From Peteryoungia desertarenae (GTDB lineage Bacteria > Pseudomonadota > Alphaproteobacteria > Rhizobiales > Rhizobiaceae): a DNA stretch of 64,000 nt. Within the stretch, counting starts at the first letter, position 1. Every line of letters starts with the position of its first letter. The DNA is taken from assembly GCF_005860795.2 (NCBI RefSeq), contig NZ_CP058350.1, positions 160,001-224,000 on the forward strand, read 5' to 3'. Below are positions 1-64,000 of this stretch, one piece after another. The notes below the pieces were generated by a model, which ran no database searches, was not told the DNA's origin, and was given only the letters and a program-made list of their open reading frames with translations. The translations under genes were made by a program, and so were the position numbers.

Positions 1-332
1 AGGCAGGTCAGATCATCCTTGCGGACGAAATACATACCCCAGACAGCAGTCGGTACTGGATCGCTGAAAGTTACCAGCAGGCATTCGAGCGCGGCACCAG
101 ACCCGAAAGCTTCGACAAGGATTTCGTTCGCGCCTGGGTCGCCGAACGTTGCGACCCGTACAAGGACCCGATCCCCGAAATTCCGACCTCATTGATTGAG
201 GAGACGTCCAGGGTCTATATTAGAGCCTACGAAGCAATCACCGGCCAAAGCTTTGTTCCCGACGACAGCGGTGAAACTCCGCTTGAAAGATTACGCGCCA
301 ATCTGGCTTCCTATTTCCCCGAAAGGTCATGA
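1..332 (+). CDS. purC: Phosphoribosylaminoimidazole-succinocarboxamide synthase, C-terminal part (PurC)
   Basis: Partial gene cut by the window edge; the frame starts at base 3 and stops with TGA at 330-332, leaving about 109 residues. PurC joins aspartate to CAIR in purine synthesis, using ATP. The visible part has the conserved segment ADE-H-TPDSSR-W near its start ([12 protein letters not shown]), typical of SAICAR synthetase, followed by a helical tail ([18 protein letters not shown]) that matches the longer form of the enzyme. The N-terminal ATP-binding half is outside the window. The next gene begins 4 bases downstream on the same strand, but there is no functional link. Family assignment is fairly sure; whether this is the only purC of the genome cannot be told. 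Confidence 0.85.
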
Positions 333-335
333 CAC

Positions 336-1004
336 TTGGGCAATGACGACAGACAGGCACGGATGATGCAGACTGCCAAGGGCGCCAAAACATCAGAGAA
401 AAATCTCCCGCTGATACGCCGTCGCCCTCGTCGTACCGCTGAGGAAACCCGCGAGGAGATCCTCAACACGGCCGAAGCCCTATTTCGGATCAATGGCTAT
501 GTCAACACGTCCATCGCGGACATCGCCACGAAACTCGGCATGTCGCCTGCCAATGTCTTCAAGCATTTTCGGTCGAAGACAACCCTAATCGATGCGATCG
601 GCGCGCGGACCATCAAGCGCTTGATGGCGGAGGCCTCCAGCCTCGACAAGAGCATTGCAGCACCGGATAGACTGAGGAACATGGTGCTTCAACTCAAAGA
701 CTGCCATATCCGTCAGCTCAGCGAACACCCCTTTATCTTCGAGGTCATTCTCGTCACGATCCGTGACGAATTGGAGTGTTCTGCACTCTATAACTCGATG
801 ATGGTCAACATCATCAAAGACATCATAGAAGCGGGGATTGCGGAGGGATTCTACCGGACGCAAGATGCCCGAAAAGCTGCGCAAACCGCTTACCTTGCAC
901 TCACTTCCGTCATGCATCCCGTCATGATCGTCAGCGAGGATGCAGACATTTTGGCAACACATTGCCACGATCTGGTCGATTTCATCAATGATGCGTTACG
1001 CTAG
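336..1004 (+). CDS. TetR/AcrR family transcriptional repressor of a (now degenerate) RND efflux locus
   Basis: 222 residues if the TTG at 336 is used, which has an AAAGG-like site about 10 bases upstream; ATG codons at 363 and 366 are alternatives and would remove a weakly conserved basic N-terminus. Residues of about 35-95 form the TetR DNA-binding domain: an ILNTAEALFRINGY helix, then the helix-turn-helix region TSIADIATKLGMSPANVFKHF. The C-terminal half is the variable ligand-binding domain. Next come a remnant of an AcrB-type pump gene and an outer-membrane factor gene on the same strand. Family knowledge suggests it once repressed, or still represses, that efflux locus (compare AmeR/IfeR of Agrobacterium). 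The ligand is unknown. Confidence 0.8.
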   Translation: MGNDDRQARMMQTAKGAKTSEKNLPLIRRRPRRTAEETREEILNTAEALFRINGYVNTSIADIATKLGMSPANVFKHFRSKTTLIDAIGARTIKRLMAEASSLDKSIAAPDRLRNMVLQLKDCHIRQLSEHPFIFEVILVTIRDELECSALYNSMMVNIIKDIIEAGIAEGFYRTQDARKAAQTAYLALTSVMHPVMIVSEDADILATHCHDLVDFINDALR

Positions 1005-1014
1005 CAACTTGCTT

Positions 1015-1040
1015 AGTGACGATAGATAAATTACGTCACT
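1015..1040. promoter_or_regulatory. Inverted repeat AGTGACG-N12-CGTCACT, possible TetR operator
   Basis: Perfect 7-base arms at 1015-1021 and 1034-1040 around a 12-base AT-rich spacer, 10 bases after the tetR stop codon and upstream of the efflux remnant. Size and position fit an operator for the adjacent TetR-type repressor. A weak terminator of tetR is also possible because four T residues follow, but the loop is long. Seen directly; the function is inferred. Confidence 0.35.
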
Positions 1041-1178
1041 TTTAGCGCTCGGATCGACGATCTGGCAGATTGCAACCAATAGCAATCCGCCTGCCTCTGC
1101 AATCCGATTTCCCGTGACAGGATAGCACGCGTTGGGGAGCGCCGGCTGTCCAGGGCACCTATATGCTTTGGAAGGCCA

Positions 1179-1625
1179 ATGACGTTTCCCTTTGCTCAAA
1201 CAGCAGCCCTTTTTGAAAGCTGGTCGATCCCGTTGTCGGTCATCATGGCCCTGCCCGTCGGTGTGCTTGGCGCTCTGGCTGCAGCGACCGTCTTTGGCCA
1301 GTCAAACGGTGTCTATTTCAAGGTTGGGCTATTGACGACCATCGGTCTTGCCGCGAAAGATCGCCAGACTGCAGGAGCAGAGCTGATGACCGCGACGCTC
1401 GAAGCCGCAAAGCTGCGCCTGCGCCCGATTGTCATGACCTCTCTCGCTTTCATTATGGGCGTCGTACCACTGGCAACTGCCACTGGTGCAGGTTCAGCGG
1501 CGCAGAATTCAATTGGCATCGGCGTCATGGGCGGTATGGTCGCCGCGACGGTGCTGGGCATTTTCTTCGTACCCTCGTTCTTTCTGATCATTCGCAGTCT
1601 AGCAAAACGTGCAAAACCGATATGA
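1179..1625 (+). pseudogene. Remnant of an RND (AcrB/HAE1 family) efflux pump gene, 3' end only, with an internal deletion
   Basis: The 148-residue frame matches only the last part of AcrB-type inner-membrane pumps, which are about 1040 residues long. Homology begins near base 1206 (ALFESWSIPLSV) and runs to the normal C-terminus (FFVPSFFLIIRSLAKR). In the conserved block GLLTTIGLAAK-NAIL-EFAKD the ten residues between the two AAK/FAK-like triplets are missing, so GLAAK joins directly to DRQTAG. That is an in-frame 30-base loss removing part of a transmembrane helix. The periplasmic adaptor gene and about 85% of the pump gene normally found between the regulator and this point are absent. It cannot encode a working transporter. 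The ATG at 1179 has no clear ribosome binding site. Confidence 0.85.
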
Positions 1626-1770
1626 GGCCTGTCATAAGGATGCTTGACATAATATGCTATAAAGCATTGCGTAAATCATATGTATGGCTTACGCGACTAT
1701 CGGCTGTAGATGAATTACATGCCCAAATGGCTCAAAAGAACGTCGACCAGAGTCAAAAGCTTAGGAACTC

Positions 1771-3192
1771 ATGATGCCTTCCATTCGCGTAGCCGCTCCT
1801 CTTCTGATGCTTCTCCTTTCCGGATGTGTCGTGGGTCCAGACCATGAGACTCCAGCCACCGCCCTTCCGGTCAAATTTTCAGAAGGCTCCACCAAATCTG
1901 TTGGAGAGGTCACTCTCGCTCCTTGGTGGACGGCGTTCAACGACCGCCGCTTGAACGGTTATGTCGATCGTGGCATCGATCAAAACCTTTCGGTGCTCCA
2001 GGCCCTGGAACGCATCAATGCGGCGCAGGCAAGCTTCGATGCAGCTGACGCGGGCGCCTTCCCGCAGCTGAATGGCTCTCTCAGCCAAACGACTTCCGAG
2101 CAAACGGGACGAGGATCATTGTCGAGCAGAAGCGATGATACCACCTCGACATCGACAGCCGCGCTGAATGCATCTTGGATCCTCGACCTTTTCGGCCAGT
2201 ATCGCCGCAGCAAGGAAAGCGCAAAGGCATCGCTCGACGCCGCCTATGCCAGCGCCGATGTTGCCAAACTGACCTTCCTGTCGAACGTTGTGACCGCCTA
2301 CATCGACGCCCGCTATTTCCAGGAGCGGCTTGCAATTGCTCGCAAGAACCTTGCATCGCGAAGGGAAACTCTGGAGTTGACCAGACTGCAGCTCGAAGCG
2401 GGCGCCGCGTCACGTCTGGATGTTGTGCAGTCAGAAGGTCTGGTCAACTCGACCCTGGCGGAAATCCCGACCCTTGAGACAAACTTCCGCCGCTCGGCAC
2501 ATCGCATCGCTACATTGCTTGGGCTTCCTGCCTCCACCCTGATGGCCGAACTGCAAAAGGGTGCACCGCAGCCGATCCCGCGTCGCAGCATCAGCGCAGG
2601 CGTGCCCGCCGATCTGATCCGCAACCGTCCCGATATTCGCGCGGCAGAACGTCGGCTTGCTGCAGCCGTCGCGCAGATTGGCGTTAACGAAGCACAGCTT
2701 TATCCGTCGATTTCGCTCAGCGGCAACATCTCCAGCAGCATCATTGCGACGAGCGCCGTCAGTGGCGGCCTGACCCCCTGGTCCTTTGGGCCAAGCCTGA
2801 ACCTGCCGATCTTCAACGGTGGTCGCTTGCAGGCGAATGTTGATATTGCCGAGTCTTCCGCACGTGAACAGTATCTGGCCTGGAAGCAGACGGTACTGGG
2901 TGCTGTGGAAGAGGTCGAGAATGCTTTGGCTTCGGTCAATCGCACGCGCCAGACCGTGAACGCCCTGACGGCAACCGTTCGCTCCTATGAGGAAGCCCTC
3001 AGCCTGTCGACGGCAAGTTATCGCGATGGCGCGTCTTCGCTCCTGGATGTGCTGGATGCTCAGCGCAACGTTTCTGCAGCTCAGGCAAACCTGGCCCAGG
3101 CCGTCCAGCAGATGGCGACCGATTACGTCAACTTGAATGTGGCGATCGGTGGCGGATATGATTTCGAGGCAAAGACCGCAAGGGCAATGTAA
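1771..3192 (+). CDS. Outer-membrane efflux lipoprotein, NodT/OprM type of the TolC family
   Basis: 473 residues, the usual length. It has a lipoprotein signal with lipobox LLSGC, Cys19 being the predicted lipidation site, followed by the VGPDH motif common to OprM/NodT proteins. Two repeated TolC-type halves are visible, with alpha-helical coiled-coil stretches and the conserved LIRNRPDIRAAERRLAAA segment near residue 287. It should form the trimeric outer-membrane channel of a tripartite pump. Its inner-membrane partner in this locus is destroyed, so if expressed it must serve other pumps. Start ATG 1771 (or 1774) has TAGGA just upstream. A strong terminator follows. A TTGACA hexamer at 1644 and an AT-rich palindrome at 1654-1667 in the upstream gap may reflect its own promoter. 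Confidence 0.88.
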   Translation: MMPSIRVAAPLLMLLLSGCVVGPDHETPATALPVKFSEGSTKSVGEVTLAPWWTAFNDRRLNGYVDRGIDQNLSVLQALERINAAQASFDAADAGAFPQLNGSLSQTTSEQTGRGSLSSRSDDTTSTSTAALNASWILDLFGQYRRSKESAKASLDAAYASADVAKLTFLSNVVTAYIDARYFQERLAIARKNLASRRETLELTRLQLEAGAASRLDVVQSEGLVNSTLAEIPTLETNFRRSAHRIATLLGLPASTLMAELQKGAPQPIPRRSISAGVPADLIRNRPDIRAAERRLAAAVAQIGVNEAQLYPSISLSGNISSSIIATSAVSGGLTPWSFGPSLNLPIFNGGRLQANVDIAESSAREQYLAWKQTVLGAVEEVENALASVNRTRQTVNALTATVRSYEEALSLSTASYRDGASSLLDVLDAQRNVSAAQANLAQAVQQMATDYVNLNVAIGGGYDFEAKTARAM

Positions 3193-3222
3193 TCATACCA
3201 TTGACCCGTCGCAGGAAATTGG

Positions 3223-3259
3223 AACACCCGCCGGCCCTTATTACCGGCGGGTGTTTTTT
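3223..3259 (+). terminator. Rho-independent terminator after the efflux lipoprotein gene
   Basis: A 12-base perfect stem (AACACCCGCCGG at 3223-3234 pairing with 3244-3255), 9-base loop and a run of T residues to 3259. The T-run touches the stop codon of the convergent LysR gene. Confidence 0.92.
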
Positions 3260-4194
3260 CAGGTCGTTTGCAATGGTAAGCTCGATGCCATGACACGCTC
3301 GACAACGCCTTCACCGAGTTGGGCCAGCGCTTCATAATGAGCGCCTCTTGCGCTTGCGCGACGCCAGAAAAAGCCGATTTCTCGCTCGCCCTTCCAGCCT
3401 TCGAGTGTCAGCAATTGGACATTTTGTTCACGACTGAATTCTGAGCGCACGTAAAGCTCCGGAAAGAGCGACAATCCCATTTCGATCGACACCATCTGCC
3501 GAAGGGCATCAAGACTTGACCCTTCATAATCTTCGGTGATGATGGCTCCGGACAGAAGGGCCAGACTGCGCACCTCATCCAACAAACGGTGACCAGCCCC
3601 GAGTGTCAAAAGCTTTTCCCCTTTCAATTCTGAAACTGGAACGCTGGTCCGCCTGGCAAGCGGATGTTCGCATGGCACACCAAGAAAGATCCGCTCGCGA
3701 CATATGCGACGAAACACAAACAGATCTTCCTGCTCGGGATTTGGGCCAAGTCCGCAATCCGCCTCTCCCTGAAGGATAATCTGTTCGAGCAGGCGAGGCC
3801 GGTCCTCGCGGATGTAGATCTTCAGCTCGCGATGCTGGCTATGCAGTATCGGCAGCAAATAGGGCAGGAAGTAGGGTCCGAAAGACGGAACGGCACCAAG
3901 GCGGATCGTTCCGCCCAAGTTCGCTTTCGAGCTGTTTGCCAGGACGAGAATCTCGTCGAGACCAGCGAGCGCAGTCTTGGCCGCCGAGATGACCTGCGCA
4001 CCAACAGGTGTCGGAGCCACCTTGCCGGGTGCCCTTTCTATCAGGATGACCCCGAGCTGCTTTTCCAGTAGGGCGATTTGCACCGAAAGGGTCGGCTGCG
4101 AGACGTGACATCGCTTTGCAGCCTCACCGAAATGACCGGTCTCACCCACTGCGATAAGGTATTCGAGTTGTCGATGACTTGGACGAAAGGGCAT
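3259..4194 (-). CDS. LysR family regulator of the OxyR type, lacking the redox cysteines
   Basis: 311 residues from the ATG at 4194, where the conserved LysR N-terminus starts (RPSHRQLEYLIAVGETGHFGEAA); an upstream in-frame extension to 4551 has no family resemblance. Residues 1-60 form the winged helix (CHVSQPTLSVQI...EKQLGV...ER); the rest is the effector domain. The region that in E. coli OxyR reads GHCLRDQAM (with Cys199) here reads GHRLLDEVRS, and the second redox cysteine is also absent. It resembles OxyR over its whole length but cannot form that disulfide. The target genes are unknown; the divergent neighbour is a DUF465 gene. An AT-rich stretch at 4210-4240 between the two starts could hold the binding site. 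Confidence 0.82.
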   Translation of the reverse strand: MPFRPSHRQLEYLIAVGETGHFGEAAKRCHVSQPTLSVQIALLEKQLGVILIERAPGKVAPTPVGAQVISAAKTALAGLDEILVLANSSKANLGGTIRLGAVPSFGPYFLPYLLPILHSQHRELKIYIREDRPRLLEQIILQGEADCGLGPNPEQEDLFVFRRICRERIFLGVPCEHPLARRTSVPVSELKGEKLLTLGAGHRLLDEVRSLALLSGAIITEDYEGSSLDALRQMVSIEMGLSLFPELYVRSEFSREQNVQLLTLEGWKGEREIGFFWRRASARGAHYEALAQLGEGVVERVMASSLPLQTT

Positions 4195-4294
4195 CAAATC
4201 CTCATAGGGGAAATCTATCAATCTGATATAATCAATGAATTGGAACAATCGAATGTCAACAGACATATTGGTGAGGCAAGAAAGGAGACGACCA

Positions 4295-4525
4295 ATGAAG
4301 CCTCTGCTGAAAGCTCTGAAGGCCCGCCACGCAATCGTTGCCGCCAAGATTGATGAAGAACAGCGCCAACCGACACCGGATGGCGTACGGGTGGGCGCGC
4401 TGAAAAAGATCAAGATGAGCTTGAAGGAACAGATCGCTATGTTGGAACGCGCGGAGACTGCATTCGCATCGGGCGCGAATGCAATCCGTGAACCTTTCCG
4501 CAAACCGAATCTCGCCGGCCGCTGA
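4295..4525 (+). CDS. Small DUF465 (YdcH-like) protein
   Basis: 76 residues from ATG 4295, which has AAAGGAG 8 bases upstream; a longer frame from 4235 lacks such a site. The sequence fits the DUF465/YdcH pattern: an N-terminal helix with KALKARHA..., acidic E-E-Q-R-P and then LKKIKMSLKEQIAMLE, predicted to form a short helical hairpin. The molecular role of the family is not established. It is transcribed divergently from the OxyR-like regulator, about 100 bases away, so it may be a target. A strong terminator follows. Confidence 0.78.
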   Translation: MKPLLKALKARHAIVAAKIDEEQRQPTPDGVRVGALKKIKMSLKEQIAMLERAETAFASGANAIREPFRKPNLAGR

Positions 4526-4573
4526 ACGACCGCGGGGAAGTTGCACTCCACTTTCCTGCTTTGGCGAGATTTG

Positions 4574-4610
4574 ACCGGCGGGGCCCCCTGCGCCCCGCCG
4601 GTTTATTTTT
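4574..4610 (+). terminator. Rho-independent terminator after the DUF465 gene
   Basis: Stem of 11 bases (ACCGGCGGGGC at 4574-4584 pairing with 4592-4602), 7-base loop, then TTTATTTTT. Confidence 0.9.
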
Positions 4611-4623
4611 GTGGCAACCAAAC

Positions 4624-4660
4624 GCAAGACGCCCGGGGCGACTAGCTCCGGGCGTCTTGC
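4624..4660. terminator. Hairpin at the 3' end of efp
   Basis: A 13-base perfect inverted repeat (GCAAGACGCCCGG at 4624-4636 with 4648-4660) lies 24 bases after the efp stop codon when read on the minus strand. The following T-run is poor on both strands, so it may be a weak terminator or an mRNA-stabilising hairpin. The preceding plus-strand terminator is separate. Confidence 0.65.
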
Positions 4661-4683
4661 TTGATACTGAGTATGCGGGAAGA

Positions 4684-5253
4684 TCAGTTCTTGGCGCGCT
4701 CGACGTAAGAATTGTCTTCGGTCGCGATGACCACTCGCACACCAGCATCGATATGTGGAGGCACCATGGTGCGAATCCCGTTCGACAGCATCGCCGGCTT
4801 GTAGGATGAGGAAGCCGTCTGCCCCTTCACGACCGGTTCCGTTTCTGTGATTTCAAGCGTCACGTGACGCGGCAGCTGGATCGCAAGAGCGACCCCCTCG
4901 TGCATCGACAGGATGCAGACCATGCCCTCTTGCAGATAGGCCTTCTGGTCACCCATGGTCTCGGCATCAACAACCACCTGGTCGTAGCTTTCCGGGTTCA
5001 TGAAGTGGAAGCCTTCACCGTCTTCGTAAAGGAACTGATGGTTGACGTCCTCAACAAAGGCCCGCTCGACCTGCTCGGTCGTCCGCCAGCGCTCGGACAC
5101 CTTCACGCCGTCAACGATGCGGCGCATATTGACCTGCGTGACCGGGGTTCCCTTTCCAGGGTGGAAGTTTTCAGCCGTGAGGACGACGTAGAGCTTGCCG
5201 TCGACATCGAGAACATTGCCCTTGCGGACCGAAGAGGCGATAACCTTGACCAT
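4684..5253 (-). CDS. efp: Translation elongation factor P
   Basis: 189 residues, full length. EF-P enters the ribosomal E site and relieves stalling at polyproline sequences. Three OB-like domains are present: the KOW-like N-terminal domain with the modification loop FHPGKGTP, the middle domain, and the C-terminal domain with the family signature region [15 protein letters not shown] ([16 protein letters not shown]). Lys34 at the loop tip is the residue that EpmA beta-lysylates; the epmA and epmB genes lie directly divergent, so the modification system is complete and local. Start ATG 5253; the protein is very well conserved. Confidence 0.97.
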
Positions 5254-5390
5254 CTGAATTCCTTGTATCTGCTGGTGACCCGTCGTAAAGGACGGTCGTC
5301 CCTGCTGACGTCTTCGAAATGCTTGGGCGCAACTAACCCAAATTCGTCAAAATAGCCAGCCCGTGTTGAAAGAAGGACCTAGAAAGCGGA

Positions 5391-6458
5391 ATGACCGATG
5401 CCAGCCGTTCATCCCCTCAATGGTGGCAGCCATCGATCCACAGTGACCGCCGCCCGTTCCTCCTTGGCCGCAACCGCATCCAGTCAGCCCTGAGAGCCTA
5501 TTTTGCCGAGGATGATTTCACCGAGGTCGATACGGCCAGCCTTCAGATCTCACCGGGGAATGAAGCTCACCTGCACGCCTTCGCCACTGAAGCGATCGGT
5601 AACGACGGCACCCACTCGGCACTTTATCTGCACACCTCGCCCGAATTCGCTTGTAAGAAGCTGCTTTCGGCCGGGGAAGAGCGCATTTTCTGTTTTGCCC
5701 ATGTCTACCGCAACCGCGAGCGTGGGCCACTTCATCATCCCGAATTCACGATGCTCGAATGGTATCGCGTCGGCGAAAGCTATGAGCGACTGATGCAGGA
5801 TTGTGCTTCCATGCTTGCCCTTGCTGCAGAAACAGCGGGGAGCCGTATGTTCTCCTATGGCGGCAAGAGCGTAGATCCCTTTGTCGCTCCCGAGCGGCTA
5901 TCCGTTGCCGACGCCTTCGAGCAATTTGCCAAGATTGACCTTCTGTCGACGATCAGTCCGGACGGCGCCACAGATCGTGAAGCGCTGGCCGATGCACTGC
6001 GGTCCGTCGGCATCCGGATTGCAGCAGACGACACCTGGGCCGATCTTTTCAGCCGCGTCATTGTGGAGAAGGTCGAGCCCCGCTTGGGGATAGGACGCGC
6101 CACCATTCTAGACCGCTATCCCATTGCCGAAGCCGCCCTTGCACGCCCTTGCGCGGATGATCCACGCGTTGCCGAACGGTTTGAGCTTTACGCCTGCGGG
6201 GTCGAACTCGCAAACGCCTTCGGCGAACTGACAAACGCTGATGAGCAGCGACGCCGATTTGAAGCCGAAATGCAGGAGAAAATGCGTGTCTATGGCGAAC
6301 GCTATCCTCTGGATGAGGACTTTCTCTCGGCTCTCGAAATCATGCCGCCAGCCTCGGGCATCGCGCTGGGCTTTGACAGACTGGCAATGCTGGCAACAGG
6401 AGCCCTGCGCATCGATCAGGTCATGTGGAGCCCGGTAGCGGAGGGACAGGGTGGCTGA
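5391..6458 (+). CDS. epmA: EF-P--(R)-beta-lysine ligase (PoxA/GenX/YjeA)
   Basis: 355 residues, close to the family length. It is a lysyl-tRNA-synthetase paralogue without the anticodon-binding domain that attaches beta-lysine to Lys34 of EF-P. Class II synthetase motifs are visible: motif 2 around FCFAHVYRNRERGPLHHPEFTMLEW (shown here by the RNRERGPLHHPEF core) and motif 3 at GIALGFDRLAM near the C-terminus. ATG 5391 is divergent from efp with 137 bases between them. The stop overlaps the epmB start by 8 bases, so the two are translationally coupled. Confidence 0.95.
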   Translation: MTDASRSSPQWWQPSIHSDRRPFLLGRNRIQSALRAYFAEDDFTEVDTASLQISPGNEAHLHAFATEAIGNDGTHSALYLHTSPEFACKKLLSAGEERIFCFAHVYRNRERGPLHHPEFTMLEWYRVGESYERLMQDCASMLALAAETAGSRMFSYGGKSVDPFVAPERLSVADAFEQFAKIDLLSTISPDGATDREALADALRSVGIRIAADDTWADLFSRVIVEKVEPRLGIGRATILDRYPIAEAALARPCADDPRVAERFELYACGVELANAFGELTNADEQRRRFEAEMQEKMRVYGERYPLDEDFLSALEIMPPASGIALGFDRLAMLATGALRIDQVMWSPVAEGQGG

Positions 6459-7491
6459 TCAACCCCTGCGCAGCGTCGACGATCTGATCAAAGCAGAACT
6501 GATCGGAGAGAACGAAAGGGCGGAGCTCTCTGCGCTGGAGAAGCGTTATGCCATCGCACTGACGCCGAGTGTTGCCAGACTGATAGACCGAGACGATCCT
6601 GATGACCCGATCGCCGCCCAATATCTGCCGCGGGTCGATGAACTCAAGGAACATCCCGATGAACGTGCCGATCCGATTGGCGATCAGCCCCATTCGCCGG
6701 TTGAGGGTATCGTTCACCGTTATCCAGATCGGGTCCTTCTGAAACTGGTTCACGTCTGTCCCGTTTATTGCCGCTTCTGCTTCCGCCGCGAAATGGTCGG
6801 ACCACAGGGGGACGGCAACCTGACCAAGCAACAGCTGGCCACTGCGATCGATTACATCGCCAGCCAACAGAGAGTGTGGGAGGTCATCCTCACCGGCGGC
6901 GATCCTTTGATCCTGTCTCCGCGCCGCCTGCAGGATGTTGCGGAGCGTTTGAGCAAGATTGAGCATGTCAAGATCCTCAGGATTCACACCCGTGTCCCTG
7001 CGGTCGATCCAGCGCGCATTTCGGACGAGCTAATCGAGGCGCTCATTCAAAGCGAAAAGCTCGTATACCTCGCTCTTCACGCCAACCATCCGCGCGAGCT
7101 CACATCAGAGGTCCGGGCAGCATGTACGCGGCTGAAAAATGCGGGGGTTGTGCTCATCAGCCAGAGCGTGCTTCTGAAGGGTGTGAATGACGACGCGGAT
7201 ACCCTTGCCGAACTGATGCGCGCCTTTGTTGAGACAGGCATCAACCCCTACTACCTGCATCACCCTGACATGGCACCGGGCACCTCGCATTTTCGGCTGA
7301 CAATCGCCGAAGGCCAGGCACTGATGCGTCAGTTGCGTGCCCGTGTCTCGGGCCTTTGCATCCCGCAATACATACTCGACCTGCCGGGTGGGCATGGGAA
7401 AGTTGCCCTTGGCGAGAATGCCTGGAAGGAAGTTGCCCCAGAACGATACAGCATCCTGGATCGTCATGGGATGGAACATCTCTATCCCTAG
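6451..7491 (+). CDS. epmB: EF-P beta-lysylation radical-SAM lysine 2,3-aminomutase
   Basis: 346 residues from a GTG at 6451 preceded by GAGGGACAGG and overlapping epmA by 8 bases. It converts L-alpha-lysine to (R)-beta-lysine, the substrate of EpmA. The radical-SAM cluster motif CxxxCxxC is at Cys103, Cys107 and Cys110 (CPVYCRFC), followed by the KamA-family signature ILTGGDPL. It has the short C-terminus expected of EpmB rather than the longer catabolic KamA of clostridia. No EpmC hydroxylase gene is next to it. Confidence 0.93.
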   Translation: MADQPLRSVDDLIKAELIGENERAELSALEKRYAIALTPSVARLIDRDDPDDPIAAQYLPRVDELKEHPDERADPIGDQPHSPVEGIVHRYPDRVLLKLVHVCPVYCRFCFRREMVGPQGDGNLTKQQLATAIDYIASQQRVWEVILTGGDPLILSPRRLQDVAERLSKIEHVKILRIHTRVPAVDPARISDELIEALIQSEKLVYLALHANHPRELTSEVRAACTRLKNAGVVLISQSVLLKGVNDDADTLAELMRAFVETGINPYYLHHPDMAPGTSHFRLTIAEGQALMRQLRARVSGLCIPQYILDLPGGHGKVALGENAWKEVAPERYSILDRHGMEHLYP

Positions 7492-7656
7492 AGAAATCGG
7501 GATTCACAGGATGTTCTCTCGTCAATCTGACCAGAATTGCATCACGCAAACACCCGACACGTTAAAGTTTTAAGGGTTGGATTAGCGAAAACTTCGTCTT
7601 TCCTCTGTAAGAAATCACTCAACATGCCTGCGATGAATGCTGAGGAAGGAAGTTCG

Positions 7657-7908
7657 ATGAACGAAACAATTCGCGCACTTTTGGGCAAGGTCGGCGGTCT
7701 GCCGGTCGCTGTCGAGACAATCGAAGATAACGCGGACCTCTATGCTGTCGGGCTTTCGTCCTTTGCTTCCGTTCAGTTGATGCTGGGCCTGGAAGACTCC
7801 TTTGACATTGAGTTCCCCGACCATCTTCTGAACCGCAAGTCATTCGCCAGCATCCAGGCGATCGAAACCACCGTTCAGACCATTCTCGGGGAACGAAAGG
7901 TCGCCTGA
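7657..7908 (+). CDS. Small carrier protein of an aminoacyl-carrier-protein system
   Basis: 83 residues from ATG 7657, with GAGGAAGGAAG immediately upstream; in-frame starts at 7537 and 7624 are less likely. It has an acyl-carrier-protein fold pattern: DLYAVGLSSFASVQLMLGLED in place of the usual D-S-L block (shown by GLSSF). Ser35 is the predicted phosphopantetheine attachment site; the usual Asp before it is Ser34 and the Leu after it is Phe36. Proteins with this GLSSF variant are known partners of amino acid:[carrier protein] ligases in Bradyrhizobium and Agrobacterium, and such a ligase is encoded two genes downstream. The stop overlaps the next start by one base (TGATG). It is therefore unlikely to be the fatty-acid ACP. 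Confidence 0.88.
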   Translation: MNETIRALLGKVGGLPVAVETIEDNADLYAVGLSSFASVQLMLGLEDSFDIEFPDHLLNRKSFASIQAIETTVQTILGERKVA

Positions 7909-9089
7909 TGGACCTCTCCGGCAAAACGATCGACACGAGCCTCAAGGCTCGGGCAGCACGGGTTGCCGCCGCTGCTGCGCCCCATGCGGACGACGTGGAC
8001 AAGGCTGGCCGCTTCCCCCGCGAGGCGATCGACGCGATGAAGGCCGAAGGGCTTCTCGGCATTCAGATCCCGGTGGACTGCGGTGGTGAAGGCCGCTCGA
8101 TATCCGAAATTGCAGAACTCTGCACGATCATCGCGCAGGCATGCTCGGCAAGTGCGATGATCTTTGCGATGCACCAGATCAAGGTATCGAGCCTCGTTTC
8201 GCACGGCGTCGAGGCTGAATGGCATCGCCAATTCATGCGCCGCATCTGCTCGGAACAACTGCTGCTGGGATCGGCGACGACGGAAGGCGGGATCGGCGGA
8301 AATCTGCGCAATTCGATCTGCGCGATTGAGGTGGAAGGCGACCGATGCCGGCTGGAAAAGGACGCAACCGTCATTTCCTACGGCAAGCAAGCGGACGCCA
8401 TCCTCATCACGTCGCGCGCCCACAAGGATGCGCCGCCGACCGATCAGGTGATGACTGTCTTCCTGAAGGACCAGTACACGCTGGAGCAGACCCATGTCTG
8501 GGATACCCTTGGCATGCGCGGCACATGCTCCGATGGCTTCCTGTTCAAGGGCGAGGCGCCGGCAGAACAGATCCTGCCGAAACCCTTCGCTGAAATTGCA
8601 GCTCAGTCGATGCTGGCAAGTTCGCACCTTCTCTGGAGTGCCCTCTGGTACGGGATCGCCGTCGACGCTTTCACCAAGGCGCAGACCTTTGTCCGCAACG
8701 CCGCCCGCAAGGCCCCCGGCTCGCAGCCGCCAGGTCTGGTTCAGCTTGCCGAAATGTCGAGCCAGTTGCAGGTGATACGATCCAACATTCAAGCTGGCTT
8801 GAAGAGCTACGAAGATGCGCTGAAGGATCATGACCGCTTGTCATCCATGGGCTTTGCCGTCGCCATGAACAACGTCAAGATCGCGTCCTCCGAAATGATC
8901 CTGCCAGTCATCCATCAGGCGCTGAGGATCTGCGGCATCATGGGCTACAAGAACGGCACGCCTTTCAGCCTCGGCAGGCACCTGCGGGATGCCCACTCGG
9001 CAGAATTGATGATTTCAAACGACCGCATCCTCGGCAATACGTCGACAATGCTGCTGGTCCATAGACAAGAAACCGGACTTCTGGGGTAA
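7908..9089 (+). CDS. Acyl-CoA-dehydrogenase-like flavoprotein of the aminoacyl-carrier-protein cluster
   Basis: 393 residues, the usual length for the FAD-dependent acyl-CoA dehydrogenase fold. The N-terminal helical domain ([18 protein letters not shown]), central beta domain and C-terminal domain ([24 protein letters not shown]) are recognisable. In place of the common Y-E-G-T motif near the C-terminus it reads RILGNTSTM, so the usual catalytic Glu is not at that position. Its start overlaps the carrier-protein stop and the ligase gene follows 5 bases later, so its substrate is probably an aminoacyl group on the carrier protein, as in prolyl-carrier dehydrogenases of antibiotic pathways. 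That is an inference. It has no CoA-thioester pathway genes around it. Confidence 0.82.
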
Positions 9090-9094
9090 TCAAC

Positions 9095-10003
9095 ATGGAT
9101 ATGCAGGTAAGCTTCCTCGACCGCCTTTTTGAAAGCGGACTGCTGATCGAGACGGGCGTCGATGGCCTTTACGGCCGCAGTGGGCAGTTTGAGGATGTGA
9201 TTGCCGCATTCGAACGGCTGATTGACCGCTACGGTGCTGCAGATGGCGCAGAAGCGATCCGCTTTCCTCCCGGCATGAACCGGGCCTACTTCGAAAAAAG
9301 CGGTTACATGAAGAGCTTTCCGCAGCTTGCAGGCACTGTTCATTCCTTCTGCGGCAACGACCACGACCATCTTGGTCTCCTGCAATGCATGGAGGAAGGC
9401 AAGGACTGGACGACGGAGCAGAAGGCGACAGACATCGCCCTCACCCCGGCTGCCTGCTATCCGCTGTATCCGACAATCGCCAAGCGTGGACCGCTTCCGG
9501 CCAAAGGTGGTCTCTTCGACCTGCAATCCTATTGCTTCCGCCATGAACCCTCCAAGGACCCGGCACGTCAGCAGCTCTTCCGTATGCGGGAATATGTCTG
9601 CATGGGCACGGAAGCCGACGTGACCGCCTTCCGCCAGACATGGATGGACCGCGGCGTCGAAATGATGAAATCCGTGGGTCTTGATGTTGAAATCGATGTG
9701 GCCAACGACCCCTTCTTTGGCCGCGCAGGGCGTCTGCTGGCCAACAACCAACGCGATCAGAACCTGAAGTTCGAGCTTCTCATCCCGGTGACGTCGCAGA
9801 CGAACAAAACGGCCTGCATGAGCTTCAACTATCATCAGGACGCCTTTGGCACGAAATGGGGCCTCTCTCTTGCGGATGGCTCCGTCGCGCACACGGCCTG
9901 CGTCGGTTGGGGTCTTGAGCGAATTGCCCTTGCCCTGTTCGCCAAGCATGGTCTCGATGTAAACATCTGGCCGGAGAATGTCCGAAGGACCCTCTGGGGC
10001 TGA
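9095..10003 (+). CDS. Amino acid:[carrier protein] ligase (atypical seryl-tRNA synthetase homologue)
   Basis: 302 residues, a class II synthetase catalytic core without the tRNA-binding arm of seryl-tRNA synthetase. Homologues in Bradyrhizobium (Bll0957) and Agrobacterium activate glycine or alanine and load it on a dedicated carrier protein, not on tRNA. Visible landmarks are motif 2 near residues 147-167 ([20 protein letters not shown]), motif 3 near 271-282 ([12 protein letters not shown]) and the three expected zinc ligands Cys121, Glu166 and Cys269. ATG 9095 follows the dehydrogenase-like gene by 5 bases. It sits in one operon with its likely carrier-protein partner. The amino acid specificity cannot be read from the sequence with certainty. 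Confidence 0.93.
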
Positions 10004-10010
10004 TCCCGAA

Positions 10011-10976
10011 ATGTCTGCAGTCTTTCCCGCACTGAGCCCGGTGGGCCACAAGCCGCATCCACTGCATTCGAGCGAGCGGATGTGGCCGGAAACCAATTGC
10101 TATGTCGACCTCTGGATCGAGGCCCTTCAGGCCCATGGGGTGGAACCATTGGCGATGCTGGGCTTCACCCTGACCCAGGACTTCGAGGGCGACCAGTTCA
10201 CCTTCTTCAAGGTCCCACTCGAGGATCTTGAAGACCTATACAAGATCAGGGTCACTGAATTGGCAATCTTCGATCGTGTCGAAGCCCATGCGCTGGAACA
10301 GATTTCCCGCGGGCGACTCTGCCTCGTGGAGATGGACAGCTACTATATGCCCGACACACAGGGCGTCGGCTATCGTAACGAGCACGGCAAGACGACGGTC
10401 GGCATCAATCGGCTGGATCTGACCGGACGCTCCATGGAATACTTCCATAATGGCGGCTATTTCCGTCTGGAGGGTGAAGACTTCGAGGGTGTGTTCCACC
10501 TGAATACATCGGAGACCGCAATTCCCTTCCTGCCTTATACAGAATTTGCAAAATTTCCCGCTGAACCGACGTCCACGAAACATCAACGCGAAATCGCGGA
10601 CCGATTGCTGAAACGTCATTTTGCAAGGCGTCCGGATGAAAATCCGATCAGGGCCTTCGCGTCAGTCTTCCCGCAGCAAGTGGCGGCGGTGGCCGAGAGA
10701 CCCTTTGATTTCTTTCATAAATACGCCTTCAACACGCTACGCCAATTCGGCGCCAATTTCGAACTTCTGGCCGCTCACCTGAGCTGGCTTGATGCCGTAC
10801 GCCATGAGGCGTCGATCGCCGCAGCTCTTGCCGTCAGCGAAAATGCCAAGACCGTCCAGTTCCAGTTGGCGCGTGCGGTCGCGCGAAAGAAGTTCGAGCC
10901 CCTCGCATCAGCCCTTGATCCGGCGGTCGCGGCGTGGGATCGCTTGATGGAGGATCTGGGCACAAGGCTCGGCTGA
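10011..10976 (+). CDS. DUF1839 family protein of the aminoacyl-carrier-protein cluster
   Basis: 321 residues from ATG 10011; an in-frame ATG at 9978, inside the ligase gene, would add 11 residues and cannot be excluded. The start of the conserved region is the WPETNCYVDLWIE segment near residue 25; other notable segments are DQFTFFKVPLEDLEDLY and the acidic DSYYMPDT. No signal peptide or membrane segment is seen. The family has no function I can state, but its members occur next to aminoacyl-carrier-protein ligases, so it could be the enzyme that takes the aminoacyl group from the carrier. That is only an inference from position. Confidence 0.8.
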   Translation: MSAVFPALSPVGHKPHPLHSSERMWPETNCYVDLWIEALQAHGVEPLAMLGFTLTQDFEGDQFTFFKVPLEDLEDLYKIRVTELAIFDRVEAHALEQISRGRLCLVEMDSYYMPDTQGVGYRNEHGKTTVGINRLDLTGRSMEYFHNGGYFRLEGEDFEGVFHLNTSETAIPFLPYTEFAKFPAEPTSTKHQREIADRLLKRHFARRPDENPIRAFASVFPQQVAAVAERPFDFFHKYAFNTLRQFGANFELLAAHLSWLDAVRHEASIAAALAVSENAKTVQFQLARAVARKKFEPLASALDPAVAAWDRLMEDLGTRLG

Positions 10977-10986
10977 GGGGACCCAC

Positions 10987-13458
10987 ATGGCAGCAGGCAC
11001 GATCTACCTTGGAGCGGACATAAGGCCGCTCGAACAGGGATGGCGCATGCTGGTAACCGAGGCAGGTCGCTACACGGAGCCCTCCGAACTTCATCGCCTG
11101 GCCGTGCGCATTCCGGCAACAGTTCCCGGCACAGTCGCAGCTGCTCTCGCTGACGCAGGTCTTTTCGATCCGGAAAACCCTACGTCACTGCACGACAAGG
11201 ATGCCTGGTATATCCGCTCGCTTGAGGGGGAGAACCCGGGTCCCGCAGTTCTTCGTTTCGAAGGTCTCGCCACATTCGCCGAGATCTATATCAACGGCGA
11301 ACTTCGCCTTTCCTGTAACAGCATGTTCGAGGCCTTCGATCTGGAACTGGACCTGACCGGTCATGACGAGCTGGCCATCTGTTTCCGCGCTCTGACACCG
11401 CATCTTGAAAAACGCGGTCCCCGCGCCCGCTGGCGACAGCAACTCGTCGACCACCAGGGGTTCCGGATGATCCGCACCAGTCTTCTGGGGCGCATGCCCG
11501 GCTGGTGCCCCGAGATCCATCCGCTTGGGCCCTACCGCCCGATCTCGCTGATCCGCAAGGGTCAGCTTGAGCTGGCAGGCCTCACCATCCGCACCGATCT
11601 GCTGGAAGACGGGACAGGTACCGCCAAGGTCGCTTTCAACGCGAGCTCGTCAGAGGTCGAGCTTGTACTCGACTGCGGCGGATACAAGGGAGCGTTCCAA
11701 CCGCAGCCTGACGGGCGATTGGTGGCGAGCCTTTCAATCCCGGATGCTGAACCGTGGTGGCCGAGGACCCATGGCAAGCCGTGTCTTCATGAACTGGGGC
11801 TGACAGTTGATGGACAACGTCACTCACTCGGCCTGATTGGGTTTCGAAGGATCGAGGTGGACAAGGGCCCAGACGGCCAGGGCTTCGCGTTGAAGATCAA
11901 TGGCGAACGCATCTTTTGCCGGGGTGCTGTCTGGACAAATGCCGACATTCTGCGCCTCCCAGGTTTTTCCGAGCACTACGCCCCCTGGCTTCTAAAAGCT
12001 GCGGAAGCAAACATGAACATGATCCGCATTGGCGGAACCATGACTTATGAGAGCCGCGATTTCTTCCGACTTTGCGACCAGCTCGGCATCCTCGTCTGGC
12101 AGGATCTGATGCTTGCCAATTACGATTATCCGGTGAAGGACGAGTTGTTCCTCAACGGCTTGAAGGAGGAAGTTCGGCAGCGGCTGACGGACCTTCAGGG
12201 ACATCCATCACTCGCCGTCATCTGCGGCGGCAGCGAGGTCTTCCAGCAAGGGGCGATGCTAGGTCTGCCTGAAAACGTCTGGAAGAGCCCTCTCTTCACC
12301 GAGATTTTGCCGCAACTGGCATCTGGTCTGCGCCCGGACTGCGTCTATGTCGCCAATTCACCCTGCGACGGGCCCATGCCCTTTTCGCCCAATCGAGGCG
12401 TGACGCATTATTATGGTGTTGGCGCCTATCAGCGCCCGCTTGACGATGTCCGCCGGGCAAATGTTCGCTTTGCCGCCGAATGTCTCGCCTTTGCCCATGT
12501 CCCGCAACAGCAGACCCTTGACCGCCATCTGCCTGTCGCACCCGTTCATGACCCGCGCTGGAAGGCACGGGTCCCGCGCGACCGTAATGCATCCTGGGAT
12601 TTCGAAGACATTCGCGACCACTATGTTGAACGGCTATACGATCTCGACGCCGCCCGCCTTAGACGCGAAGATCTCGCCCGCCATCTCGACCATTCACGAG
12701 CGGTGACAGCAGAGATCATGACCGAGGTCATGGCAGAGTGGCGTCGCGCAGGTTCGGATTGCGGCGGCGCGCTCACCTGGACTTTCCAGGATTTGGTCCC
12801 GGGTCCCGGCTGGGGCCTGATCGATGCGACAGGAGAGCCCAAATCACCCTGGTATGCGCTTCGCCGTGCCTTCAGGCCCGTGCAGTTGAACCTCTTGGAC
12901 GAAGGCACCAACGGCCTCGACATTCATATCCTCAATGATACTGCGGAGACCCTGGTTTCCAATCTTGAGCTAACTTGCCTTCGTGACGGACGACAGGTCG
13001 TCGTCTCGGGTCGCCGAGCATTGGAAGTCGCACCACGAGGAGCTGTGCGATTTGCCGCCACCGACATCTTCGGAGCCTTCTTTGACACGACCTATGCCTT
13101 CCGCTTCGGACCACCGTCGCACGACGTGACAATCGCCCGCCTGCTTGACAGTGAAAGTCAGATCATAGCTGAAGCCTTCCAGTTCCCTCTGGGCAGGAGC
13201 CGTGCCATGCACGCCGCCGAGTTAACGGCTCAATTGGTGGAGACTGACGGTATGTTCTGGCTCCAGATTGAAGCCGACAGATTGGCGCAATCTGTTCATA
13301 TCGAATGTGAAACGCATCGCCCCGAGGATGACTGGTTCCACTGCGCGCCGCATGCGCCACGCGTGATACGGCTCTTGCCACGCAATATCACTTCATCTTC
13401 GACGCGGCCCACCGGCCATATCCACCAGCTCGGCAGCCGATCAACAACAAGCTTCTGA
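10987..13458 (+). CDS. Glycoside hydrolase family 2 protein, beta-mannosidase-like
   Basis: 823 residues from ATG 10987, with GAGGGG just upstream. The order is a sugar-binding jelly-roll domain (RIPATVPGTV... FEGLATFAEIYINGE), an immunoglobulin-like domain, then the TIM-barrel with MNMIRIGG and a GGSE motif where beta-mannosidases carry the acid/base Glu (usually GNNE). A Glu in the segment FAAECLA may be the nucleophile. It has no signal peptide, so it is cytoplasmic. It is the last gene of the aminoacyl-carrier-protein operon and meets the flippase gene convergently with 9 bases between the stops. It may act on a sugar part of the cluster product; the substrate is unknown. Confidence 0.8.
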   Translation: MAAGTIYLGADIRPLEQGWRMLVTEAGRYTEPSELHRLAVRIPATVPGTVAAALADAGLFDPENPTSLHDKDAWYIRSLEGENPGPAVLRFEGLATFAEIYINGELRLSCNSMFEAFDLELDLTGHDELAICFRALTPHLEKRGPRARWRQQLVDHQGFRMIRTSLLGRMPGWCPEIHPLGPYRPISLIRKGQLELAGLTIRTDLLEDGTGTAKVAFNASSSEVELVLDCGGYKGAFQPQPDGRLVASLSIPDAEPWWPRTHGKPCLHELGLTVDGQRHSLGLIGFRRIEVDKGPDGQGFALKINGERIFCRGAVWTNADILRLPGFSEHYAPWLLKAAEANMNMIRIGGTMTYESRDFFRLCDQLGILVWQDLMLANYDYPVKDELFLNGLKEEVRQRLTDLQGHPSLAVICGGSEVFQQGAMLGLPENVWKSPLFTEILPQLASGLRPDCVYVANSPCDGPMPFSPNRGVTHYYGVGAYQRPLDDVRRANVRFAAECLAFAHVPQQQTLDRHLPVAPVHDPRWKARVPRDRNASWDFEDIRDHYVERLYDLDAARLRREDLARHLDHSRAVTAEIMTEVMAEWRRAGSDCGGALTWTFQDLVPGPGWGLIDATGEPKSPWYALRRAFRPVQLNLLDEGTNGLDIHILNDTAETLVSNLELTCLRDGRQVVVSGRRALEVAPRGAVRFAATDIFGAFFDTTYAFRFGPPSHDVTIARLLDSESQIIAEAFQFPLGRSRAMHAAELTAQLVETDGMFWLQIEADRLAQSVHIECETHRPEDDWFHCAPHAPRVIRLLPRNITSSSTRPTGHIHQLGSRSTTSF

Positions 13459-13467
13459 CGTGGATTG

Positions 13468-14985
13468 TCAGAGCCCGCGACCGGCAAAGAGGAAACGGGA
13501 AAGCAGGCCGGTCAAGAACGACACTCGTTTCGGAAGACGGGCCAGCAATCCTTCTATTACCGGCCTGTCACTGTCAGGGAAGGCTTTGAACAGTCTCAGT
13601 CCGATCGGATAGGCAACAATACCCGCAAGAATCGCCAACACGAGGCCTATGAGACCAGTCAAGCCTTCCAGAACCATATATGCGGCTATAGCCGTAAGAA
13701 GTGCGGCACCCATTATGCGTAGAAGCTGCGGACCGAGACTTGCGAGACTGCCATCAAACTCCATGATCTTGAACATCAGACCAATCATGACGATGAGGCT
13801 GAGGATACGGACGATGGCAGCCCCCTCCCCTGCCCACGTCGGAATGAGCAGAAACGAGCCCGCAACCGTGATGACCGCCCCCGCAACACTGATCATCAGA
13901 CGTGCCTTGATCCGATCCTGCGACAACAGATATTGCGTACAAAGGGCCGCAAGGACATAAAGCGGGGCCACCATCGCGAGCAGCACGAGAATAGTCCCGC
14001 TTTCGGCAAAGGCTGGACCGAAAACCGCAGTCACGAGCCGAGGCGCAACGACAGCGAGACCGAAGCTCAGAGGCAGGGTGATATAGGCGAGGTTCCGCAG
14101 GACATTGGCAAAGGTCATAGCAGGCAACCGGCGATGTCCAGCCTTCTGCATTTGCTCCGAATAATAAGGCAGTAGGCTTCCCGTCAGCTGAACTGGCAAC
14201 TGGAGCGCCAGATTGGCCAGCGACAGTGCTACGGCATAGTAGCCGACCATTTCGACCCCGTGGAACCGCTCTAGAAACAAGAGCTCAAGACGGTTGAGAA
14301 AGACCGAGTCGACGACATACATCACCGAAAGAATTGTCGAAGAGCCGGCAAGATAGCGGGAGGACAAGCCGCAATTGTCGGCGCGGTAGCGCAACAGGCC
14401 GAGGGTGTAGAAAAACTGCAGTGTAAAACCGAAGACATAGCCCAAAAGAGCGCCTGGTATGCCGAAAAAGACGGCACCCAGAACGACAGCGGTCAGTTGC
14501 AGCAGTCCCGCCGCAAGCGACATCTTGAAGAAGGTGCCGACCTCCTGCTCGCCCAGCAGCACATTCTTCGAATAGGCACCGATCGACTGGACGATAATCA
14601 AAAGCCCCGTGATCGCGGCAACGCTTGGCGCACTGGTTGCCCAGTGTTCATGGTCTGCCATCCAGACATAGCCGCCATAAACCGCAACGATGATCAGCGT
14701 CGCGATGATCACCGGACGCAGCATGAAGGCGGCAAAACCGCGCCGCTCGGCGAGAGAACGGTTCTGCCCCTTTAATTGCGGTAGAAGCCGCAAAAGGGTG
14801 ACGCCAGTACCAAGTTCTGCGATCAGCGCAGCCGTGAGCGCCAGCCAGAGAGAAAAGGCGATTGTTCCACTTGCGGCGGGACCGAGCAGCCGCGCGGTGA
14901 CAATCGAGCAGATGAAACCGATCAAGAGCAATGTAAGCCCGGCAGCTGCATTGAGAGCCGAGTTCGCAACAACCCGATGGCTCAT
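13468..14985 (-). CDS. Polysaccharide flippase, Wzx/MATE-like
   Basis: 505 residues with about 12-14 hydrophobic segments over the entire length, starting with LTLLLIGFICSIVTARLLGPAA, the typical N-terminus of polysaccharide biosynthesis (RfbX/Wzx) exporters. It should flip lipid-linked oligosaccharide repeat units across the inner membrane. Its start overlaps the stop of the upstream glycosyltransferase gene by 4 bases, making it the third gene of a minus-strand operon of two glycosyltransferases and the flippase. Confidence 0.85.
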   Translation of the reverse strand: MSHRVVANSALNAAAGLTLLLIGFICSIVTARLLGPAASGTIAFSLWLALTAALIAELGTGVTLLRLLPQLKGQNRSLAERRGFAAFMLRPVIIATLIIVAVYGGYVWMADHEHWATSAPSVAAITGLLIIVQSIGAYSKNVLLGEQEVGTFFKMSLAAGLLQLTAVVLGAVFFGIPGALLGYVFGFTLQFFYTLGLLRYRADNCGLSSRYLAGSSTILSVMYVVDSVFLNRLELLFLERFHGVEMVGYYAVALSLANLALQLPVQLTGSLLPYYSEQMQKAGHRRLPAMTFANVLRNLAYITLPLSFGLAVVAPRLVTAVFGPAFAESGTILVLLAMVAPLYVLAALCTQYLLSQDRIKARLMISVAGAVITVAGSFLLIPTWAGEGAAIVRILSLIVMIGLMFKIMEFDGSLASLGPQLLRIMGAALLTAIAAYMVLEGLTGLIGLVLAILAGIVAYPIGLRLFKAFPDSDRPVIEGLLARLPKRVSFLTGLLSRFLFAGRGL

Positions 14986-16121
14986 GGCGAAGGTCCGGAT
15001 GCTTCCAGACCAAACAGCCGCTCAACCGTTTCTTCCCAGTCCAGAATCGATGAAACGTCGATACTGTTGCGATCGTAGGACATGGCGCATCGGAATGCGG
15101 CAAGCATGGAAGCGGCTTCACCGGGTCGATAGCCACTGACATGATCGCGACCGGTCGCTGCGAAGTCTGGCGCAACAATCGGTAGACGACAATAGCTGTA
15201 CTGGATCATTTTCAGGCTCGACTGGCTGAGATAGTCGGCATCCTTACTGGGTCGGTAGGACGCAAGGCCGATATCGGCAAACTTGATGAAGGGTACAATT
15301 GCAGAAAACGGTACTTCGCCATGCACCACGATGTTGGAGCGCATCTGGCTGGGCTTTGCGTTGCGCCCAAAGACGTGAAAGTTCCATTCGGGAAATGATA
15401 CTGACAGGACATCGATCAGTTCAGGATCAAACAGCATGTCACCGACGCTGATTGCGTTTCGCTCAGAAGCATAGGGATTGGACGAGGACTGGTCGAACTC
15501 GGCCTTGCTGATGCCATGCGGCAGATAGAGGATCGGCGCATCGGTGGAAAAGTCTGAGCGCAGTGCTTCCGCCATGATGTGCACGAGATCGTAGCTTTGC
15601 AGCGTACGACCGAGTTCTTTCTCGATCACTGGGTGTGCGGAAATTGTCCGAAGACGATCTGCCGCATGATAGATGAAGCGCGCCTTCTGAGCGAGATTGC
15701 GCAATCGAGACGTAAGCAGCGGGCTGGGACCACTCTCTATGAGGATATGACTGTAATCGGTCAACCGTTCTGTCAGGGCGCGCGGCAGGAAAAGCCCGTA
15801 TCGTGCAAAGATGGGACCGGATAGCCGATTGAGCAACGGGAGGCGCAGATTGATCGGATGAAAAGGTGCAACCCAGACGAATTGCTCAAGACGGTCGCCA
15901 AGCCTAACCCAACGATTGGACGGGCGCCGCCTTGCTTCTTGATAGCGTCCATCCCTGATGAGCCGACTGATAGGGCTAAGCCGGCAAATAAGGAAATCCA
16001 CATGGTCACCACGCGCCCGCAGCGCATCCGCCATGAAATGCAGGTCGACCTTGCGGGCTGAGTCCGCGAAGTGATGGCCGGTGACGATCAGAACACGCCG
16101 CATCGCAGAAGCTGACGTCAT
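14982..16121 (-). CDS. Glycosyltransferase, GumK (GT70)-like
   Basis: 379 residues, starting at ATG 16121, which overlaps the preceding gene by 4 bases. The N-terminal Rossmann part begins VLIVTGHHFADSARKVDLHF; the segment FVWVAPFHPINLR and the C-terminal nucleotide-sugar domain (HVFGRNAKP... ADIGLASYRP) resemble GumK, the glucuronosyltransferase of xanthan synthesis. The donor sugar is therefore possibly UDP-glucuronate, but this is only a resemblance. It has no membrane anchor and is probably peripheral at the inner membrane. It lies between a GT4 gene and the flippase gene. Confidence 0.72.
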   Translation of the reverse strand: MTSASAMRRVLIVTGHHFADSARKVDLHFMADALRARGDHVDFLICRLSPISRLIRDGRYQEARRRPSNRWVRLGDRLEQFVWVAPFHPINLRLPLLNRLSGPIFARYGLFLPRALTERLTDYSHILIESGPSPLLTSRLRNLAQKARFIYHAADRLRTISAHPVIEKELGRTLQSYDLVHIMAEALRSDFSTDAPILYLPHGISKAEFDQSSSNPYASERNAISVGDMLFDPELIDVLSVSFPEWNFHVFGRNAKPSQMRSNIVVHGEVPFSAIVPFIKFADIGLASYRPSKDADYLSQSSLKMIQYSYCRLPIVAPDFAATGRDHVSGYRPGEAASMLAAFRCAMSYDRNSIDVSSILDWEETVERLFGLEASGPSP

Positions 16122-17293
16122 GGGCGGCTCGCCTTCAAAGCCTCGGAGTAGACGGCGATATGCCTCTGGGTCACGTCAGCCCAGCCATGGGTGGCTGCGG
16201 CTTGCATCACCGCACCGCGCACTTTTTGCGGATCCTCAACAAGGCGCCGATAGGCGGCCTCGATAGCGGTCGCCGCTGTCTCCGGTTCGGAAAAGTCGGT
16301 GATCTGGACATCAGCATGGCGTCGCTGCAAAGCCAAGTAGGCCTCATTGCCGTGAAGCACGGGCAGTAGTCCGGCACTCATCGCTTCAACGGCGACAAGT
16401 CCGAAACCTTCATAGTCGGAGGCGGAAGCAAAAAGACTGTTGCGGGCAAGAAGACTGCGGATCTGATCATTCTCCAGCCCGACGTGGACGGAAACATGTT
16501 GATCCAGAGCACGGCGTTTTACATTCTCAGCTATGTCGGTCTCGGTCCAGTCGGAGGGTGCTCCTACGATATCAAGATGCCATTGGCGATCTCTCTGCAC
16601 GAGCACGCTTAGGCTGTCGAGCAGGTGATCAAGGCGCTTGTTGGAGGAGAAACGTCCAACCGTCACAATGCTGCGTCGCGGCTCCCTTGACGCAGCATCA
16701 ACAAACTTTGCCACATCGACGCCATTTTCGATCATGACAGCTCGCCCGGCCGCAATCGGCTGAAACATCTCCAGGTCAGATTGGCTGCAACATATGACCG
16801 ATTGATACCCTGTCGCGGAAAGGCGTGTGGCAGTAGAAAACCAGATCCGCTTCAGTGCAGCGTATTTCTTTGTGTGAAAAAACCCCCCATGCGTTGTGGC
16901 AACCAGTGGTTTTCCATGCAGCATTCGGGTCCACGCTAACGCGTCGAAGAAGAAATCAACCCCATGCACGTGCACCAGATCGGCATCACGAATGTGACGG
17001 AACACCTGCGGGGCGATCGGGTAGCGACTGCTGCCACGCCAGGGAATACGAACGACGCCAACTGAGCCAACCTGCTCCCACTTCGGCAATGTTTTTTCTG
17101 GCTGACGAAAGAGCCTGTCAAGGGTCACAACACGGACCCGATATCCATGGTGCTGCAGGTTGGCAGACAGATTGGCAACCACATCTTCAAGCCCGCCCCT
17201 GCTGGGTGCATACTGCCGGACAACATGAACGATCAGTGGGCTGAGGGGCGCGCTGGAATACACACCGTCCTCATGAGGATTTTCGCCCTGCAT
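16118..17293 (-). CDS. GT4-family glycosyltransferase
   Basis: 391 residues. Two Rossmann domains of the GT-B fold: the N-terminal one has the glycine-rich acceptor loop YAPSRGGLEDVV, and the C-terminal one contains VGRFSSNKRLDHLLDSL and the nucleotide-sugar binding motif ASDYEGFGLVAVEAMSAG with the EX7E pattern. It is the first gene of the minus-strand polysaccharide operon, 4 bases overlapping with the next glycosyltransferase. It adds a sugar, retaining configuration, to the growing lipid-linked repeat unit; the specific sugar cannot be predicted. Confidence 0.85.
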   Translation of the reverse strand: MQGENPHEDGVYSSAPLSPLIVHVVRQYAPSRGGLEDVVANLSANLQHHGYRVRVVTLDRLFRQPEKTLPKWEQVGSVGVVRIPWRGSSRYPIAPQVFRHIRDADLVHVHGVDFFFDALAWTRMLHGKPLVATTHGGFFHTKKYAALKRIWFSTATRLSATGYQSVICCSQSDLEMFQPIAAGRAVMIENGVDVAKFVDAASREPRRSIVTVGRFSSNKRLDHLLDSLSVLVQRDRQWHLDIVGAPSDWTETDIAENVKRRALDQHVSVHVGLENDQIRSLLARNSLFASASDYEGFGLVAVEAMSAGLLPVLHGNEAYLALQRRHADVQITDFSEPETAATAIEAAYRRLVEDPQKVRGAVMQAAATHGWADVTQRHIAVYSEALKASRP

Positions 17294-17570
17294 TCTGTAC
17301 CTTTGGATAAAGACTTGGCAGCGGCGAAAACATCTTCGCCGTCACCTTTCGAGTATCATCAAACTCTTAATGACCCGTATGTGGCCTGGTGGATTCCCCT
17401 CATATTGATCAGTTGTTAACCATGCTCTGCAATAGTCTCAAGATGCTACGGCGGTCTCTTCAGGGACAGCGCAAGCGTAAGCATTGCCTCGGAAAAACGG
17501 CTTCTGTCCGTTGCCGGGTCAAACTCGAAAACACCAAGTAAGCCGGCGTTATCATCCGGGGCAGGGAAAA

Positions 17571-19589
17571 ATGGATATCGACATTTTTCAGTTACCGGGA
17601 ATTCTCCTGAAGCGTTTCCACTATGTGGTCATCTCCGTCGTCGCCACTCTGGCGATCGGGATCATCTACATCGTCACACTCACCCCGACTTATACGGCAC
17701 ACACGCAACTCCTGCTCGACCCCTTCGGACTTGTCGCCGAGAGCGTGGACGTGCGAGGCAATTCGGCGACGTCTCAGCAGGACCAGTTCAACCTCGACAG
17801 CCAGCTCTATGTGATGCAGTCACGCGTGATCATGAATGCGGTTGTTGAGCGTATGAAGCTCACCACGGATCCCTATCTGCTGGCCGAAGCGCAGGCACTC
17901 AGCATCAGCGAACGCGATCTCAATGCCGCTGTCGTGGAGGCCTTGATGTCCATCGTCACCGTGGAACGCGCCGGCCAATCGCTCGTTTTCGGAATTTCCG
18001 TCAAGCATCCGAGCGCCGAAAAGGCTGCCGATATCGCGAATTCCATAGCCTCGGTCTATTTGCAGGAACTCTATGATTCCCGCAGCGAGGCAGCGCGCAG
18101 GGCGCAGGAGTCCTTTCAGGTTCAGGCCGAAGAATTGCGCGATCGAGTTCTGAAGGCAGAACTGGCGGTTGAGCAGTTCAAATCCGAAAACGGGCTGATC
18201 AGCAGCGGCCAGAATGGTCTTCTGATCGATCAGCAGATTGCCGGTCTGAGTGAGCAGCTCACTGCCGCACGGGTAATCGAGGAAGAGCGAGAAACGATTT
18301 ACAACGAAGTACGCAACATGACCGTGGGCTCGGTCGAGACCGGCGCAATCCCCGAAGCACTGCAGTCCACCGCAATCGGGCAGTTACAGGAGCGACTGAC
18401 GGCGCTCATCGACCGCCGCAGTCAGTTGGCCACCAATCTTGGCGCAAACCATCCCCAGATCCGGCAGGTCAACTCCCAGATTGCAAGCGTCCAGCAGTCG
18501 ATCCAGGCCGAACTCACCCAGATCCGCCGTTCGATGGAAGTCAACTACAAGCGTGCGGTAGCCAATAGCAAAGCCCTGTCAGACCGTCTGGACGAGCTTT
18601 CCCGCAGCGGCTTCGACAGCAATGCGGCGCTGATACGACTGCGCCAGCTGGAAAGCGAAGCAGATGCGGTGAAGAAGCTCTATGATGCGTTTCTGGAGCG
18701 CGCCGAGGAACTGGGGCAGCAACAATCGGTCAACACCAACAACTCCCGGATCATTGCAGCTGCAGTCCCGGTTGTCACGTCGATGGCCAAGCTGAAGCTC
18801 CTCGTCTTGGCCGCCGCCTTGCTGTTTGGTGCTGCGCTTGGCAGTTGCCTTGCTGTCATGCGTGAACTGCTCGGAACCTCGTCGCTGAGCGTGAAGGAGC
18901 TGGCAAGCCAGACGGGTTTGCCGGTGCTCGCCACCATGGAAACGACAAATGACGCGAGGACATCGTCGCTGATGAGCCTCTTCAAAAAGGCCTCATCGCG
19001 GGTTCAGAGCAAGAACGTGAAGGCTGATGGTGACGTGTCGGTCGCCGCCTCAAAACTGCTGGCAGCATTCGGATCGGATCGCCCAATGACTGTCGTCTTT
19101 GCAAGCGCCGGCGACCCGGAAGCGGGCCGAGACGCGACAGCTGCACTGGTCGAAGCCTTCTCAGATGCTGGCGAAACGATTCTGTACGCACCGGGCAGAC
19201 TGGCAAGGGCAACCCGTGCCAGACGCTCCGTCAACCAGATGGCTGGAGGAGCCCTAGCGCGAGATCTGAACGAGACGCTTTCGGGGCCGGACACGCTGCT
19301 CCATTACGAACGCATAGCCGCAAGGTCGCCCGCGAAGGTGGCACAACAAGGTCCGAGCCTGTCCACCTTCGTTGCCCGCAAGCGCAAATCCATGAACGAA
19401 CTTGTCGTTATCAATGCCTGCATGCCGGCAGCTTCCAATCATCTGGCAAGCCTCGCAGAGACAGCCGATGCCATCATCATTCTTGCCGATGCGAATGACA
19501 CATCCCAAAGCAGCGTCGAAGATGTGCTCGACACCTTGAACGAAAACCGCGATACGATCCTTGGATATGTTCTGCTGGAGACCCGCTGA
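17571..19589 (+). CDS. Polysaccharide co-polymerase (Wzz/ExoP type) with a degenerate kinase-like C-terminus
   Basis: 672 residues from ATG 17571 (GGCAGGGA upstream); the frame is open from 17484 but the Wzz domain begins at this ATG. Order: Wzz domain with a first membrane helix at about 18-40, a long periplasmic coiled-coil region (about 190-380), a GNVR-like segment, a second membrane helix at about 405-430, and a cytoplasmic domain from about 440. In bacterial tyrosine autokinases such as ExoP the last domain has Walker A GEGKST; here the corresponding place reads ASAGDPEAGRDAT, so ATP binding is doubtful. No tyrosine cluster is present at the C-terminus. It controls chain length and export of the polysaccharide. 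The stop overlaps the next start by one base. Confidence 0.83.
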   Translation: MDIDIFQLPGILLKRFHYVVISVVATLAIGIIYIVTLTPTYTAHTQLLLDPFGLVAESVDVRGNSATSQQDQFNLDSQLYVMQSRVIMNAVVERMKLTTDPYLLAEAQALSISERDLNAAVVEALMSIVTVERAGQSLVFGISVKHPSAEKAADIANSIASVYLQELYDSRSEAARRAQESFQVQAEELRDRVLKAELAVEQFKSENGLISSGQNGLLIDQQIAGLSEQLTAARVIEEERETIYNEVRNMTVGSVETGAIPEALQSTAIGQLQERLTALIDRRSQLATNLGANHPQIRQVNSQIASVQQSIQAELTQIRRSMEVNYKRAVANSKALSDRLDELSRSGFDSNAALIRLRQLESEADAVKKLYDAFLERAEELGQQQSVNTNNSRIIAAAVPVVTSMAKLKLLVLAAALLFGAALGSCLAVMRELLGTSSLSVKELASQTGLPVLATMETTNDARTSSLMSLFKKASSRVQSKNVKADGDVSVAASKLLAAFGSDRPMTVVFASAGDPEAGRDATAALVEAFSDAGETILYAPGRLARATRARRSVNQMAGGALARDLNETLSGPDTLLHYERIAARSPAKVAQQGPSLSTFVARKRKSMNELVVINACMPAASNHLASLAETADAIIILADANDTSQSSVEDVLDTLNENRDTILGYVLLETR

Positions 19590-20953
19590 TGCGGCGGACG
19601 GGCGTATCCACGCTCGCGGCGCATGGCCCGATCTCGCTGCGCCGCGCTGATACCGATGAACACGAACCGTTCAGCATTATGCGACGGCACCTCGCTGCCG
19701 TCACGATCGTTGCATCACTGACCTTCAACCTTGGCCTCTGCTTCGTCAACACACGTGCCTTCGCGACGACGGATTCCATCGTGATGATGGCCGAGATGCT
19801 GATCATCGGTGGCGCGTTTCTGGCGGCGCTGTCGAAGCGGGTCGACTTTTTCCTGCTGCTCGTAGCCTATGTCAGCTACATGGTGCTTCTTTTCGCCATG
19901 CGCGGCGAGATCGATCTGAAAGGCCTACGCGACGTCCTCATCCCGATCGCCTTTTACTTCATGGGCATTAACGTCAAGAGTCCCAAGCTCGGCGATGCTC
20001 TGGTGGTTGTCGCCGTCATCCTGATGCTCGGCTTTGGACTGTTCGAGTATCTGTTGCTGGAAACCTATCTCGATAACTTCAACGTTCTTGGATATTTCAT
20101 CGCTCGTGGTTCGGTCGATCCGGCACTGACCTATGGTCAGACACGAGGTCTATTCATCAGCGGCATGCGGCCCGAACCCCGTACGCTTTTGCCCTTCCTC
20201 GGGCAGCATCGGGTGTCGTCGGTAATGCTGGAGCCTGTTTCCGCAGGAAACATTGGCGCAATCTGCTTTGGATGGGCGCTGTTTCGCAATTCGATGCGCT
20301 GGAGATACGCGGTCATGGCTGCGGCTCTGGCGATCGTCATCATGGCCGACTCCCGCTTCGGCTTCCTCACGTGCATCCTGATGGTGTTTATCCTCCCGGT
20401 GTACCGTTTCATCCCAAGGACGGCATGGCTGGTGCTTCCCTTCCTCTTCCTGGCAGTGATCGCAGGCTTCGGTCTGGCGACGGGTACCGACGGCGGTGCG
20501 AATGATATCGTCGGACGGTTGAAGGTGACGGCAGCCCTGCTGACACAACTCGACTTTGCGGTCGTTCTCGGCATTCAGACGACAGCGCAGTTCACGGCCG
20601 ATTCTGGTCTCGCCTACACCCTGACCAAGTTTGGACTGTTCGGCTTTATCGCGCTATGGGCCGTGCTTGCATTCGCCCCTGTTGCGGACAAGCGCGCATG
20701 GGCCTTTCATTCCATGGTGATGATCTATCTGCTGATGCTGATGCTGATCAGCAATTCGTTCTATTCAATCAAGACCGGAGCCCTGCTCTGGTTCTTGCTT
20801 GGCACATCAAACGCCACGCAATGGGCGACTTACAAGCTGGACGATGAGCGCAAGCAGATGGAGATCGCGCGCAGGAATCTCAGAACCGCTCGAGCGCGTG
20901 ACAGGATGATGCCGCTTCGGAAACGTCGTTCAGCGCCGCCACAAGCCCGTTGA
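19589..20953 (+). CDS. O-antigen ligase/polymerase-like membrane protein (Wzy-like)
   Basis: 454 residues, starting at the ATG that overlaps the co-polymerase stop (TGATG). About 10-11 hydrophobic helices are seen (VTIVASLTFNLGLCF, DFFLLLVAYVSYMVLLF, and so on), with a larger extracytoplasmic region after residue 150 and a charged cytoplasmic tail. This layout fits a Wzy-type polymerase that joins flipped repeat units; sequence conservation in the family is always low. Together with the flippase and co-polymerase it completes a Wzx/Wzy pathway. Its last 74 bases overlap the 3' end of the GH5 gene on the opposite strand. Confidence 0.72.
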   Translation: MRRTGVSTLAAHGPISLRRADTDEHEPFSIMRRHLAAVTIVASLTFNLGLCFVNTRAFATTDSIVMMAEMLIIGGAFLAALSKRVDFFLLLVAYVSYMVLLFAMRGEIDLKGLRDVLIPIAFYFMGINVKSPKLGDALVVVAVILMLGFGLFEYLLLETYLDNFNVLGYFIARGSVDPALTYGQTRGLFISGMRPEPRTLLPFLGQHRVSSVMLEPVSAGNIGAICFGWALFRNSMRWRYAVMAAALAIVIMADSRFGFLTCILMVFILPVYRFIPRTAWLVLPFLFLAVIAGFGLATGTDGGANDIVGRLKVTAALLTQLDFAVVLGIQTTAQFTADSGLAYTLTKFGLFGFIALWAVLAFAPVADKRAWAFHSMVMIYLLMLMLISNSFYSIKTGALLWFLLGTSNATQWATYKLDDERKQMEIARRNLRTARARDRMMPLRKRRSAPPQAR

Positions 20954-21974
20954 GCTGCGGGCGGTCACCGGCTGCTGTCGGCTGGATGTTGAGTTCTTCC
21001 GTTTCCGGCCACCAGTCACCACCGGCCCAATAGGCCCATCCGATCCAGACGTCCCGGTTCGTCTCGACCACCGAAACCATATCCTCCAGCGCCTCGATGC
21101 AGGAGGGTTCCGCCGGAACGCCGAATTCGCCCAGATATCCGCGCGCACCATTGGCGCGCAGCCAACTGGTGAAGTTGGTCACGGCCGCAATCGCATCAGA
21201 GGCGCGGCTGCAATTGTTCTTCGTACCGGAAAAATCATCATCGAAATACTGATGAACTTCGTAGGCATAGTTATCTGCTGGATCCACAACGCCCAGCATA
21301 ACCACACCATTCGCCCCTCCATAGCCCTCACCCATCCAGCTATGGGCTCCGCTCCAGGCATTGCCCGGCACGAGGATCAGGTTTCCGGCACCGACAGTAC
21401 GAATCTCCGCAATCGCCACATTGGTTGCCGTCAGCCATTGCTCGGTCGGCATATCGAAGGGTTCGTTCATCAGCCCGAAGATCACATTGCCATCTTCGGC
21501 AAATTCTGACGCAAGACGTCTCCAGAAATCACCGAAAGCGGCATGAGGGACGGCCTCGGATCCGATAACCTGCTGATCGTAGCGCGCATAGTTATGGGGG
21601 TCGAGTACGACGCGAATATCGATGTCGCGCATGGCCTTGACCGTGTCTTTCAGACGACGGAGTTCGTCTTCGTCAAACGGCTGGTTCAAGACAGGCTGTA
21701 GCCGTTCCCACCGAAAGGGCAGACGAACGGAAGTGAAGCCCTTGGCAGCAAAATAATCAATGGTTTCGACAGAGGGATAGATATAATCCTGACCGTAAGT
21801 GCCCCGGATTTCGCCGAACTCGGCGCCAGCGAGATTGACGCCACGCAGGCATCCGCCATTTGCCAGCGCGGGACTGGAAACCAGCGAAAGCGCCACGCAA
21901 GATGCCGCCAGCAGCCTTGCGACCGCAGTCAAAGTGGAAGTGTCCCTTGGGCAGACATCCAGATGAGACGGCAT
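20880..21974 (-). CDS. Secreted glycoside hydrolase family 5 (endoglucanase-like)
   Basis: 364 residues from ATG 21974, chosen because GGAGG lies 5 bases upstream; a TTG at 22010 would lengthen it by 12. A signal peptide ends near SSPALANG. The TIM barrel shows the GH5 hallmarks: GVNLAGAEFG, SVRLPFRWERLQP, the acid/base Glu in LMNEPFD and the nucleophile Glu in YLGEFG. It probably cleaves a beta-glucan outside the cell or in the periplasm, and in polysaccharide loci such glycanases trim or release the polymer. It is convergent with and overlaps the wzy-like gene by 74 bases. Confidence 0.87.
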   Translation of the reverse strand: MPSHLDVCPRDTSTLTAVARLLAASCVALSLVSSPALANGGCLRGVNLAGAEFGEIRGTYGQDYIYPSVETIDYFAAKGFTSVRLPFRWERLQPVLNQPFDEDELRRLKDTVKAMRDIDIRVVLDPHNYARYDQQVIGSEAVPHAAFGDFWRRLASEFAEDGNVIFGLMNEPFDMPTEQWLTATNVAIAEIRTVGAGNLILVPGNAWSGAHSWMGEGYGGANGVVMLGVVDPADNYAYEVHQYFDDDFSGTKNNCSRASDAIAAVTNFTSWLRANGARGYLGEFGVPAEPSCIEALEDMVSVVETNRDVWIGWAYWAGGDWWPETEELNIQPTAAGDRPQLNGLVAALNDVSEAASSCHALERF

Positions 21975-22134
21975 TGATCCTCCGCAAGATTTGTTGGTCG
22001 GCCGCGCCAAGTTAGTGACCCAACAAGATCAACGTCAATGGCGATTGCTCACAGACATGCACAAGTGATTTAGCTTGCAAGCTCAGAAGGCATCGGCTTG
22101 TTTGGGCTTCAACGCAAGACAAGGGTCTTCAGAG

Positions 22135-23087
22135 ATGGCCGACATCGACAGCCACGTACAGGAGATCGGCTTCATCCTCATTCCCGGCTTCGCCCTTATG
22201 TGTTTTGCCTCCGCCGTCGAGCCATTGCGGGCAGCAAACCTCCTTGCAGGCCGTGAACTCTACCGCATCCATATCTTCTCGCCTTTGGGCGAAACCGTGG
22301 CATCCTCCTCCGGTGCCCTCGTGCCCGCGCAGCCCTTAAGTCAGCCTCGCCGAAGGCTCGATGCACTGTTCGTCGTTGCGGGTGGACACCCCAGGTCGTG
22401 GAACTGGCCTATTGTTCACATAGCACTTCGTGCCTATGCGCGGGATGGCATCCTCATCGGCGGCATTTCGGGCGGTCCCTATCTTCTTGCCGAGGCCGGT
22501 CTGATCGAAGACCATCGCTTTACCATCCACTGGGAACACGAACCGGCCCTGATGGAAGACTTTCCGAGCCTGAAACCTGAGCAAGCTCGGTATGTTACGG
22601 ACCGCAACCGTATGACCTGCGGCGGCGGTGTAGCCCCTCTCGACATGATGCATGCCTTGATCCAGGCGCGGCTTGGCTCCGCTTTTGCGACGAGAGTGAG
22701 CGACTGGTACCTTCACACCCATGTAGCGACATCGGCAGAACCGCAGCGCGCATCGCTGCCAGAACGGCACCGGGCTCACCATCCGGCGTTGATCGCCGCC
22801 CTGACCAAGATGGAGGCAACCGTCGAACAACCGCTTGACGCGATGCGATTGCGAGGATCGCCGGGGTGACCCCGCGTCATCTGGATCGACTGTTTGCGCA
22901 ACAACTCGGTTCGACCTTTCTTAAGGAGTATCGCCGCATCAGGCTCGAACATGCACGCAAACTGCTGCAGCAAAGTGCCTTGTCGGTCTCGGAGATCGCG
23001 TTTGCCTGCGGTTTCTCAAGCCCCGCGCATTTCGCCCGCCGATACAGGGAACTCTATGGCAATACCCCGCGTGCGGGTCGCCGCTAA
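22135..23087 (+). pseudogene. glxA: GlxA-type AraC family regulator, split by a frameshift
   Basis: Two adjacent frames encode successive parts of one protein of about 316 residues. 22135-22869 has the DJ-1/PfpI-like amidase fold domain (GFILIPGFALMCFASAVEPLRAA shown by its first part GFILIPGFALMCF) and the start of the AraC helix-turn-helix. 22866-23087 continues it (TPRHLDRLFAQQLGSTF ... IAFACGFSSPAHFARRY). At 22843-22866 the expected reading MAIARIAGVTPRHL is restored if one G is added after ATG in the text GATGCGATTGCG. So a single-base deletion (or sequencing error) separates the domains. The start ATG 22135 is the beginning of family similarity. It precedes glxB and would be its regulator. 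Confidence 0.82.
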
Positions 23088-23120
23088 CGAAAAATCTTCG
23101 CGGCGTTCAATTATTTTTTC

Positions 23121-23146
23121 CTATAAGGAAATTAAATTTCTTATAG
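23121..23146. promoter_or_regulatory. 26-base near-palindrome upstream of glxB
   Basis: CTATAAG at 23121-23127 and CTTATAG at 23140-23146 are perfect 7-base arms; the 12 bases between them also pair mostly. It lies about 60 bases before the glxB start in an AT-rich stretch that contrasts with its surroundings. It is a good candidate operator for the glxBCD operon. The protein that binds it is not known; the adjacent GlxA-type gene is broken. Confidence 0.45.
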
Positions 23147-23207
23147 TTGAAACGACGGTTTCACTCTGCTAGCTGTTCCATCACCACGGAAAACAGGAGC
23201 AGCAGCG

Positions 23208-24116
23208 ATGTGCGGCATCGTCGGACTTTTTCTCAAGGACAAGAGCATGGAGCCTTTGCTCGGCAGTCTGCTGTCAGACATGCTGGTAACCATGACCGAC
23301 CGTGGCCCGGATAGCGCCGGGATCGCAATCTATGGGTCTGGAACACCCGGGCAAGCAAAGATCACGCTGCAATCAGCAACGCCCGAGACGGATTTCGCAG
23401 CGCTTGGTGCCGCGCTGTCCGACACGCTGGGAACGCTCGTCAGCCTCACGATCAAGGATACCCATGCAGTCGTTTCTCTGCCGCGCGACCAGTTGAACCC
23501 GGCGCGCAGTCTCCTGTCCAACCATCATCCCTCAATCCGCGTGACGAGCACTGGCGATAGCATTGAGATCTACAAGGAAACCGGCCTGCCAAAGGACGTG
23601 CTTCAACGCTTCGACATTCGCAAGATGACCGGTACGCACGGGATCGGACACACCCGAATGGCAACCGAATCCGCTGTCACGACGCTTGGGGCCCATCCCT
23701 TTTCCACGGGCAGCGACCAGTGCCTCGTGCACAACGGCTCTTTGTCCAACCACAACAATCTGAGACGCGAACTGAAGCGGATCGGGATGCAGTTCGAGAC
23801 AGAAAACGACTCCGAAGTCGCAGCGGCGTATCTGACCGCCGAGATGAAGCGCGGCAAGGATCTGGGCGAGGCGCTGGACAGCGCCATTCAGGACCTCGAC
23901 GGCTTCTTCACCTTCGTCGTCGGCACCCGCTCCGGCTTTGGCGTCTTGCGCGATCCCATTGCCTGCAAGCCAGCCGTGATGGCCGAAACCGATCGCTATG
24001 TCGCCTTCGGTTCGGAATATCGCGCCCTGGTCGGACTGCCGGATATTGAAAACGCCCGGGTCTGGGAGCCGGAACCGGCGACCGTCTATTTCTGGGATCA
24101 TGAAAAGGCAGCCTGA
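23208..24116 (+). CDS. glxB: Class II glutamine amidotransferase, GlxB (glutamate synthase-like amidotransferase subunit)
   Basis: 302 residues beginning MCGIVGLF; Cys2 becomes the N-terminal nucleophile that releases ammonia from glutamine. GTHGIGHTRMATES and LVHNGSLSNHNNLR are conserved parts of the glutaminase site. It equals the first domain of large glutamate synthase, here a separate gene followed by glxC (7 bases) and glxD. The same three-gene split occurs in S. meliloti glxBCD and in N-methylglutamate synthase mgsABC. GAGCAGCAGCG precedes the ATG. Confidence 0.9.
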   Translation: MCGIVGLFLKDKSMEPLLGSLLSDMLVTMTDRGPDSAGIAIYGSGTPGQAKITLQSATPETDFAALGAALSDTLGTLVSLTIKDTHAVVSLPRDQLNPARSLLSNHHPSIRVTSTGDSIEIYKETGLPKDVLQRFDIRKMTGTHGIGHTRMATESAVTTLGAHPFSTGSDQCLVHNGSLSNHNNLRRELKRIGMQFETENDSEVAAAYLTAEMKRGKDLGEALDSAIQDLDGFFTFVVGTRSGFGVLRDPIACKPAVMAETDRYVAFGSEYRALVGLPDIENARVWEPEPATVYFWDHEKAA

Positions 24117-24123
24117 GGACACC

Positions 24124-24810
24124 ATGCCCCAATTCGACCTTTCCGACACGCCCTTGCGCGAACTCAACCAGGCACTCCACTCTGTCCCCGAAGGCAGCAA
24201 CGACACCCATTTCGAGGTGATCAACCCGCGCGGAAGCCATTCCGTCGCCGTTGGGATCGATCAGCCCCTAACCGTCGAGATCAAGGGCAATGTCGGCTAT
24301 TACTGCGCCGGCATGAATGCCGAAGCGACAGTGACCGTTCATGGCTCTGCCGGCCCGGGTGTGGCCGAAAACATGATGTCCGGCACCGTGATCATCGAGG
24401 GGGATGCCAGCCAATATGCTGGCGCAACCGGACGCGGCGGCCTCCTCGTCATCAAGGGCAATGCCGCTTCTCGTTGCGGTATCTCCATGAAGGGTATCGA
24501 CATCGTCGTTCATGGATCGATCGGCCATATGTCGGCCTTCATGGCCCAGTCCGGTCATCTTGTGGTGCTGGGCGATGCCGGCGAAGCGCTCGGCGACAGC
24601 CTTTATGAGGCGAAGCTTTTCGTGCGCGGCGAGGTAAAGAGCCTCGGTGCAGACTGCATCGAAAAGCCCATGAAGCCCGAGCATCTCGAAAAGCTTGCCG
24701 AGCTTCTGGAAAGAGCTGGCGTCACCGATGTCAAGCCGGAGGAATTCCGCCGCTATGGCTCCGCCCGCAAGCTCTACAATTTCAACATCGACAATGCCGA
24801 CGCCTACTGA
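24124..24810 (+). CDS. glxC: GXGXG-motif protein, GlxC (glutamate synthase C-terminal domain-like)
   Basis: 228 residues from ATG 24124, 7 bases after glxB; the open frame upstream lies inside glxB and is not used. The right-handed beta-helix repeats with GXGXG character are seen at GNVGYYCAGMNAEATVTVHG, GRGGLLVIKGNAASRCG and GHLVVLGDAGEALGDSLYEA. In glutamate synthase this domain holds the ammonia tunnel structure between glutaminase and synthase. Here it is the structural subunit linking GlxB and GlxD. Confidence 0.9.
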   Translation: MPQFDLSDTPLRELNQALHSVPEGSNDTHFEVINPRGSHSVAVGIDQPLTVEIKGNVGYYCAGMNAEATVTVHGSAGPGVAENMMSGTVIIEGDASQYAGATGRGGLLVIKGNAASRCGISMKGIDIVVHGSIGHMSAFMAQSGHLVVLGDAGEALGDSLYEAKLFVRGEVKSLGADCIEKPMKPEHLEKLAELLERAGVTDVKPEEFRRYGSARKLYNFNIDNADAY

Positions 24811-24825
24811 GCGGAGAAGAGACCG

Positions 24826-26154
24826 ATGAGCTATCAGAACCCGCCCACCAAGCCGCGTCACTCCGCAACCTTCGACGATTATACCCTGTCGGAAATCCGC
24901 CGTGCAGCGGCAACGGGCATCTATGACATTCGCGGCGGCGGCGCCAAGCGCAAGGTGCCGCATTTTGACGACCTTCTGTTTCTCGGAGCCTCCATCTCGC
25001 GCTATCCGCTGGAGGGCTATCGCGAACGCTGCGATACCAATGTCGTGCTGGGGTGGCGCTTCGCCAAAAAGCCGATCGAGCTGAAAATCCCGATCACGAT
25101 CGCCGGCATGAGCTTCGGCTCGCTGTCCGGTCAGGCAAAGGAGGCACTGGGGCGCGGTGCAACACTTGCCGGCACGTCGACGACAACTGGCGACGGCGGC
25201 ATGACCGAGGAGGAACGCGGCCATTCCTCGATCCTCGTCTATCAATATCTGCCCTCGCGCTATGGCATGAATCCAAAGGACCTGCGTCGCGCCGACGCGA
25301 TCGAGGTCGTGGTCGGCCAAGGCGCCAAACCCGGCGGCGGCGGCATGTTGCTTGGCCAGAAGATCTCCGATCGCGTCGCCGAAATGCGCACGCTACCCAA
25401 GGGCATCGACCAGCGCTCTGCCTGCCGCCATCCCGACTGGACCGGGCCGGACGATCTGGAAATCAAAATCAACGAGCTGCGCGAGATCACCGATTGGGAA
25501 AAGCCGATCTATGTGAAGGTTGGCGGCTCAAGACCCTATTACGACACCGCACTGGCGGTGAAATCCGGTGCCGATGTCGTTGTTCTCGACGGCATGCAGG
25601 GCGGCACTGCTGCGACCCAGGAAGTCTTCATCGAAAACGTCGGCCTGCCGACGCTTGCCTGCATTCGCCCGGCAGTGCAGGCGCTGCAGGATCTCGGCAT
25701 GCATCGCAAGGTACAACTGATCGTCTCGGGCGGCATCCGCTCCGGCGCAGACGTTGCCAAGGCTCTCGCACTCGGTGCCGACGCGGTCTCGATCGGCACG
25801 GCAGCACTTGTCGCGATCGGCGACAATGATCCGCGCTGGGAAGCGGAATACAATGCCCTTGGCACAACTGCTGGCGCCTATGACGACTGGCACGAGGGCA
25901 AGGACCCGGCAGGCATCACCACCCAGGACCCGGAATTGGCCATGCGTCTCGATCCCGTTGCCGCCGGTCGTCGTCTTGCAAACTACCTGAAGGTCATGAC
26001 GCTGGAGGCCCAGACGATCGCGCGCGCCTGCGGTAAGAACCATGTCCACAATCTTGAACCGGAAGACCTCTGTGCCCTGACCATTGAAGCCTCGGCCATG
26101 GCCCAGGTTCCCCTGGCCGGCACGAACTGGATTCCCGGCAAGGGAGGCCTCTGA
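24826..26154 (+). CDS. glxD: FMN-binding glutamate synthase-like subunit, GlxD
   Basis: 442 residues from ATG 24826 with GGAGAAGAG upstream, 15 bases after glxC. It has the TIM-barrel FMN and 2-oxoglutarate domain of glutamate synthases: PITIAGMSFGSLSGQAKEALG, the loop GQGAKPGGGGMLLG, YVKVGGSRPYYD and IVSGGIRSGADVAKALALGAD. It catalyses reductive transfer of an amino group to 2-oxoglutarate, or of methylamine in the MgsC variant. The end carries cysteines in IARACGKNHVHNLEPEDLCALT, possible cluster ligands. Confidence 0.9.
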   Translation: MSYQNPPTKPRHSATFDDYTLSEIRRAAATGIYDIRGGGAKRKVPHFDDLLFLGASISRYPLEGYRERCDTNVVLGWRFAKKPIELKIPITIAGMSFGSLSGQAKEALGRGATLAGTSTTTGDGGMTEEERGHSSILVYQYLPSRYGMNPKDLRRADAIEVVVGQGAKPGGGGMLLGQKISDRVAEMRTLPKGIDQRSACRHPDWTGPDDLEIKINELREITDWEKPIYVKVGGSRPYYDTALAVKSGADVVVLDGMQGGTAATQEVFIENVGLPTLACIRPAVQALQDLGMHRKVQLIVSGGIRSGADVAKALALGADAVSIGTAALVAIGDNDPRWEAEYNALGTTAGAYDDWHEGKDPAGITTQDPELAMRLDPVAAGRRLANYLKVMTLEAQTIARACGKNHVHNLEPEDLCALTIEASAMAQVPLAGTNWIPGKGGL

Positions 26155-26250
26155 CGCCACCAATCTCTTCGCGGCAGATCCTGTCGCGCCACATGCCAAA
26201 GACCCATAACAAAAAGAAAAGTGTCTTCAAAAAATCCAAAGGGGAACGAA

Positions 26251-27558
26251 ATGACACTGGATCTTCAAGACTATGCCGGCGAACGCGGCATAAAATACTT
26301 CATGATCAGTTATACCGACCTGTTTGGCGGCCAACGCGCCAAACTGGTCCCAACCGCAGCAATTCGGGCCATGCAGGAAGAAGGAGCAGGTTTCGCCGGC
26401 TTCGCCACATGGCTCGACATGACGCCCGCTCACCCGGATCTCTTTGCCGTCCCTGACCCGCATTCCGTCGTCCAGCTCCCATGGAAGAAGGAAGTCGCAT
26501 GGGTCGCCGCAGACTGCATGATGGAGGGAAAGAAGGTCGAACAGGCACCCCGCAATATCCTGAAGCGTCTGGTCGCTGACGCCGCCGAACAGGGCATGCG
26601 CGTCAAGACGGGCGTGGAGGCGGAATTCTTCCTGATCTCAGCCGATGGCTCCGAGATCTCGGACGGTCTCGATATCGCGGAAAAGCCTTGCTACGATCAG
26701 CAGGCCTTGCTTCGCCGCTATGAGGTCATTGCCGAAATCTGCGATTACATGCTCGAACTCGGCTGGAAGCCCTACCAGAACGACCATGAGGATGCGAACG
26801 GACAGTTCGAGATGAACTGGGAGTTTGATGACGCCTTGAACACGGCGGACAAGCACTCCTTCTTCAAGTTCATGGTCAAGTCCGTTGCGGAAAAGCACGG
26901 GTTGCGGGCAACCTTCATGCCCAAGCCCTTCAAAGGACTGACCGGCAATGGCTGCCACTGCCATATCTCCGTCTGGGACAAGGATGGAACCAAGAACATC
27001 TTTGCCGATGACAACCGGGAGTTCGGTCTATCGGATCAGGGCCGGAATTTCCTCGGAGGCATCATGAGCCATGCCTCTGCCATCGCCGCGATCACCAATC
27101 CAACGGTCAATTCCTATAAGCGCATCAACGCGCCGCGCACGGTGTCGGGAGCCACATGGTCGCCCAACACCGTCACATGGACCGGCAACAACCGCACCCA
27201 TATGGTCCGTGTACCGGGCCCAGGTCGTTTCGAACTCCGTCTGCCCGACGGTGCGGTCAATCCCTATCTTCTTCAGGCCGTGATCATAGCCTGCGGCCTC
27301 AACGGGATGAAGAACAAGGCGGATCCGGGACCACATTCGGATCTGGACATGTATCAGCAGGGCCACCTGGTGACGGATGCCCCACGCCTGCCGCTCAATC
27401 TGCTCGATGCCTTGCGCCAATACGACGGTGATGCACTCCTGAAAGACGCAATGGGAACGGAGTTTTCTGCAGCCTATCTTAAGCTCAAGCACAATGAGTG
27501 GAACGCTTATGCCGGTCATTTCACGCAATGGGAAAGAGCCAATGCGCTGGATGTCTAG
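26251..27558 (+). CDS. glnT: Type III glutamine synthetase homologue (GlnT / gamma-glutamylmethylamide synthetase-like)
   Basis: 435 residues from ATG 26251, preceded by AAAGGGGAAC; a GTG at 26221 would add 10 residues. The glutamine synthetase fold is clear: GVEAEFFLI with the metal-binding Glu residues, ENDHEDANGQFEMNW-type segment (NDHEDANGQFEMNW), GNGCHCHISVWD, the Arg-rich NRTHMVRVPGPGRFELRLPDGAVNPYL. It joins ammonia or an alkylamine to glutamate. Its position after glxBCD is as in S. meliloti glnT and in methylamine loci (gmaS). Which amine it uses is not decided by the sequence alone. Confidence 0.87.
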   Translation: MTLDLQDYAGERGIKYFMISYTDLFGGQRAKLVPTAAIRAMQEEGAGFAGFATWLDMTPAHPDLFAVPDPHSVVQLPWKKEVAWVAADCMMEGKKVEQAPRNILKRLVADAAEQGMRVKTGVEAEFFLISADGSEISDGLDIAEKPCYDQQALLRRYEVIAEICDYMLELGWKPYQNDHEDANGQFEMNWEFDDALNTADKHSFFKFMVKSVAEKHGLRATFMPKPFKGLTGNGCHCHISVWDKDGTKNIFADDNREFGLSDQGRNFLGGIMSHASAIAAITNPTVNSYKRINAPRTVSGATWSPNTVTWTGNNRTHMVRVPGPGRFELRLPDGAVNPYLLQAVIIACGLNGMKNKADPGPHSDLDMYQQGHLVTDAPRLPLNLLDALRQYDGDALLKDAMGTEFSAAYLKLKHNEWNAYAGHFTQWERANALDV

Positions 27559-27608
27559 GCAGGGCGAGCGGCTGCAATGATCTGAGGATGATCGCCGTGA
27601 AACTTATG

Positions 27609-27629
27609 GGCGCCGGGCTTTCCGGCGCC
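27609..27629 (+). terminator. Possible terminator between glnT and purU
   Basis: GGCGCCGG at 27609-27616 pairs with 27622-27629; a short T-rich stretch (TTATCATT) follows. The stem is short and the T-run poor, so it may terminate only partly. Confidence 0.45.
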
Positions 27630-27684
27630 TTATCATTGGGTTAGAGACGCACGGCGCATACCTGGACCAGGAGAGACAAAGACA

Positions 27685-28569
27685 ATGACGAGTTACGTAC
27701 TGACCGTATCCTGCAAATCGACGCGTGGCATCGTGGCCGCGATTTCGGGCTATCTGGCCGAGCAGGGCTGCAACATCGTCGACTCGTCGCAATTTGATGA
27801 CCTGGACACCGGCAAGTTCTTCATGCGCGTCTCCTTCATCTCCGAAAAGAGCGCGACACTCGACGATTTGCAGACAGGCTTTGTTCCGATCGCCACAGAG
27901 CTCGGCATGGACTATGAGCTCCATGATGCGGCAAAGCGGATGAAGGTCCTGCTAATGGTATCGCGCTTCGGACACTGCCTCAACGACCTACTCTATCGCT
28001 GGAAGATCGGCGCTCTGCCAATCGAGATCGTGGGCGTTGTCTCCAACCACTTCGATTACCAGAAGGTCGTCGTCAATCACGACATCCCCTTCCACCACAT
28101 CAAGGTGACCAAGGAAAACAAGCCGCAGGCCGAGGCACAGCTCATGGAACTGGTCGAGCAGACCGGCGCCGAGCTGATCGTGCTAGCCCGCTATATGCAG
28201 GTTCTATCCGACAGCCTCTGCCAGAAGATGTCCGGCAAGATCATCAACATTCATCACTCGTTTCTGCCGTCCTTCAAGGGCGCCAATCCCTACAAGCAGG
28301 CCTTTGAGCGCGGCGTGAAACTGATCGGAGCCACAGCGCATTACGTGACCGCCGATCTTGATGAAGGTCCGATCATCGAGCAGGACACGGTGCGCGTCAC
28401 CCATGCCCAAAGCCCCGAAGACTATGTCTCACTGGGCCGCGACGTGGAAAGCCAGGTTCTGGCACGGGCTATCCACGCTCACATTCATCACCGCACTTTC
28501 ATTAACGGCAACCGCACCGTTGTCTTCCCGGCAAGCCCAGGCTCCTACGCATCCGAGCGCATGGGCTGA
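27685..28569 (+). CDS. purU: Formyltetrahydrofolate deformylase
   Basis: 294 residues from ATG 27685 with AGGAGAGA upstream. It hydrolyses 10-formyl-tetrahydrofolate to formate and tetrahydrofolate. The N-terminal ACT domain (SCKSTRGIVAAISGYLAEQGCNI, first part SCKSTRGIVAAISGYL) is followed by the formyltransferase fold with NIHHSFLPSFKGANPY and ATAHYVTADLDEGPIIEQD, which contains the catalytic His and Asp. It follows glnT closely; in methylated-amine and glycine-betaine loci purU balances one-carbon units, and it may do the same here. Confidence 0.93.
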   Translation: MTSYVLTVSCKSTRGIVAAISGYLAEQGCNIVDSSQFDDLDTGKFFMRVSFISEKSATLDDLQTGFVPIATELGMDYELHDAAKRMKVLLMVSRFGHCLNDLLYRWKIGALPIEIVGVVSNHFDYQKVVVNHDIPFHHIKVTKENKPQAEAQLMELVEQTGAELIVLARYMQVLSDSLCQKMSGKIINIHHSFLPSFKGANPYKQAFERGVKLIGATAHYVTADLDEGPIIEQDTVRVTHAQSPEDYVSLGRDVESQVLARAIHAHIHHRTFINGNRTVVFPASPGSYASERMG

Positions 28570-28667
28570 AGGTAACCCTTGGATTCCCGGTGTCATTCAA
28601 GCGCCGGGATGGACGGAAATGTATGCTCTGCTAATCTCGCCGGACATGATTCTCTAGGGGGACGAAC

Positions 28668-31595
28668 ATGGCCGCAGATACGCTCCTCAACCGCACGAGA
28701 CTGCCCCGGCCAGATGTTTCTGACCAGGATGCAGCCGACGTGCTGCGGGAGTATTTTGGTCTTGCGGGCGAGATCGAGGAGCTGGGGAGCCAGCAGGACC
28801 GGAATTTCCGTATCACCACAGAGACCGGTCGATTTGTCCTCAAGATTTGCCAGCCGGAATATGGCCTTGCGGAGCTTGAGGCACAGAACGCGGCCATGCA
28901 GCATCTTAGCAACCGCGTGGCGGATATCAGGGTGCCCCAGCCGGTCCCGGCCCTGAGCGGCCAAGAGATCATTACAGTCGAAATCAACGGCCAGTCCTAT
29001 CGCGCCCGGGTCCTCTCCTATCTTGATGGCGAACCACTGACCCAGCACAAGTACCTGGCACCGGAGGTAATCGCAGCCTTTGGCGAGCTTGCCGCAAAGA
29101 CGGCAAAGGGGTTGTCTGATTTTCGCCATCCCGGTCTCGTCCGCGAGATCCAATGGGACTTGCGGCGCGCCGGCCCTGTTGCCTTGCATCTGCTGAAATC
29201 AATCAGCGACCAAGAACGACGCGATACCATTGCCAAGGCGATGATCGTGACGGTCAAGCGCCTGCAGCCTTTGACATCACAATTGCGGGTTCAGGCGGTT
29301 CATCATGACATCACCGATGACAATATCGTCAGCCATCACAGCGAACACGGACGCCTGATACCGGACAGCGTCATCGACTTCGGTGATGTGATGGAGGGCT
29401 GGCTCGTCGCGGAACTTGCAGTTACTTGCGCAGCGCTTCTGCACCACGCGGATGGCGACCCCTTTGTGATCTTGCCCGCGGTGAAGGCCTTCCACCAGCA
29501 TTACCCGCTGACAGAGCCTGAACTGAAGGCACTGTGGCCCCTGATCGTCGCCCGCGCCGGTATCCTGGTGGCAAGTTCTGAACAGCAATTGTCGATCGAT
29601 CCCGACAACGACTATGTGCTCGGCAATGCCGCCCATGAGCGCGAAATTTTTGCTGTCGTCACTTCGGTTCCCTTTTCGCTCATGGAAACAGCAATCCTGG
29701 ATGCTGCCGGCTTTGAGCTAGGTCCGATCGAAACCGTCATCAGCGGTCCCCTCTTGCCGTCGCTTGCACCGTCAGACATCCGTCTGACCGATCTCAGCAG
29801 CACAAGCGCCGAATTCGTGGAGGACAATTGGGCCGACCGCGAAATTGACTGGAAAGCATTGGCCAGAGCCGCGAGCGACACAGGTACCGCGTCCACCCGC
29901 TACGGGGAATATAGGCTGAGCTACACCCGCCTGCGCGCGCCTCAACCACCCGCAACATTTGCGCTTCATGTCGACATATGCCTGATTGGTGGCACAGAAG
30001 CGATTGCACCTTTTGATGCCACCGTCTTGCGTGATGGCCATCATGTCATCCTGGTTGGAAAAGACCTGTCGATCCATGTCGACGGGATTGACTGTGAGAT
30101 AGAGGAAGGCGGCACCGTTGCTGCCGGTGACCGGCTCGGTCAGATCGCAGGCCCGGTGGGCGGCATTGGCGGTTTGCGTTTGCAACTCTGCCGCGACATC
30201 GACCTGGTCCCGCCGCTTTTCGCCAAGCCGCAACATGCCCATGTCTGGCAGATGCTTTGCCCCTCCCCTGCAGTCGTCCTCGGCTTCCCGGTGGAGGCCC
30301 CCGCACCGGAAACAGCAGCGCTCCTCGCCAAGCGGCAGCAGAACTTCGCCGCCTCACAGAAGCATTATTACGGCCATCCGCCGCAATTTGAGCGCGGCTG
30401 GAAGGAACACATGTTCAGTGTCGAGGGGCGTGCCTATCTCGATATGGTCAACAATGTGACGATCCTTGGCCATGGCCACCCGCGCCTGTCCGCTGCTATC
30501 GGCCGCCAATGGTCGATGCTCAATACAAATTCGCGTTTTCATTACGCAGCGGTAGCGGAATTCTCGGAGCGGCTGGCCAGTCTTGCACCGGATGGCCTCG
30601 ATACGGTCTTTCTCGTGAATAGCGGATCGGAAGCCGTCGATCTCGCGCTGCGCCTCGCCTGGGCCCATACCGGACATCGGAACATCCTGAGCCTGCTGGA
30701 AGCCTATCATGGCTGGACAGTGGCAAGCGATGCCGTATCGACATCCATTGCTGACAACCCGAATGCCTTGGAAACAAGACCTGGTTGGGTGCGTCCGGTG
30801 CTTTCGCCAAATACCTATCGGGGCAGATTTCGCGGCGAGGATACCACTGCGGATTACGTTGCGGCGGTCGCCCAGAAGCTTGCCGAAATCGAGGCCGTGG
30901 GTGAAGGTCTTGCGGGCTTCATCGCCGAAAGCGTCTATGGCAATGCCGGCGGGATTGTCCTGCCAAAAGGATATCTGTCCGAAGTCTATGCGCGCGTGAG
31001 GGACAGAGGCGGTCTGTGCATCGCCGATGAAGTCCAGATCGGCTATGGCAGACTTGGTCACCACTTCTGGGGTTTCGAACACCAGGGGGTCATCCCGGAC
31101 ATCATCACGGTCGCCAAAGGCATGGGCAACGGCCATCCGCTCGGAGCAGTCATCACGCGTCGCGATATCGCTGACAGCCTTGAACGCGAGGGCTACTTCT
31201 TCTCCTCCTCCGGCGGCAGCCCGGTCAGCTCTGCTGTTGGGATGACAGTTCTCGACGTCATGGCAGATGAGCAGTTGCAGGAAAATGCGAGGACGGTAGG
31301 CGACCATCTCAAGTATCGGCTGGAAGGCCTGATTGATCAGTTTCCGATCGTCGGCGCTGTGCACGGCATGGGGCTTTACCTGGGTCTTGAATTCGTCCGC
31401 AATCGCCAAACTCTTGAGCCAGCAACACAGGAAACAACCGCAATCTGCAACAGGCTGCTGGATCTCGGCGTCATCATGCAACCCACCGGCGACCACCTTA
31501 ACGTTCTGAAAATAAAGCCGCCTCTCTGTCTTTCGATTGAAAGTGCCGATTTCTTCGTCGACATGCTCGAAAAGGTGCTTTTGGAGGGCTGGTAA
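28668..31595 (+). CDS. Fusion: hydroxylysine-kinase-like phosphotransferase + M23-like domain + class III PLP phospho-lyase/aminotransferase
   Basis: 975 residues from ATG 28668 (GGGGGACGAAC upstream). Residues ~20-330 are an APH-type kinase with His212-His213-Asp214 and VIDFGD at 235-240; the pattern, including GSQQDRNFR, resembles animal hydroxylysine kinase. Residues ~425-520 look like an M23 peptidase/lipoyl-like beta domain, but the second metal motif HxH is replaced (LQLCRD), so it is probably not a peptidase. Residues ~545-975 form a fold-type I class III PLP enzyme with the Schiff-base Lys817 (ITVAKGMGNGHPLG), most like ethanolamine-phosphate and 5-phosphohydroxylysine phospho-lyases. 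One chain would phosphorylate an amino alcohol and eliminate phosphate. 2-aminoadipate semialdehyde, the product from hydroxylysine, is the substrate of the dehydrogenase encoded at 34606. Ethanolamine is the main alternative. Confidence 0.83.
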   Translation: MAADTLLNRTRLPRPDVSDQDAADVLREYFGLAGEIEELGSQQDRNFRITTETGRFVLKICQPEYGLAELEAQNAAMQHLSNRVADIRVPQPVPALSGQEIITVEINGQSYRARVLSYLDGEPLTQHKYLAPEVIAAFGELAAKTAKGLSDFRHPGLVREIQWDLRRAGPVALHLLKSISDQERRDTIAKAMIVTVKRLQPLTSQLRVQAVHHDITDDNIVSHHSEHGRLIPDSVIDFGDVMEGWLVAELAVTCAALLHHADGDPFVILPAVKAFHQHYPLTEPELKALWPLIVARAGILVASSEQQLSIDPDNDYVLGNAAHEREIFAVVTSVPFSLMETAILDAAGFELGPIETVISGPLLPSLAPSDIRLTDLSSTSAEFVEDNWADREIDWKALARAASDTGTASTRYGEYRLSYTRLRAPQPPATFALHVDICLIGGTEAIAPFDATVLRDGHHVILVGKDLSIHVDGIDCEIEEGGTVAAGDRLGQIAGPVGGIGGLRLQLCRDIDLVPPLFAKPQHAHVWQMLCPSPAVVLGFPVEAPAPETAALLAKRQQNFAASQKHYYGHPPQFERGWKEHMFSVEGRAYLDMVNNVTILGHGHPRLSAAIGRQWSMLNTNSRFHYAAVAEFSERLASLAPDGLDTVFLVNSGSEAVDLALRLAWAHTGHRNILSLLEAYHGWTVASDAVSTSIADNPNALETRPGWVRPVLSPNTYRGRFRGEDTTADYVAAVAQKLAEIEAVGEGLAGFIAESVYGNAGGIVLPKGYLSEVYARVRDRGGLCIADEVQIGYGRLGHHFWGFEHQGVIPDIITVAKGMGNGHPLGAVITRRDIADSLEREGYFFSSSGGSPVSSAVGMTVLDVMADEQLQENARTVGDHLKYRLEGLIDQFPIVGAVHGMGLYLGLEFVRNRQTLEPATQETTAICNRLLDLGVIMQPTGDHLNVLKIKPPLCLSIESADFFVDMLEKVLLEGW

Positions 31596-31764
31596 CATGA
31601 ATTGGCAGAGCGCGGCTTACTGTGTTTTCGCTAACGGCAAGAGCCGAAATTGAAACTAGGCTTAAACCGCTCGCAAACCCCGCGTGAAGGAACCTGAAAC
31701 AGGTTCTTTCCTCAATTGAAGCAAAGAGCTTATCTGCATCCCAGACAGCAGGTCCTGCTGGAAA

Positions 31765-32184
31765 ATGGGAATACCGGAAGTGACGGAAGTATCAGCAAGC
31801 CACTTAACCACGCTATGTGTTTTGATTTTCATACTTAAACAGCTCTTGGGTGACTTTTTTCTGCAGACAAGGTGGATGGCCAGCGGCAAGGAAAGTAAGA
31901 CCGACTGGCTGCTGCCATTAGCGGCTCATGCCGCAATCCATGCAGCCCTAACGCTTTCGATTTGCCTAATATTTGCGCCACACCTGGCGTGGCTGGCAAT
32001 CGTGGACTTCATCGTGCACTTCGTCATTGATCGTGCGAAAGCCGTTACCAAGATATCCTATGGACTGACCGCGGATCGGCGCGCCTATTGGTGGCTGTTT
32101 GGCACGGATCAGACGCTGCATCACCTGACGCATCTGGCTTTTGCCGCGACGATTGCGGCGTCTTTGGGCAAGACAGTAAGCTGA
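31765..32184 (+). CDS. DUF3307 family membrane protein
   Basis: 139 residues with three to four hydrophobic helices (LTTLCVLIFILKQLLGDFFL, LLPLAAHAAIHAALTLSICLI split over two helices). The conserved DUF3307 features are the early GDFFLQT motif and the histidines in LAAHAAIHA and FIVHFVIDRAK near the second half. Function unknown; inner membrane. The start is uncertain: ATG 31765 or a later one. It is convergent with the LysR gene that follows. Confidence 0.72.
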   Translation: MGIPEVTEVSASHLTTLCVLIFILKQLLGDFFLQTRWMASGKESKTDWLLPLAAHAAIHAALTLSICLIFAPHLAWLAIVDFIVHFVIDRAKAVTKISYGLTADRRAYWWLFGTDQTLHHLTHLAFAATIAASLGKTVS

Positions 32185-32198
32185 GCAGGAGGTGGCGG

Positions 32199-33107
32199 TC
32201 AGGGCACGGTTGACCGGGCTTCCGTTAATGCACTGTCCAACCAGGTTCGAAACGTGACGAGCGGCGGGTACTCGGCCCGGTCTTTCGGAAAGGCCAGATA
32301 GTAGCGTTGATCACTCTCGATTTCGCGATCAACGGCAGCGACAAGCTCACCGCGCCGCATCTCCTCCTGAATGAGAAAAACCGGCAGAAGCGCAACGCCA
32401 AGCCCTCCCATCGCCGCCTGCGATGCTGTTGCGAACTGGTCAAAAAGCATGCCATGCACACTCTCAAACGGAACCCGATTTTCTCGAAGCCATTTTTCCC
32501 AGGCGTCAGGGCGTGTCGTGAGGTGGAGGAGCGGCACCCTCAACATATCCTCCGGCTTTTCGATTCCGTGTGCAGCCTTGAAACTCGGACTGCAGGCGGG
32601 AATAGTCGTTTCGCGCATCAGGAATGTCAGCTGGGCACCCGGCCACACGGGCTCGCCGAAATGAATGGCTGCATCAATCGAATCGAGCCTGAAATCGAAG
32701 GGCGACAGACGCGTCACCAGATTGATGGTGATGCCCGGATTGGCCACCAGAAACTGCCCAAGCCGCGGCGCCAGCCACCGTGCTCCGAAGGTCGGAAGGA
32801 TCGCGAGGTTGAGCGAACCTCCCTGCGGATTGGCTCTGAGATTGAGAGAGGCATTGGAAATCCGCCGAAGCGCTTCCCGGATTTCCCGCGCATAGCTGTC
32901 GCCGGCCACAGTGAGCCGGATTGTCTGCCGCTCCCTGTAAAATAATGTAACACCCAACTGCTCCTCCAGCGCCTTGATCTGGCGGCTGACCGCACTCTGG
33001 GTCAGATCAAGCTCGCGAGCGGCAGCCGTGACGCTGCCGGTGCGGGCTGCAGCCTCAAATGCGGTCAACAACGAGAGTGATGGCAGAAAGCGTCGAGCGG
33101 GCAGCAT
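32199..33107 (-). CDS. LysR family regulator of the GcvA type, divergent from the pipecolate-oxidase-like gene
   Basis: 302 residues starting MLPARRFLPSLSLLTAFEAA, which is the typical GcvA-type N-terminus. The winged helix includes LDLTQSAVSRQIKALEEQLGV; the effector domain has LAILPTFGARWLAPRL and DAAIHFGEPVWPGA. It is clearly paralogous to the LysR gene at 49226, which lies beside glutaryl-CoA dehydrogenase. Its start is divergent from the FAD oxidase gene with 179 bases between, so it probably controls the two-gene operon 33287-36147. Candidate sites are the direct repeats at 33121-33204. Confidence 0.85.
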   Translation of the reverse strand: MLPARRFLPSLSLLTAFEAAARTGSVTAAARELDLTQSAVSRQIKALEEQLGVTLFYRERQTIRLTVAGDSYAREIREALRRISNASLNLRANPQGGSLNLAILPTFGARWLAPRLGQFLVANPGITINLVTRLSPFDFRLDSIDAAIHFGEPVWPGAQLTFLMRETTIPACSPSFKAAHGIEKPEDMLRVPLLHLTTRPDAWEKWLRENRVPFESVHGMLFDQFATASQAAMGGLGVALLPVFLIQEEMRRGELVAAVDREIESDQRYYLAFPKDRAEYPPLVTFRTWLDSALTEARSTVP

Positions 33108-33120
33108 GTCATACCTCTTT

Positions 33121-33204
33121 GGAATGACCTATTGAGTTTTTATCGCTGGTAACGCTTATTTTGGTCTTCTAGACTTCGCAAGGTCGTACGAGAAGGAATG
33201 ACCT
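33121..33204. promoter_or_regulatory. Direct repeat GGAATGACCT (two copies) in the LysR / FAD-oxidase divergent region
   Basis: GGAATGACCT occurs at 33121-33130 and again at 33195-33204, each followed within a few bases by TTGAGTT or GAGTTG. Spacing is 74 bases. The first copy lies just before the LysR start. They may be regulator binding sites for the divergent genes; this is inferred from position only. Confidence 0.35.
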
Positions 33205-33286
33205 GAGTTGAAGCTCTGTCACCTTCAATGGCTGCCGTGCCGGTCGTGACACGGCCGAGAACATTGCCCTTTCCGAGGCCAACAAC

Positions 33287-34570
33287 ATGCAGAACGATCC
33301 CCGTTCCCACGGACTTTGGGAAAAGACGGCACCGCCAGCACCGACCACCGCCGTGCTCGAAGAGGCTCAAAGCGCAGACGTCGTCATCATCGGCGCAGGC
33401 TATACCGGCCTTTCCTGCGCCCTGCATCTTGCGGAAGCCGGAAGCCGCGTGATCGTGCTTGAGGCCAAGGAGATCGGTTTTGGTGGTGCCGGCAGAAATG
33501 TGGGGCTGATCAATGCGGGCATGTGGGTCATGCCCGATGACCTTCCCGGCGAATTGGGTCCAGTTTACGGTGAGCGCCTGCTGGAGCTTCTCGGCAACGG
33601 CCCGTCGGTCGTGATGGAACTGATCGAGCGCCACCAGATTGCCTGCGAGCTTGAACGCCAGGGAACGCTCCATTGCGCTGTCGGCGATGCCGGTCTGAAG
33701 GAGATCGAAGCCCGCGCCGAACAGTGGCAGCGGCGCGGCGCTCCTGTCGAAATCCTGGACGCGACTGAAACCGAGGGCAAAATCGGCACAACAGCCTATC
33801 GCGGAGCGCTCATGGATCGACGAGCCGGGACATTGCAGCCGCTCGCCTATGTCCGCGGGCTCGCAGCCGCCGCAATCGGTGCTGGCGCGACCATCTGCAC
33901 GATGAGCCCTGTTACAGGCTATGACCGCACGGCGACCGGATGGCGCGTGACAACGCCATCGGGTACAGTTGAGGCAGATTGGATCGTGGTGGCCACGGAT
34001 GCCTATAGCCATGGCCCGTTCGCCGAGGTTCGGCAGGAGCAGGTACACCTCCCCTATTTCAATCTGGCCACAGCCCCCCTCGGCGACAACCTGCGCAAAT
34101 CCATCCTGCATGAACGCCAGGGCTGCTGGGACACGAAGGAAATCCTCTCGTCCTTCCGCATGGATCACGCCGGACGCCTGGTCTTTGGCAGTGTCGGTGC
34201 GCTGCGGGGAACGGGACATGCTGTTCATACCGCATGGGCAAGGCGGGCTCTGCGATCGATTTTCCCGCAACTGGGAGAGGTCGCGTTTGAAAGTGAATGG
34301 TACGGGCAGATCGGCATGACGACCAATGCCTTGCCCCGCTTTCATCGCTTCGCGGACAATATCATCGGCTTTTCCGGCTATAATGGTCGCGGCATCGCGC
34401 CGGGAACGGTGTTCGGCAAGACGATTGCCCGTCATATCCTGGGTCAGATTGCTGAGGACGAACTGCCCCTGCCACTCACTGATCCAAAGGAGCCACCCTT
34501 CCGCAGCCTGAAGGAAGCGTGGTACGAGGCTGGCTCCCAAATCGCACACCTCGCCGGTGCGAGGATTTGA
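33287..34570 (+). CDS. amaA: FAD-dependent amine oxidase, L-pipecolate oxidase-like (AmaA)
   Basis: 427 residues of the DAO/DadA fold. The dinucleotide-binding motif DVVIIGAGYTGLSCALHL is at residues 31-48, with Glu at the end of the second strand (VIVLEAKE). C-terminal FAD contact FSGYNGRGIAPGTVFG is present. The sequence resembles the gamma-glutamylputrescine oxidase and L-pipecolate oxidase group. The next gene, 36 bases away, encodes an ALDH7-type aminoadipate-semialdehyde dehydrogenase, the same pairing as amaA-amaB of Pseudomonas, which oxidises L-pipecolate to piperideine-6-carboxylate. The AmaA name rests on this pairing. Confidence 0.75.
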   Translation: MQNDPRSHGLWEKTAPPAPTTAVLEEAQSADVVIIGAGYTGLSCALHLAEAGSRVIVLEAKEIGFGGAGRNVGLINAGMWVMPDDLPGELGPVYGERLLELLGNGPSVVMELIERHQIACELERQGTLHCAVGDAGLKEIEARAEQWQRRGAPVEILDATETEGKIGTTAYRGALMDRRAGTLQPLAYVRGLAAAAIGAGATICTMSPVTGYDRTATGWRVTTPSGTVEADWIVVATDAYSHGPFAEVRQEQVHLPYFNLATAPLGDNLRKSILHERQGCWDTKEILSSFRMDHAGRLVFGSVGALRGTGHAVHTAWARRALRSIFPQLGEVAFESEWYGQIGMTTNALPRFHRFADNIIGFSGYNGRGIAPGTVFGKTIARHILGQIAEDELPLPLTDPKEPPFRSLKEAWYEAGSQIAHLAGARI

Positions 34571-34605
34571 GACAACAAGCACAAAGACAATAAGGGACCA
34601 TCACA

Positions 34606-36147
34606 ATGACACTCGCCAATCTGAAACTCGCCCCCGAAGTTGCTACGCTCATGGCAAAATTCGGCGTTGATGCGGCAAGCCTCAACGGCGGCAGCCTTGC
34701 GGTTCGCAGCCCGATTACTGGCGAAACAATTGCGAAAGTCTCGGAAATTTCCAACACAGACGCCACCAAGGCTTTGGAAGCGGCCCATCAGGCCTTTCTC
34801 GAATGGCGCCTCGTCCCCGCGCCGAAGCGCGGCGAACTGATCCGCCTTCTGGGCGAAGAATTGCGTGCAGCCAAGGACGATCTCGGTCGCCTGGTCTCGC
34901 TGGAAGTCGGTAAGGTCACGTCGGAAGGCCTGGGCGAAGTCCAGGAAATGATCGACATCTGTGACTTTGCAGTCGGTCTGTCTCGCCAGCTTTATGGCCT
35001 GACCATCGCCACAGAACGCTCCGAACACCGGATGATGGAAACCTGGCATCCCTTGGGCGTCACCGGCATTATCTCCGCCTTCAACTTTCCGGTCGCTGTC
35101 TGGTCCTGGAATGCAGCGCTCGCCATCGTTTGCGGCAATCCGACGGTTTGGAAGCCATCGGAAAAGACGCCGCTGACTGCGATTGCCACGCAGGCCATTT
35201 TTGAAAAAGCCCTGAAGCGCTATGTGGCAGAAGGCGGATCGGCACCGTCGAATCTTTCGACCCTCCTGATCGGCGGTCGTGACATCGGCGAGATCCTGGT
35301 GGATCACCCGAAAGTGGCACTTGTTTCGGCGACCGGCTCGACCGCCATGGGACGCGCCGTTGGCCCGCGCGTTGCAGCCCGCTTCGGTCGCAGCATTCTG
35401 GAACTAGGTGGCAACAATGCTGCGATTGTTGGCCCGACCGCCGACCTCGATCTTACTCTGCGCGGCGTTGCCTTCTCTGCCATGGGTACAGCCGGTCAGC
35501 GCTGCACCAGCCTTCGCCGCCTCTTCGTTCACGAGAGCGTCTATGATGCGCTGGTGCCAAGCCTGATCAAGGCCTATGGCTCGGTGAAGATCGGCAATCC
35601 CCTCGAAGCCGGCACGCTGATTGGCCCGCTGGTCGACAAGGGTGCCTTTGATCGCATGCAGAGCGCACTGGAAGCCGCCAGAGCTGCCGGTGGCAAGGTA
35701 GCCGGCGGCGAGCGTGTTCACGACAGTGAACTGGCCGATGCATACTATGTTCGCCCGGCGCTTGTGGAAATGCCCGAACAAACCGGTCCGGTAATCGAGG
35801 AGACCTTTGCCCCGATCCTTTATGTGATGAAGTACAAGGACTTCGATGACGCGCTGGCCATGAACAATGCCGTTCCGCAGGGTCTCTCCTCTTCTGTCTT
35901 CACAAATGACATTCGTGAAGCGGAAGCTTTCGTCTCCGACCGTGGCTCCGACTGCGGCATCGCCAACGTCAACATCGGTCCGTCAGGCGCCGAAATCGGC
36001 GGTGCCTTTGGTGGCGAAAAGGAAACGGGCGGCGGGCGCGAGTCCGGCTCGGATGCCTGGAAGGCCTATATGCGGCGGGCGACCAACACGATCAATTTTG
36101 GTCGCACCCTGCCACTCGCCCAAGGTGTCAAGTTCGATATCGGTTGA
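34606..36147 (+). CDS. amaB: L-2-aminoadipate 6-semialdehyde (piperideine-6-carboxylate) dehydrogenase, ALDH7 family
   Basis: 513 residues from ATG 34606, with AAGGGACC upstream. It has the aldehyde dehydrogenase features: NAD site segment GVTGIISAFNFPVAVWSWN, catalytic Glu266 in LELGGNNA, and catalytic Cys300 in AGQRCTSLRRL. The ELGGNNA and QRCTSLRR variants together with GSDCGIANVNIGPSGAEIGGAFGGEKETGGGRESGSDAWK (quoted in part: ANVNIGPSGAEIGGAFGG) are characteristic of the ALDH7/antiquitin group. It oxidises 2-aminoadipate semialdehyde to 2-aminoadipate in lysine and pipecolate breakdown, and could also take the product of the upstream fusion enzyme. Confidence 0.87.
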   Translation: MTLANLKLAPEVATLMAKFGVDAASLNGGSLAVRSPITGETIAKVSEISNTDATKALEAAHQAFLEWRLVPAPKRGELIRLLGEELRAAKDDLGRLVSLEVGKVTSEGLGEVQEMIDICDFAVGLSRQLYGLTIATERSEHRMMETWHPLGVTGIISAFNFPVAVWSWNAALAIVCGNPTVWKPSEKTPLTAIATQAIFEKALKRYVAEGGSAPSNLSTLLIGGRDIGEILVDHPKVALVSATGSTAMGRAVGPRVAARFGRSILELGGNNAAIVGPTADLDLTLRGVAFSAMGTAGQRCTSLRRLFVHESVYDALVPSLIKAYGSVKIGNPLEAGTLIGPLVDKGAFDRMQSALEAARAAGGKVAGGERVHDSELADAYYVRPALVEMPEQTGPVIEETFAPILYVMKYKDFDDALAMNNAVPQGLSSSVFTNDIREAEAFVSDRGSDCGIANVNIGPSGAEIGGAFGGEKETGGGRESGSDAWKAYMRRATNTINFGRTLPLAQGVKFDIG

Positions 36148-36303
36148 GCCAGTCAGGGCTGGCGCAGCAAGGCGCTTCGCCGGCCCTTCGACCAAGGTGT
36201 CACCGCCTCCCACAACGCTTACTCTGGTCATCGGCCTGTAAATCAGGAAGACTAACCCTGTCGTTTTAACGACAACGGTAATCCCGACGCGACCGGAGGC
36301 AGA

Positions 36304-37836
36304 ATGCAGCTTGAGGATCAATCCGAGGTCATCCGCTTTCTGTCTGACCCATCGACCTATGGTGCAACCGATAAGGTCGAAGTGATCGAAACCCATATCT
36401 CCGTGGTATTCCTTGTGGGAGATCGGGCGTTCAAGCTGAAGCGTGCGGTGAAACTACCCTATGCGGATTTCTCCACCCCTGACTTGAGGCGCCATTACTG
36501 CCAGCGGGAGCTTGAGCTCAACGGTCGGGCAGCGCCTGAAATCTATCGCGCGATCCGTCGGATTACCCGGAGCCGAGATGGCAGCCTTGTGTTCGAAGGC
36601 TCCGGTGAACCAGTCGATTTCGTTGTCGAAATGCTGCGGTTCGATCAACGTGATCTCTTCGATCGCATGGCTGCGGACCATCGTCTGACCACTGCGATCA
36701 TGGAGGAGACGGCAGATCGCATCATCGCCTTCCACAAGACTGCACCCATCATGCACACCGAAGGGGGAGCAGCAAACATCGCGGGTGTCCTGGCAATCAA
36801 CGAGGCCGGCTTTCAGACCAGTCATGTCTTCGATGACGCCGTCATTGAGGCCTTGAATCGGCGCTTTCGCCAGATGCTGGATCAACACGCCACACTGCTC
36901 AATCAGCGCGAGACACACGGCTGCGTGCGTCTCTGCCACGGCGATCTGCATTTGCGTAACCTCTTTTTTGGCGCAGATGGCCCGCGCATGTTCGATTGCA
37001 TCGATTTCAACGACAAGATCGCAACCATCGACACTCTTTACGATCTCGCTTTCCTGCTGATGGATCTCTGGCACGGCGGCGAGAAGCACTTTGCCAATAT
37101 CGTGATGAACCGGTACCTCGACCGCACAGACGAGGAAATCGGCCTGGCGCTCCTCCCCTTCTTCATGGCAGTACGCGCGGCCATCCGCGCCCATGTCACA
37201 GGTACGCGCATAGAGGAAGATGGTGACCACGACGGCTCTTTGACCGCATCTGCAGTCAGCTATGTTGATCTGGCGTCCGATCTCTTGAAGAAACAGCAAC
37301 CCGTTCTGATCGCGCTTGGAGGTCTCAGCGGCTCCGGTAAATCGACGCTGGCGGAACATTTGGCCCCGAAGCTCGGCTTGCCGCCCGGCGCCCGCATCCA
37401 GGAAAGCGACAGGATCCGCAAAGCGATGTTTGGGACCCCACCCCGCGAGAAGCTACCTCTTCAGGCTTATCAGCCGGAAGTCTCCGCCAGGGTTTATGGC
37501 GATCTTGTCAGACGCAGCATCGAGGCGGCGTCAGGTGGTGCGGCTGTCATCGTCAATGCCGTCTTCGACAGGCCCGAAGACCGCCAAATGATCGAACAGG
37601 CCGCGCTGGATCATGGCATTGTCCTGCACGGCTTCTGGCTGGATGTCGACAGGCAAACACTCATCAAACGCGTCAAGGTGCGCCCGAAGGGCGTATCGGA
37701 TGCGGATCTGGACGTTCTTGAAAAGCAATTGTCCAAGGACATCGGCGAAATGGGCTGGACGCGCGTTGACGCGTCCCGCGCAATGGAGGATGTGGGCCGG
37801 GACATCCTCCGCTCCGTCACTGTCAGCGGATGTTGA
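36304..37836 (+). CDS. Bifunctional phosphotransferase (APH-like) / P-loop kinase-like protein
   Basis: 510 residues. The N-terminal ~330 residues are an aminoglycoside-phosphotransferase-like domain with the catalytic-loop CHGDLHLRNLFF and metal segment FDCIDFNDKIATIDTLYDLAF (core CIDFND). The C-terminal domain starts with the Walker A motif GGLSGSGKSTLA near residue 338 and resembles zeta-toxin/gluconate-kinase P-loop enzymes. This fusion is widespread in proteobacteria, and its substrate is not known to me. The gene runs convergently into tonB and overlaps it by 14 bases. Confidence 0.8.
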   Translation: MQLEDQSEVIRFLSDPSTYGATDKVEVIETHISVVFLVGDRAFKLKRAVKLPYADFSTPDLRRHYCQRELELNGRAAPEIYRAIRRITRSRDGSLVFEGSGEPVDFVVEMLRFDQRDLFDRMAADHRLTTAIMEETADRIIAFHKTAPIMHTEGGAANIAGVLAINEAGFQTSHVFDDAVIEALNRRFRQMLDQHATLLNQRETHGCVRLCHGDLHLRNLFFGADGPRMFDCIDFNDKIATIDTLYDLAFLLMDLWHGGEKHFANIVMNRYLDRTDEEIGLALLPFFMAVRAAIRAHVTGTRIEEDGDHDGSLTASAVSYVDLASDLLKKQQPVLIALGGLSGSGKSTLAEHLAPKLGLPPGARIQESDRIRKAMFGTPPREKLPLQAYQPEVSARVYGDLVRRSIEAASGGAAVIVNAVFDRPEDRQMIEQAALDHGIVLHGFWLDVDRQTLIKRVKVRPKGVSDADLDVLEKQLSKDIGEMGWTRVDASRAMEDVGRDILRSVTVSGC

Positions 37837-38797
37837 AACGCACCGGTGCAGTGATCGTCTTGTTGGCACCGGGAGGTGGCGCCGGCACCGGCGACGCCCG
37901 ACGCACCATGTCGAGCACCGCATTGTCGAGCGTCGGGTAACCAGAGGAACGCGAAAGGGAAACAGAAAGGACGTTGCCGGAATCGTCAATCCGGAAACGA
38001 ACATAGACCGTCCCCTCTTCACGATTGGCACGCGCAGCGGAGGGGTAGCGTTTGCGACGCTCCAGATGCGACATCAGACGGGACTGCCAGCGTGCCGGAC
38101 TGACATTGCTGCTCGCTCCAGCCGCGTTCGCTGAGGCAGCATTCCGGTTGGACTGTGTTACTTCCGCCTTGGCCTGACGGGCGGCCTGCGAGGCTGGCGC
38201 TTCGGCACGCTTGGGCCGTTGCTGGCGCTCAACCTTCTTCGGCTCAGGCTTCTTTTCAACGGTTGGCTTTGGAGGTGTCGGTCGCGCGGTCGGGATCGGC
38301 ACTTCGACGTTTTCGAGAGCGGCCATCACCATCTGCTCGATCGGATCCACAGGTTCTGGCTGTGGCTCCGGCTGAACAACAGGTTCTGGAAGAGGCTCCG
38401 GTGTAGGCTCAGGTTCGATGATCGGTTCGGGTGGCACTTCCGCCACCTCGGGCTCGACAATCGGCTCCGCCACCGGTTCAATTGGCTCCGGAAGAGGCAG
38501 TTCTTCCGGTTCCGGTGGCAAAGGTTGCGGCTCCACAGATGCCGTCTGCACCTCCTCGGCATCAACCGTATCCGGAGCAATATCTGTCTCTTCAGTGTTG
38601 ATTGCCTCGGGCACCGGCGCAAGCTCGATCATGATTGCCGGCGGTGAGCCACTGTCAGCCGCTTCCATCGCCGGCTCGCGCATCAGAAAGGCCACGGCCC
38701 CGGCATGGGCGGCAAAAACAAGAAAAGCGGCGCTCGTCCACAGTGCCCATTCGCCGACGACCCCAGCACGCGACCGGATAAGTCCGCCCTCTGTCAT
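37823..38797 (-). CDS. tonB: TonB energy-transducing protein
   Basis: 324 residues. One N-terminal membrane anchor at about 13-35 (ALWTSAAFLVFAAHAGAVAFL), then a long Pro/Glu-rich spacer (repeated P-E-P/P-L-P-E units, about 45-150) that spans the periplasm, a basic Lys-Pro-rich stretch, and the globular TonB C-terminal domain (RKRYPSAARANREEGTVYV, GYPTLDNAVLDMVRRAS). It transfers proton-motive energy to outer-membrane receptors for iron chelates and other ligands. It is last in the exbB-exbD-tonB operon and overlaps exbD by 4 bases. Confidence 0.93.
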   Translation of the reverse strand: MTEGGLIRSRAGVVGEWALWTSAAFLVFAAHAGAVAFLMREPAMEAADSGSPPAIMIELAPVPEAINTEETDIAPDTVDAEEVQTASVEPQPLPPEPEELPLPEPIEPVAEPIVEPEVAEVPPEPIIEPEPTPEPLPEPVVQPEPQPEPVDPIEQMVMAALENVEVPIPTARPTPPKPTVEKKPEPKKVERQQRPKRAEAPASQAARQAKAEVTQSNRNAASANAAGASSNVSPARWQSRLMSHLERRKRYPSAARANREEGTVYVRFRIDDSGNVLSVSLSRSSGYPTLDNAVLDMVRRASPVPAPPPGANKTITAPVRFNIR

Positions 38798-39288
38798 GGC
38801 TGCGGCTCCACAACCGCCTCCGCTGAGGTCTCCGTGCTGCCCTCGTCGGAGCCGGTAGCAACCGGGGTCGGCAAAGCCTCCAGACCAACCAGGGCGATCT
38901 TGAGATAGCCTGCATTGCGCAGAAGGTTCATGACCTCCATGAAGCTGCCGTAGTCGACCGCCTTGTCAGCCCGCAAGAAGATCCGGGCATCCTTGTTGCC
39001 GCCGGTCGCCCGCTCGACCTCGACGCCAAGCTGCTCGCGCGCCACTGGATCGTTGCCAATGGCGAGAGTCAGATCCGGTTTCAAGGTCACATAGACCGGC
39101 TCGTCCGGACGCTGCGCAGGCTCTGCCGATGAGGCCGGGAGGTCCACATTCACATCGACCGTCGACAACGGCGCTGCCACCATGAAGATGATGAGCAGAA
39201 CAAGCATGACATCGATGAACGGCGTCACGTTGATCTCGTGGTTTTCTGGCAGATCGTCGCCCGAGTTTTCCCGAATGCCACCAGCCAT
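38794..39288 (-). CDS. exbD: ExbD, proton-channel subunit of the Ton system
   Basis: 164 residues. The single membrane helix contains the proton-carrying Asp in the motif EINVTPFIDVMLVLLIIFMV (core FIDVMLVLL). A periplasmic domain follows. Gene order exbB-exbD-tonB, with short or overlapping junctions, makes one operon. The C-terminal 15 residues are acidic and unusual in composition but not out of the family range. Confidence 0.93.
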   Translation of the reverse strand: MAGGIRENSGDDLPENHEINVTPFIDVMLVLLIIFMVAAPLSTVDVNVDLPASSAEPAQRPDEPVYVTLKPDLTLAIGNDPVAREQLGVEVERATGGNKDARIFLRADKAVDYGSFMEVMNLLRNAGYLKIALVGLEALPTPVATGSDEGSTETSAEAVVEPQP

Positions 39289-39293
39289 CGTCT

Positions 39294-40484
39294 TTACTCC
39301 GCAGCAACAGGAGCAGTGTCACGCTGATGACGTTGCCCATTCTTGCGGAAATCGAGATCGCGACTGACAAGCCGTTCGATGCCGGCGCCCGCATCGGCAA
39401 TCAACTGGCGATAGCCGGTCACGGAACGCGCAAACTGATTGTAGAAGATGACGGCTGGAATAGCGGCCACAAGGCCAATCGCGGTGGCAAGCAAAGCTTC
39501 CGCGATACCTGGCGCAACAACGGCAAGGTTGGTTGTCTGTGTTTCGGCGATGCCGATGAAGGAATTCATGATGCCCCAAACCGTACCGAACAGGCCGACA
39601 AAAGGCGCAGTCGAGCCAATGCTGGCCAAGACGCCCGTGCCCTTCGACATGTTGCGACCGGCAGCGGCCTCGATGCGACCGAGGGCTGAGGCAACACGTT
39701 CCTTGACACCGCTGCCGCCAGCCTGATCGATGGCGGCATCCGACATCGTCACTTCACGCTTCGCGGCGCGAACCATGGTGGCGACGACACCACCACGTTG
39801 GCCGAGCTGATCCATGACCTCATCCAGCGTCCGGGCCTTCACGACAGCACGCAGACCACGCTTTGCCCTGCCCCGCGCGCCAAAAAGATGCAGGGACTTG
39901 GCAAGCCAAACGGTCCAGGTCAGCACCGAGGCGACGGCAAGCGAGATCATGACCGCCTTCACCACCCAGTCAGCAGCCATATACATGCCATAGGGGGAAA
40001 GATCGTGTATGCCATGGGCCGCAGATGCAGCCGATGCGGTGTCTTCAGGAGCGGCGCCGGCCTCAACGTTCGCGGCGCGAACAGCCGTCTCATCGGCGGA
40101 TACAGGCGCTACCCCAGTTGAAACCGGACCAGCAGTTGCCGTGCCCGAAGCAGCAGGGTCCTCAACTCCGGCACTCGGTTGAGCCACGGGATCAGCACTC
40201 TGTTGACCGATCAGTCTCTGTGTAGCCGCTGGTGCAGCAACGACAGGAGATGCAGAAGCCGCAGCAGGCGATACGGATGCGGGTGCGCCTACCACCGGCG
40301 CGGCGTCTACGCTGTTCGCTCCCTGAGGTCTTGCAAGATCCGGCGAGACTAGAGTGGTAGAGGCATCGGGAGCAGACGTTGCCGGACCCGTATTCTCCTG
40401 CGCCTGACTTGCGCCAGCAAAAATCAGGATCAGGGAGAGGAATCCAAACAAGCGAATGGAACGTCCCATGGATGTGAGCAACAC
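39294..40484 (-). CDS. exbB: ExbB, motor subunit of the Ton system, with a long periplasmic N-terminal extension
   Basis: 396 residues when the GTG at 40484 is used; AAGGAG is 6 bases upstream. The alternative ATG 40469 would give 391, and the far-upstream ATG near 40565 is unlikely. A signal peptide (RLFGFLSLILIFAGASQA) is followed by about 130 residues of Ala/Pro/Val-rich low-complexity sequence. The ExbB core with three membrane helices starts near residue 175 (MAADWVVKAVMISLAV; GSTAPFVGLFGTVWGIMNSF; LLATAIGLVAAIPAVIFYN). The pentamer surrounds the ExbD helix and forms the motor. Low-complexity extensions of this kind are known in alphaproteobacterial ExbB. Confidence 0.9.
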   Translation of the reverse strand: MLLTSMGRSIRLFGFLSLILIFAGASQAQENTGPATSAPDASTTLVSPDLARPQGANSVDAAPVVGAPASVSPAAASASPVVAAPAATQRLIGQQSADPVAQPSAGVEDPAASGTATAGPVSTGVAPVSADETAVRAANVEAGAAPEDTASAASAAHGIHDLSPYGMYMAADWVVKAVMISLAVASVLTWTVWLAKSLHLFGARGRAKRGLRAVVKARTLDEVMDQLGQRGGVVATMVRAAKREVTMSDAAIDQAGGSGVKERVASALGRIEAAAGRNMSKGTGVLASIGSTAPFVGLFGTVWGIMNSFIGIAETQTTNLAVVAPGIAEALLATAIGLVAAIPAVIFYNQFARSVTGYRQLIADAGAGIERLVSRDLDFRKNGQRHQRDTAPVAAE

Positions 40485-40559
40485 TGACGGCTCCTTGGGT
40501 GAGGACTGTCGGAATAGACCCCGGCGAAGGAGGTCTTGGTTGTAGTCCCACCCCATAAT

Positions 40560-40629
40560 AAACATGAGTATTCAAGACAAGTAATTATCGTCACCAAAGC
40601 GCGAAAATAAGAAAAATTAACTCATGTTT
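40560..40629. promoter_or_regulatory. 10-base inverted repeat between exbB and the sugar kinase gene
   Basis: AAACATGAGT at 40560-40569 is repeated in inverted form (ACTCATGTTT) at 40620-40629, 50 bases apart, in the AT-rich leader of exbBD-tonB. The centre is not complementary. It may be a pair of regulator sites for iron control or chance; no clear RirA or Irr consensus was found. Confidence 0.3.
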
Positions 40630-40648
40630 GATGGAGCCTGCAGCGATG

Positions 40649-41572
40649 TCAGGCCTCAGCCGCGCGGTACAGGTCAAGCACATCCTGTCGGCGGCAAAGC
40701 TCCGTCCCCGCAGTCATGACTGCAGCCGCGCCTGCTGCCATTCCAAAGCGGAAAGCCTCCTCAATTCCTTGGCCGGCGGCCAGCGACCAAGTCATACCGG
40801 CAACAAAGCTGTCTCCGGCGCCAACGGCAGACTGCACCGCAACGGGGATGGCCGGAGCGCGAATGATCCGATCCTCGGACACCAGGATTGCGCCGTCTCC
40901 TCCAAGGGACACCGCGATGTGTCTCGCACTGCCGCGGCGGACAATCTCCTGGGCCGCAGGGCCAACACTGTCATGGTCAAGCTTGAACCCAAGGCATGCC
41001 TCAATCTCGCCAAGGCTCGGTTTGACCAGGAAGACCTGCCCGCGATCAAGCGTCATCGTGAGCGCAGCGCCCGAGGTATCAAGGATCAGCTTCGATCCCG
41101 TCTCTCGGGCAATCTCGGCAATCTTTACATAGGTGTCATTGGCAACACCGCGCGGCAGGCTCCCGCTGGCAACGATGTATTGCGCCTGCGCGTCCCTGAT
41201 AATCTCGAAAACAGGAGCAAGTTCCTCGTCAGTGACCAGCGGCCCCTCAGGAACAAAACGGTACTCCAGATTTGTCGAGGTTTCATGCACCGCATAGGCA
41301 ATCCGGACGGGATCATGGATCGGCACCGGTCTGGCATCAATTGCCAGCGGCTTCAGCATGGCCTCCAGCAATTGACCGGTCGCTCCACCGGACAGGAACA
41401 CCAGTTCGCTGCGCCCACCGAGCTCCGAAATGACGCGTGAGACATTGACGCCGCCGCCACCGGGGAACTGCTGCTGATTGTGTGTCCGTGTCTTGTGGGT
41501 ATGACGGACCGTCTCTGCATCGCTGGAAATGTCGATGGCAGGATTGAGTGCGATGGTAAGGATCTTTGACAT
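40649..41572 (-). CDS. pfkB: PfkB/ribokinase family sugar kinase (6-phosphofructokinase isozyme 2-like)
   Basis: 307 residues. First PfkB motif PGGGGVNVSRVISELGG near residue 37 and the catalytic motif AVGAGDSFVAGMTWSLA with the base Asp near 260. GGGG-N-A/S-R and the GGATG segment match the phosphofructokinase/tagatose kinase branch, like E. coli PfkB, rather than ribokinase. It phosphorylates a sugar phosphate with ATP. It is monocistronic on the minus strand, downstream of and unrelated to exbB, with its own upstream region of 219 bases. Confidence 0.85.
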   Translation of the reverse strand: MSKILTIALNPAIDISSDAETVRHTHKTRTHNQQQFPGGGGVNVSRVISELGGRSELVFLSGGATGQLLEAMLKPLAIDARPVPIHDPVRIAYAVHETSTNLEYRFVPEGPLVTDEELAPVFEIIRDAQAQYIVASGSLPRGVANDTYVKIAEIARETGSKLILDTSGAALTMTLDRGQVFLVKPSLGEIEACLGFKLDHDSVGPAAQEIVRRGSARHIAVSLGGDGAILVSEDRIIRAPAIPVAVQSAVGAGDSFVAGMTWSLAAGQGIEEAFRFGMAAGAAAVMTAGTELCRRQDVLDLYRAAEA

Positions 41573-41791
41573 GCTGGGACACTAGGAATGGGAGGTGACG
41601 GAATGACGACAAGGCGGAATGGAAGATATAGAATGCGCAACTTCGTCAGGGCAACTGCGCAGAGTTTCGAACCGCCACATGGATATGCTGTTCCTTTGGA
41701 GCGGGAATGCTAAACACTGTGGACTTCAGATGACCATTGGTTTTGACAGGATGACGACTATCTAAGGCGTGTCGTTCACAAGGAAGCATGT

Positions 41792-42412
41792 ATGTATACC
41801 GGAATTGTTCAGGCCATCGCACCCGTTCTGAAGACCATCCGCCATGATGGCTACACCGAATTTCACATCGACTTTCCCGAACGCCTGCTCACCGACCTGC
41901 AAATTGGCGGCAGCGTGGCTGTTGAGGGCGTTTGCCTGTCGGCCACCTCGATCGCAGGAACGACCGTGACCTTTGATGCCATGGATGCGACGCTGGAGCG
42001 AACCAATCTCGGCTCCGTGAAGGAAGGCGATGTCGTCAATATCGAGCGATCCGCAAAGCCGAACGATGAGAATGGCGGCCATGCAATCGCCGGTCACATT
42101 GCGACGACGGCGGAACTGGTTGATGCAAAATTTGAGATGCCGGGCGCTCACATTACCTTCCGCCTTCCGGAAGAATGGGCGAAATATGTATTCAAGCGCG
42201 GCTATCTTGCAGTCAACGGCGCAAGTCTGACTGTGGCCGAGGCAGAGAATGACACATTTGTCATCAATCTGATCCCCGAGACACTGCGCCAGACGACTTT
42301 TCCGCGTTACAAGCCGGGCGACCGGCTGAACATCGAGGTCGACCACCAGACCATGGTAATGGTCGATGTCGTCGAGCGTACCCTCGAACGGCTGATGAGC
42401 CGCAATCAGTGA
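41792..42412 (+). CDS. ribE: Riboflavin synthase alpha chain, enterobacterial-like second type
   Basis: 206 residues, beginning MYTGIVQ (the family normally has MFTGIVQ). Two tandem lumazine-binding domains: the first with VEGVCLSATSI and GSVKEGDVVNIERSAKPNDENGGH, here cited as NIERSAKPNDENGGH; the second with GYLAVNGASLTVAE and LIPETLRQTTF. Riboflavin synthase makes riboflavin by dismutation of two lumazines. The block TNLGSVKEGDVVNIER followed by DENGGH is closer to the E. coli protein than to the form usual in rhizobial rib operons. No other rib gene is next to it and no FMN riboswitch was seen in the 218-base leader. It may be an extra copy. Confidence 0.85.
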   Translation: MYTGIVQAIAPVLKTIRHDGYTEFHIDFPERLLTDLQIGGSVAVEGVCLSATSIAGTTVTFDAMDATLERTNLGSVKEGDVVNIERSAKPNDENGGHAIAGHIATTAELVDAKFEMPGAHITFRLPEEWAKYVFKRGYLAVNGASLTVAEAENDTFVINLIPETLRQTTFPRYKPGDRLNIEVDHQTMVMVDVVERTLERLMSRNQ

Positions 42413-42801
42413 CGTGAACGCAGCTTTGTCCAGGGCCGATCACACATGAGAGACGCCAGCACCTTCACGTAATCGGCCGGTTTTGGCGCGCAGAGTTCCT
42501 GCGGAATCCCATTGGCTTCGATCTCTTTCAGTGGCGACCCGGATACGATCCGGAAGGGAATTCCAAGACGACGCAACTGCCGAACGACCGGGGTCACATC
42601 GCCATCGCGTACGTTGAAATCGAGGATGGCAGCCGAGATATGCTCGTTCTCGAGAATGTCGAGCGCATCCCTGACCGTTTCGGCCGTGATGACGTTCACA
42701 CCGGCCCCGGCAACGGCGTCGGCGGCGTCCATGGAAATGAAGACATCGTCCTCAACGATGAGGATCGTATCGATGGCCAGTGGGTGCTTTGCTGCTCGCA
42801 T
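42406..42801 (-). CDS. Single-domain response regulator (receiver only)
   Basis: 131 residues. CheY-like receiver: the acidic pair in IVEDDVFI, phospho-acceptor Asp in AILDFNVRDGD, conserved Ser/Thr in IVSGSP and Lys in CAPKPADY. No output domain, so it acts by protein contact or as a phosphate relay. No histidine kinase is encoded nearby. It is convergent with the riboflavin synthase gene and overlaps its 3' end by 7 bases; its upstream region is shared with the stress gene at 43011. Confidence 0.85.
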   Translation of the reverse strand: MRAAKHPLAIDTILIVEDDVFISMDAADAVAGAGVNVITAETVRDALDILENEHISAAILDFNVRDGDVTPVVRQLRRLGIPFRIVSGSPLKEIEANGIPQELCAPKPADYVKVLASLMCDRPWTKLRSRH

Positions 42802-42949
42802 GGCTGATCTCCTTTGACCCCAGAACGTATGCGCAGCACATTTGTTCAGATTTCAGTAAAATACTAAATATGATGGTAAACAGGGGCTTAACACAGATTT
42901 TGTCCGATCTGCCCCAGTTGTATCGGTGAGACTTCCGAAGCCACTTGCT

Positions 42950-42975
42950 GGAACTGAGAACCGGCACCGAGCGTT
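42950..42975 (+). promoter_or_regulatory. EcfG-type general stress promoter (GGAAC-N17-CGTT)
   Basis: GGAAC at 42950-42954, 17 bases, CGTT at 42972-42975, 36 bases before the ATG of the small stress gene at 43011. This is the known consensus of the alphaproteobacterial general stress sigma factor. Confidence 0.65.
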
Positions 42976-43010
42976 TCTCAACTGAAACAGCAAAGTCAGG
43001 AGCAAGAAAA

Positions 43011-43397
43011 ATGCAGCTCATCGGGACGAAGGTTTTAAACGGTAACCATGAAAAAGAGGGTCGAGGCAAAGGCGTGACCGTCGTCTTCAGCGGCGACGGA
43101 GGTGAGACAGTAACGGTGGAAATGGCCGAGACGGAAGACAGCTCCCTGACACAGGAGAATGCCGTCCAGAAGGCCAGGGTTGTTTTGCTTCAGCTGGCTG
43201 CATTTGATCTGTCCGAGGCTTCCGGAAATGAGCGGAATGCAGGCGATGATGTCTCGCCCGCCGTCCAGAGCGTCAGACAGGAACGTGCCGATAAGAACCA
43301 AAGGGGCGGCAGCGCTCTCGAAGAAGGCATTGAAGACAGCTTTCCAGCGAGCGATCCCGTGTCGGCCGCCTACACTTCGACCCCAGGCTCGACCTGA
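43011..43397 (+). CDS. Small acidic stress-associated protein with the EEGIEDSFPASDP C-terminal motif
   Basis: 128 residues from ATG 43011, with AGGAGC upstream; an in-frame start at 42945 is improbable as it overlaps the promoter. The N-terminal half (MQLIGTKVLNG... GVTVVFSGDGGETVTVEM) looks like a small beta domain; the middle is Gln/Asn-rich and hydrophilic; the C-terminus GGSALEEGIEDSFPASDPVSA is a motif found in many short proteins of rhizobial stress responses. Molecular function unknown. The EcfG-type promoter supports induction in general stress. A terminator for the convergent gene follows. Confidence 0.78.
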   Translation: MQLIGTKVLNGNHEKEGRGKGVTVVFSGDGGETVTVEMAETEDSSLTQENAVQKARVVLLQLAAFDLSEASGNERNAGDDVSPAVQSVRQERADKNQRGGSALEEGIEDSFPASDPVSAAYTSTPGST

Positions 43398-43415
43398 GCG
43401 AGGTTCAGTCTGATG

Positions 43416-43452
43416 CAAAAAGGGCTGGCGCCGACCGTCATCGGCGCAAGCC
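43416..43452 (-). terminator. Rho-independent terminator of the SDR gene (minus strand)
   Basis: Read on the minus strand: an imperfect 12-base stem (GGCT-G-CGCCGA arms at 43423-43434 and 43441-43452, one mismatch), 6-base loop, then five T residues. It serves the SDR gene ending at 43470 and may also stop the convergent stress gene. Confidence 0.75.
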
Positions 43453-43469
43453 TTGGCTTATGAGGGGGC

Positions 43470-44249
43470 CTATCTAAGAAGGCTCTGCCCGCCATCAATC
43501 CAGATCGGGCTGCCCGTCACATGACGCGCCAAATCCGACACCAGGAAACCGATCACATCAGCAACCTCGTCAGCAGTACCCGATTCTCCTCCGGTCAACG
43601 GTATGTCGCCATTCGGCCACTCCACGGAAACGCCGCTTTCATCAGCCTTGCGAATATCGGTATTGTCCCCGATTTCCGTATCGATGGCACCGGGACAGAC
43701 AGCATTGATCCGAATGCGGTGGCGGCCAAGCTCAAGCGCCAGCTGCTGCACCATGGCGACTTGCGCGGCCTTCGTGGCGGAATAGGCCGTCGCGCCCGGC
43801 GAGGAGAATGTGCGGGTGCCGTTGATGGATGCAACCACCACAATCGAACCGCCATTCTTCTTGAGTTGGGGCACCGTGTGGTGAAGCGTGAGATAGGTCC
43901 CACGAAGATTGACCGAGACCGTCTTGTCAAACTCTTCAGGCTTCAGATCATCAATCGGCGCCCAGGTCCCGTTAATGCCGGCATTCGCCACAACGATATC
44001 GAGCGCCCCTCGAGCAGAAATCAGATCGTTGACAGCTGACCGGACATCCTGATCCTCGCCGACGTCACCCAGCAAAACCCGACCGCGACCGCCACATTCC
44101 TTTAGCGCATGTAGCGTTTCCTCAAGCTCATCCTCAGTCCGGCTCAACAGCCCGACAAATGCACCGTCTTTTGCCAGGCGCAACGCGGTCGCCCGCCCAA
44201 TGCCGGAGCCGGCGCCGGTTACCAGAGCCGTCTTGCCTTCAAGGTTCAT
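43470..44249 (-). CDS. Short-chain dehydrogenase/reductase
   Basis: 259 residues from ATG 44249 (an ATG at 44273 adds 8 residues). Classical SDR: NAD(P)-binding TGAGSGIGRA at about 12-21, NAG in VVANAGING, catalytic Ser in ASINGTR region and Tyr-x3-Lys in AYSATKAAQVAM. No Arg immediately after the second strand of the nucleotide site except in LLSRTEDE, which suggests NADP(H). Substrate cannot be predicted. It follows the DUF3008 gene by 20 bases on the same strand, so both may be read from the EcfG-type promoter. Confidence 0.85.
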   Translation of the reverse strand: MNLEGKTALVTGAGSGIGRATALRLAKDGAFVGLLSRTEDELEETLHALKECGGRGRVLLGDVGEDQDVRSAVNDLISARGALDIVVANAGINGTWAPIDDLKPEEFDKTVSVNLRGTYLTLHHTVPQLKKNGGSIVVVASINGTRTFSSPGATAYSATKAAQVAMVQQLALELGRHRIRINAVCPGAIDTEIGDNTDIRKADESGVSVEWPNGDIPLTGGESGTADEVADVIGFLVSDLARHVTGSPIWIDGGQSLLR

Positions 44250-44269
44250 TGTCACTTGTTCATCCCTTA

Positions 44270-44458
44270 TCACTTGTGCGATACGTGCGCGGGTTTGCCT
44301 TTACGGCTCGTGGAGGCCATCTCTTCCAACTCCTTCTCCGACATGCTTTCCACCATGCTCCGGGAGGCTCCCTTAAGGTCGCTCTTCTTCGTATCTCCCC
44401 GTTTCGCTGAAAGAGCGGCACCGGCCGCCTTCTGCTGTGCTTTCGATTTTGCGGGCAT
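44270..44458 (-). CDS. Small basic DUF3008 family protein
   Basis: 62 residues: MPAKSKAQQKAAGAALSAKR, then acidic and Met-rich SMVESMSEKELEEMA and a Lys-rich tail ending KPAHVSHK. This fits the DUF3008 pattern, proteins of unknown role often upregulated in stress. An EcfG-type promoter is located 39-63 bases upstream. The SDR gene follows closely. Confidence 0.88.
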   Translation of the reverse strand: MPAKSKAQQKAAGAALSAKRGDTKKSDLKGASRSMVESMSEKELEEMASTSRKGKPAHVSHK

Positions 44459-44496
44459 TGCTCGGTATCCTGGCCTGATGATTGGTATGACCTGAA

Positions 44497-44521
44497 AACT
44501 TGTGGGATACCGAAGGGTTCC
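44497..44521 (-). promoter_or_regulatory. EcfG-type promoter of DUF3008-SDR (GGAAC-N16-AGTT)
   Basis: On the minus strand GGAAC (44521-44517), 16 bases, AGTT (44500-44497). One base differs from the CGTT consensus. A 9-base inverted repeat TCGGTATCC/GGATACCGA (44462-44470 and 44505-44513) spans the same region. Confidence 0.5.
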
Positions 44522-44592
44522 ACCTCAGCACTGTCTCGCCAGCCGGTTGCTTCATCGCCTGCATCGGGAACAATCAGGGAGGATGGGAATTG

Positions 44593-46701
44593 ATGGTGGT
44601 CACGCTGAATACGGGGGAACGCATGGACGCCAGCAGCAAGCAGTGGTCGGTCGAGGCCGGCGAATGGCAACGCCTTGGAGCCATCTACAACGGAGAAGGC
44701 ACCAACTTCGCTCTCTTTTCAGCCCATGCGGACAGGGTCGAGCTCTGCCTCTACGACGACAGCGGCGAGACAGAAATCACCCGCGTTGAGCTTCGGGAAT
44801 ACACCAATGAGGTCTGGCACGCATACCTGCCGGAGGTGAAACCCGGTATGCTTTATGGTTATCGGGTCCATGGCCCACATGATCCCGTCAATGGCCATCG
44901 CTTCAACGCGAACAAGCTGCTGCTCGACCCGTATGCTCGGGAGATCGTTGGCGGAATAAACTGGAGCAAAGCGCATTTTGGTTACGATCTCGACGCAGCG
45001 GACAAGGATCTTTCCTTCAGCACGATCGACAGCGGCCCCTTTATGCCGAAATGTCGGATAATCGACCCGGCAGCGAGCATTGAGCCAAAGGTGTTCAATC
45101 GTATCCCTTGGGCAGACGCGATTGTCTACGAAACCCATGTGAAGGGTTTCACGCAACTGAATCCGGCAATTCCCGCCGAGCTGCGCGGCACATTTGACGG
45201 CCTTGGACACAAGGCTGCTGTTGATTACATCCGCAGCCTCGGCATCACCTCTGTCGAACTGATGCCAGTTCATTCGTTCCCCGACGACGGGCATCTTCGC
45301 GAAAAGGGGCTTGCCAATTACTGGGGCTATAACACCCTAGGCTTCTTCTCGCCGGCCAGTCGCTATTATGGGCCGAAAGGCTTGGCAGGTTTCCGGGAAA
45401 TGGTCCGCGCCTTTCACGATGCCGGGATCGAGGTGATCCTTGACGTGGTTTATAACCACACTGCGGAAGGAAATGAGCTCGGTCCGACGCTTTCCTTCAA
45501 GGGCATCGACAATTTCTCCTACTACCGCACTCTGCCGGACAATCACCGCTACTACATCAATGACACGGGCACCGGAAACACGATCAATACATCCCATCCC
45601 CGCGTCCTGCAGATGATCATGGATTCCCTCCGCTACTGGGCGGAAGAGATGCATGTAGATGGCTTTCGCTTCGATCTCGGCACCATCCTGGGGCGCGAAC
45701 CGGGCGGCTTCGATCAGCGGGGAGGCTTCTTCGATGCAGTGGCACAGGATCCGGTACTCTCACGGGTCAAGCTGATCGGTGAGCCCTGGGACATTGGCCC
45801 AGGCGGTTACCAGGTTGGCGGCTTTCCGCCTGGTTGGGCGGAATGGAATGACAAATATCGCGACTCTACGCGCGAATACTGGCTCAATGGCGAGAATTCC
45901 GCGCCGGACTTCGCGGCCCGCCTGCTCGGCTCCGGAGACATCTATGACCAGAGGGGCCGCCGCCCCTGGGCCAGCGTGAACTTCGTGACGGCCCACGACG
46001 GTTACACACTGAACGACCTCGTCTCCTATGATCAGAAGCACAACGAGGCGAATGGTGAAGACAACAACGATGGCCACAATCACAATCTAAGTCACAACTA
46101 TGGCGCTGAGGGGCCGACCGACAATACCGACATCATTGAGCTACGCGAACGCCAGAAGCGGAATTTTCTCGCCACGCTCTTTTTCTCTCACGGTACTCCC
46201 ATGCTTTTGGGCGGAGATGAATTTGGCCGTTCTCAGTTGGGCAATAACAACAGCTACTGCCAGGACAACGAACTGAGTTGGCTTCATTGGGAAGGCCTGC
46301 CTCAGTCCTGCGAAGATTTGCGGGACTTCACCAGGCGTCTGATCGCACTCCGCAAGGCACAACCTCTGCTACGTCGCTCCGATTGGCGAGATGGGCTCAT
46401 CATCGATTGGTTCAATGTAAAGGGCGGCCATCAGCGCCCGGAACACTGGCTTGATGGCAATCCGCTAGCCCTCAGGCTCTTGCGTCCGGACTTGCGTGAC
46501 GCACCAGAGGAATGGACAGAGGTGCTCATGCTGTTCAATCCTCAAGCCGAGGCAATCAACTTTCGGACACCGAAGACGGGTGGATCAAGATGGAGATTGG
46601 AAATCTCGACAGAGTCAGTCGATCGAAGTGGAGACATCATCGCTGAGGGCGAAGCGATCGCCATGCAGGGACGATCATTCACCCTCCTTCGGCGCGATTA
46701 G
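44593..46701 (+). CDS. glgX: Glycogen debranching enzyme (isoamylase type)
   Basis: 702 residues from ATG 44593, which follows GGGAGGATGGG; ATG 44623 with GGGGGAA is also possible. N-terminal carbohydrate-binding module 48 (GAIYNGEGTNFALFSAHADRVELCL, in part), then the GH13 barrel: DVVYNHTAEG, nucleophile Asp in VDGFRFDLG, acid/base Glu in LIGEPWD and FVTAHDGYTL. It removes alpha-1,6 branches from phosphorylase-limited glycogen. No other glycogen gene adjoins. The stop overlaps the next minus-strand gene by 4 bases. The first 30 residues are not conserved. Confidence 0.92.
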   Translation: MVVTLNTGERMDASSKQWSVEAGEWQRLGAIYNGEGTNFALFSAHADRVELCLYDDSGETEITRVELREYTNEVWHAYLPEVKPGMLYGYRVHGPHDPVNGHRFNANKLLLDPYAREIVGGINWSKAHFGYDLDAADKDLSFSTIDSGPFMPKCRIIDPAASIEPKVFNRIPWADAIVYETHVKGFTQLNPAIPAELRGTFDGLGHKAAVDYIRSLGITSVELMPVHSFPDDGHLREKGLANYWGYNTLGFFSPASRYYGPKGLAGFREMVRAFHDAGIEVILDVVYNHTAEGNELGPTLSFKGIDNFSYYRTLPDNHRYYINDTGTGNTINTSHPRVLQMIMDSLRYWAEEMHVDGFRFDLGTILGREPGGFDQRGGFFDAVAQDPVLSRVKLIGEPWDIGPGGYQVGGFPPGWAEWNDKYRDSTREYWLNGENSAPDFAARLLGSGDIYDQRGRRPWASVNFVTAHDGYTLNDLVSYDQKHNEANGEDNNDGHNHNLSHNYGAEGPTDNTDIIELRERQKRNFLATLFFSHGTPMLLGGDEFGRSQLGNNNSYCQDNELSWLHWEGLPQSCEDLRDFTRRLIALRKAQPLLRRSDWRDGLIIDWFNVKGGHQRPEHWLDGNPLALRLLRPDLRDAPEEWTEVLMLFNPQAEAINFRTPKTGGSRWRLEISTESVDRSGDIIAEGEAIAMQGRSFTLLRRD

Positions 46702-47708
46702 GTTTCCTTTTCCGGGACCAGAACTTCAAAATCATAGAACTGGCCACTGAGAAAAAGTCGACGTGCAGATATGATCACGGGAATGATCTCACCTCTGGCA
46801 TTACGGATCTGTGCTTTCTTGCCACTATAGCCACCTTCAGAATCAAGCATTGCCAAGCGCTCCGCACGACCGTCATCGCTGTCGACAACGACGCCGGAGG
46901 AAACCATCTCACTACCCGCGAGCTCGTCCCAATTCTTGCCAATAAGTTCAAGATACTTACGGTTGACCCGGACATAGCGTGAGCGTTTCTCGCCGATGGT
47001 TGAAATCGAGAATGCAACAGGCGATAGATCGAAAATGGCCTCAATGATCGGATCGGCTTGGGTCGCGACCTCAAGAGCAGACGCCCTGGATTTCGGCACC
47101 TTGGAATCGGGATCAATCACGACTGGATCATAGTCAGCTGGCAAAGAATATTCATCCCTGACAATCGCTACGAGGCGCCAGAGATCAATCTCGACAAAAA
47201 GCCCACGATGAGCGTCCTTGACCTCGGCAATGCTGGCCGGCAGGGATTGGCGGATTCGTTCCAGACGATTTTTCTCGACAGCACTGTCGGATTCTTGAAT
47301 CGCCTCACAGAACTTTTCGTCCGCGATTTCGAGTATCCGCGCATAGGCTTTGTCGAGTAGGGATCGTCGCTCCAGATTAACATCTTGAAGGGATTTGCTT
47401 CCATCCGCGATGGGCAGGCGCTCCAGCAGCTCACGAACCAACACTTCTTCAGGACAGTCATCCGTCAGCTTCGTTCCACGCGGAGCAAAACGCAACAGCC
47501 CCAGCATGGTACGCCCACCCAACGCATCAATATCGTACTCTAGCAATTCCCCTTGAGCACCGCGGGTACAGGCTTCAACACGCGCCACATCTCCAAGGTC
47601 ACCAAGGTATACACTGACTTGGCAAACAGTGGGCGGGAAGTTCAGCCAAGAAAACTCCTCACGGAACTGGTCCAGGTCCGCATCGTTCAGAACATATATC
47701 GTATACAT
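46698..47708 (-). CDS. PAS domain protein with an unrecognised N-terminal region
   Basis: 336 residues. Residues ~225-333 look like a PAS sensor domain (IIEAIFDLSPVAFSIST ... RYVRVNRKYLELIGKNWDELAG ... GGYSGKKAQIRNARGEIIPVIISAR). The first 220 residues have no family I can name; they contain a short beta region (TVCQVSVYLGDLGDVARVE) and a long helical stretch (about 100-190). There is no kinase, cyclase or DNA-binding output domain. A cytoplasmic sensor acting through partners is possible. The start is the ATG at 47708. Confidence 0.7.
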   Translation of the reverse strand: MYTIYVLNDADLDQFREEFSWLNFPPTVCQVSVYLGDLGDVARVEACTRGAQGELLEYDIDALGGRTMLGLLRFAPRGTKLTDDCPEEVLVRELLERLPIADGSKSLQDVNLERRSLLDKAYARILEIADEKFCEAIQESDSAVEKNRLERIRQSLPASIAEVKDAHRGLFVEIDLWRLVAIVRDEYSLPADYDPVVIDPDSKVPKSRASALEVATQADPIIEAIFDLSPVAFSISTIGEKRSRYVRVNRKYLELIGKNWDELAGSEMVSSGVVVDSDDGRAERLAMLDSEGGYSGKKAQIRNARGEIIPVIISARRLFLSGQFYDFEVLVPEKET

Positions 47709-47940
47709 TCAGGTCCCCCATCACGAAGCGCCGTGAACCAATCCACTCGCTCGCCCTGCTTGGCATAACCGCCATGCCACCAGTGTATGGCAACAAATTA
47801 GGCAGAAAAACTAGGCAAGATCGAGAGGGAAAGACTGAATTGAGGAGACTGTTTTTGATGAATGCCGCAATAATGTAACAATTTGCCCCTGAAACCCGCA
47901 ATAAGTGACGGGGCAAAATTACTCTGGTAGGCCCTTGCTG

Positions 47941-49131
47941 TTAGAAGAACGCCTGAATTCCAGTCTGTGCACGACCAAGAATCAGCGCATGCACATCATG
48001 GGTTCCTTCATATGTATTCACCGTTTCGAGGTTCTGCGCATGGCGCATAACGTGATACTCGATCTGAATACCATTTCCGCCGTGCATATCTCGGGCCATT
48101 CGGGCGACATCAAGCGCCTTGCCGCAATTGTTACGCTTGACGATGGAGATCATCTCTGGCGCAAACTGATGTTCATCCATCAGGCGCCCGACCCGCAATG
48201 ATCCAAGCAGGCCCAGCGAAATCTCTGTCTGCATGTCAGCAAGCTTCTTCTGGAAAAGCTGCGTACCGGCAAGCGGTTTGCCGAACTGTTTGCGATCAAG
48301 GCCATATTGGCGCGCGCGGTGCCAGCAATCTTCGGCAGCGCCCAGAACGCCCCAGGCAATGCCATAGCGTGCGCGATTAAGGCAGCCAAAAGGACCTTTG
48401 AGACCCGATACATTCGGCAGCAGAGCGTCTTCTCCGACCTCGACACCATCCATCACGATTTCGCCCGTCACGGAGGCGCGCAGGGAAAGCTTGCCGCCGA
48501 TCTTCGGTGCTGAAAGCCCCTTCATCCCCTTCTCAAGAATGAAGCCGCGGATGTCGCCACCATGCGCCTCGGACTTCGCCCAGACGACAAAGACATCTGC
48601 AATCGGCGAATTCGAGATCCACATCTTCGATCCGCGCAGCCGATAGCCGCCCTCGATCTTCTCCGCCCGGGTTTTCATGCCTCCGGGATCTGAGCCGGCA
48701 TCAGGTTCAGTGAGGCCAAAGCAACCGATCAGCTCACCGGAAACGAGACCCGGCAGATACTTGTCCTTTTGCTCTTCGGAGCCGTAGGCATGGATCGGAT
48801 AGATCACCAGGGACGACTGAACGCTCATCATCGAACGGTAACCGGAATCAACGCGCTCAACTTCACGCGCCACGAGACCGTAGGAGACATAACTTGCCCC
48901 GGCTGCTCCATACTTTTCCGGAAGAGTGACACCAAGAAGCCCGGCCTGCCCCATCATCCGGAACAATTCCGGCGCAACAGTCTCCTCAAGATAGGCTTCG
49001 CTGACACGCGGCATGAGTTCGCCTTGGGCAAAGTCGTGAGCTGCTTGCTGAATCATGCGTTCGTCTTCATTCAGCATGTCAGCCATCAGGAAAGGGTCGG
49101 ACCAGGAGAAGGGGCGCATTTCGCTCATCAA
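47941..49131 (-). CDS. gcdH: Glutaryl-CoA dehydrogenase
   Basis: 396 residues. FAD-dependent oxidation and decarboxylation of glutaryl-CoA to crotonyl-CoA, the late step of lysine breakdown. Acyl-CoA dehydrogenase signature ([20 protein letters not shown]) near residue 145; catalytic Glu375 in [17 protein letters not shown], and the group-specific [16 protein letters not shown] ending. The LysR gene at 49226 is divergent. In many proteobacteria a LysR-type regulator controls gcdH in the same arrangement. Confidence 0.95.
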
Positions 49132-49162
49132 TCAATTCCTTTTCGATTTGACCCGCAGTTTG

Positions 49163-49223
49163 CTCATAACAAAACCAATTACAAGCCATGTTTACTCATG
49201 TGGCCATCAGGTCTATTCATAAC
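49163..49223. promoter_or_regulatory. Repeated TCATAAC boxes between gcdH and its LysR gene
   Basis: CTCATAAC at 49163-49170, CTCATG at 49195-49200 and TTCATAAC at 49216-49223 are similarly oriented, spaced 32 and 21 bases, in the 94-base divergent region. They are candidate LysR-binding repeats. Confidence 0.4.
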
Positions 49224-49225
49224 GG

Positions 49226-50158
49226 ATGCTCACTCATCAACGCCGCTTCCTGCCTTCCACCAGTGCACTCGCCGCCTTCGATTCCGTCGCGAAGCTTGGC
49301 AGCTTCTCGGCTGCGGCAAACGAACTGGCTCTGACACAAGGTGCCATTTCCCGACAGATCAGTCTGCTGGAAGACCAGCTGGGCGTGAAGCTTTTTGAGC
49401 GCACCAATCGCGGCGTCGAATTGACGGCGATCGGCCAAACCTATGCAAAGGGGATCGGCGATGCGCTGGCGACAATCCGTACGCTCTCGCTGGAGGCCAT
49501 GGCAACCCGTGACGACACACACCTGCGTCTTGCAATACTGCCGACATTTGGCACCCGCTGGCTGATGCCGCGCATTCCCGATTTCCTAAAGCGCAACCCC
49601 GCTGTCATCATCGATTTCGCAACCCGTATAGGACAATTCGAGTTTGAGGGATCAGGGCTCGACGCTGCCATCCATATCGGCGAGCCGAACTGGCCCGGAA
49701 CCGAATGTCAGTTCCTGATGCAGGAATTCGTCGTGCCCGTTTGCAGCCCGAGCTTCCTCGCAGAAAACCCGATCGCAAGCCCACAGGACCTGTTGAGCAA
49801 GCCGCTTTTCGACATGGCCTCCCGACCGAGGGCCTGGGAACACTGGTTTGATAGCCTCGACATAGCGGGCGGGCGCGGCGGCGGCATGCGCTTTGAACAA
49901 TTCTCCAATGTCGTGCAGGCCTGCCTTGCAGGGCTCGGTATCGCCCTTGTCCCAACCTTCCTGATCGAGCCGGAACTGGAAAACGGCCAACTCGTTCGCG
50001 CCTGGAACCATGAAGTCAAAAGCTCCAGTGCCTACTATCTGGTCCGACCGCTCTCAAAGATGGCTTATGGCCCGGCCACTGCATTTTCTCATTGGATACT
50101 GGACCAGGCGCGTGAGTTCACAGGCCCGCGCCGGGACCAGGGTCCATCAAAGACATGA
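49226..50158 (+). CDS. LysR family regulator (GcvA type), probable regulator of gcdH
   Basis: 310 residues: MLTHQRRFLPSTSALAAFDSV... with the winged helix LALTQGAISRQISLLEDQLGV and the effector domain LAILPTFGTRWLMPRIPDFL and DAAIHIGEPNWPGTE. It is closely similar in these blocks to the LysR protein encoded at 32199-33107. It is divergent from glutaryl-CoA dehydrogenase, so it is likely to control that gene in response to glutarate or a related metabolite. This is family knowledge plus context. Confidence 0.87.
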   Translation: MLTHQRRFLPSTSALAAFDSVAKLGSFSAAANELALTQGAISRQISLLEDQLGVKLFERTNRGVELTAIGQTYAKGIGDALATIRTLSLEAMATRDDTHLRLAILPTFGTRWLMPRIPDFLKRNPAVIIDFATRIGQFEFEGSGLDAAIHIGEPNWPGTECQFLMQEFVVPVCSPSFLAENPIASPQDLLSKPLFDMASRPRAWEHWFDSLDIAGGRGGGMRFEQFSNVVQACLAGLGIALVPTFLIEPELENGQLVRAWNHEVKSSSAYYLVRPLSKMAYGPATAFSHWILDQAREFTGPRRDQGPSKT

Positions 50159-50227
50159 TGATCCGCAGACGAGGATCACACGTATCTGAGCGCAATGTTC
50201 AAAACTCCATGGACGGGAGATCGAAGC

Positions 50228-50629
50228 ATGCTCGAATATGTGAGGAAAACCTTATTGGCTCTGTTTGCAATCATGCTTTCAGTGCCGGCAGCACTGGCAA
50301 CGGAACGCTTTACAGCCGATGACATCAAGTCGGATATCATCGGCAAGCGTATCTACCTCGCCACACCATTTGGCGGCGAATTTCCCTTGAACTACCGCCG
50401 AGACGGGAAAGTCGATGGATCGGGTGAAGCCTTGGGGTTGGGTCGTTTTGCCAAGCCAAACGACACAGGTCGCTGGTGGATCAATGGTGACAGGCTTTGC
50501 CAACAGTTCACGAGTTGGTATCGCGGCGCTGCCATGTGCTTCGAACTGCAACGCATTGATCAGACCCGGCTCAAATGGACCCGCGACAACGGCCAGACCG
50601 GCACTGCCCGCATCGGCAACAGCATCTGA
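50228..50629 (+). CDS. Small secreted protein of unknown function
   Basis: 133 residues from ATG 50228, preceded by CGGGAG; an upstream in-frame ATG at 50195 would spoil the signal peptide. A signal peptide (TLLALFAIMLSVPAALA) is followed by about 107 residues of a single domain with two cysteines (RLCQQFTSWYRGAAMCFELQ, in two parts RLCQQF and AAMCFEL) that could form a disulfide, and many Trp/Arg residues. Resembles periplasmic hypothetical proteins of rhizobia; no function can be assigned. Confidence 0.75.
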   Translation: MLEYVRKTLLALFAIMLSVPAALATERFTADDIKSDIIGKRIYLATPFGGEFPLNYRRDGKVDGSGEALGLGRFAKPNDTGRWWINGDRLCQQFTSWYRGAAMCFELQRIDQTRLKWTRDNGQTGTARIGNSI

Positions 50630-50697
50630 ATAACGCACTTGCTTGCGGCGTAGCGCAAAGTCTAGCCTCCAGGCGTTTGAGATGAGGGGGACAGCGC

Positions 50698-51156
50698 ATG
50701 GCTGTTGGCAAGGATCGACCAATCGGAGCGGTGGCCACTCTCGGAGCGCGTGGCTACCCTCACATCCGATCGAGAACCGGCGGCGAGATTCGTATCGCCA
50801 CGGGAGCGGAAGAAGCAGGCTTCAACCCCCTTGATTTGTTATTGGCCGCACTTGCATCCTGCCTTTCAATGAGCGTGCGGATAGCGGCCCGCGAACATGG
50901 CCAAAACTCCTACCTGACCGAAGTCACCGTGGATGTGACGGCTGAGAAGGATGCCGCCGACAAGAGCAGGCTCAGCGCCATATACGCGGATATAGTCGTA
51001 ACCGGTGAGCTGTCTGCAGACATGCTTGACCACATTGTCCAAAGAGCGGACGACCTGTGTACGGTCAGCAACGCTCTGGCTATTCATCCAATAATCACGG
51101 TGCGGAATGAGTGTTTTCGAGAAGTCGAAGCGTCAATTGATCCTGATGACCGTTGA
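50698..51156 (+). CDS. OsmC family peroxide/organic hydroperoxide reductase-like protein
   Basis: 152 residues. The OsmC/Ohr fold has two active-site cysteines, here Cys55 in AALASCLSMSV and Cys121 in ADDLCTVSNAL, both in the usual contexts. It may detoxify organic hydroperoxides with thiol cofactors. GAGATGAGGG precedes ATG 50698. Its 3' end overlaps the convergent DUF1810 gene by 62 bases. Confidence 0.85.
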   Translation: MAVGKDRPIGAVATLGARGYPHIRSRTGGEIRIATGAEEAGFNPLDLLLAALASCLSMSVRIAAREHGQNSYLTEVTVDVTAEKDAADKSRLSAIYADIVVTGELSADMLDHIVQRADDLCTVSNALAIHPIITVRNECFREVEASIDPDDR

Positions 51157-51538
51157 AGAAGCGCTCGAGCGCAAGACGGTAGAGATGATCGCCGCTACCG
51201 CCTTCAGCTGCATCGAATAATGTCATCGATGAGCGAAATTTCATGTCATCCGGCACCCCAAAGATCTCGCGCGCCGAGGACCCGTCAATTAACAGAACGG
51301 TTCTGGTGCATAATCGCAACCGCTCGCCAAGCACCGGATGCCGAAGATAGGCTTGGGCCTCCGTCAGGGAGCGAATCCCATAGAACTGAGCTGTCTGGGA
51401 GGTGCCCAGTCCGCGCATTTGCGGAAATATAAACCACATCCAGTGACTGGACTTTGTGCCGGCGAGAAGCTCCGACATGACGGCCGTGATGACGGCATCC
51501 TGTGGCGACAGGAAACGTTTCAAGTTGAAGGCGTCCAT
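51095..51538 (-). CDS. DUF1810 family protein
   Basis: 147 residues from ATG 51538, with AGGAAG upstream. The longer open frame to 51865 has no family resemblance. DUF1810 hallmarks: a helical N-terminus (FNLKRFLSPQDAVITAV), SSHWMWFIFPQMRGLG, AQFYGI, LRHPVLGERLRLCTR and the segment EIFGVPDDMKFRSSMTLF. Function unknown (some members are calpastatin-like by name only). It is convergent with OsmC with an overlap of 62 bases. Confidence 0.88.
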   Translation of the reverse strand: MDAFNLKRFLSPQDAVITAVMSELLAGTKSSHWMWFIFPQMRGLGTSQTAQFYGIRSLTEAQAYLRHPVLGERLRLCTRTVLLIDGSSAREIFGVPDDMKFRSSMTLFDAAEGGSGDHLYRLALERFFNGHQDQLTLRLLENTHSAP

Positions 51539-51915
51539 TAGTCTTCCTGCATTTGGCTTCCAGATTCCTAACGCCAAACCGGGCCAAAGGATGCGATTGG
51601 GGCAACAAATGAGGATGTGTCTTCGCGTTCCGTTGACAATCTGGCCGCCATTAGACGCGTCAACCTTGACCTTCGCCGAAGCTTTGGTAACAAGAATGTG
51701 TTCGAAACGGAGTTCAGCGGCCGTTGCGATCAAACCAGGTGCCGGGCCCCTCTGGCGAGAGTTCGCACGGCGCTCTCGCGATGTCGGTACCGCCAGCAAG
51801 AAGCCGGCGGATTCACGCAAATGACAATCCAGAACATCCATCAGGCGGATGCGTGCAGGGCGCACCGCACATCACCATGCGCAAGAGAATTTCCGCGTCT
51901 CAGGGAGGCAAGACA
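51539..51915. other. Gap of 377 bases without recognised gene
   Basis: Between the divergent DUF1810 and TerC-like genes. Frames of up to about 120 codons exist on both strands but show no recognisable family, poor codon pattern and no ribosome binding site. A plus-strand frame at 51617-51919 overlaps the TerC-like start. I see no clear terminator or promoter except a GGGAGG ribosome binding site at the end. Confidence 0.5.
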
Positions 51916-53001
51916 ATGAGCCAGCCCGCTACCCTGGGAACCGACAAATCCTCCCTGACCTATTTCAGGTGGGCATTTATCGTCACGGCCATCGGCCTCA
52001 TACTCGGCGCAGTCCTTGGCTGGCAGATCTCCGGCACCCTTGACGGAATGGCGACGGTGTTCTTCATCTGTGCCGTCCTTGCAGTATTGGAAATCTCGCT
52101 TTCCTTCGACAACGCGATCGTCAATGCCAACAAGCTCAAGGACATGACACCGGTCTGGCAGCAGCGGTTCCTGACCTGGGGCATATTGATTGCCGTTTTC
52201 GGCATGCGCATTTTCTTCCCGCTTCTCATCGTGGTCATAGCCGCTGGCATTGGGCCGATCGACGCGGTGCTACTCGCGGCACGTGAACCGGCAGAATATG
52301 CGCGGATCATGAATGATGCCCATCTTCCGATCGCGGCTTTCGGCGGCACCTTCCTGATGATGGTGGGGCTCACCTATTTCTTCGACCATGAGAAGGACAT
52401 CCACTGGATCGAATGGCTCGAAAGCCATATGGCGCGATCGGCCTCCATCAAGGGGATCGAAATCGCCCTGGTGCTTCTGCTCATACTCCTGTTCTCAAAC
52501 CTGCTTGAAGGCGAAGAGGCGACAACCTTCGTCTATTCGGCGATTTACGGTCTGCTCACCTTCCTCGCCGTTGAAGTCATAGGCGGCCTTCTTGATGCCT
52601 CCCAGAAAACACTGGCAGAGGCCGCAAAAGGTGGCCTTGGCGCTTTCATCTATCTTGAAGTCCTCGATGCCAGTTTCTCATTCGACGGCGTGATTGGTGC
52701 TTTCGCCCTCACCCAGAACCTCTTCATCATCGCGATTGGCCTCGGCATCGGCGCCATGTATGTCCGCTCCATGACGATCATGCTTGTAGAAAAAGGCACT
52801 CTGGCTGAGTATCGCTATCTTGAACATGGTGCCTTCTACGCAATCCTGATCCTTTCCGTGATCATGTATTGCCAGACGCTGGTCCACATTCCGGAAGTGA
52901 TAACGGGGCTTGGGGGCGCTGCCCTGATCGGCGTATCGCTCTGGTCATCAATCCGGTTCAACCGGCTTGAGCTTGCACAGGAAAGCCGGCACGCGGACTA
53001 G
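51916..53001 (+). CDS. TerC-like DUF475 integral membrane protein
   Basis: 361 residues from ATG 51916, which has GGGAGGCAAG just upstream; longer frames upstream are not supported. About 9 hydrophobic helices. The signature acidic segments of the TerC superfamily are seen in the membrane: LSFDNAIVNANKL and FSFDGVIGAFALT, with the Asp residues proposed to bind metal ions. The family is linked to tellurite resistance and to metal export (for example manganese); no ter genes are nearby. A terminator follows. Confidence 0.88.
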   Translation: MSQPATLGTDKSSLTYFRWAFIVTAIGLILGAVLGWQISGTLDGMATVFFICAVLAVLEISLSFDNAIVNANKLKDMTPVWQQRFLTWGILIAVFGMRIFFPLLIVVIAAGIGPIDAVLLAAREPAEYARIMNDAHLPIAAFGGTFLMMVGLTYFFDHEKDIHWIEWLESHMARSASIKGIEIALVLLLILLFSNLLEGEEATTFVYSAIYGLLTFLAVEVIGGLLDASQKTLAEAAKGGLGAFIYLEVLDASFSFDGVIGAFALTQNLFIIAIGLGIGAMYVRSMTIMLVEKGTLAEYRYLEHGAFYAILILSVIMYCQTLVHIPEVITGLGGAALIGVSLWSSIRFNRLELAQESRHAD

Positions 53002-53032
53002 ACCGCAGCGCTTCACCTTGAGCAAAATGTAG

Positions 53033-53066
53033 CAGGGGCCGATCAAATCCGATCGGCCCCTGTTTT
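53033..53066 (+). terminator. Rho-independent terminator after the TerC-like gene
   Basis: 12-base perfect stem (CAGGGGCCGATC at 53033-53044 with 53051-53062), 6-base loop, TTTTCT. Confidence 0.92.
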
Positions 53067-53074
53067 CTAACTGG

Positions 53075-53245
53075 TTAGTCGGGTCCGACGTCAGCCTCGC
53101 CTTTGCGCCGATCAGGCAGCGATCCCGTACCAGGGGTCTTTTCTTCATCCGTCAGGTGGTCCTTGGCATGCGGCCCCTCTGGCGGGATCTTTTCGGAAAC
53201 TTCCTGCTTTTTCTCGATCTTCCGCCTTGTGTCCTCGTCCTGCAT
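53075..53245 (-). CDS. Small hydrophilic stress-type protein, 56 residues
   Basis: 56 residues from ATG 53245; the perfect AAAGGAGG ends 7 bases before the ATG. It is highly charged (MQDEDTRRKIEKKQEVSEK), with a PPEGPHAKDHLTDEEKTPGTG middle part (quoted PEGPHAKDHLTDEEK). No domain is recognised; it is probably disordered. The GGAAC-N17-GGTT element 36-61 bases upstream suggests general-stress control. It is divergent from the micro-protein run 53398-54255. Confidence 0.72.
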   Translation of the reverse strand: MQDEDTRRKIEKKQEVSEKIPPEGPHAKDHLTDEEKTPGTGSLPDRRKGEADVGPD

Positions 53246-53280
53246 GGCGGGTCCTCCTTTGTTCGAGCTGCCTGAAACCG

Positions 53281-53306
53281 AACCTGCGGAGGCAAGACCA
53301 TGTTCC
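53281..53306 (-). promoter_or_regulatory. EcfG-type promoter for the 56-residue gene (GGAAC-N17-GGTT)
   Basis: On the minus strand GGAAC (53306-53302), 17 bases, GGTT (53284-53281). One base differs from the consensus. Confidence 0.5.
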
Positions 53307-53340
53307 GTCAAACACGGACGCCATCAATCGGCCTCAGCGG

Positions 53341-53365
53341 GGAACCGGTCAGGGCGGCAGACGTT
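53341..53365 (+). promoter_or_regulatory. EcfG-type promoter for the micro-protein operon (GGAAC-N16-CGTT)
   Basis: GGAAC at 53341-53345, 16 bases, CGTT at 53362-53365. Perfect consensus, 33 bases before ATG 53398. Confidence 0.65.
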
Positions 53366-53397
53366 CGAAGATCAGAGGATAACAAATGGAGGCACCG

Positions 53398-53553
53398 ATG
53401 AAGACCGAACTGCATCGACTGCAGCCGGACCCGCCAGAAGGCGACCGAAAGACGATCGAACGCGAGCTTGAACGTCAGGAGCGTGCGGAGCAGGACAAAA
53501 ACGCTCACGCACCGGAAAGCAAGAGCGCGGGCGCGCCACATCAGAATCGGTGA
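53398..53553 (+). CDS. Micro-protein, 51 residues, charged
   Basis: 51 residues from ATG 53398; GGAGG is 4 bases upstream. An in-frame ATG at 53386 is also possible. Sequence: MKTELHRLQPDPPEGDRKTI, then a Glu/Arg-rich helix (ERELERQERAEQDK) and a polar tail. No family recognised. It is the first gene of a likely operon of four small genes downstream of a consensus EcfG-type promoter. Confidence 0.6.
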   Translation: MKTELHRLQPDPPEGDRKTIERELERQERAEQDKNAHAPESKSAGAPHQNR

Positions 53554-53571
53554 ACACTGAGGAGAAGGCAG

Positions 53572-53754
53572 ATGAACAGCCGACTACCACCCATCCCGGA
53601 AGAAAACCGAAGCCCCAAGGACATTGGCGACAAGGCCAAGGTCGATCCGACCGACCGTGAAGCACGTGGCGCTGAGGCCAATCCGGACAAGATCGGCCAG
53701 CAGGGCAACAGCAAGGTCAACACCACCCATCAGGGTTACCAGCAGGACAGATAG
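53572..53754 (+). CDS. Micro-protein, 60 residues, probably disordered
   Basis: 60 residues, GGAGAAGGCAG upstream of ATG 53572, 18 bases after the previous stop. Very polar (RLPPIPEENRSPKDIGDKA... NPDKIGQQGN...), with many Asn, Gly and Pro and no hydrophobic core. Such short hydrophilic proteins are common in rhizobial stress regulons. No function can be given. Confidence 0.65.
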   Translation: MNSRLPPIPEENRSPKDIGDKAKVDPTDREARGAEANPDKIGQQGNSKVNTTHQGYQQDR

Positions 53755-53763
53755 GAGGCATTG

Positions 53764-53955
53764 ATGTCGACTTCATCCAAGAGCCCCGCCACCATCCGTC
53801 AAGGTGGCCCGGGTGCATCGCACGAGAATGCAAAAGAACCTTTGCACATCGAAAAGCCGCCACCGATCCCCGACGACAAGGACCATAGCCGTGTATCCGG
53901 TGGCGGCGGTGAACGGGACATTCATCACACACATGATCCGAAGCACAAGTCGTAG
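53764..53955 (+). CDS. Micro-protein, 63 residues, His/Pro/Gly-rich
   Basis: 63 residues from ATG 53764; AGGAGG lies 5 bases upstream. Polar, ending DIHHTHDPKHKS with five histidines in the last 12 residues, which might bind metals. The N-terminus has IRQGGPGASHENAKEP. No domain recognised. Third gene of the presumed stress operon. Confidence 0.6.
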   Translation: MSTSSKSPATIRQGGPGASHENAKEPLHIEKPPPIPDDKDHSRVSGGGGERDIHHTHDPKHKS

Positions 53956-53970
53956 ATCGAGGGCAAGTTG

Positions 53971-54255
53971 ATGAATACTGCTAACCCGCAACTGGAGGGC
54001 CTTTACCTGGCCCTCTTTGCCCTCATCCGCCAGATGGTGGCAAAAGGCATGCTCTCGGAAGAAGACGTTGGTGCTGCCATGAATGATGCAAGACAACGTG
54101 CCGAACGGGATTTTGAAAGCTCGCCGATGTCCGATGCCAACCGGAAGGCGGTACTCTTTCCAATCGAGCTGCTGGCTCTGGCCGGAGCCATCGAAAAACC
54201 GGATGATGACGACACCTTTCGCGGCATGGCCCGGAGGATTGCCCGCGGGTCATAA
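53971..54255 (+). CDS. Small helical protein of unknown function, 94 residues
   Basis: 94 residues from ATG 53971, 15 bases after the preceding stop. Helical: LEGLYLALFALIRQMVAKGMLSEEDVGAAM (first part LEGLYLALFALIRQM) resembles the helix-turn-helix-like start of small rhizobial hypothetical proteins; a conserved-looking FPIELLALA sits near residue 65. No function known. Last gene of the small operon, followed 75 bases later by exoD. Confidence 0.65.
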   Translation: MNTANPQLEGLYLALFALIRQMVAKGMLSEEDVGAAMNDARQRAERDFESSPMSDANRKAVLFPIELLALAGAIEKPDDDDTFRGMARRIARGS

Positions 54256-54330
54256 TCCTGTGAAGGTCATCTGCTTGTCTGTGGCTGGTGGCAACATACA
54301 TAAGCGCCACATCAGTCTTGTGGAGCAGAT

Positions 54331-54963
54331 GTGGACACCGAGGAAACTATCAAGCCCCGACCGGGTATGACCGCATCTTTGCGGCTGGAAGCGCTGGTCA
54401 AGCAGGCGAAATTGCAGGGATCGATGACAATCGACCAGCTGTTGTCCGCGATGGGCCGGACCAGCATCGCTTTCACCATCCTGATTCTCTCGCTCCCGGC
54501 CCTGACCCCTATCCCTGGGCCCTTCGGCATGGTGTTCGGCAGTTGCCTTGCGATTGTGTCGTTCCAGATCATGTTCGGGAACCGGAGGATATGGCTGCCT
54601 TCAATCCTTGGACGCCGTCACCTGTCTGCCAAGGTGATAGAAATCTTCGTGCGCTATACCGCACCGCTTGTCAGAAAGCTGGAATACATTCTGCAGCCAA
54701 GACGAATGAAACCGCTCACCGGTCGAATTGGTCATGCTTTGAGCGGTATCCCGGTTTTCATACTCGCCGTGGCTGTCGCCTTGCCCATTCCTTTTGGCAA
54801 TTTCCTGCCGGTGGCAGCTTTGGTGCTGATTGCGCTTGGCCTCATGGAACGCGATGGCCTGGCACTCCTTGCAGGGATGTTGGTCGGCATAATCGCGATT
54901 TCTGTCTCAGGCGGATTGGTAGCCGGTGCCGTCGCTGCGTTAGGCTGGGCCATCAGTCCCTAG
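54331..54963 (+). CDS. exoD: ExoD-family exopolysaccharide synthesis membrane protein
   Basis: 210 residues from GTG 54331, preceded by GGAGCAGAT. The family pattern: N-terminal cytoplasmic helix (EALVKQAKLQGSMTIDQLLSAMG, quoted as GSMTIDQLLSAMG), then four to five hydrophobic helices (IAFTILILSLPALTPIPGPFG, quoted LPALTPIPGPFG) with the R-R-W/I-LP segment NRRIWLPSILGRR. ExoD of S. meliloti affects exopolysaccharide production and alkaline tolerance; mechanism unknown. It stands next to an ECF sigma operon but its control is not evident. Confidence 0.85.
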   Translation: MDTEETIKPRPGMTASLRLEALVKQAKLQGSMTIDQLLSAMGRTSIAFTILILSLPALTPIPGPFGMVFGSCLAIVSFQIMFGNRRIWLPSILGRRHLSAKVIEIFVRYTAPLVRKLEYILQPRRMKPLTGRIGHALSGIPVFILAVAVALPIPFGNFLPVAALVLIALGLMERDGLALLAGMLVGIIAISVSGGLVAGAVAALGWAISP

Positions 54964-54983
54964 AAAAAATATTTGGATTGACC

Positions 54984-55010
54984 GGAATAAACCTTCGATG
55001 GCTTTCGTAT
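54984..55010 (+). promoter_or_regulatory. ECF-type autoregulatory promoter (GGAAT-N17-CGTAT)
   Basis: GGAAT at 54984-54988, 17 bases, CGTAT at 55006-55010. Only 7 bases separate the -10 element from ATG 55018, so the transcript would be leaderless or nearly so. Confidence 0.5.
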
Positions 55011-55017
55011 ACAGGTC

Positions 55018-55566
55018 ATGAAGAAAGTCGCACCACCGCTCAACATCATCGGACAGCTCGCTGCGCTGCGACGCTACGCGATGTCACTGGTGCGTAACGC
55101 AGACGAAGCGGAAGACTTGGTCCATGACAGTCTGGTGCGTGCACTGGAACGGCAGTCGACATTCCAGCCAGAGCGCGGGGCACGCAACTGGCTCCTCTCC
55201 ATCCTCCACAACACCCATATCGACCGGTTGCGAAAACTCAGATCGCAGGATCGTCGGGCAGAAGAAAGCCTTGACCTGCTGGAACACGTCGCCCCGGCAG
55301 ACCAGGAACATTCCGTGCGCCTTGCGCAGGTCCGTAAGGCCTTCCTGACATTGCCCGAAGAACAGCGGGAGGCGCTGCACCTGGTGGCGATCGAGGAGCT
55401 TTCCTACCAGGAAGCTGCTGATGTTCTAGGCATCCCGATCGGGACACTTATGTCACGCATTTCTCGCGCCCGCGCACGCTTGCGCGCCCTCGAAGGCGAC
55501 AGCGACGCCGGCAAAATCCCACATCTTCGTATCGTTGGAGGAGTTGCTCCCGATGACCAGTCATGA
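55018..55566 (+). CDS. ECF sigma factor (RpoE-like)
   Basis: 182 residues. Region 2 (LAALRRYAMSLVRNADEAEDLVHDSLVRAL, quoted NADEAEDLVHDSLVRAL) and region 4 (LSYQEAADVLGIPIGTLMSRI) are complete; no additional C-terminal domain. It directs RNA polymerase to a stress regulon. The next gene overlaps by 14 bases and encodes its likely membrane anti-sigma factor. Start ATG 55018 is the only good start; no Shine-Dalgarno is visible because the promoter is so near. Confidence 0.92.
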   Translation: MKKVAPPLNIIGQLAALRRYAMSLVRNADEAEDLVHDSLVRALERQSTFQPERGARNWLLSILHNTHIDRLRKLRSQDRRAEESLDLLEHVAPADQEHSVRLAQVRKAFLTLPEEQREALHLVAIEELSYQEAADVLGIPIGTLMSRISRARARLRALEGDSDAGKIPHLRIVGGVAPDDQS

Positions 55567-56326
55567 TCCCGTGGTAGAGGCCGACCTCCACGCTTATGTC
55601 GACGACCAGCTCGATGTTGCCCGCCGCATCGAGGTCGAGGCCTATCTTTCGGAGCGACCCGATGTTGCCGCGAAGGTCATGGCCGATCTTCGCGTCCGCG
55701 ATGAGCTTCGTCTTGCCCTCGCCGGCCTTCAAAGTGCCAATCGCATGGAAACGCGGGAAGCAGCCCGCCGGCTGGAACGTTCATTCCTTCGGCACCGCAG
55801 CCTTGATGTGTTTCGCCGTGCCGCGATGATTGCCATGTTCGTGGGCGCGGGCTGGATGGCCCATAGCGCCTTTGGACCTTTGGGCGTGTCCGAAGTTGTT
55901 GCGTCCGTCCCGGCTCCGGATTTCGTGCATGAGGCCGTCAAGGCCCATCAGACAGAGGCACTGCGTCGTCAGATGTCGTCGCAGATCCAGTCACCAACCT
56001 ATGATCCGGCTGATATCCGCTCGGCCACCGCCATCGTGCTTCCAGAACTTCCGGGCGAATGGCGCGTCTCGGATGCACAGATTTTCCCTTCCGCCTTCGG
56101 ACCGAGTGTCGAACTCGCCGTTGAGGCCGAGGAAGGTAACAGAATGTCCCTGTTTGCTGTCAGACCTGGCACCTTTGCGGTCCAGAATGTCCTGATGACA
56201 CAACAAGGGAACACCAATGCAGCCTTCTGGCAGATCGGCGAAGTCGCCTATGCCCTGATCGCTGAAACCAATGATGCGGACGCGCTGGCAAACACAGCAC
56301 GGAAGCTCGCCCGTACTCTGTACTAA
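55553..56326 (+). CDS. Membrane anti-sigma factor partner of the ECF sigma factor
   Basis: 257 residues from ATG 55553, with GGAGGAG at 55537-55543. Cytoplasmic N-terminus (ADLHAYVDDQLDVARRIEVEAYL, quoted LHAYVDDQLD) is the typical sigma-binding anti-sigma start; one membrane helix near 93-112 (AAMIAMFVGAGWMAHSAF); the periplasmic part ends with a conserved-looking domain (VLPELPGEWRVSDAQIFPS, ALIAETNDADALANTARKL). No zinc-binding HxxxCxxC motif is seen. It holds the sigma factor inactive until a stress signal arrives. Confidence 0.85.
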   Translation: MTSHDPVVEADLHAYVDDQLDVARRIEVEAYLSERPDVAAKVMADLRVRDELRLALAGLQSANRMETREAARRLERSFLRHRSLDVFRRAAMIAMFVGAGWMAHSAFGPLGVSEVVASVPAPDFVHEAVKAHQTEALRRQMSSQIQSPTYDPADIRSATAIVLPELPGEWRVSDAQIFPSAFGPSVELAVEAEEGNRMSLFAVRPGTFAVQNVLMTQQGNTNAAFWQIGEVAYALIAETNDADALANTARKLARTLY

Positions 56327-56348
56327 CATCCCAAGGAGGTAATTCAGG

Positions 56349-57068
56349 ATGGATCCCATGCAGAACCGTTTTGGCTATAACAGCCAGGCACAGGCTGGTG
56401 CCCTTTATGACGAAGGTCTCCGCCAGCACATGCTGCGCGTCTACAACTATATGGGCGCAGGCCTGGTGGTCACCGGTCTGATCGCCTACTTCGTCGGCTC
56501 GACCCCGGCGCTCTACGTGCCGATCTTTTCGACGCCGCTGAAGTGGGTCGTGATGCTGGCACCGCTGGCTTTCGTCTTCTTCTTCTCGTTCCGCATCCAG
56601 ACCATGTCGGCTTCGACCGCTCAGACCACATTCTGGGCCTTCTGCGCAGTCATGGGTCTGTCGCTCGCCTCGGTCTTCCTGGTCTTCACCGGAACCTCGA
56701 TCGCACGTACCTTCTTCATTGCCGCCACCATGTTCGGCGCAACCAGCCTCTTTGGCTATGTCACCAAGCGTGACCTGTCGCAGTTCGGCTCGTTCCTGAT
56801 CATGGGTCTGATCGGTGTGATCATCGCTTCGATCGTGAACATCTTCCTGGGCTCCAGCGCTCTGCAGTTCGCCATTTCGGTGATCGGTATCATCGTATTC
56901 GTCGGCCTGACCGCTTGGGACACCCAGAACATCAAGGAGCAGTATGCCGAAAACCACGATCAGGAGAGCCTCCAGAAGCTCGCTGTGTTCGGCGCCTTCT
57001 CGCTCTATCTGAACTTCGTCAACATGTTCCAGCTTCTGCTTGCCCTTACCGGCCAGCGCGAAGAATAA
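56349..57068 (+). CDS. Bax inhibitor-1 (YccA/YbhL) family membrane protein
   Basis: 239 residues with seven hydrophobic helices. Family marks: an early conserved NYMGAGLVVTGLIAY, GATSLFGYVTKRDLSQFG, and the end TAWDTQNIKEQYAENHD with the acidic residues on the last helix. The bacterial homologues are calcium-leak channels or protease-modulating proteins. GGAGG upstream of ATG 56349. It is followed by a strong terminator. Confidence 0.93.
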   Translation: MDPMQNRFGYNSQAQAGALYDEGLRQHMLRVYNYMGAGLVVTGLIAYFVGSTPALYVPIFSTPLKWVVMLAPLAFVFFFSFRIQTMSASTAQTTFWAFCAVMGLSLASVFLVFTGTSIARTFFIAATMFGATSLFGYVTKRDLSQFGSFLIMGLIGVIIASIVNIFLGSSALQFAISVIGIIVFVGLTAWDTQNIKEQYAENHDQESLQKLAVFGAFSLYLNFVNMFQLLLALTGQREE

Positions 57069-57102
57069 GCCTATAACAAGCGTCGGGAGAAACGACCAAC
57101 AG

Positions 57103-57134
57103 CAAGGCCCCGGATGGCAGCATCCGGGGCCTTG
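57103..57134. terminator. Terminator between the BI-1 family gene and rhaI
   Basis: 14-base perfect stem (CAAGGCCCCGGATG at 57103-57116 with 57121-57134), 4-base loop. Convergent genes may both use it, though T-runs on both sides are short. Confidence 0.85.
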
Positions 57135-57156
57135 TTGATATAAAGTTAGCCAAGGA

Positions 57157-58449
57157 TCAGACGATACCGCCTGAGCCACCCTTCACTGCCGGTCGCTCAT
57201 TCGCGACCTTCAGGCGGTAGCCACTGGCACGATAGGTGGCAACCGGATCAATCGCACCACCCGTCCGGCGTCGCGCTTCCGCAAGGATCGGTTCAACATC
57301 TGTCCGATAGGCCCGCTTGAGCGTTTCCGTTGCCATAAGCGCATCATTCCCGTCCTGGAAAGCGGAAAGTGCCGTGCGGTCCACCAGCAGAGCCTGAGCA
57401 TAGGCCCGGCGGATCTCGTTTGCACTCGCCATCAGGCTCTCGATCGGGTCCGTCACATTGTGGCTCTGATCGATCATATGCGCGGGATGAAACCCTTCGA
57501 CTCCGCGATGCTCCGCATCGACCAATTCGTTGAAGACGAGGAAGAGGCGATAGGGCTCGACCGAACCGGCATCCAGATCGTCATCACCATATTTGGAATC
57601 ATTGAAGTGGAAGCCGCCGAGCTTGCCGAACTGGATCAGGCGCGCGACGATCATCTCGATATTGGTGTTTGGCGCATGATGCCCAAGGTCGACGAGGCAG
57701 TAGGCCTTGTCGCCGAGCGTCTGGGCGATCAGGTAATTCGTGCCCCAGTCCTGCACGACCGTCGAATAGAAGGCCGGCTCATACATCTTGTGTTCGGTAA
57801 ACAGTCGCCAGTCCTCTGGCAGAGCCTTGTAGATGTCGCGCATCGCATCGAGATAACGCTCGAAACTCTTGGTGAAATTCACCTGTCCGGGGAAATTGGA
57901 GCCATCACCGATCCAGACCGTCAGAGCCTTGGATCCAAGCACCCGACCGATCTCGATGCATTCGATGTTATGATCGATCGCCTGCCGACGGGTTGCGGTG
58001 TCGACATGGCTGAGAGAGCCGTATTTGTAAGAATGGGCCTGATCGGCACCATCTGAAAACGTGTTGGAGTTCATGGCGTCAAAGCCAAGGCCAAGAACCT
58101 CGGCTTTGGCCTTCAACTCATTCGGATCGGCCTTATCCCAGGGAATATGCAGCGACACCGTCGGTGTTGCCCGTGTCAGTTGCTGGATTACGCCACAGTC
58201 ATCCAACTTGTCGAAGATGTGGCGTGGCTCGCCCTGGCCGGGGAAGCGGGCAAAACGGGTGCCTCCCGTGCCGACGCCCCAGGATGGAACGGCGACAAAG
58301 AACTGGGCAACCTTGTCTGTGATGGCATCGATATCCATGCCACTGCGAGCAAGTTTTTCGCCAAGGGCCGAATAGTCACTCTTCAGCGCGGCCAGGCCCT
58401 TTGCGTTCTCCTCCGCAATAAAGTCAGCGGTTATCTTGATCTCCGGCAT
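57157..58449 (-). CDS. rhaI: L-rhamnose isomerase
   Basis: 430 residues from ATG 58449; GGGAGGAAAG just upstream, and an 18-base-longer start (GTG 58467) is less likely. It converts L-rhamnose to L-rhamnulose. TIM-barrel sugar isomerase of the rhizobial/Pseudomonas type (segments FAVAVPSWGVGTGGTRFARF, quoted as VPSWGVGTGGTRFARF; LGLGFDAMNSNTFSD; KLGGFHFNDSKYGDDD with metal-binding Asp/His). It is part of the rhamnose locus but separated from rhaD by a terminator and a small gene on the other strand. Confidence 0.92.
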   Translation of the reverse strand: MPEIKITADFIAEENAKGLAALKSDYSALGEKLARSGMDIDAITDKVAQFFVAVPSWGVGTGGTRFARFPGQGEPRHIFDKLDDCGVIQQLTRATPTVSLHIPWDKADPNELKAKAEVLGLGFDAMNSNTFSDGADQAHSYKYGSLSHVDTATRRQAIDHNIECIEIGRVLGSKALTVWIGDGSNFPGQVNFTKSFERYLDAMRDIYKALPEDWRLFTEHKMYEPAFYSTVVQDWGTNYLIAQTLGDKAYCLVDLGHHAPNTNIEMIVARLIQFGKLGGFHFNDSKYGDDDLDAGSVEPYRLFLVFNELVDAEHRGVEGFHPAHMIDQSHNVTDPIESLMASANEIRRAYAQALLVDRTALSAFQDGNDALMATETLKRAYRTDVEPILAEARRRTGGAIDPVATYRASGYRLKVANERPAVKGGSGGIV

Positions 58450-58526
58450 TCTTTCCTCCCACCTCACGCGAACGTTTTCGCCCGTTCAGCGTTTGATCTG
58501 AAACCATCCAGACAATTGGAGTCATC

Positions 58527-58685
58527 ATGGACGTCTTACGTATTCTGCTTGCGATCCTCCTGCCGCCGGTCGGCGTTTTCCTTCAGGTGGGTATCGGCCT
58601 GCATTTCTGGCTGAATATCCTTCTCACACTTCTCGGCTATATTCCCGGCATCATTCACGCCATCTGGGTCATACTGAAGAAGTGA
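58527..58685 (+). CDS. YqaE/Pmp3 family small membrane protein (UPF0057)
   Basis: 52 residues: MDVLRILLAILLPPVGVFLQ..., two hydrophobic helices with the family motif LAILLPPVGVFL in the first and NILLTLLGYIPGIIHAIWVI in the second. Members are stress- and salt-linked membrane proteolipids (yeast Pmp3). GGAG lies 6 bases upstream of ATG 58527. It is on the plus strand, between the minus-strand genes rhaI and rhaD, and its stop codon overlaps the rhaD terminator. Confidence 0.92.
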   Translation: MDVLRILLAILLPPVGVFLQVGIGLHFWLNILLTLLGYIPGIIHAIWVILKK

Positions 58686-58714
58686 AAAAACCGCCGCGGC
58701 ATTTGCGCCGCGGC
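58685..58714 (-). terminator. Rho-independent terminator of rhaD (minus strand)
   Basis: Read on the minus strand: GCCGCGGC at 58714-58707, 6-base loop, GCCGCGGC at 58700-58693, then GG and six T residues (58690-58685). It lies directly after the rhaD stop codon. Confidence 0.88.
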
Positions 58715-58730
58715 CAGTAGGGGAGGACCT

Positions 58731-60827
58731 TCAGCGGGTGAAGCTCTGTGCGTTGCCGGCATCGACATTGATGATGTTGCCGGTCGACTTGGCCGAAAGG
58801 TCCGACGCCAGGAAGTAGATGGCTTCGGCAATGTCTTCCGGGAAGACATTCAGCTTCAGCATTGAGCGGTTACGGTAGTGCTCTTCGAGATCGGTGACTT
58901 CGATCTTCGAGGAGGCCGCGCGCTGTTCGCGCCACTCGCCGTTCCAGATTTTCGAACCGCGCAGCACGGCATCGGGATTGACGGTGTTGACGCGGATGCC
59001 AGCTTCCGCCCCTTCGAGCGCCAGGCAGCGAGCGAGATGGATCTCGGCAGCTTTCGCCGTGCAATAGGCGGACGCATTCGGCGAAGAGGCAAGGCCGTTC
59101 TTCGAGGCAACGAAGACGACGTTGCCGCCAAGCTTCTGACGCCGGAACAAGCGGAAGGCCTCGCGGGAAACGAGGAAATAGCCGGTTGCCAGGATGCTGA
59201 TATTCTTGTCCCACATGGCAAGCGTCGTGTCTTCGACCGGCGCAGACGAGGCGATCCCGGCATTCGAGACGAGGATATCGACGCCACCGAATTCCACGCA
59301 GGCTTCGGAGAAGGAGCGGATAACCGCATCTTCGCGTGTCACGTCGAGCTGAACGGAACGGACCACATCCGCGCCATGTCTCTTCGAGAAGTCGGCGACC
59401 GTCTGCTCCAGTGCCGCAGCATCAATATCGGCTAGCACCACGCAGGCACCTTCCGCCAGAAGCCTGTCGGCGGTCGCCCGGCCAATGCCGCCGGCGCCGC
59501 CGGTGACGAAGGCAACGCGACCGGCCAGGCTCTTCGGCTTCGGCATGCGCTGCAGCTTTGCCTCTTCGAGCAGCCAGTATTCGATGTCGAAAGCTTCCTG
59601 CTCCGGCAGTCCCTGATATTCGGAAACCGTCGAGGCGCCGCGCATGACGTTGATCGCATTGACGTAGAACTCACCGGCGATGCGAGCGGTTGCCTTGTCC
59701 TTGGCAAAGGACAGCATGCCGACCCCGGGAACCAGGAAGATCACTGGGTTCGGATCGCGGATCGAAGGCGAATTGTCGTGTTTGCAAGTCTCGTAGTAGC
59801 GGGTGTAGTCGGCGCGATAGGCTTCGAGCGCCTTGTCCAGGCCGGCAAGAACCGCATCGACATCCGGCTTTGCCGGATCGAAATCGACGATCAGCGGTCG
59901 GATCTTGGTGCGCAGGAAATGGTCGGGGCAGGACGTACCGAGGCTGCCCAGCGGCTGCAGGTTCTTCGAATTGAGGAATTCGAGCACGGCATCCTGGTCG
60001 TCGAAATGGCCGAGCTTGCGCTCTGCCTTGCCGATGCGACCGCGGATCTCGGGCATCAGGCGAGCGGCAATCGCGCGGCGCTCCTCTGCCGGCAGGCTCT
60101 TCGATACGGCACCGCCGAAGATCGTCTTGCCCTCGGTCTCCTTGGCAAACCACGCGATCGCCTTGTTGATGATCTCAAGCGTCAGCAGGTAGCAATCCTT
60201 GGCGTCGTTTGCCCAGGTGAACAGGCCATGGCTTTCGAGCACGACGCCCTTGGCGGTCGGATTGGCCTTCACGAAGGCTTCAAGATCAAGGCCGAGCTGG
60301 AAGCCGGGACGGCGCCAGGGCAGCCAGCCGATCTCCGAACCGAAGATCTTCTGCGTCAATTCCTTCGAATTCTTCGAGGCCGCAATCGCAATGATCGCGT
60401 CCGGATGCATGTGATCGACGTGGGTGAACGGCACGAAACCATGCAGTGGCGTATCGATCGAGGCCGCGCGCGGATTGAGGTTGAAGGTGCAATGCGGCAG
60501 GAAGCCGACCATGCGGTCTTCGTCATGCACACCCTTGTAGATGCCCTTCAGTGCTTCTAGCTTCTCCTGATAGAGCGTCGCAAAGCCATCGAGCTTGATC
60601 GTCCCGACGTCACCGCCCGAGCCCTTGACCCAGAGCACCTTGACCGTCGCACCGGTCAGCGGGTCGATCTCCATCACCTTGGCAGAGGTATTCCCGCCGC
60701 CGTAATTGGTGATGCGCTTGTCAGCGCCCAATAGATTGGAACGGTAAAGAAGCTTGCCGGGCTCATCCAGCTTGGCCGCATGGGCATCATCCCACCGGTT
60801 TTCGAGAAGGCGGGTCTGGCCCGTCAT
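58731..60827 (-). CDS. rhaD: Bifunctional rhamnulose-1-phosphate aldolase / short-chain alcohol dehydrogenase
   Basis: 698 residues from ATG 60827, with AGGGAGG upstream; a longer start to 60920 is not supported. N-terminal ~400 residues are a class II aldolase (zinc His residues in LHGFVPFTHVDHMHPDAIIAIA, quoted HVDHMHPDAI, and a distal His in LESHGLF), and the C-terminal ~260 residues an SDR domain with VTGGAGGIGRATAD and the Tyr-x3-Lys site AYCTAKAAE. It cleaves rhamnulose-1-phosphate to dihydroxyacetone phosphate and L-lactaldehyde, and the second domain oxidises the aldehyde. Divergent from rhaR; the operator lies between. Confidence 0.95.
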   Translation of the reverse strand: MTGQTRLLENRWDDAHAAKLDEPGKLLYRSNLLGADKRITNYGGGNTSAKVMEIDPLTGATVKVLWVKGSGGDVGTIKLDGFATLYQEKLEALKGIYKGVHDEDRMVGFLPHCTFNLNPRAASIDTPLHGFVPFTHVDHMHPDAIIAIAASKNSKELTQKIFGSEIGWLPWRRPGFQLGLDLEAFVKANPTAKGVVLESHGLFTWANDAKDCYLLTLEIINKAIAWFAKETEGKTIFGGAVSKSLPAEERRAIAARLMPEIRGRIGKAERKLGHFDDQDAVLEFLNSKNLQPLGSLGTSCPDHFLRTKIRPLIVDFDPAKPDVDAVLAGLDKALEAYRADYTRYYETCKHDNSPSIRDPNPVIFLVPGVGMLSFAKDKATARIAGEFYVNAINVMRGASTVSEYQGLPEQEAFDIEYWLLEEAKLQRMPKPKSLAGRVAFVTGGAGGIGRATADRLLAEGACVVLADIDAAALEQTVADFSKRHGADVVRSVQLDVTREDAVIRSFSEACVEFGGVDILVSNAGIASSAPVEDTTLAMWDKNISILATGYFLVSREAFRLFRRQKLGGNVVFVASKNGLASSPNASAYCTAKAAEIHLARCLALEGAEAGIRVNTVNPDAVLRGSKIWNGEWREQRAASSKIEVTDLEEHYRNRSMLKLNVFPEDIAEAIYFLASDLSAKSTGNIINVDAGNAQSFTR

Positions 60828-60914
60828 GACATCCTCCCTGCACAGATTTTCATGAGCGGTCGGCGACGGCTCATCTCCTTCTTGTTCGCAGGTATCGCGC
60901 AGCCATCCCGCAAT

Positions 60915-60987
60915 TGTCAATCATTTTCGATCATTTCTTTTCATTGTGCGATGCAATATAATTATTTTTGATCGTTTATGATTGACA
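60915..60987. promoter_or_regulatory. Inverted repeat pair in the rhaD-rhaR divergent region, probable RhaR operator
   Basis: TGTCAATCATTTTCGATCA (60915-60933) and TGATCGTTTATGATTGACA (60969-60987) are near-perfect inverted copies, 17 of 19 positions paired, centre to centre 54 bases. Position between the two divergent genes and the DeoR-type regulator suggests binding by RhaR. The second copy overlaps a false in-frame ATG (60978) of rhaR. Confidence 0.65.
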
Positions 60988-61028
60988 GCGTAAAAACATT
61001 GCGAATAAATCACCGTCAGGAGGACCCC

Positions 61029-61841
61029 ATGCACGAACGCGAACGCCATCGCATTATTCTGAGCGCGATCCAGGAAAAGCCTGTGATCACGGTGCAGGAT
61101 ATTGCCGAGCTGACCGAGGCTTCAGAAGCCACGATCCGCCGGGATATCGCGTCTCTTCACGTGCAGGGAAAGCTGAGACGCGTCCGTGGTGGCGCCGAGG
61201 CTGTGCATCCCCCGCAGCTCGGCAATCTCGCTGCCCGCCCCTTCCGCGTTTCCGAATCGGTCAATATCGACAAGAAGCGCGCAATTGCGCGCGCAGCGGT
61301 CGATCTCTGTGAAGAAGGTGATTCGATCATCATCAACGGCGGCACCACCACCTTCCAGATGGTGCATTTCATGTCAGCCCGCCGCCTGCAGGTGATGACC
61401 AATTCCTTCGCCATTGCCGAGCACCTGGTGAAGCACTCGAAATGCACGGTTTCGGTACCCGGCGGCGCGATCTATCGCGACCAGAGCCTGATCCTGTCGC
61501 CTTTCGACAATGATGCGATCCGCAATTTCTACGCCCGCCGCATCTTCATCGGCGCGCAGGGCATCAATGCACTCGGCGTCATGGAGTCCGACGCACTCGT
61601 CATACAGAGCGAACAGAAACTGGTGCGCCAGGCCGAAGAACTGATTGTCATGGTCGACTCCAGCAAGTTCGCCAAGCGCTCAAGCCTGATCCTGTGCGCG
61701 CTCGACAAGGTGTCGACGATCATCACCGACGACAGAATTTCTGACGAGGCGGCTGCGATGGTCGCCGACGCCGGGATCAAGCTCATGACCGTGAAGCCGA
61801 TGGCTTCTTCGGAAAAGGAGAATGCTCCATCCGTCGCCTGA
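61029..61841 (+). CDS. rhaR: DeoR family regulator of rhamnose catabolism
   Basis: 270 residues from ATG 61029 (CAGGAGG upstream). An open frame to 60978 lies in the operator and is rejected. N-terminal DeoR helix-turn-helix (RHRIILSAIQEKPVITVQDIAEL... EATIRRDIASL, quoted TVQDIAELTEASEATIRRDI) and C-terminal sugar-phosphate sensing domain (IIINGGTTTFQMVHFM, IGAQGINALGVMESDALVI). It is a negative regulator of the rha genes in R. leguminosarum, inferred here by the same gene order. Confidence 0.9.
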   Translation: MHERERHRIILSAIQEKPVITVQDIAELTEASEATIRRDIASLHVQGKLRRVRGGAEAVHPPQLGNLAARPFRVSESVNIDKKRAIARAAVDLCEEGDSIIINGGTTTFQMVHFMSARRLQVMTNSFAIAEHLVKHSKCTVSVPGGAIYRDQSLILSPFDNDAIRNFYARRIFIGAQGINALGVMESDALVIQSEQKLVRQAEELIVMVDSSKFAKRSSLILCALDKVSTIITDDRISDEAAAMVADAGIKLMTVKPMASSEKENAPSVA

Positions 61842-61893
61842 GGAGATAGAGGCGAGGGTCTGGAGACTGCAATCATCAACCTGGGAGGAAAAC

Positions 61894-62889
61894 ATGAAAT
61901 TGTCCAAGACCTTGCTTCTAGGCGTAGCGCTCACGCTCGCCACCATGTCCTCGGCAGCTCAGGCCGCTGACGTCAAGATTGCCCTTGTCGTGAAATCACT
62001 TGGCATTGGCTTCTTTGAAGCTGCCAACAAGGGCGCACAGGAAGCAGCCGCGGAACTCGGTGGCGTGGAAGTCATCTATACCGGCCCGACCTCGACAACA
62101 GCAGAAGGCCAGATTGAGGTCATCAACTCGCTGATCGCCCAGGGCGTCGATGCTATCGCGATTTCGGCAAATGATCCGGATGCCGTGGTACCCGCTTTGA
62201 AGCGCGCAATGGATCGCGGGATCAAGGTTATCTCATGGGATTCGGGCGTTGCCGCTGAAGGCCGCATCATGCATCTCAACCCGTCGTCCAACGCGCTGAT
62301 CGGCAAGATGTGCCTGCAGCTCGCGGCAAACCATCTGCCAGACGGCAAGGGTGACTTCGCGATCCTGTCTGCCACGACCACCTCGACCAACCAGAACATC
62401 TGGATCGAGGAAATGAAGAAGCAGCTTTCGGACTTCCCCGGACTGAACCTCGTCACCACAGTCTATGGAGACGACCTTGCCGACAAGAGCTACCGTGAAG
62501 CCAATGGCCTTTTGACCTCGCAGCCTAACGTGAAGGTCATCGTTGCACCGACCACGGTAGGCGTTCTGGCCGCCTCACAGGCCGTCAAGGATGCAGGCAA
62601 GATCGGCGAAGTCTACGTCACCGGCCTCGGCCTTCCCTCTGAAATGGCAGGCGCCATCCAGTCGGGTGCAACCAAGGAATTCGCTATTTGGAACCCGATC
62701 GACCTTGGCTACTCTGCCACGCAGATCGCTTATCGCCTCGTAAAGGGTGAGACGGATGCGGCCCCCGGCTCCGAGATCGAAGCCGGTCGTATGGGCAAGA
62801 TCGCTGTCGGCGAAGGTGGTGAAGCTGCCATGGCCGACCCCTTCGTCTACGATGCCTCCAACATCGAAGAGTTCTCCAAGATCTTCTGA
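61894..62889 (+). CDS. rhaS: Rhamnose ABC transporter, periplasmic substrate-binding protein
   Basis: 331 residues from ATG 61894 with GGGAGGAAA upstream. Signal peptide LLGVALTLATMSSAAQAA; mature protein is a type I periplasmic binding fold of the ribose/rhamnose family (DVKIALVVKSLGIGFFEAANKGA, quoted KSLGIGFFEAANKGA; EVINSLIAQGVDAIAISANDPDA). It delivers rhamnose to the RhaTPQ transporter. 52 bases after rhaR, then a hairpin and rhaT. Confidence 0.92.
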   Translation: MKLSKTLLLGVALTLATMSSAAQAADVKIALVVKSLGIGFFEAANKGAQEAAAELGGVEVIYTGPTSTTAEGQIEVINSLIAQGVDAIAISANDPDAVVPALKRAMDRGIKVISWDSGVAAEGRIMHLNPSSNALIGKMCLQLAANHLPDGKGDFAILSATTTSTNQNIWIEEMKKQLSDFPGLNLVTTVYGDDLADKSYREANGLLTSQPNVKVIVAPTTVGVLAASQAVKDAGKIGEVYVTGLGLPSEMAGAIQSGATKEFAIWNPIDLGYSATQIAYRLVKGETDAAPGSEIEAGRMGKIAVGEGGEAAMADPFVYDASNIEEFSKIF

Positions 62890-62905
62890 TCCTCTGGAAA
62901 CCCTA

Positions 62906-62928
62906 TCCCGGCGGCACTGCCGCCGGGA
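62906..62928 (+). other. Hairpin between rhaS and rhaT
   Basis: TCCCGGCGG at 62906-62914 pairs with 62920-62928 around a 5-base loop, with no T-run. Such hairpins often stabilise the transcript of the binding-protein gene or reduce expression of downstream genes. Confidence 0.7.
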
Positions 62929-62950
62929 CCTGTCGACAGCCGGTAAAGCG

Positions 62951-64000
62951 ATGATGACCGTTCAAACTTCAAAATTGACCGCCGGCACAACGCCGGTCGA
63001 TGACCCCTTGTTGGAAATGCGGGGCATTTCCCAGATATTCCCGGGGGTGAGGGCGCTGGATCGTGTGGATATCGCCCTTTATCCCGGCAAGGTCACCGCC
63101 TTGATCGGGGAGAACGGCGCCGGGAAATCCACACTGGTGAAAATCCTGACCGGCATCTATCGACCCAATGAAGGCGAGATCCGGATCGACGGGAAACCGA
63201 TTTCATTATCCAATGCACAAGATGCAATCGATGCCGGCGTTACGGCCATCCACCAGGAAACTGTGCTTTTCGATGAACTCAGTGTCGGCGAAAACATCTT
63301 CCTCGGGCATGCACCAAAGAACCGTTTTGGTCTCATCGACTGGAAAAGCATCAACAGCCGGGCCCGTATACTGCTGGAAGCGCTGGAAAGTAAGATTGAT
63401 CCGACCACCCGGCTGAAAGATCTTTCGATCGCCCAGCGCCATCTGGTCGCGATCGCCCGCGCACTCTCTGTCGATGCCCGCATCGTCATCATGGACGAAC
63501 CGACAGCCGCCCTTTCGCGCAAGGAAATCGACGATCTCTTCCGCATCGTTGAAAACCTCAAGCAGCAGGGCAAGGCTATCCTTTTCATCAGCCACAAATT
63601 CGACGAGCTTTATGAGATCGCCGATCATTATGCCGTCTTCCGCGACGGGCGCATGGTCGGTTCTGGTCTGTTGAAATCCACGGCGCAGGACGAGATCGTC
63701 CGCCTGATGGTCGGTCGCGACGTGAATGAGGTCTTTCCGAAGACTGCCGTTGAAATTGGCCCCACGGTTCTTTCCGTCAGAGGCTATTCCCACGAGACCG
63801 AATTCCGCGACATCTCCTTTGATCTGCGGCGCGGCGAAATCCTTGGAGTCTACGGCCTGATCGGTGCCGGCCGGTCCGAACTCTGCCAGTCGCTTTTCGG
63901 CGTGACGAGACCGGCTGCCGGCACGCTGCAACTGAATGGCCAGCCAATCAGCATAGGCTCGCCAACCGACGCGATCGCCGCCGGCATCGTCTACGTCCCC
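62951..64000 (+). CDS. rhaT: Rhamnose ABC transporter, ATP-binding protein, N-terminal part
   Basis: Open to the window end (350 codons seen; family proteins are about 510 residues). Start ATG 62951 (or 62954). First ABC cassette: Walker A GENGAGKST near residue 53, signature LSIAQRHLVAIARALS, Walker B IVIMDEPTAALS and the second half beginning near residue 270 with GEILGVYGLIGAGRSEL. Resembles the RhaT/RbsA group, energising sugar import. Downstream membrane subunit genes lie outside the window. Confidence 0.92.
   Translation, partial: MMTVQTSKLTAGTTPVDDPLLEMRGISQIFPGVRALDRVDIALYPGKVTALIGENGAGKSTLVKILTGIYRPNEGEIRIDGKPISLSNAQDAIDAGVTAIHQETVLFDELSVGENIFLGHAPKNRFGLIDWKSINSRARILLEALESKIDPTTRLKDLSIAQRHLVAIARALSVDARIVIMDEPTAALSRKEIDDLFRIVENLKQQGKAILFISHKFDELYEIADHYAVFRDGRMVGSGLLKSTAQDEIVRLMVGRDVNEVFPKTAVEIGPTVLSVRGYSHETEFRDISFDLRRGEILGVYGLIGAGRSELCQSLFGVTRPAAGTLQLNGQPISIGSPTDAIAAGIVYVP

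Follow-up and report, generated by a model that had tools for sequence, protein, structure and literature searches.

Within the window, a 64,000-nucleotide stretch of the Peteryoungia desertarenae genome, five genes at positions 7657-13458 form one tight operon. Checking of the open reading frames and their families confirmed the genes and the intergenic spacings of -1, 5, 7 and 10 bases given in the preliminary description:

7657..7908, + strand: aminoacyl carrier protein (CP), 83 aa; Pfam PP-binding; relative of Atu2571; phosphopantetheine serine S35 in GLSSF
7908..9089, + strand: flavoprotein of the ACAD fold, 393 aa; Pfam PF02771/PF00441 (Acyl-CoA_dh_N/_1)
9095..10003, + strand: amino acid:[carrier protein] ligase, class II, SerRS-like, without the tRNA-binding arm, 302 aa; NF005479
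10011..10976, + strand: DUF1839 protein, 321 aa; PF08893, 432.7 bits
10987..13458, + strand: GH2 beta-mannosidase-like glycosidase, 823 aa; PF22666 (Glyco_hydro_2_N2)

The DUF1839 start is used as called (10011); an alternative ATG at 9978, overlapping the ligase gene, is also possible. A survey of co-occurrence, as had been proposed, found the five genes together in the same order and on the same strand in all 23 loci carrying both ligase and DUF1839 (among 40 fetched) and in 8/8 further named loci (intact loci only). Named Rhizobiaceae loci showed the same arrangement in 78 cases out of 80; one of the two exceptions ends at a contig edge and the other lacks the CP and the flavoprotein. The cassette was complete in all 72 named Rhizobiaceae loci longer than 20 kb.

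By sequence, both the ligase and the CP are members of known families. The ligase scored 512.1 bits against NCBIfam NF005479, 'amino acid--[acyl-carrier-protein] ligase' (curated cut-off 357) and matched PDB 4h2w/3mey (Bll0957; E 6e-97 and 4e-92), while the CP scored 115.7 bits against NF005480 (cut-off 72) and matched PDB 2jq4/4h2w (E 2e-31). Residues C121, E166 and C269 are kept in 82/82 aligned distinct ligases; their positions come from alignment to the PDB match, and we take them to be the Cys-Glu-Cys zinc ligands of atypical SerRS, as in Bll0957. The attachment serine is, by alignment, the second serine of GLSSF (S35) and is present in all 47 distinct CPs, so the motif is indeed a phosphopantetheine site but not the atypical one it had been called, GLSSF being normal in the NF005480 family. 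Family membership, zinc ligands and attachment serine support the charging step proposed earlier, and the ligase very probably loads an amino acid onto the CP, presumably Gly or Ala by analogy with homologous ligases. The pairs Atu2573/Atu2571 and Bll0957, reportedly described by Mocibob and colleagues in 2010 (a study cited in PMC2922099), belong to the same NCBIfam equivalogs as the proteins here, to which the solved proteins are close; to our knowledge, the physiological use of these pairs has not been shown.

The flavoprotein model (AF2, pLDDT 89.9) has the ACAD fold. We took the canonical catalytic-Glu sites, in numbers and motifs, to be those of MCAD E376 and IVD E254; a conserved Glu was absent from both base segments in a 21-sequence alignment, and in 82/82 distinct sequences residue 369 is Ile and residue 239 is Ser, Ala, Thr or Cys. 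The protein was therefore not classed as an acyl-CoA dehydrogenase in the catalytic sense, and the oxidation of the aminoacyl thioester proposed earlier is unsupported as the work of an ordinary acyl-thioester dehydrogenase. An ungapped count and the alignment to 7p98 agree on the register of I369; in an alternative register, the YEGT Glu of the window's own GCDH-like ACAD lies opposite I374, not I369. Because this register is not firm, we lowered our estimate for oxygenase-type chemistry from slightly favourable to evenly balanced. The base-less flavoprotein could alternatively be a lyase, since 3SP-CoA desulfinase is among its structural neighbours. Its predicted substrate is the CP-bound amino acid. 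We also note that ColB1 is named a dehydrogenase, which counts against the preferred reading set out below.

The AF2 model of the DUF1839 protein (pLDDT 90.8) comprises a papain-like Cys domain and a helical bundle, and its best matches in a PDB fold search, CtaG, the AziU2-U3 complex and CcbD, extend over the whole length, as expected of a CcbD/CtaG-type Cys acyltransferase. The catalytic Cys and His of such enzymes would correspond to C30, at the N-terminus of helix 30-42 in the model, and H146. H146 and D157 are present in 72/72 sequences and C30 in 67/72, and the candidate catalytic residues are C30, H146 and D157 (with H125). This fold assignment is new in this analysis. The modelled match supports the transfer step earlier ascribed to DUF1839, and we think it probable that the protein is a Cys acyltransferase, predicted to act as a CP-dependent aminoacyl transferase.

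In the CcbD reaction, a CP-bound amino acid becomes amide-linked to an amino sugar. AziU3 presumably belongs to a small-molecule pathway and acts on nitrogen. CtaG forms amides in a small-molecule pathway (PMC6772006) and does so without a sugar; the fold of DUF1839 is therefore no proof of a sugar acceptor, and we hold the chances that the acceptor is a sugar or polysaccharide to be even. A functional parallel is lincosamide synthetase (LmbC/LmbN-CP/LmbD and CcbC/CcbZ-CP/CcbD), in which, as proposed for the operon, a stand-alone loading enzyme and a CP work with a Cys condensing enzyme that shares the DUF1839 fold, there passing an amino acid to an amino sugar. Yet loading there is by an NRPS A-domain rather than a SerRS-like ligase, and the product is an antibiotic rather than the surface polymer proposed here. 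Since the operon has no NRPS A-domain loading enzyme, it would work alike but is not a member, and we know of no ACAD or GH2 protein in lincosamide synthetase. The butirosin enzyme BtrH, an acyl-ACP:aminoglycoside acyltransferase with a papain-like fold (PMC10318531), transfers from ACP to an aminoglycoside much as we propose for DUF1839, but it is of another family and is absent from our PDB fold-match lists; a BtrH structure may not have been among those compared.

The glycosidase matches PDB beta-mannosidases (E 3e-49), and the two residues expected of a GH2 beta-mannosidase, E417 and E498, are both kept in 35/35 sequences. We take these to be the acid/base and the nucleophile, respectively, their positions coming from the PDB beta-mannosidase alignment. 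The sugar step suggested earlier is thus plausible. No signal peptide was visible when the sequence was inspected by eye, and the enzyme is probably cytoplasmic.

By a score-and-length criterion, a tandem alpha/beta hydrolase was found in 16/16 genomes with DUF1839 versus 0/12 with the ligase alone, and it is likely a sixth partner, newly added here to the gene set described in 2010. Ligase loci from one family of genomes, taken as Bradyrhizobium-like, differ from the operon in lacking DUF1839, GH2 and this hydrolase. The tandem protein is related to exosortase-A hydrolases 2 and 1, but six such proteins scored 89-123 bits against TIGR03100 (cut-off 168.45) and 60-108 against TIGR03101 (cut-off 202.75), below both curated cut-offs, making them relatives rather than true exosortase-A hydrolases; TIGR03100 is itself broad, some weak match occurring in 283/398 genomes and 8/14 control genomes. 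The copy in the window genome is diverged and lies on another contig, beyond the reach of the preliminary description; unlinked copies, among them this one, share only 31-40% identity with the linked type and are candidate orthologues. The exosortase-A set (ligase, CP, hydrolase 2, hydrolase 1 and PLP decarboxylase; TIGR03098-TIGR03101) shares a CP, a loading enzyme and a related hydrolase pair with the cassette, but it has an AMP-ligase in place of the SerRS-like enzyme and separate hydrolases, and at the one locus tested for this a decarboxylase replaces the flavoprotein.

Both the papain-like fold of DUF1839 and the alpha/beta fold of the tandem protein would be capable of, or suited to, hydrolysis. 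The flavoprotein and CP might then yield an altered amino acid, such as an imine, oxime or glyoxylyl thioester, and DUF1839 would merely release it by hydrolysis as a free building block. We consider this improbable: the closest folds to DUF1839 are condensing enzymes, and two release enzymes would be redundant.

Downstream of the operon lie genes that we treat as context:

13468..14985, - strand: Wzx-like polysaccharide flippase (PF13440), a convergent neighbour outside the core
14982..16121, - strand: GumK-like glucuronosyltransferase (PF22059, 190 bits)
16118..17293, - strand: GT4 glycosyltransferase (PF13439/PF00534)

The GumK-like gene occurs in 31/54 same-genus genomes (one through a 34% match) and in none of the six same-genus genomes without the cassette, and glycan genes recur at cassette loci in alpha- and betaproteobacteria. 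Polysaccharide genes are nevertheless missing at some loci: none of the four window types was found in 27 of the 72 named Rhizobiaceae loci longer than 20 kb or within the 14 kb read of one cassette-bearing genome, and no polysaccharide gene is annotated within 12 kb of a Caballeronia locus, where the operon is flanked by a TonB receptor and transporters. These gaps, the flanking TonB receptor and transporters, and the small-molecule pathway of CtaG (PMC6772006, as above) would suit a diffusible product: after modification and CtaG-like amidation the amino acid would end up in a soluble peptide or glycoside that is exported to act as a signal or in the manner of a siderophore, and the polysaccharide genes would be adjacent by chance. 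The repeated glycan context in two classes argues against this reading, as do the constancy of GH2 and near constancy of the tandem hydrolase and the lack of a constant exporter among the partly annotated neighbours, and we regard it as unlikely.

In Burkholderia cenocepacia, the cassette sits between BerA-type and BerB-type regulators, and its locus includes the tandem hydrolase. BerA and BerB regulate the exopolysaccharide Bep, and Bcam1334, a TIGR03100 protein, belongs to the bep cluster; the cassette locus looks like that of Bep. Bep is Gal-Glc-Gal-Man without amino sugar (PMC7084887), which disfavours an amide acceptor on it. It was, however, extracted in 0.3 M NaOH and measured in alkali (PMC7084887), so that an ester would be lost, an amide not readily. 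An ester with a Dlt-like outcome, formed when either DUF1839 or the tandem hydrolase hands the amino acid to a hydroxyl group on an exopolysaccharide sugar, would accommodate these observations, the TIGR03100 protein of the bep cluster, the tandem hydrolase at the cassette locus and the proximity of distant ligases to MBOAT genes at two loci. Yet the products of CcbD and CtaG are amides and the cassette contains no membrane acyltransferase, leaving ester linkage unlikely.

The gene set cannot be called undescribed. A note added in proof to PMC2922099 (2010) places the StRS paralogue beside an ACP, a redox enzyme, Atu2574 (a conserved uncharacterized protein), a glycosidase and lipo/polysaccharide genes, and guesses that the amino acid is linked as an amide to a surface amino sugar: the same genes and idea as here. 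We read Atu2574 as DUF1839 from gene order and annotation of the type in PMC10318531. As far as the covered text of PMC2922099 extends, its prediction includes neither the tandem hydrolase nor the fold assignment, nor a bep or exosortase link. The preliminary description is thus partly supported: for charging, for DUF1839 transfer and, plausibly, for the sugar step, but not for ordinary dehydrogenation, while its claim of novelty is too strong.

Our preferred reading, to which we assign a probability of about 0.5, is that the operon is a CP-dependent aminoacylation module serving surface polysaccharide. In P. desertarenae, the SerRS-like ligase would adenylate a small amino acid and load it on the CP phosphopantetheine, where the flavoprotein would alter it, oxygenation or amine oxidation being likelier than alpha,beta-desaturation. 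The DUF1839 cysteine would accept the acyl group and deliver it to a sugar or sugar precursor, at an amine or, with lower probability, at a hydroxyl, comparable to CcbD/LmbD in lincosamide synthesis, and the probably cytoplasmic GH2 enzyme and the tandem hydrolase may trim, edit or recycle intermediates. More tentatively, and with the balance somewhat against so broad a claim, exopolysaccharide assembly in alpha- and betaproteobacteria may have an amino-acid-loading branch, in which a six-part module (CP, loading enzyme, CP-level flavoprotein, CcbD-like DUF1839, GH2 and fused hydrolase 2+1) puts a modified amino acid on a surface polymer. In Burkholderia this module would be flanked by c-di-GMP effectors at the bep locus, and it would be an aaRS-driven sister to the exosortase-A acyl-/amino-acid-loading set.

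Since 2010, the aaRS-like ligases have represented an enzyme activity without a pathway. The purpose of the loaded amino acid is narrowed by the DUF1839 fold match, by the probable sixth partner and by a genetic setting that plausibly belongs to a c-di-GMP-controlled biofilm polysaccharide. If our reading is true, some biofilm polymers would bear amino-acid groups that were hidden by alkaline purification or never sought.

The five genes form one operon on the plus strand, and the spacings of -1, 5, 7 and 10 bases read in the preliminary description were borne out:

7657-13458, plus strand: complete operon
Gene 1, plus strand: carrier protein (PF00550; NF005480, 115.7 bits)
Gene 2, plus strand: acyl-CoA dehydrogenase (ACAD)-like flavoprotein (Pfam/NCBIfam assignment)
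Gene 3, plus strand: amino acid--[acyl-carrier-protein] ligase (NF005479, 512.1 bits; cut-off 357)
Gene 4, plus strand: DUF1839 protein (432.7 bits)
Gene 5, plus strand: glycoside hydrolase family 2 (GH2) protein (Pfam/NCBIfam assignment)

The window genome (4.34 Mb, three contigs) holds one ligase match and one DUF1839 match. The nearest named DUF1839 genes in the genome collection belong to Rhizobium sp. PDO1-076 (79%) and to further Rhizobiaceae, Peteryoungia and Allorhizobium among them. Counted on distinct core segments, so that a gene fetched twice enters only once, the Cys-Glu-Cys that we take to be the ligase zinc ligands is kept in 82/82 sequences, the presumed carrier-protein attachment serine (S35) in 47/47 and both presumed catalytic glutamates of GH2 in 35/35; the positions come from the alignments. 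The carrier protein most resembles Atu2571, whose structure was determined on its own (2jq4), and that of entry 4h2w, which contains a Bll0957-type ligase as well. Ahead of the operon (4684-7491) lie efp, which is on the minus strand, a LysRS paralogue resembling EpmA and an aminomutase resembling EpmB. Of the 72 named Rhizobiaceae loci longer than 20 kb, 56 have EpmB within 10 kb of the cassette; among 40 other neighbourhoods it is labelled in nine, every one of them from the window's own family.

The co-occurrence survey proposed in the preliminary description found the five genes together. Among 100 relatives, the ligase exceeded its cut-off in 59 genomes (any match, 62), and DUF1839 was present in 57, all inside those 59 and, as the listed coordinates place it, immediately downstream of the ligase. 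Across 398 phylum-wide genomes, the 16 with DUF1839 all fell among the 28 with a ligase over the cut-off (any match, 44). DUF1839 adjoined the ligase in 23 of the 40 neighbourhoods fetched, and in all 23 the five-gene order was identical, with every gene on a single strand; the others were 11 'ligase + flavoprotein' loci lacking both DUF1839 and GH2 (nine with a divergent carrier protein), five loci with distant ligases and one with a lone second DUF1839. Named chromids and plasmids of B. cenocepacia, Mycetohabitans, two Azospirillum, three Cupriavidus and one Caballeronia bore complete cassettes (8/8), and a Rhizobium leguminosarum plasmid bore a broken remnant. In 80 named Rhizobiaceae loci the five genes were in order in 78, and complete in all 72 longer than 20 kb; of the two exceptions, L278 begins where its contig does and L297 is without carrier protein and flavoprotein.

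Broken or partial cassettes (L153:11474-13474 and L297) come from R. leguminosarum strains Vaf10 and Vaf-46, with an annotated NRPS gene farther downstream in L153. Paired DUF1839 genes (L117/L128, L118, L154, L157 and L158; three Cupriavidus and two genomes of family f100) consist of an operon copy without the cysteine and a second copy with it.

A tandem hydrolase of about 600 residues with two alpha/beta-hydrolase domains is likely a sixth partner of the cassette. In L112, L121 and L122, in Mycetohabitans (L151) and in Azospirillum (L152, L159) it comes after GH2 and shares its strand; in 8 of 11 Rhizobiaceae neighbourhoods (L125-L149) it is convergent with GH2. In all six proteins scanned, one half matched TIGR03101 (exosortase-A hydrolase 2) and the other TIGR03100 (hydrolase 1), with scores under the curated cut-offs. 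In the phylum sample, defined by a TIGR03100 match of E<=1e-12 within an open frame of 575 residues or more, for which a one-domain match suffices, it was found in 16/16 DUF1839 genomes and 0/12 ligase-only genomes, the sole others among the 398 being G416 and G222; the TIGR03100 family is broad, with some match in 283 of the 398 genomes and 8 of 14 controls. Among 54 same-genus genomes at least 90% complete, the hydrolase (E<=1e-30) was present, with one match each, in exactly the 48 that bear the cassette. The six genomes lacking both share one arrangement and resemble each other, and therefore represent about one loss. Of the 48 hydrolases, 28 are close to the cassette and share 45-100% identity with the query; the other 20 lie away from it and share 31-40%. 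The window genome belongs to the unlinked group: its 32% match, on another contig, has two hydrolase domains by Pfam and adjoins apparent ABC-transporter genes, judged by ORF starts.

In G416, an operon (L203:5514-9306) joins an adenylation domain for amino acids, scoring above its cut-off (TIGR01733), and a carrier protein of the cassette's own family (NF005480) to the tandem hydrolase, which comes after them, with Wzc nearby; neither SerRS-like ligase nor DUF1839 was found in that genome. In five exosortase-A-type loci (L199-L202, L205) a carrier-protein-like ORF adjoins hydrolase genes, with the TIGR03098 ligase confirmed in L199, L200 and L202 and the TIGR03099 decarboxylase in L205. We infer that the G416 and exosortase-A sets are sisters of the cassette.

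Elsewhere, a 2106-residue NRPS-like ORF, called by its start, lies beside a single-domain TIGR03100-like protein (L204:9659-15976) in G429, a genome with the ligase and without DUF1839. Distant ligases (~30% identity) adjoin MBOAT genes in L116 and L137, an arrangement recalling Dlt-type D-alanylation with an aaRS-like loader replacing DltA, and another (L138:7289-11461) accompanies AurF-type N-oxygenase, KAS III-like and thioester-reductase-like proteins, perhaps an unstudied biosynthetic cluster.

The preliminary description had suggested oxidation of the aminoacyl thioester by the flavoprotein. Its fold is that of an ACAD, and fold rank does not tell dehydrogenases apart from monooxygenases (DszC, TdsC, MsuC, KijD3), from a desulfinase or from ColB1, by its title a carrier-tethered cysteine dehydrogenase. 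The position equated with the MCAD-type base is Ile369 in 82/82 (ungapped count and 7p98 alignment), and that assigned to the IVD-type base is Ser in 54, Ala in 24, Thr in three and Cys in one. Both placements are by sequence and not firm in register; when aligned, the glutamate of the window's own GCDH-like ACAD falls opposite Ile374, not Ile369. Since neither base segment holds a conserved glutamate in either register (alignment A2, 21 sequences), ordinary alpha,beta-dehydrogenase activity is less likely, and oxygenation, already guessed for the redox enzyme in 2010 (PMC2922099), or amine oxidation remain.

The window cassette abuts Wzx, a GumK-like transferase and a GT4 transferase; window-type Wzx, GumK, GT4 or Wzc genes lie within 10 kb in 45 of the 72 named Rhizobiaceae loci, and none of the four in 27. 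In Burkholderiaceae loci there are genes for a sugar transferase, Wzc and Wzy, together with a sigma-54 activator of VpsR type. B. cenocepacia has a CRP-type regulator ahead of the carrier protein and a VpsR-type activator after GH2; beyond the activator come ManC, two glycosyltransferases, Wzc-like and GH5-like genes, followed in turn by Wzx, a further glycosyltransferase and the tandem hydrolase. The bep exopolysaccharide cluster is described as Bcam1330-1341, in which the TIGR03100 protein Bcam1334 comes before a glycosyltransferase and Wzx, and its regulators BerB and BerA as Bcam1342 and Bcam1349 (PMC3584217, PMC5552954, PMC9684580). By gene type and order, which agree only partly, the cassette should therefore lie within Bcam1343-1348. 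The second Wzc-like gene and the GH5-like gene are absent from the published bep table (PMC3584217, Table 2), and the terms 'acyl carrier' and 'acyl-CoA dehydrogenase' from the main texts of PMC3584217 and PMC9684580. GGDEF-EAL proteins beside the carrier protein or near the ligase in two families (L110:2887-5199, L147:5300-8164) accord with a c-di-GMP theme.

The label of an undescribed system goes too far, as the gene neighbourhood and the amide-to-sugar idea have been in print since 2010, in a note in proof (PMC2922099). A non-exhaustive search of the openly licensed literature found no account of the tandem-hydrolase partner, a CcbD-type fold for DUF1839, the Cys-less/Cys-bearing DUF1839 pair, the cassette between bep regulators or the exosortase parallel. 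The cassette would work like lincosamide synthetase, yet is not a member of that system. The Bep polymer is reported as Gal-Glc-Gal-Man, with no amino sugar, which counts against the amide-to-sugar model; its extraction and measurement were both described as in alkali (PMC7084887), and esters would therefore not have survived. An ester site, some non-repeating part or a different molecule could be the acceptor.
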